Shown in pieces: positions 1 through 6,263 of a DNA stretch of 6,263 nucleotides (positions are counted from its first letter, which is position 1; each line of letters starts with the position of its first letter). Position numbers and translations under genes: made by a program. Source of the stretch: Spirochaetales bacterium (GTDB lineage: Bacteria > Spirochaetota > Spirochaetia > ARS1246). The notes beneath the pieces are model-generated. The model was given only the letters and a program-made list of their open reading frames with translations, had not been told where the DNA came from and ran no database searches. The stretch is from the NCBI GenBank assembly GCA_018644745.1, contig JABGPX010000215.1, positions 1-6,263 on the forward strand, given 5' to 3'.

Positions 1-791
1 CAGATTATCCGGTCGCGAAGGAACCATCTGTACGGGCTGTCCTCGTCGAGATGGTACACTTCCGGTGAGACTGCCGTTCCGACAACTGTGCCGTTCATAA
101 GTTTGCAGGTGAACTCCGCACGGGTGAGCATCGCCAAAGCGCCGGCAATGTCCCATAGTTTCACCGTTCCGGTATAGCCGAGAAAGCGGCCGGTCAGTAA
201 GTATGCCATGGGCAGCACAGCGCAGGCCAGCGCTTGTACCGGATTATCCAACGTAAAAGTGCCTCGCTTCACCACTGTCTGTGTAAGGGCAACCATTCCG
301 CCGACATCGGGTTTTCTTCGGACTATCTTTATAGGTTTCAGCTCCAGCTCTTCAAAAGAATCGCAAGGGTGCGTACCTGCGAGAATCTCACTCCCGGAAG
401 TGATATACATCTCTCCGGTTACCGGAAGATATATTGCACCATCGGTAATCACACCACCTTCCATTCGAGCGATTGAAATACCCCAGGTTGGGATGTGATG
501 AGCATACGGCGCGGTTCCATCGATCGGATCAATAATCCAGGCCACTTCTTCTAGCGCCTTTTCTACGTATCGATTGTCTTTTTTGTGTATTGTTTCCTCA
601 CCTATCAGATACGATCCTTCTTCCGGAATATCAAAGAGCTCCTCGAAAGCGTGTTCAATAGCGTGATCTGCTTCCGTGACTAATGACATATCCGACTTGA
701 GCCTTGCAGAGGGGCTCTCATAGTAGCTTAATGCGATCTCACCGCCCTGCCGCATTGCTGCAAGGATTTCATTCACATTCCATGTATTCAT
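1..791 (-). CDS. Inositol monophosphatase family protein (partial, C-terminus off window)
   Basis: This would be a Mg-dependent cytoplasmic phosphatase of the FIG/IMPase superfamily, hydrolysing a small phosphomonoester such as inositol phosphate, histidinol phosphate or an adenosine phosphate. The minus-strand frame is open for 263 codons to the window edge. It shows the metal-site GEE at residues 64-66, DPIDGT at 88-93 and the second metal motif WDIAG at 213-217, all at the usual family spacing. The stretch PTWGISIAR followed by GGVITDGAIYLP fits the HisN/SuhB core. The GS motif usually found before the last helix pair is replaced by DNPVQALAC (residues 182-190), and the position after DGT is AP, not the common TxNF, so the substrate cannot be named. 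I chose the ATG at 791 because MNTWNVNEILAAMRQGGEIAL aligns with typical family starts. An in-frame ATG at 818 would add nine residues. Neither start has a strong ribosome binding site. The extreme C-terminus is missing. Confidence 0.9.
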   Translation of the reverse strand, partial: MNTWNVNEILAAMRQGGEIALSYYESPSARLKSDMSLVTEADHAIEHAFEELFDIPEEGSYLIGEETIHKKDNRYVEKALEEVAWIIDPIDGTAPYAHHIPTWGISIARMEGGVITDGAIYLPVTGEMYITSGSEILAGTHPCDSFEELELKPIKIVRRKPDVGGMVALTQTVVKRGTFTLDNPVQALACAVLPMAYLLTGRFLGYTGTVKLWDIAGALAMLTRAEFTCKLMNGTVVGTAVSPEVYHLDEDSPYRWFLRDRII

Positions 792-807
792 AGGTCTTCG
801 TAACAGG

Positions 808-963
808 ATGTATCGCATACAGTCAAGCGATATTGATGATTCATTTAAAGGTGTGGTAGTTTCTGAGGATGATTACCCGTCCCCGTATACCAATATCTGT
901 GCTGCTCCCAGGGGTTGTTACAGATTTTTGCTCATCGATTCAAACTACGGTGTACTTGAATGA
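808..963 (+). CDS. Possible 51-residue small protein, coupled to the NusG-II gene
   Basis: An open frame of 51 codons starts at ATG 808, and its TGA overlaps the ATG of the next gene as ATGA (960-963), the usual signature of translational coupling. The product is acidic in its first half (SSDIDDSF, VVVSEDDYPSPY) and ends in a more hydrophobic stretch (CYRFLLIDSNYGVLE), with two cysteines. There is no signal peptide, membrane segment or recognised domain. The start lies only 16 bases from the divergent phosphatase start, leaving almost no room for promoters, and no convincing ribosome binding site precedes it (only AGG directly abutting the ATG). It could equally be chance open frame in a divergent promoter region. 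I do not recognise the protein. Confidence 0.4.
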   Translation: MYRIQSSDIDDSFKGVVVSEDDYPSPYTNICAAPRGCYRFLLIDSNYGVLE

Positions 964-1340
964 ATCGGAAACTTATGAAAATTAGACCCCTTGATTATGC
1001 CGCGGTGCTGTTTGCCCTTGGGTTGACCACCTTCGTCGCGATCGCGATCTATTCAGATGCAAGCGGATCATCTCATGTGCAGATTCGAGCCGACGGCGGC
1101 GAGTGGCTTTACGCCCTTGAAAGTGACCGAGAGCTGGAGTTTGAGGGACCACTTGGAATCACTCATATCGAAATTTCCGACGGTTCGGCCCGCGTCGTTG
1201 ACTCTCCATGCACTGAGAAAATCTGTATAAACGCGGGAGCTCTTGACTCCAGCGGAGACTGGACCGCCTGCTTACCGAATAGAATTTTCGTCAGGATAAC
1301 CGGCAATGAAGAAACCGAGATTGACGCTCTCAGTTACTAG
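960..1340 (+). CDS. NusG domain II-containing membrane-anchored protein
   Basis: This is a small protein with one N-terminal membrane helix (about residues 13-31) and an extracytoplasmic NusG-domain-II-like beta domain. The domain is recognised by the order of its elements: a strand VQIRADGGEWLYAL, then IEISDGSARVVDSPCTEKIC, a glycine (G93), and CLPNRIFVRITG near the end. The three cysteines C84, C89 and C104 sit where this family has them and could form a disulfide or redox centre. Family members are normally about 120-130 residues, so the gene looks complete. Its role is not established; from memory these genes tend to lie beside Gx-transporter genes and near FMN-transferase (ApbE) or Rnf-type redox genes, and here the Gx gene follows directly with a 35-base overlap. 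An in-frame ATG at 975 has a closer GGA ribosome binding element and may be the true start; 960 is favoured only by its ATGA coupling to the preceding ORF. Confidence 0.85.
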   Translation: MNRKLMKIRPLDYAAVLFALGLTTFVAIAIYSDASGSSHVQIRADGGEWLYALESDRELEFEGPLGITHIEISDGSARVVDSPCTEKICINAGALDSSGDWTACLPNRIFVRITGNEETEIDALSY

Positions 1341-1854
1341 GCGCGACTTAATCGCCCTGCTCGGGGCCTGCTGCATGCTCCTTTCGCTGGTGGAGCATAT
1401 GATACCAAAGCCTCTCCCGTTTCTTCGTCTCGGGCTTGCGAATTTGCCGCTTCTCATCTCTCTCGGTCTCTTGAGCGCGCCCCAGGTTATGCTGCTTGCA
1501 TCGCTCAAAGTTGTCGGCCAGGGCCTTGTGACGGGAACTCTATTTTCGTATATCTTTCTGCTCTCCGCCGCAGGCACCTTTTCCAGCGTACTTGTAATGC
1601 TTGTCGTTCGGCGAATCGGCGGGAGATACATTAGTCTTATAGGAATTAGCGTAATGGGTGCTCTTTCTAGTACAACCGCTCAGCTTGGTCTCGCGTCGGT
1701 TTTCCTCTTCGGTGCCGGCACCAGGTATATAGTCGCTCCGTTTCTTGTGGTTGGACTGGTCACTTCGGTCATTCTCGGGATCGCGGCGTCGGCATTCTGC
1801 ACCGACTCCCGCTGGTATCAGGTATCACTAATGAGAATTAATAAAGATGACTAA
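1306..1854 (+). CDS. Gx transporter family membrane protein (heptaprenyl diphosphate synthase component I-like)
   Basis: This is a very hydrophobic 182-residue protein with five to six membrane segments (about 14-32, 45-62, 68-85, 87-102, 108-135, 140-163). The signature E30-HMIPKPLPFLRLGLAN (residues 30-46) is the conserved opening of the Gx-transporter / Hpre_diP_synt_I family, followed by LKVVGQG (67-73) and the SAAGTFSSVLVML segment (87-99). Despite the old name, the family is an integral membrane group that resembles substrate-binding S components of ECF transporters; the substrate is unknown. Its ATG lies inside the end of the NusG-II gene, with AGGAT eight bases upstream, and its own stop overlaps the next start by eight bases. 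All three genes are therefore probably translated from one mRNA and may form one membrane complex. The complex is inference; the family assignment is firm. Confidence 0.88.
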   Translation: MKKPRLTLSVTRRDLIALLGACCMLLSLVEHMIPKPLPFLRLGLANLPLLISLGLLSAPQVMLLASLKVVGQGLVTGTLFSYIFLLSAAGTFSSVLVMLVVRRIGGRYISLIGISVMGALSSTTAQLGLASVFLFGAGTRYIVAPFLVVGLVTSVILGIAASAFCTDSRWYQVSLMRINKDD

Positions 1855-2479
1855 GAGCAAATCCCGGGGCCAGTATTTCCTGCCGGCATGCGGTCTTCTC
1901 ACTCTTGTCGCGGTTGCACTTCAGCCTGAAATGTATGTGCGATGCGCCCAGATGATATTTTTTATGATGCTCGCCGGGACCTCAGGAAAAAGGATTCGGA
2001 TACTTCCCCCACTGCTGCTCATGGCAGGAGTGGTTCTGGCTAATCTACTTGTTCCAAACGGAAGAGTACTGCTTATCATCGGCCGGATGAAGATTACGGG
2101 AGGAGCTCTGGAGAATGGTATATCGAAAGGTTCGCTCTTGATTGGACTCATCTATGTGTCCCGGATATCTATCGGTCGGGGCGTCGCGCTGCCGGGAGTT
2201 TTCGGCGGACTGCTGTTCCGCTCGTTTTCCTACTTCGAGGCACTGACCGAGGGCTTTCGTAATAGTTCCGGCAGGGCAGGGCGCGAACGTCTGCGGATTA
2301 AAGGTCTTTTGAACCATCTCGACACGCTGCTCCTCGAGCTGGATGAATCTGCCGGCTCCTTTCAAGAAAAAAACCAGACGGCAGCCGCTGCACCCGTGGA
2401 CCGTCGGAAGCTTGTGACCGGTATATTTCTCCTGACGGCGGGATGGATCCCGTATGCGGTGGTTCTTATCTTTTGGTAA
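1847..2479 (+). CDS. Membrane protein, possibly an ECF-transporter T-component-like (EcfT/CbiQ) protein
   Basis: This is a 210-residue membrane protein with hydrophobic segments at about 12-26, 33-45, 52-70, 96-125 and 188-209. It begins with a basic tail and has a long polar, probably cytoplasmic stretch (about 134-188) holding RNSSGRAGRERLRIKGLL, then a C-terminal membrane helix. The middle part, GALENGISKGSLLIGLIYVS followed by RISI and then LPGVFGGLLFRSFSYFEALTEGF, recalls the layout of EcfT/CbiQ proteins: a Gly-rich turn, a membrane helix ending in arginine, then a coupling-type helix. I see no clean copy of the A-R-G motifs that bind the ATPases, and no ATPase gene is present in the window, so the call is tentative. 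The start overlaps the preceding stop, arguing for coupled expression with the Gx-transporter gene. It may be a family-specific partner with no ATPase. Confidence 0.6.
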   Translation: MTKSKSRGQYFLPACGLLTLVAVALQPEMYVRCAQMIFFMMLAGTSGKRIRILPPLLLMAGVVLANLLVPNGRVLLIIGRMKITGGALENGISKGSLLIGLIYVSRISIGRGVALPGVFGGLLFRSFSYFEALTEGFRNSSGRAGRERLRIKGLLNHLDTLLLELDESAGSFQEKNQTAAAAPVDRRKLVTGIFLLTAGWIPYAVVLIFW

Positions 2480-2489
2480 TGCCATGATA

Positions 2490-2508
2490 ATGTTTATACA
2501 AGAAACAT
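2490..2508. promoter_or_regulatory. AT-rich inverted repeat upstream of the 2563 gene
   Basis: ATGTTT (2490-2495) and AAACAT (2503-2508) form a perfect six-base inverted repeat around a seven-base centre. It lies just after the stop of the membrane operon, five to six bases ahead of a TATTAT box (2514-2519) that could be a -10 element. It could be an operator for the next gene. As a terminator it would be weak, having no GC stem and no long T run. A short repeat like this can arise by chance in AT-rich sequence. Confidence 0.25.
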
Positions 2509-2551
2509 ATCAGTATTATTTATTAACTGTCACTCTAGTAGGAGAAAAAAT

Positions 2552-2557
2552 AGGAGG
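2552..2557 (+). promoter_or_regulatory. Strong ribosome binding site that fixes a GTG start
   Basis: AGGAGG ends five bases before GTG 2563, optimal for that start. The nearby ATG at 2558 is followed by AAG TGA, so it cannot begin a protein. A second TAGGAG lies about a dozen bases further upstream (2539-2545) but is too distant for 2563. Confidence 0.75.
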
Positions 2558-2562
2558 ATGAA

Positions 2563-2871
2563 GTGAAGAAGCTTGCTGCCGTGTTCATCGTCATTTCAAA
2601 CATAGTCGGAGTAGTAGGAGCTCAAAGTGTCATTCAGCCAGTCCTTGAAAAACACGAGTTTCGCCGCTCGGTCGCAGATAACGTTTCGAAAGGCGCGATT
2701 CTTTCCGCTTTTTTCGGAACAGTTTACTACTTCATCGCGGAAGACTCGAACTCTGGATCTGCTTCTGTCGGTTTAACCGCGGGAGTGGCTGGAGTTGTTG
2801 GGTTTATCGGTGGAATTGTTGTTTCAAATCGTGCGAGTGAGCATATCGAGCGTTTGACCTTCGCTGCTTAA
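2563..2871 (+). CDS. Exported small protein with glycine-rich membrane segments (front part of an interrupted gene)
   Basis: The product is 102 residues from a GTG start with an excellent ribosome binding site. It opens with a signal peptide (MKKLAAVFIVISNIVGVVGA, cleavage predicted after A20), followed by a charged amphipathic stretch (QPVLEKHEFRRSVADNVSKG) and two hydrophobic segments, 45-59 and 69-88. The second (VGLTAGVAGVVGFIGGIVVS) is glycine-rich like a helical hairpin. It then reads ASEHIERLTFAA to a TAA stop. The frame continues open for another 71 codons immediately after that stop (see 2872-3087), so this is probably the front part of a longer protein of about 174 residues. No family is recognised for this part. 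It has its own gap and ribosome site after the membrane operon, so it is probably a separate transcript, pointing toward the minus-strand radical SAM gene. Confidence 0.7.
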   Translation: MKKLAAVFIVISNIVGVVGAQSVIQPVLEKHEFRRSVADNVSKGAILSAFFGTVYYFIAEDSNSGSASVGLTAGVAGVVGFIGGIVVSNRASEHIERLTFAA

Positions 2872-3087
2872 TATGAAGGCACATATTCAGAAAAGGAAAT
2901 TAATGCTGTTTTGAAGCGAGCGGTATTCACCGGAATGTCAGAGCTATCGCTTCTGGGAAGTATGGGCGATCCGGACAGAATGGAAATTACCAATGGAACC
3001 GACGGTGTACACAAAAAGTATTTTTATAATGGAATCGATACATACGCATATATCGAGAATGGAATTGTAACAGATTGGGAAGAATAA
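2872..3087 (+). pseudogene. Back part of the interrupted gene: BamE/SmpA-like domain in frame after TAA
   Basis: Directly after the TAA at 2869-2871 the same frame runs open for 71 codons to TAA 3085-3087. The translation looks like a real folded domain: YSEKEINAVLKRAVFTGMSE, then LLGSMGDPDRMEITNGTDGV, then KKYFYNGIDTYAYIENGIVT and DWEE. The order helix, GMS, LxxSxGxPxR, tyrosine-rich strand, YxENGxV is the pattern of BamE/SmpA-like small lipoprotein domains (by memory, not by search). No credible independent start exists: the first in-frame ATG, 2935, falls at the GMS motif and would remove the first helix; TTG 2911 has no well-placed ribosome site; and ATG 2873 is in another frame and stops after 13 codons. 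The simplest reading is one gene disrupted by a single base change, for example CAA to TAA, or a sequencing error. Readthrough is possible but TAA followed by T is a poor context for it. Confidence 0.6.
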
Positions 3088-3106
3088 TATTACTGGAGGT
3101 GTTCGA

Positions 3107-4564
3107 CTACACTCTGGTGAGAATTTGTCCCGAATGAGCCCCGCACGATTCTGAGATTTCGTCACTTCCATTTGTTCTATAAAAGCCGAACTCCTGCAGA
3201 ACCCGCATTTTAGGAAGAATATTTCCCGCGATGTCGTAATGATAAAAACCAGGGAAAATGTCCTTATTGTCTTGAATGAAACGATAGATGAACTGGTAAT
3301 GAGATTCTATTTCAATGCCGGATCCACGGCAGGTTTCATGGCCGGTTATCATATACTCAGGCATCATTTCATAACTGAACTCTAATCGTTCTTTGTCGAC
3401 CTCGTGGTAAATTCGAGTTTGAGGTAGGTAGCAGAGAAGCGAGGGAAGGACACGAACTCCCATTATTCGGAAGGAATTCATGAGAAAAACCGATTGGTAG
3501 AATTGATCCATCGATTCGAAGGGATACCCCCAAACAAAAAAGGCATCAACTCCCTGGAATATCTCTTTTGCTTCGGATATCACCTCGATGGCTTGCTCCG
3601 GATCGAATCCCTTTACGATCCTTTGCAGAATCTCTGCCGATCCGGACTCGACTCCGAAACGGAGCTCGATGCAACCGCTTCTCGACATGAGCTCCATCGC
3701 TTCACGGTCCACAAGATTCACCCGTCCAAAGGCCTTCCATTTTATATTGAGGTCGGCATCTAGCAGCTTCCGGGAAAACTCCTTCGCTCTCTCGGGGCTG
3801 GCCAAAAAATATTCATCTTGGAATAGGTAAAGTTCTTTGCCGGTCCGTTTCTGTATCATTTCGATCTCGCCGATAATATTATCCGCGGAGCGCAGATATG
3901 GCTCGAAGTCCCAAATTGGCGCAACCGAACAGAAGCTGCATTTAAAGGGACACCCACGAGAGGTGAGAATGTTTATAGCGCCGTAACGGCTGATATCGAT
4001 TTTTTCATAGGCTGGATATGCTATCTCGTCCAGGCAGCTTAACCGCGGGCACGGCGGATTTTGAGTAATGTTACCGTTGTTACGAAAAAAAATATTAGGG
4101 CACCCGCCAAGATCCTCATGGTTAACAAGGGCCTCCAAAAGCATTGGCCCGGCAAAATCGAATTCCCCGTATGCAATAATATCGATATATTCAAATTGCT
4201 CAAGAATCGTTTCTTCAACAGCTTTTGCGCCCACGCCGCCGAGAATGATGGTTTTGTCAGGATTGACCGTTTTTATTTCCTTTGATAGCAGCAATGCAAA
4301 CGGCAGAAGGTTGGCCATGACGGAAATCCCGATAATATCTGCCGCGTCGCTTAGGAAATCCATACAGTTTGATATAAGAAAGGGATCCTTATACTCTGAG
4401 CATTGATAATCCCTGAAATCTACCGAAAAACCGGCGTCTTCCAGCGCCCGTGTTAGGTAAAGCGGCCCAAGGGGTATGTGAAGCTCCCGGTCAATCCGGT
4501 CGTAGTATTTTAGATAGAGCATGTTAAGATTCAGAATAGTAATATCCGCGGTAACCCTGCTCAT
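3107..4564 (-). CDS. Radical SAM protein with N-terminal B12-binding-type domain
   Basis: This is a 485-residue enzyme of the cobalamin-dependent radical SAM type (class B layout). Residues 6-150 form a Rossmann-like B12-binding-type domain: ITILNLNMLYL at the start, PLGPLYLTRALEDAGF (31-46), ADIIGISVM (75-83), IILGGVGA (106-113) and IDIIAYGEFD (127-136). The radical SAM core follows, with the 4Fe-4S motif CPFKCSFC (C205, C209, C212), the strand LYLFQDEYF (246-254), and GVESGS (304-309), where the SAM ribose and substrate pocket normally lies. The B12 domain lacks the DxHxxG histidine that ligates cobalt, so cobalamin, if bound, would be base-off without that ligand. The remaining C-terminal part (about 385-485) is family-specific. 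Its ATG overlaps the stop of the upstream gene as ATGA, preceded by a GA-rich GAGGGCGG site. The likely substrate is the neighbouring leader-bearing protein; that is inference. Other possible roles are methylation or C-C/C-S bond formation. Confidence 0.9.
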   Translation of the reverse strand: MSRVTADITILNLNMLYLKYYDRIDRELHIPLGPLYLTRALEDAGFSVDFRDYQCSEYKDPFLISNCMDFLSDAADIIGISVMANLLPFALLLSKEIKTVNPDKTIILGGVGAKAVEETILEQFEYIDIIAYGEFDFAGPMLLEALVNHEDLGGCPNIFFRNNGNITQNPPCPRLSCLDEIAYPAYEKIDISRYGAINILTSRGCPFKCSFCSVAPIWDFEPYLRSADNIIGEIEMIQKRTGKELYLFQDEYFLASPERAKEFSRKLLDADLNIKWKAFGRVNLVDREAMELMSRSGCIELRFGVESGSAEILQRIVKGFDPEQAIEVISEAKEIFQGVDAFFVWGYPFESMDQFYQSVFLMNSFRIMGVRVLPSLLCYLPQTRIYHEVDKERLEFSYEMMPEYMITGHETCRGSGIEIESHYQFIYRFIQDNKDIFPGFYHYDIAGNILPKMRVLQEFGFYRTNGSDEISESCGAHSGQILTRV

Positions 4565-5526
4565 TTGTCCGCCCTCTTCACCCCGAAAACCACACCCGAG
4601 TAATTATCGTCGGCATCGATAACGAAAAGGTAATGTTTGCCCATCGTGATTTTTCCGGGGAGAGGAATCGCATGTATTCCGCGTGTATCCGCGATGCGCT
4701 CTCCATCTAGATACCATTCGAGAGCCGCGTCGTTATTCTCGTGGCTTGCGTTCATTACGATCTTTTCGACGGTTTGTCCTTTAATAAAAATATTGTCGTT
4801 GTCCTTCGGGAATATGATAGCGACCGGATTAGGATGCCAGAATGCGTGCTTTTCCGTTTCAATCGGCGGTCCGATGCCGTTGCCCGATTCGAATGCCGTC
4901 AATGGCCCATCATTTCGAATAAGTGCGTAGTTCTCTGCCGACATATCAGTTCTCGAAATTCCCATATATCGGTATTGAAGGTGCCATTCGTAATATGGCA
5001 CGTCAGTTTTGACAAATGATTCTAATGGACCGTCGAGCAGCCACTGCAGCGTTGAGGGAAAACTGCCATTATTCTCTATTGCATAGCTCAAGAGCGCCTC
5101 TTGTACAGATTGAAGATCAAGCTGCGCATATAGCTGTGCAACGGCTATGGGACTTACCGAATTCTCTTCACGTGCTCCTCCGGACCACGCAAAAGGGGGT
5201 TGTACAAACGAAGTAGCAATTACGATAGCAAGCATAGCGGCGGCTTTCGATCCCATGAACGTATTTACATGGTGTTTAGGAACATCAATAAAATCGATCA
5301 TTTTTTCCATTATTGCTCGATTGGTATTGGCGAGAATCAATTGTTCGCTGGCAGTAAGATTCAAGCCGATTGATATGGCGGATTCCTCGGGAGTCCTCAA
5401 CAATAGTTGGCGAAATTGCTGGTCGACTTTGGCTTTTTTTAAAAGAATCTCGATACCACGTGGACACTCAACCGGGTACCCATCATAGCTAGATCGGCCG
5501 CCTACTATTGTTTTTCCGATTTTCAT
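4561..5526 (-). CDS. Leader-like N-terminus, export segment, pseudopilin-like region and C-terminal Ig-like domain (candidate substrate of the radical SAM enzyme)
   Basis: This is a 321-residue mosaic. Residues 1-90 are cytoplasmic and helical: VGGRSSYDGYPVECPRGIEI, then LLKKAKVDQQFRQLLLRTPE with ESAISIGLNLTASEQLIL. This resembles the leader segments of precursors encoded beside radical SAM enzymes, whose pattern DxxFRxLLxxPEEAAxxIGLxLTxxE I recall from memory. A hydrophobic export segment follows (94-113, AAAMLAIVIATSFVQPPFAW). Residues 128-210 look like the globular part of a type II secretion pseudopilin: LDLQSVQEALLSYAIENNGS with FPS, then the HLQYRYMG strand and YALIRNDGP, analogous to the NG.YP and S.GpDG motifs of GspG. 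Residues 230-318 (HPNPVAIIFPKDNDNIFIKG, LEWYLDGERI, GKHYLFVIDADDNYSGVVF) match the BiPBP_C type Ig-like domain of penicillin-binding protein 1C. The start ATG 5526 is preceded by GAGGTGG, four bases away. It is the first gene of a two-gene operon. The domain calls are by eye, and the leader assignment is the least certain. Confidence 0.75.
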   Translation of the reverse strand: MKIGKTIVGGRSSYDGYPVECPRGIEILLKKAKVDQQFRQLLLRTPEESAISIGLNLTASEQLILANTNRAIMEKMIDFIDVPKHHVNTFMGSKAAAMLAIVIATSFVQPPFAWSGGAREENSVSPIAVAQLYAQLDLQSVQEALLSYAIENNGSFPSTLQWLLDGPLESFVKTDVPYYEWHLQYRYMGISRTDMSAENYALIRNDGPLTAFESGNGIGPPIETEKHAFWHPNPVAIIFPKDNDNIFIKGQTVEKIVMNASHENNDAALEWYLDGERIADTRGIHAIPLPGKITMGKHYLFVIDADDNYSGVVFGVKRADK

Positions 5527-5530
5527 TTTA

Positions 5531-5537
5531 CCACCTC
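5531..5537 (-). promoter_or_regulatory. Ribosome binding site for the leader-bearing gene
   Basis: On the minus strand the sequence reads GAGGTGG, then TAAA, then ATG at 5526. The four-base gap is short but within the workable range, and the match to the 16S tail is strong. It supports 5526 as the start and so keeps the whole N-terminal leader-like segment in the protein. Confidence 0.7.
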
Positions 5538-5562
5538 GTGATTCCTCTAAGTTAAGTCTAAC

Positions 5563-5582
5563 GCAGGAGCCACAGCAGGAGC
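5563..5582. repeat. Pair of 8-base direct repeats upstream of the radical SAM operon
   Basis: GCAGGAGC occurs at 5563-5570 and again at 5575-5582 with CACA between, a spacing of 12 bases. It lies 37-56 bases upstream of the first start of the minus-strand operon, where regulator sites are common. A separate short inverted repeat, GTTA-AGTC-TAAC, is at 5551-5562. A direct pair of this spacing could be a binding site for an activator or a response regulator, but chance cannot be excluded. No clear -10/-35 pair for the minus operon was found next to it. Confidence 0.3.
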
Positions 5583-5738
5583 AAATTTATCTCTACTTGA
5601 TTACCGGCCCTTGCCAAGGCGAATGAATAATTTCTGCGGAGCCCACGAACAGTAACAGAGAGTTTCTCGGCAATCGCTGAGCATCACAAGAGGACGCTTG
5701 GAACTACCGCCGCGGGATTGAACGACGCGATGCGATTC

Positions 5739-5767
5739 TTGACGATCTTACCTCGGAGTGATAATAT
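5739..5767 (+). promoter_or_regulatory. Candidate sigma-70 promoter for the dehydrogenase
   Basis: TTGACG (5739-5744) matches five of six bases of the -35 consensus. GATAAT (5760-5765) matches five of six of the -10 at a 15-base spacing, while TAATAT (5762-5767) gives the usual 17-base spacing with a weaker match. It sits about 40 bases before the ATG at 5806, a normal leader length. Confidence 0.5.
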
Positions 5768-5785
5768 CAGATATATTAGATATCA
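5759..5785. promoter_or_regulatory. Two palindromes over the -10 region, likely operator
   Basis: TGATA-A-TATCA at 5759-5769 is a perfect 11-base palindrome lying on the -10 box. Directly next to it GATAT-ATTAG-ATATC (5770-5784) is a second inverted repeat. Both share the GATA/TATC half-site, so they may be tandem sites for one repressor or activator covering the transcription start of the polyol dehydrogenase gene. The regulator is not in the window. Confidence 0.4.
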
Positions 5786-5805
5786 AAAGCGAATCGGGAG
5801 TGTCC

Positions 5806-6263
5806 ATGATTGCTGCATATCTGGAGCGGGCCGGAAAGCTGTCTTTGAGGGAAGTTGATACGCCTGATTATGCCAGCGATGAGGTGCTGGTGAGGGTTTA
5901 TGCCACCGGTATCTGCGGCAGCGATCTGCACTACTTCAGGGATGGCAGGATCAAGAATAACATCATCACCGAGCCGCTGATCCTCGGTCATGAGTCATCG
6001 GGCACAGTTGCTGGACTCGGATCTGATGTTACCCACCTCCGCGAGGGCGACAGGGTCACGATTGAGCCGGGGGTTCCCTGCCTCAAATGCGAGCACTGCC
6101 TCTCAGGCAGGTACAATCTCTGCGTAAATGTAATGTTCCTCGGCGCGCCCCCCTCCCACGGATCATTCAGGGAGTTCATCAGCCACAAGGCCCTTTTTGT
6201 GCATAAACTTCCGGAGAATGCCTCTTTTGAAGATGGTGCCTGTATTGAGCCGCTTGCCGTCGG
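5806..6263 (+). CDS. Zinc-dependent sorbitol/xylitol (L-iditol 2-) dehydrogenase-type protein (partial, N-terminal part)
   Basis: This is a cytoplasmic medium-chain dehydrogenase that would oxidise a polyol such as sorbitol or xylitol to the ketose with NAD. The first 152 residues are present. Catalytic zinc ligands are visible: C38 in TGICGSDLHYF (35-44), H62 and E63 in LGHESSGTV (60-68), and E148 in IEPLAV. The structural zinc lobe C92-x2-C95-x2-C98-x7-C106 is intact. The HYFRDGRI stretch after CGSD and the FLGAPPSHGSFREFI segment (111-125) are typical of the sorbitol/xylitol branch, not of threonine or alcohol dehydrogenases. The nucleotide-binding half lies beyond the window. ATG 5806 is chosen for the GGAG site ending five bases upstream. 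Carbohydrate-dependent control is suggested by the palindromes over its promoter. Exact substrate cannot be given from this part alone. Confidence 0.92.
   Translation, partial: MIAAYLERAGKLSLREVDTPDYASDEVLVRVYATGICGSDLHYFRDGRIKNNIITEPLILGHESSGTVAGLGSDVTHLREGDRVTIEPGVPCLKCEHCLSGRYNLCVNVMFLGAPPSHGSFREFISHKALFVHKLPENASFEDGACIEPLAV

What the first reader, a model, noticed from the sequence alone, without database searches (positions are those of the whole stretch)
3107..5526. Candidate modification system: radical SAM/B12 enzyme coupled to a large envelope protein with a peptide-leader-like N-terminus
Two genes overlap by ATGA. The upstream product has an N-terminal segment (residues 1-90) with the helix pattern KKAxxDxxFRxLLxxPEExAxxIGLxLTxxE typical, as I recall, of leaders of radical-SAM-processed precursors. 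The downstream product is a B12-type radical SAM enzyme, so the pairing suggests enzyme and substrate. Unlike ordinary precursors, what follows the leader is an export segment and about 200 residues of folded-looking extracytoplasmic domains instead of a short core peptide. The enzyme could modify the leader, the export segment or a site before export. The only cysteine is C21, so cysteine-thioether chemistry in the body of the protein is excluded.
Basis: partly seen in the sequence, partly recalled or inferred. Interest (0 to 1): 0.75.

Follow-up and report, generated by a model that had tools for sequence, protein, structure and literature searches.

The report
Radical enzyme paired with exported protein
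Two touching genes look like a vitamin-B12 radical enzyme and the exported protein it probably edits, and the same pairing, with differing exported parts, recurs in many bacterial phyla; no description of it turned up in the papers searched.

Summary
Gene A (4561-5526, minus) and gene B (3107-4564, minus) overlap by ATGA. Residues 22-90 of A match NCBIfam's Os1348/NHLP leader model, below its cut-off; all 45 relatives' segments tested match too. B is a B12-binding radical SAM protein, closest among solved structures to MgmA, a protein C-methylase. A leader protein accompanies B's relatives in 60 of 70 loci; eight of the ten exceptions are cut close to the enzyme. In genome surveys 28 of 30 leader-positive genomes have the orthologue. 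A disordered N-terminal motif, TIVG, is in 59 of 60 leader loci. In relatives the leader precedes Tat- or lipoprotein-like signals, varied cargo and recurrent G-x-R-P-D motifs (108 found, 0.2 in shuffles). The window protein keeps one degenerate copy (GAREE) after its export segment, before GspG-like and Ig-like domains. Best reading: leader-guided modification, probably C-methylation, of a protein before export. Reaction, modified residue and function are untested. Interest 0.72; new variant of a known kind.

The parts
4561..5526 (-). Gene A: 321-aa exported protein with leader-like N-terminus (putative substrate)
5491..5511 (-). TIVGGRS motif, residues 6-12, predicted disordered
   Evidence: TIVG invariant in 45 of 45 aligned segments (rows were mostly chosen with the motif); in 72 of 99 leader ORFs and at least once in 59 of 60 leader loci; pLDDT under 50 for residues 1-19
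5257..5463 (-). Os1348/NHLP-type helical leader domain, residues 22-90
5185..5256 (-). Hydrophobic export segment, residues 91-114; no twin Arg in this copy
   Evidence: sequence; helix 93-106 in the model
5164..5181 (-). GGAREE, residues 116-121: degenerate copy of the family's G-x-R-P-D motif, beside a plausible signal-peptidase site (A-W-S)
   Evidence: Gly in 35 of 36 aligned relatives at residue 117; Arg in 6 of 36 at residue 119; cleavage site is inference
4837..5151 (-). GspG (pseudopilin)-like domain, residues 126-230
   Evidence: PF08334 in aligned relatives (L002 above cut-off); not reported for the window copy itself; no prepilin-type cleavage pattern found in A
4603..4833 (-). BiPBP_C Ig-like domain, residues 232-308
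   Evidence: PF06832 E 5.5e-10, 39.4 bits over cut-off 26.8; Fn3/Ig folds lead the Foldseek list
4561..4564 (-). ATGA start/stop overlap of the two genes
3107..4564 (-). Gene B: 485-aa B12-binding radical SAM protein (putative modifying enzyme)
4163..4480 (-). B12-binding domain of gene B (residues 29-134)
   Evidence: PF02310 E 4.4e-12
3491..3967 (-). Radical SAM domain of gene B (residues 200-358)
   Evidence: PF04055 E 4.7e-17
3929..3952 (-). CxxxCxxC motif of gene B (C205, C209, C212)
   Evidence: invariant in A2 and A4; role is established knowledge of the superfamily
3131..3151 (-). C-terminal tail ESCGAHS of gene B (residues 472-478)
   Evidence: CGAH[ST] near the end of 65 of 70 rSAM ORFs; pLDDT under 50 for 466-476

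Best explanation
Gene B is a B12-dependent radical SAM enzyme that modifies the product of gene A in the cytoplasm before export. Shown by sequence: the pairing, the NHLP-type leader, the conserved TIVG motif, the export segment and the exported domains. Inferred: the helical leader and/or TIVGG docks the enzyme; the enzyme alters the Gly-centred motif (G-x-R-P-D-x-P in many relatives, GAREE here), possibly also TIVGGR, most likely by C-methylation as in its nearest solved relative MgmA; the protein is then exported, and signal peptidase may remove leader and signal together, leaving the motif at or near the new N-terminus of a pseudopilin-like/Ig-like envelope protein. My estimates: the enzyme acts on this protein 0.85; by C-methylation 0.55; mainly at the Gly motif 0.4 (lowered from 0.45 on recount, because 26 of 99 leader proteins lack the loose motif, several of them with cargo like the window's).
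For: Leader identity. A leader protein with the enzyme in 60 of 70 loci; 46 of the 58 pairs measured lie within 50 nt or overlap (start codons approximate); one to six leader ORFs per locus. 28 of 30 strong leader-positive survey genomes have the orthologue (675 bits or more; next class 212 or less); in the two phyla where the enzyme was searched in the whole survey set, 16 of 16 orthologue-bearing genomes have the leader. Strict motif 108 times in 14,190 residues after the leader, 0.2 in shuffles, 11 in 744,671 residues of control ORFs. Nearest solved enzyme by sequence and by fold is 9ccb, named MgmA, which makes 2-methylglutamine in a protein (PMC11796369, start of abstract in a search listing); best NCBIfam hit is ApyD, a peptide Tyr beta-carbon methylase (PMC10635010, passages).
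Against: No biochemical data. The window's NF038399 match is under the curated cut-off. The window's clade has largely lost the canonical motif (Arg in 6 of 36). 26 of 99 leader ORFs lack even the loose motif, 27 of 99 lack TIVG and 11 lack both, so neither motif is needed in every leader protein. Several of these 11 have pseudopilin-like tails by eye (L007, L025, L045, L048), the cargo kind of the window. In genome G020 leader and enzyme are on different contigs. 9ccb shares only 22% identity in the fold alignment, and B12-binding radical SAM enzymes also do non-methylating chemistry and act on small molecules.
Confidence: 0.7

Rival explanations
1. TIVGGRP itself, not the Gly motif of the exported part, is the modification site; the helical domain after it is a follower-type recognition element, and the modified tail, cut off with the signal, is the product.
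For: At least one TIVG copy in 59 of 60 leader loci; the exception, L051, has its leader ORF cut by the contig start. Kept in the window clade, where G-x-R-P-D has decayed.
Against: 27 of 99 leader ORFs lack it but keep the leader, and 9 of those 27 have the strict G-x-R-P-D motif, 16 the loose one. A modification there would be lost from the mature protein if the signal is cleaved.
Confidence: 0.25
2. The enzyme installs a non-methyl change at the motif (epimerisation, cross-link, cleavage), for instance to anchor or process the exported protein.
For: Repeated Gly/Pro-rich motifs near chain ends and after the signal; the conserved CGAHS tail of the enzyme has no explanation here.
Against: The nearest solved and named relatives include methylases.
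Confidence: 0.25
3. The enzyme acts on a small molecule or lipid, and the leader protein is a carrier or partner rather than the substrate.
For: Some relatives carry a phosphopantetheine-binding domain (L028 above cut-off; P0061); HpnJ and the ladderane-type lipid enzyme are among the NCBIfam hits, below cut-off; AprD4, OxsB, CysS and TokK are among the solved matches.
Against: Other cargo domains are unrelated (GspG/BiPBP_C, TonB_C, CarboxypepD_reg); no biosynthesis gene stood out among recurring neighbours; the constant parts are the leader and short motifs.
Confidence: 0.1

Closest known systems
Os1348 / NHLP leader clan (RiPP precursors)
   Same: Helical leader domain; 45 of 45 segments match NF038399. 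Os1348 has a crystal structure as a dimer and suspected modification genes downstream (PMC7726476, passages)
   Different: Os1348 is an 85-aa protein; here the leader is followed by an export signal and whole folded domains, and the constant partner is a B12 radical SAM enzyme
MgmA and Mmp10, B12 radical SAM methylases of methyl-coenzyme M reductase
   Same: They modify a residue inside a protein; MgmA (9ccb) is the top match by sequence and fold
   Different: Mmp10 acts on an Arg (PMC8828468, passages), MgmA on a Gln (PMC11796369, listing); no leader or export that I know of; 22% identity in the fold alignment
ApyD (aminopyruvatide B12 radical SAM C-methylase)
   Same: Best NCBIfam hit, 146 bits; peptide substrate
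   Different: Far under its cut-off of 750; ApyD contains an RRE and works with a P450, an MNIO and a methyltransferase (PMC10635010, passages)
QhpD/QhpC (quinohemoprotein amine dehydrogenase maturation)
   Same: Leader-dependent radical SAM modification of a protein in the cytoplasm before it goes to the periplasm (PMC7876137, passages)
   Different: QhpD makes Cys-to-Asp/Glu thioethers; QhpE cuts the leader and QhpF exports; here no conserved Cys in the window protein and no recurring protease or transporter seen
Bufferins (MNIO-modified precursors with Sec signals)
   Same: Modified precursors with signal peptides, some lipoproteins and some large fusions (PMC12452194, passages)
   Different: MNIO enzyme and Cys motifs; there signal peptides stand in for typical leaders, here an NHLP leader precedes the signal

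Membership tests
Os1348/NHLP leader clan | Leader domain matches the clan model | tested here: met
   NF038399 hit by 45 of 45 segments at E 0.01 or better; the window copy, 29.6 bits, is under the curated cut-off of 40
RiPP precursor | Leader followed by a core that a linked enzyme modifies | tested here: inconclusive
   Leader and linkage found; the recurrent motif is a candidate core; the modification itself needs an experiment
RiPP precursor | Short peptide product | tested here: not met
   The part after the export segment is about 200 residues with folded domains
B12-dependent radical SAM enzyme | B12-binding domain plus radical SAM domain with CxxxCxxC | tested here: met
   PF02310 and PF04055 above cut-offs; C205, C209, C212 invariant
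B12-dependent radical SAM enzyme | Binds cobalamin and cleaves SAM | not testable with these tools
   needs the protein
MgmA (TIGR04014 equivalog) | Scores over the equivalog cut-off | tested here: not met
   70.1 bits against 360
ApyD (NF050148 equivalog) | Scores over the equivalog cut-off | tested here: not met
   146.4 bits against 750
RiPP maturation radical SAM C-methyltransferases (TIGR03975) | Scores over the subfamily cut-off | tested here: not met
   72.7 bits against 281.85
GspG major pseudopilin | Prepilin-type cleavage motif at the start of the hydrophobic helix (motif recalled) | tested here: not met
   No match to a loose prepilin pattern anywhere in A

The most novel reading that the evidence does not exclude
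A widespread, undescribed class of protein modification: an NHLP leader fused in front of a Tat/Sec/lipoprotein signal routes many different envelope proteins through one B12 radical SAM enzyme, which modifies a Gly-centred motif (G-[I/V/A/S]-R-P-D-x-P) in the exported part, perhaps at the Gly alpha-carbon, as MgmA does at Gln. The motif would be a portable, genetically encoded tag on unrelated cargo rather than a peptide natural product.
Probability: 0.37. Interest if true: 0.88.

Novelty: new variant of a known kind. Interest (0 to 1): 0.72.

Why it matters
If right, radical SAM tailoring guided by a peptide-type leader is used on whole exported proteins, with changeable cargo, in bacteria under 15 phylum-level labels (by submitters' titles). 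It offers a ready substrate-enzyme pair, two defined candidate sites and many natural variants, so the reaction can be tested directly. It would also widen what counts as a precursor in genome mining, which, as I understand it, looks mostly for short peptides.

Tried and rejected
Chance or neighbour-only linkage: rejected by the genome surveys. Cysteine thioether chemistry on the window protein: C21 is its only Cys and is not conserved. A lipobox-like Cys near the end of the hydrophobic segment is found in 41 of 90 leader ORFs outside the window clade (loose pattern), which I read as lipidation. A larger biosynthetic cluster: clustering of neighbouring ORFs of 100 aa or more (the 25 largest groups looked at) gave groups in 16, 10 or fewer loci that, by their sequences' starts, look like common families or antisense frames; none was scanned against families. 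Foldseek of the substrate model lists mainly Ig/Fn3 folds in its top 50 and does not show the GspG part. The first genome-contig scan, with protein A, found no relative. Thioredoxin-like, hydrolase-like and STN-like cargo were seen by eye only; of 20 leader proteins scanned, Pfam reported a cargo domain above cut-off for L002, L028, L037 and L046, plus a borderline NNH6 hit in L067 without a passing stretch.

Rows dropped before counts: G442, G443 and G863 (leader matches of 25 to 43 bits; no orthologue) from the 33 survey positives, leaving 30; L070 (27% identity) from the 70 fetched loci, with the window added, giving 70. Two strong leader-positive genomes lack the orthologue: G486 (the leader frame continues into what reads as the enzyme's C-terminal end, L109: a decayed locus as it stands) and G714 (leader at a contig end, L132). 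One search counted 58 of 70; L009 (overlapping leader, my start guess failed) and L018 (leaders downstream) were added, and recounts 60 loci with a leader on the enzyme's strand. Loci without one: L005, L026, L039, L058, L062, L065, L068, L069 (0.6 kb or less before the enzyme), L059 (none in 9 kb upstream; the contig ends just after the match), L041 (leader on another contig of the genome). The gap of 2789 for L001 is an artefact of my start guess. 26 of the 47 genomes had been reached through the enzyme; the 28-of-30 count uses only genomes that the four leader surveys returned, some of which had also been reached that way. The enzyme was not searched in leader-negative Spirochaetota and Planctomycetota genomes. 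The surveys of Spirochaetota and Planctomycetota are samples of larger groups, and the tool scored only the best 12-25 first-look candidates per genome in the three large surveys.

Literature: searches listed no paper that by title or abstract concerns this pairing; the library lacks most subscription journals, so this does not prove novelty.

Full report
What is in the window. Two genes on the minus strand overlap by ATGA at 4561-4564: A (321 aa, 4561-5526) and B (485 aa, 3107-4564). A carries BiPBP_C and a leader segment matching NCBIfam NF038399, Os1348 family NHLP clan, below its curated cut-off. B has B12-binding and Radical_SAM domains. No whole genome is held for the window.

Relatives of A. 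One search lists 65 proteins, the window's own among them. P0002-P0057 resemble it over 62-100% of its length (P0057 lacks the first part of the leader); 37 of the 65 carry precomputed T2SSG (my hand count). P0058-P0065 match only over 26-32% of the query, the N-terminal part, and go on differently: an ACP domain (P0061 by Pfam) or proline-rich stretches with repeated G-x-R-P-D. In the alignment of 36, TIVGGR and PRGIEILLKKAKVD are nearly invariant; C21 is not. The model has confident helices at 23-90 and low confidence at 1-19 and 103-119. The segment thus looks like a folded leader preceded by a disordered, conserved tail.

Relatives of B. 1516 proteins scored at E 1e-20 or better, 120 listed, among the 7998 candidates scored; listed full-length identities run from 74% to 59%, then from 55% down. 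A scan of genome contigs gave 70 loci. A tree of 64 enzymes puts the window with three Spirochaetota and two Chloroflexota enzymes (support 100/100); 15 phylum-level labels occur, by submitters' titles. By my reading the leader proteins of these six loci are of the GspG kind.

Linkage. An HMM of 62 leader segments found 99 leader ORFs in 60 of the 70 loci counted (69 fetched plus the window): 39 loci have one, 21 have two to six. The ten without are listed under Tried and rejected. Of 58 pairs measured, 46 lie within 50 nt or overlap (start codons approximate). Leader surveys: Spirochaetota 4 of 296 genomes, Planctomycetota 11 of 392, Myxococcota 7 of 195, the phylum of G011, which holds Riflebacteria, 11 of 39. 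Three of these 33 are weak and were dropped. Of the 30 others, 28 have the enzyme's orthologue at 675 bits or more, the next class of radical SAM proteins scoring 212 or less. In the phylum of G011 the orthologue is in the same 11 of 39 genomes; in Myxococcota in 5 of 195, all leader-positive.

Motifs. G[ISVAM]RPD occurs 108 times in the 14,190 residues after the leader of 99 leader ORFs, against 0.2 in shuffles, and 11 times in 744,671 residues of 2300 other ORFs of the loci, which include non-genes. The extended logo reads T-R-G-I-R-P-D-x-P. 57 of 99 have the strict motif and 73 the loose one. The first copy is often soon after the hydrophobic segment, the last often near the C-terminus. In the window clade the same place holds G followed mostly by V or I, Gly in 35 of 36, Arg at the third place in 6 of 36; the window reads GAREE. 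In four Riflebacteria orthologues some copies are kept in all four and others are not, while nearby linkers vary (by eye). TIVG is in 72 of 99 leader ORFs, followed by G in 65, P in 6 and A in 1, and at least once in 59 of 60 loci. 11 of 99 have neither TIVG nor the loose motif. Outside the window clade 38 of 90 leader ORFs have RRx plus a hydrophobic residue or Ala before the hydrophobic segment, and 41 of 90 a lipobox-like Cys (loose patterns, no shuffle control); 2 of 45 segments match the TAT_signal_seq model.

Cargo. Among 20 proteins scanned, Pfam gave above cut-off T2SSG with BiPBP_C (L002), phosphopantetheine-binding (L028), TonB_C (L037), CarboxypepD_reg (L046) and a borderline NNH6 (L067); the other 15 gave no domain above cut-off.

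The enzyme. By sequence the best of seven solved matches is 9ccb, then AprD4, OxsB, CysS and TokK; by fold 9ccb again, titled methyl-coenzyme M reductase glutamine methylase (MgmA), TM-score 0.70 by target length and 0.61 by query, 22% identity. MgmA makes 2-methylglutamine (PMC11796369, start of abstract). ApyD, the best NCBIfam match though far below cut-off, methylates the beta-carbon of a peptide Tyr (PMC10635010, passages). These point to C-methylation without proving it. The enzymes end in an [E/D][S/C]CGAHS-type tail; CGAH[ST] is in 65 of 70 ORFs, missing in L056, L057, L059, L067 and L069, some of them cut or frame-broken. I found no explanation for it.

How it most likely works (inference from here on). 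Leader and TIVGG dock the substrate; Os1348 itself is a dimer in its crystal (PMC7726476, passages), so leader proteins without TIVGG might be served through a partner that has it. The enzyme, oxygen-sensitive as radical SAM enzymes are, works in the cytoplasm; the modified protein is exported, by a Tat-like signal in many relatives and probably by Sec in the window clade. A-W-S before GGAREE is a plausible signal-peptidase site, which would put the Gly motif at the new N-terminus. Function is unknown; since cargo differs so much, the modified motif may matter for location, anchoring or stability rather than for catalysis.

What it is not shown to be. I do not file it as a RiPP in the strict sense, because no short product is evident; it works like leader-guided modification. 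The nearest precedents for modifying a protein before export that I looked at are QhpD/QhpC (PMC7876137, passages) and bufferins (PMC12452194, passages). Searches for this pairing listed no paper on it in the held library. On recount I lowered the weight on the Gly motif as the site from 0.45 to 0.4 and the novel case from 0.4 to 0.37, because some leader proteins with window-like cargo lack both motifs.

Noticed in passing
window 3131-3151 (-): The radical SAM enzymes end in a conserved [E/D][S/C]CGAHS-type tail predicted disordered; possible catalytic or cofactor-binding tail.
   Followed up: partly
L109 (genome G486): A leader frame runs directly into what reads as the C-terminal end of the enzyme, and one search found no orthologue in that genome: apparently a decayed locus.
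   Followed up: partly
L078 and L041 (genome G020): Leader protein and enzyme on different contigs of one genome: possible action in trans, or a split assembly.
   Followed up: no
L122, L127, L144: Extra leader-bearing proteins on contigs away from the enzyme locus; possible further substrates.
   Followed up: no
L007:8208-9032, L025:11495-12430 (-), L045:4250-5610, L048:11875-12860: Leader proteins lacking both TIVG and G-x-R-P-D whose tails look pseudopilin-like by eye, outside the window clade.
   Followed up: no
window 960-2479 (+): A NusG_II protein, a heptaprenyl diphosphate synthase component I-like protein and a third protein without a Pfam family above cut-off, in a row.
   Followed up: no
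window 2563-2871 (+): Small hydrophobic protein (102 aa) with no Pfam or NCBIfam family above cut-off.
   Followed up: no
window 3-818 (-) and 5806-6261 (+): Inositol monophosphatase-like and alcohol dehydrogenase-like genes, both running off the window.
   Followed up: no
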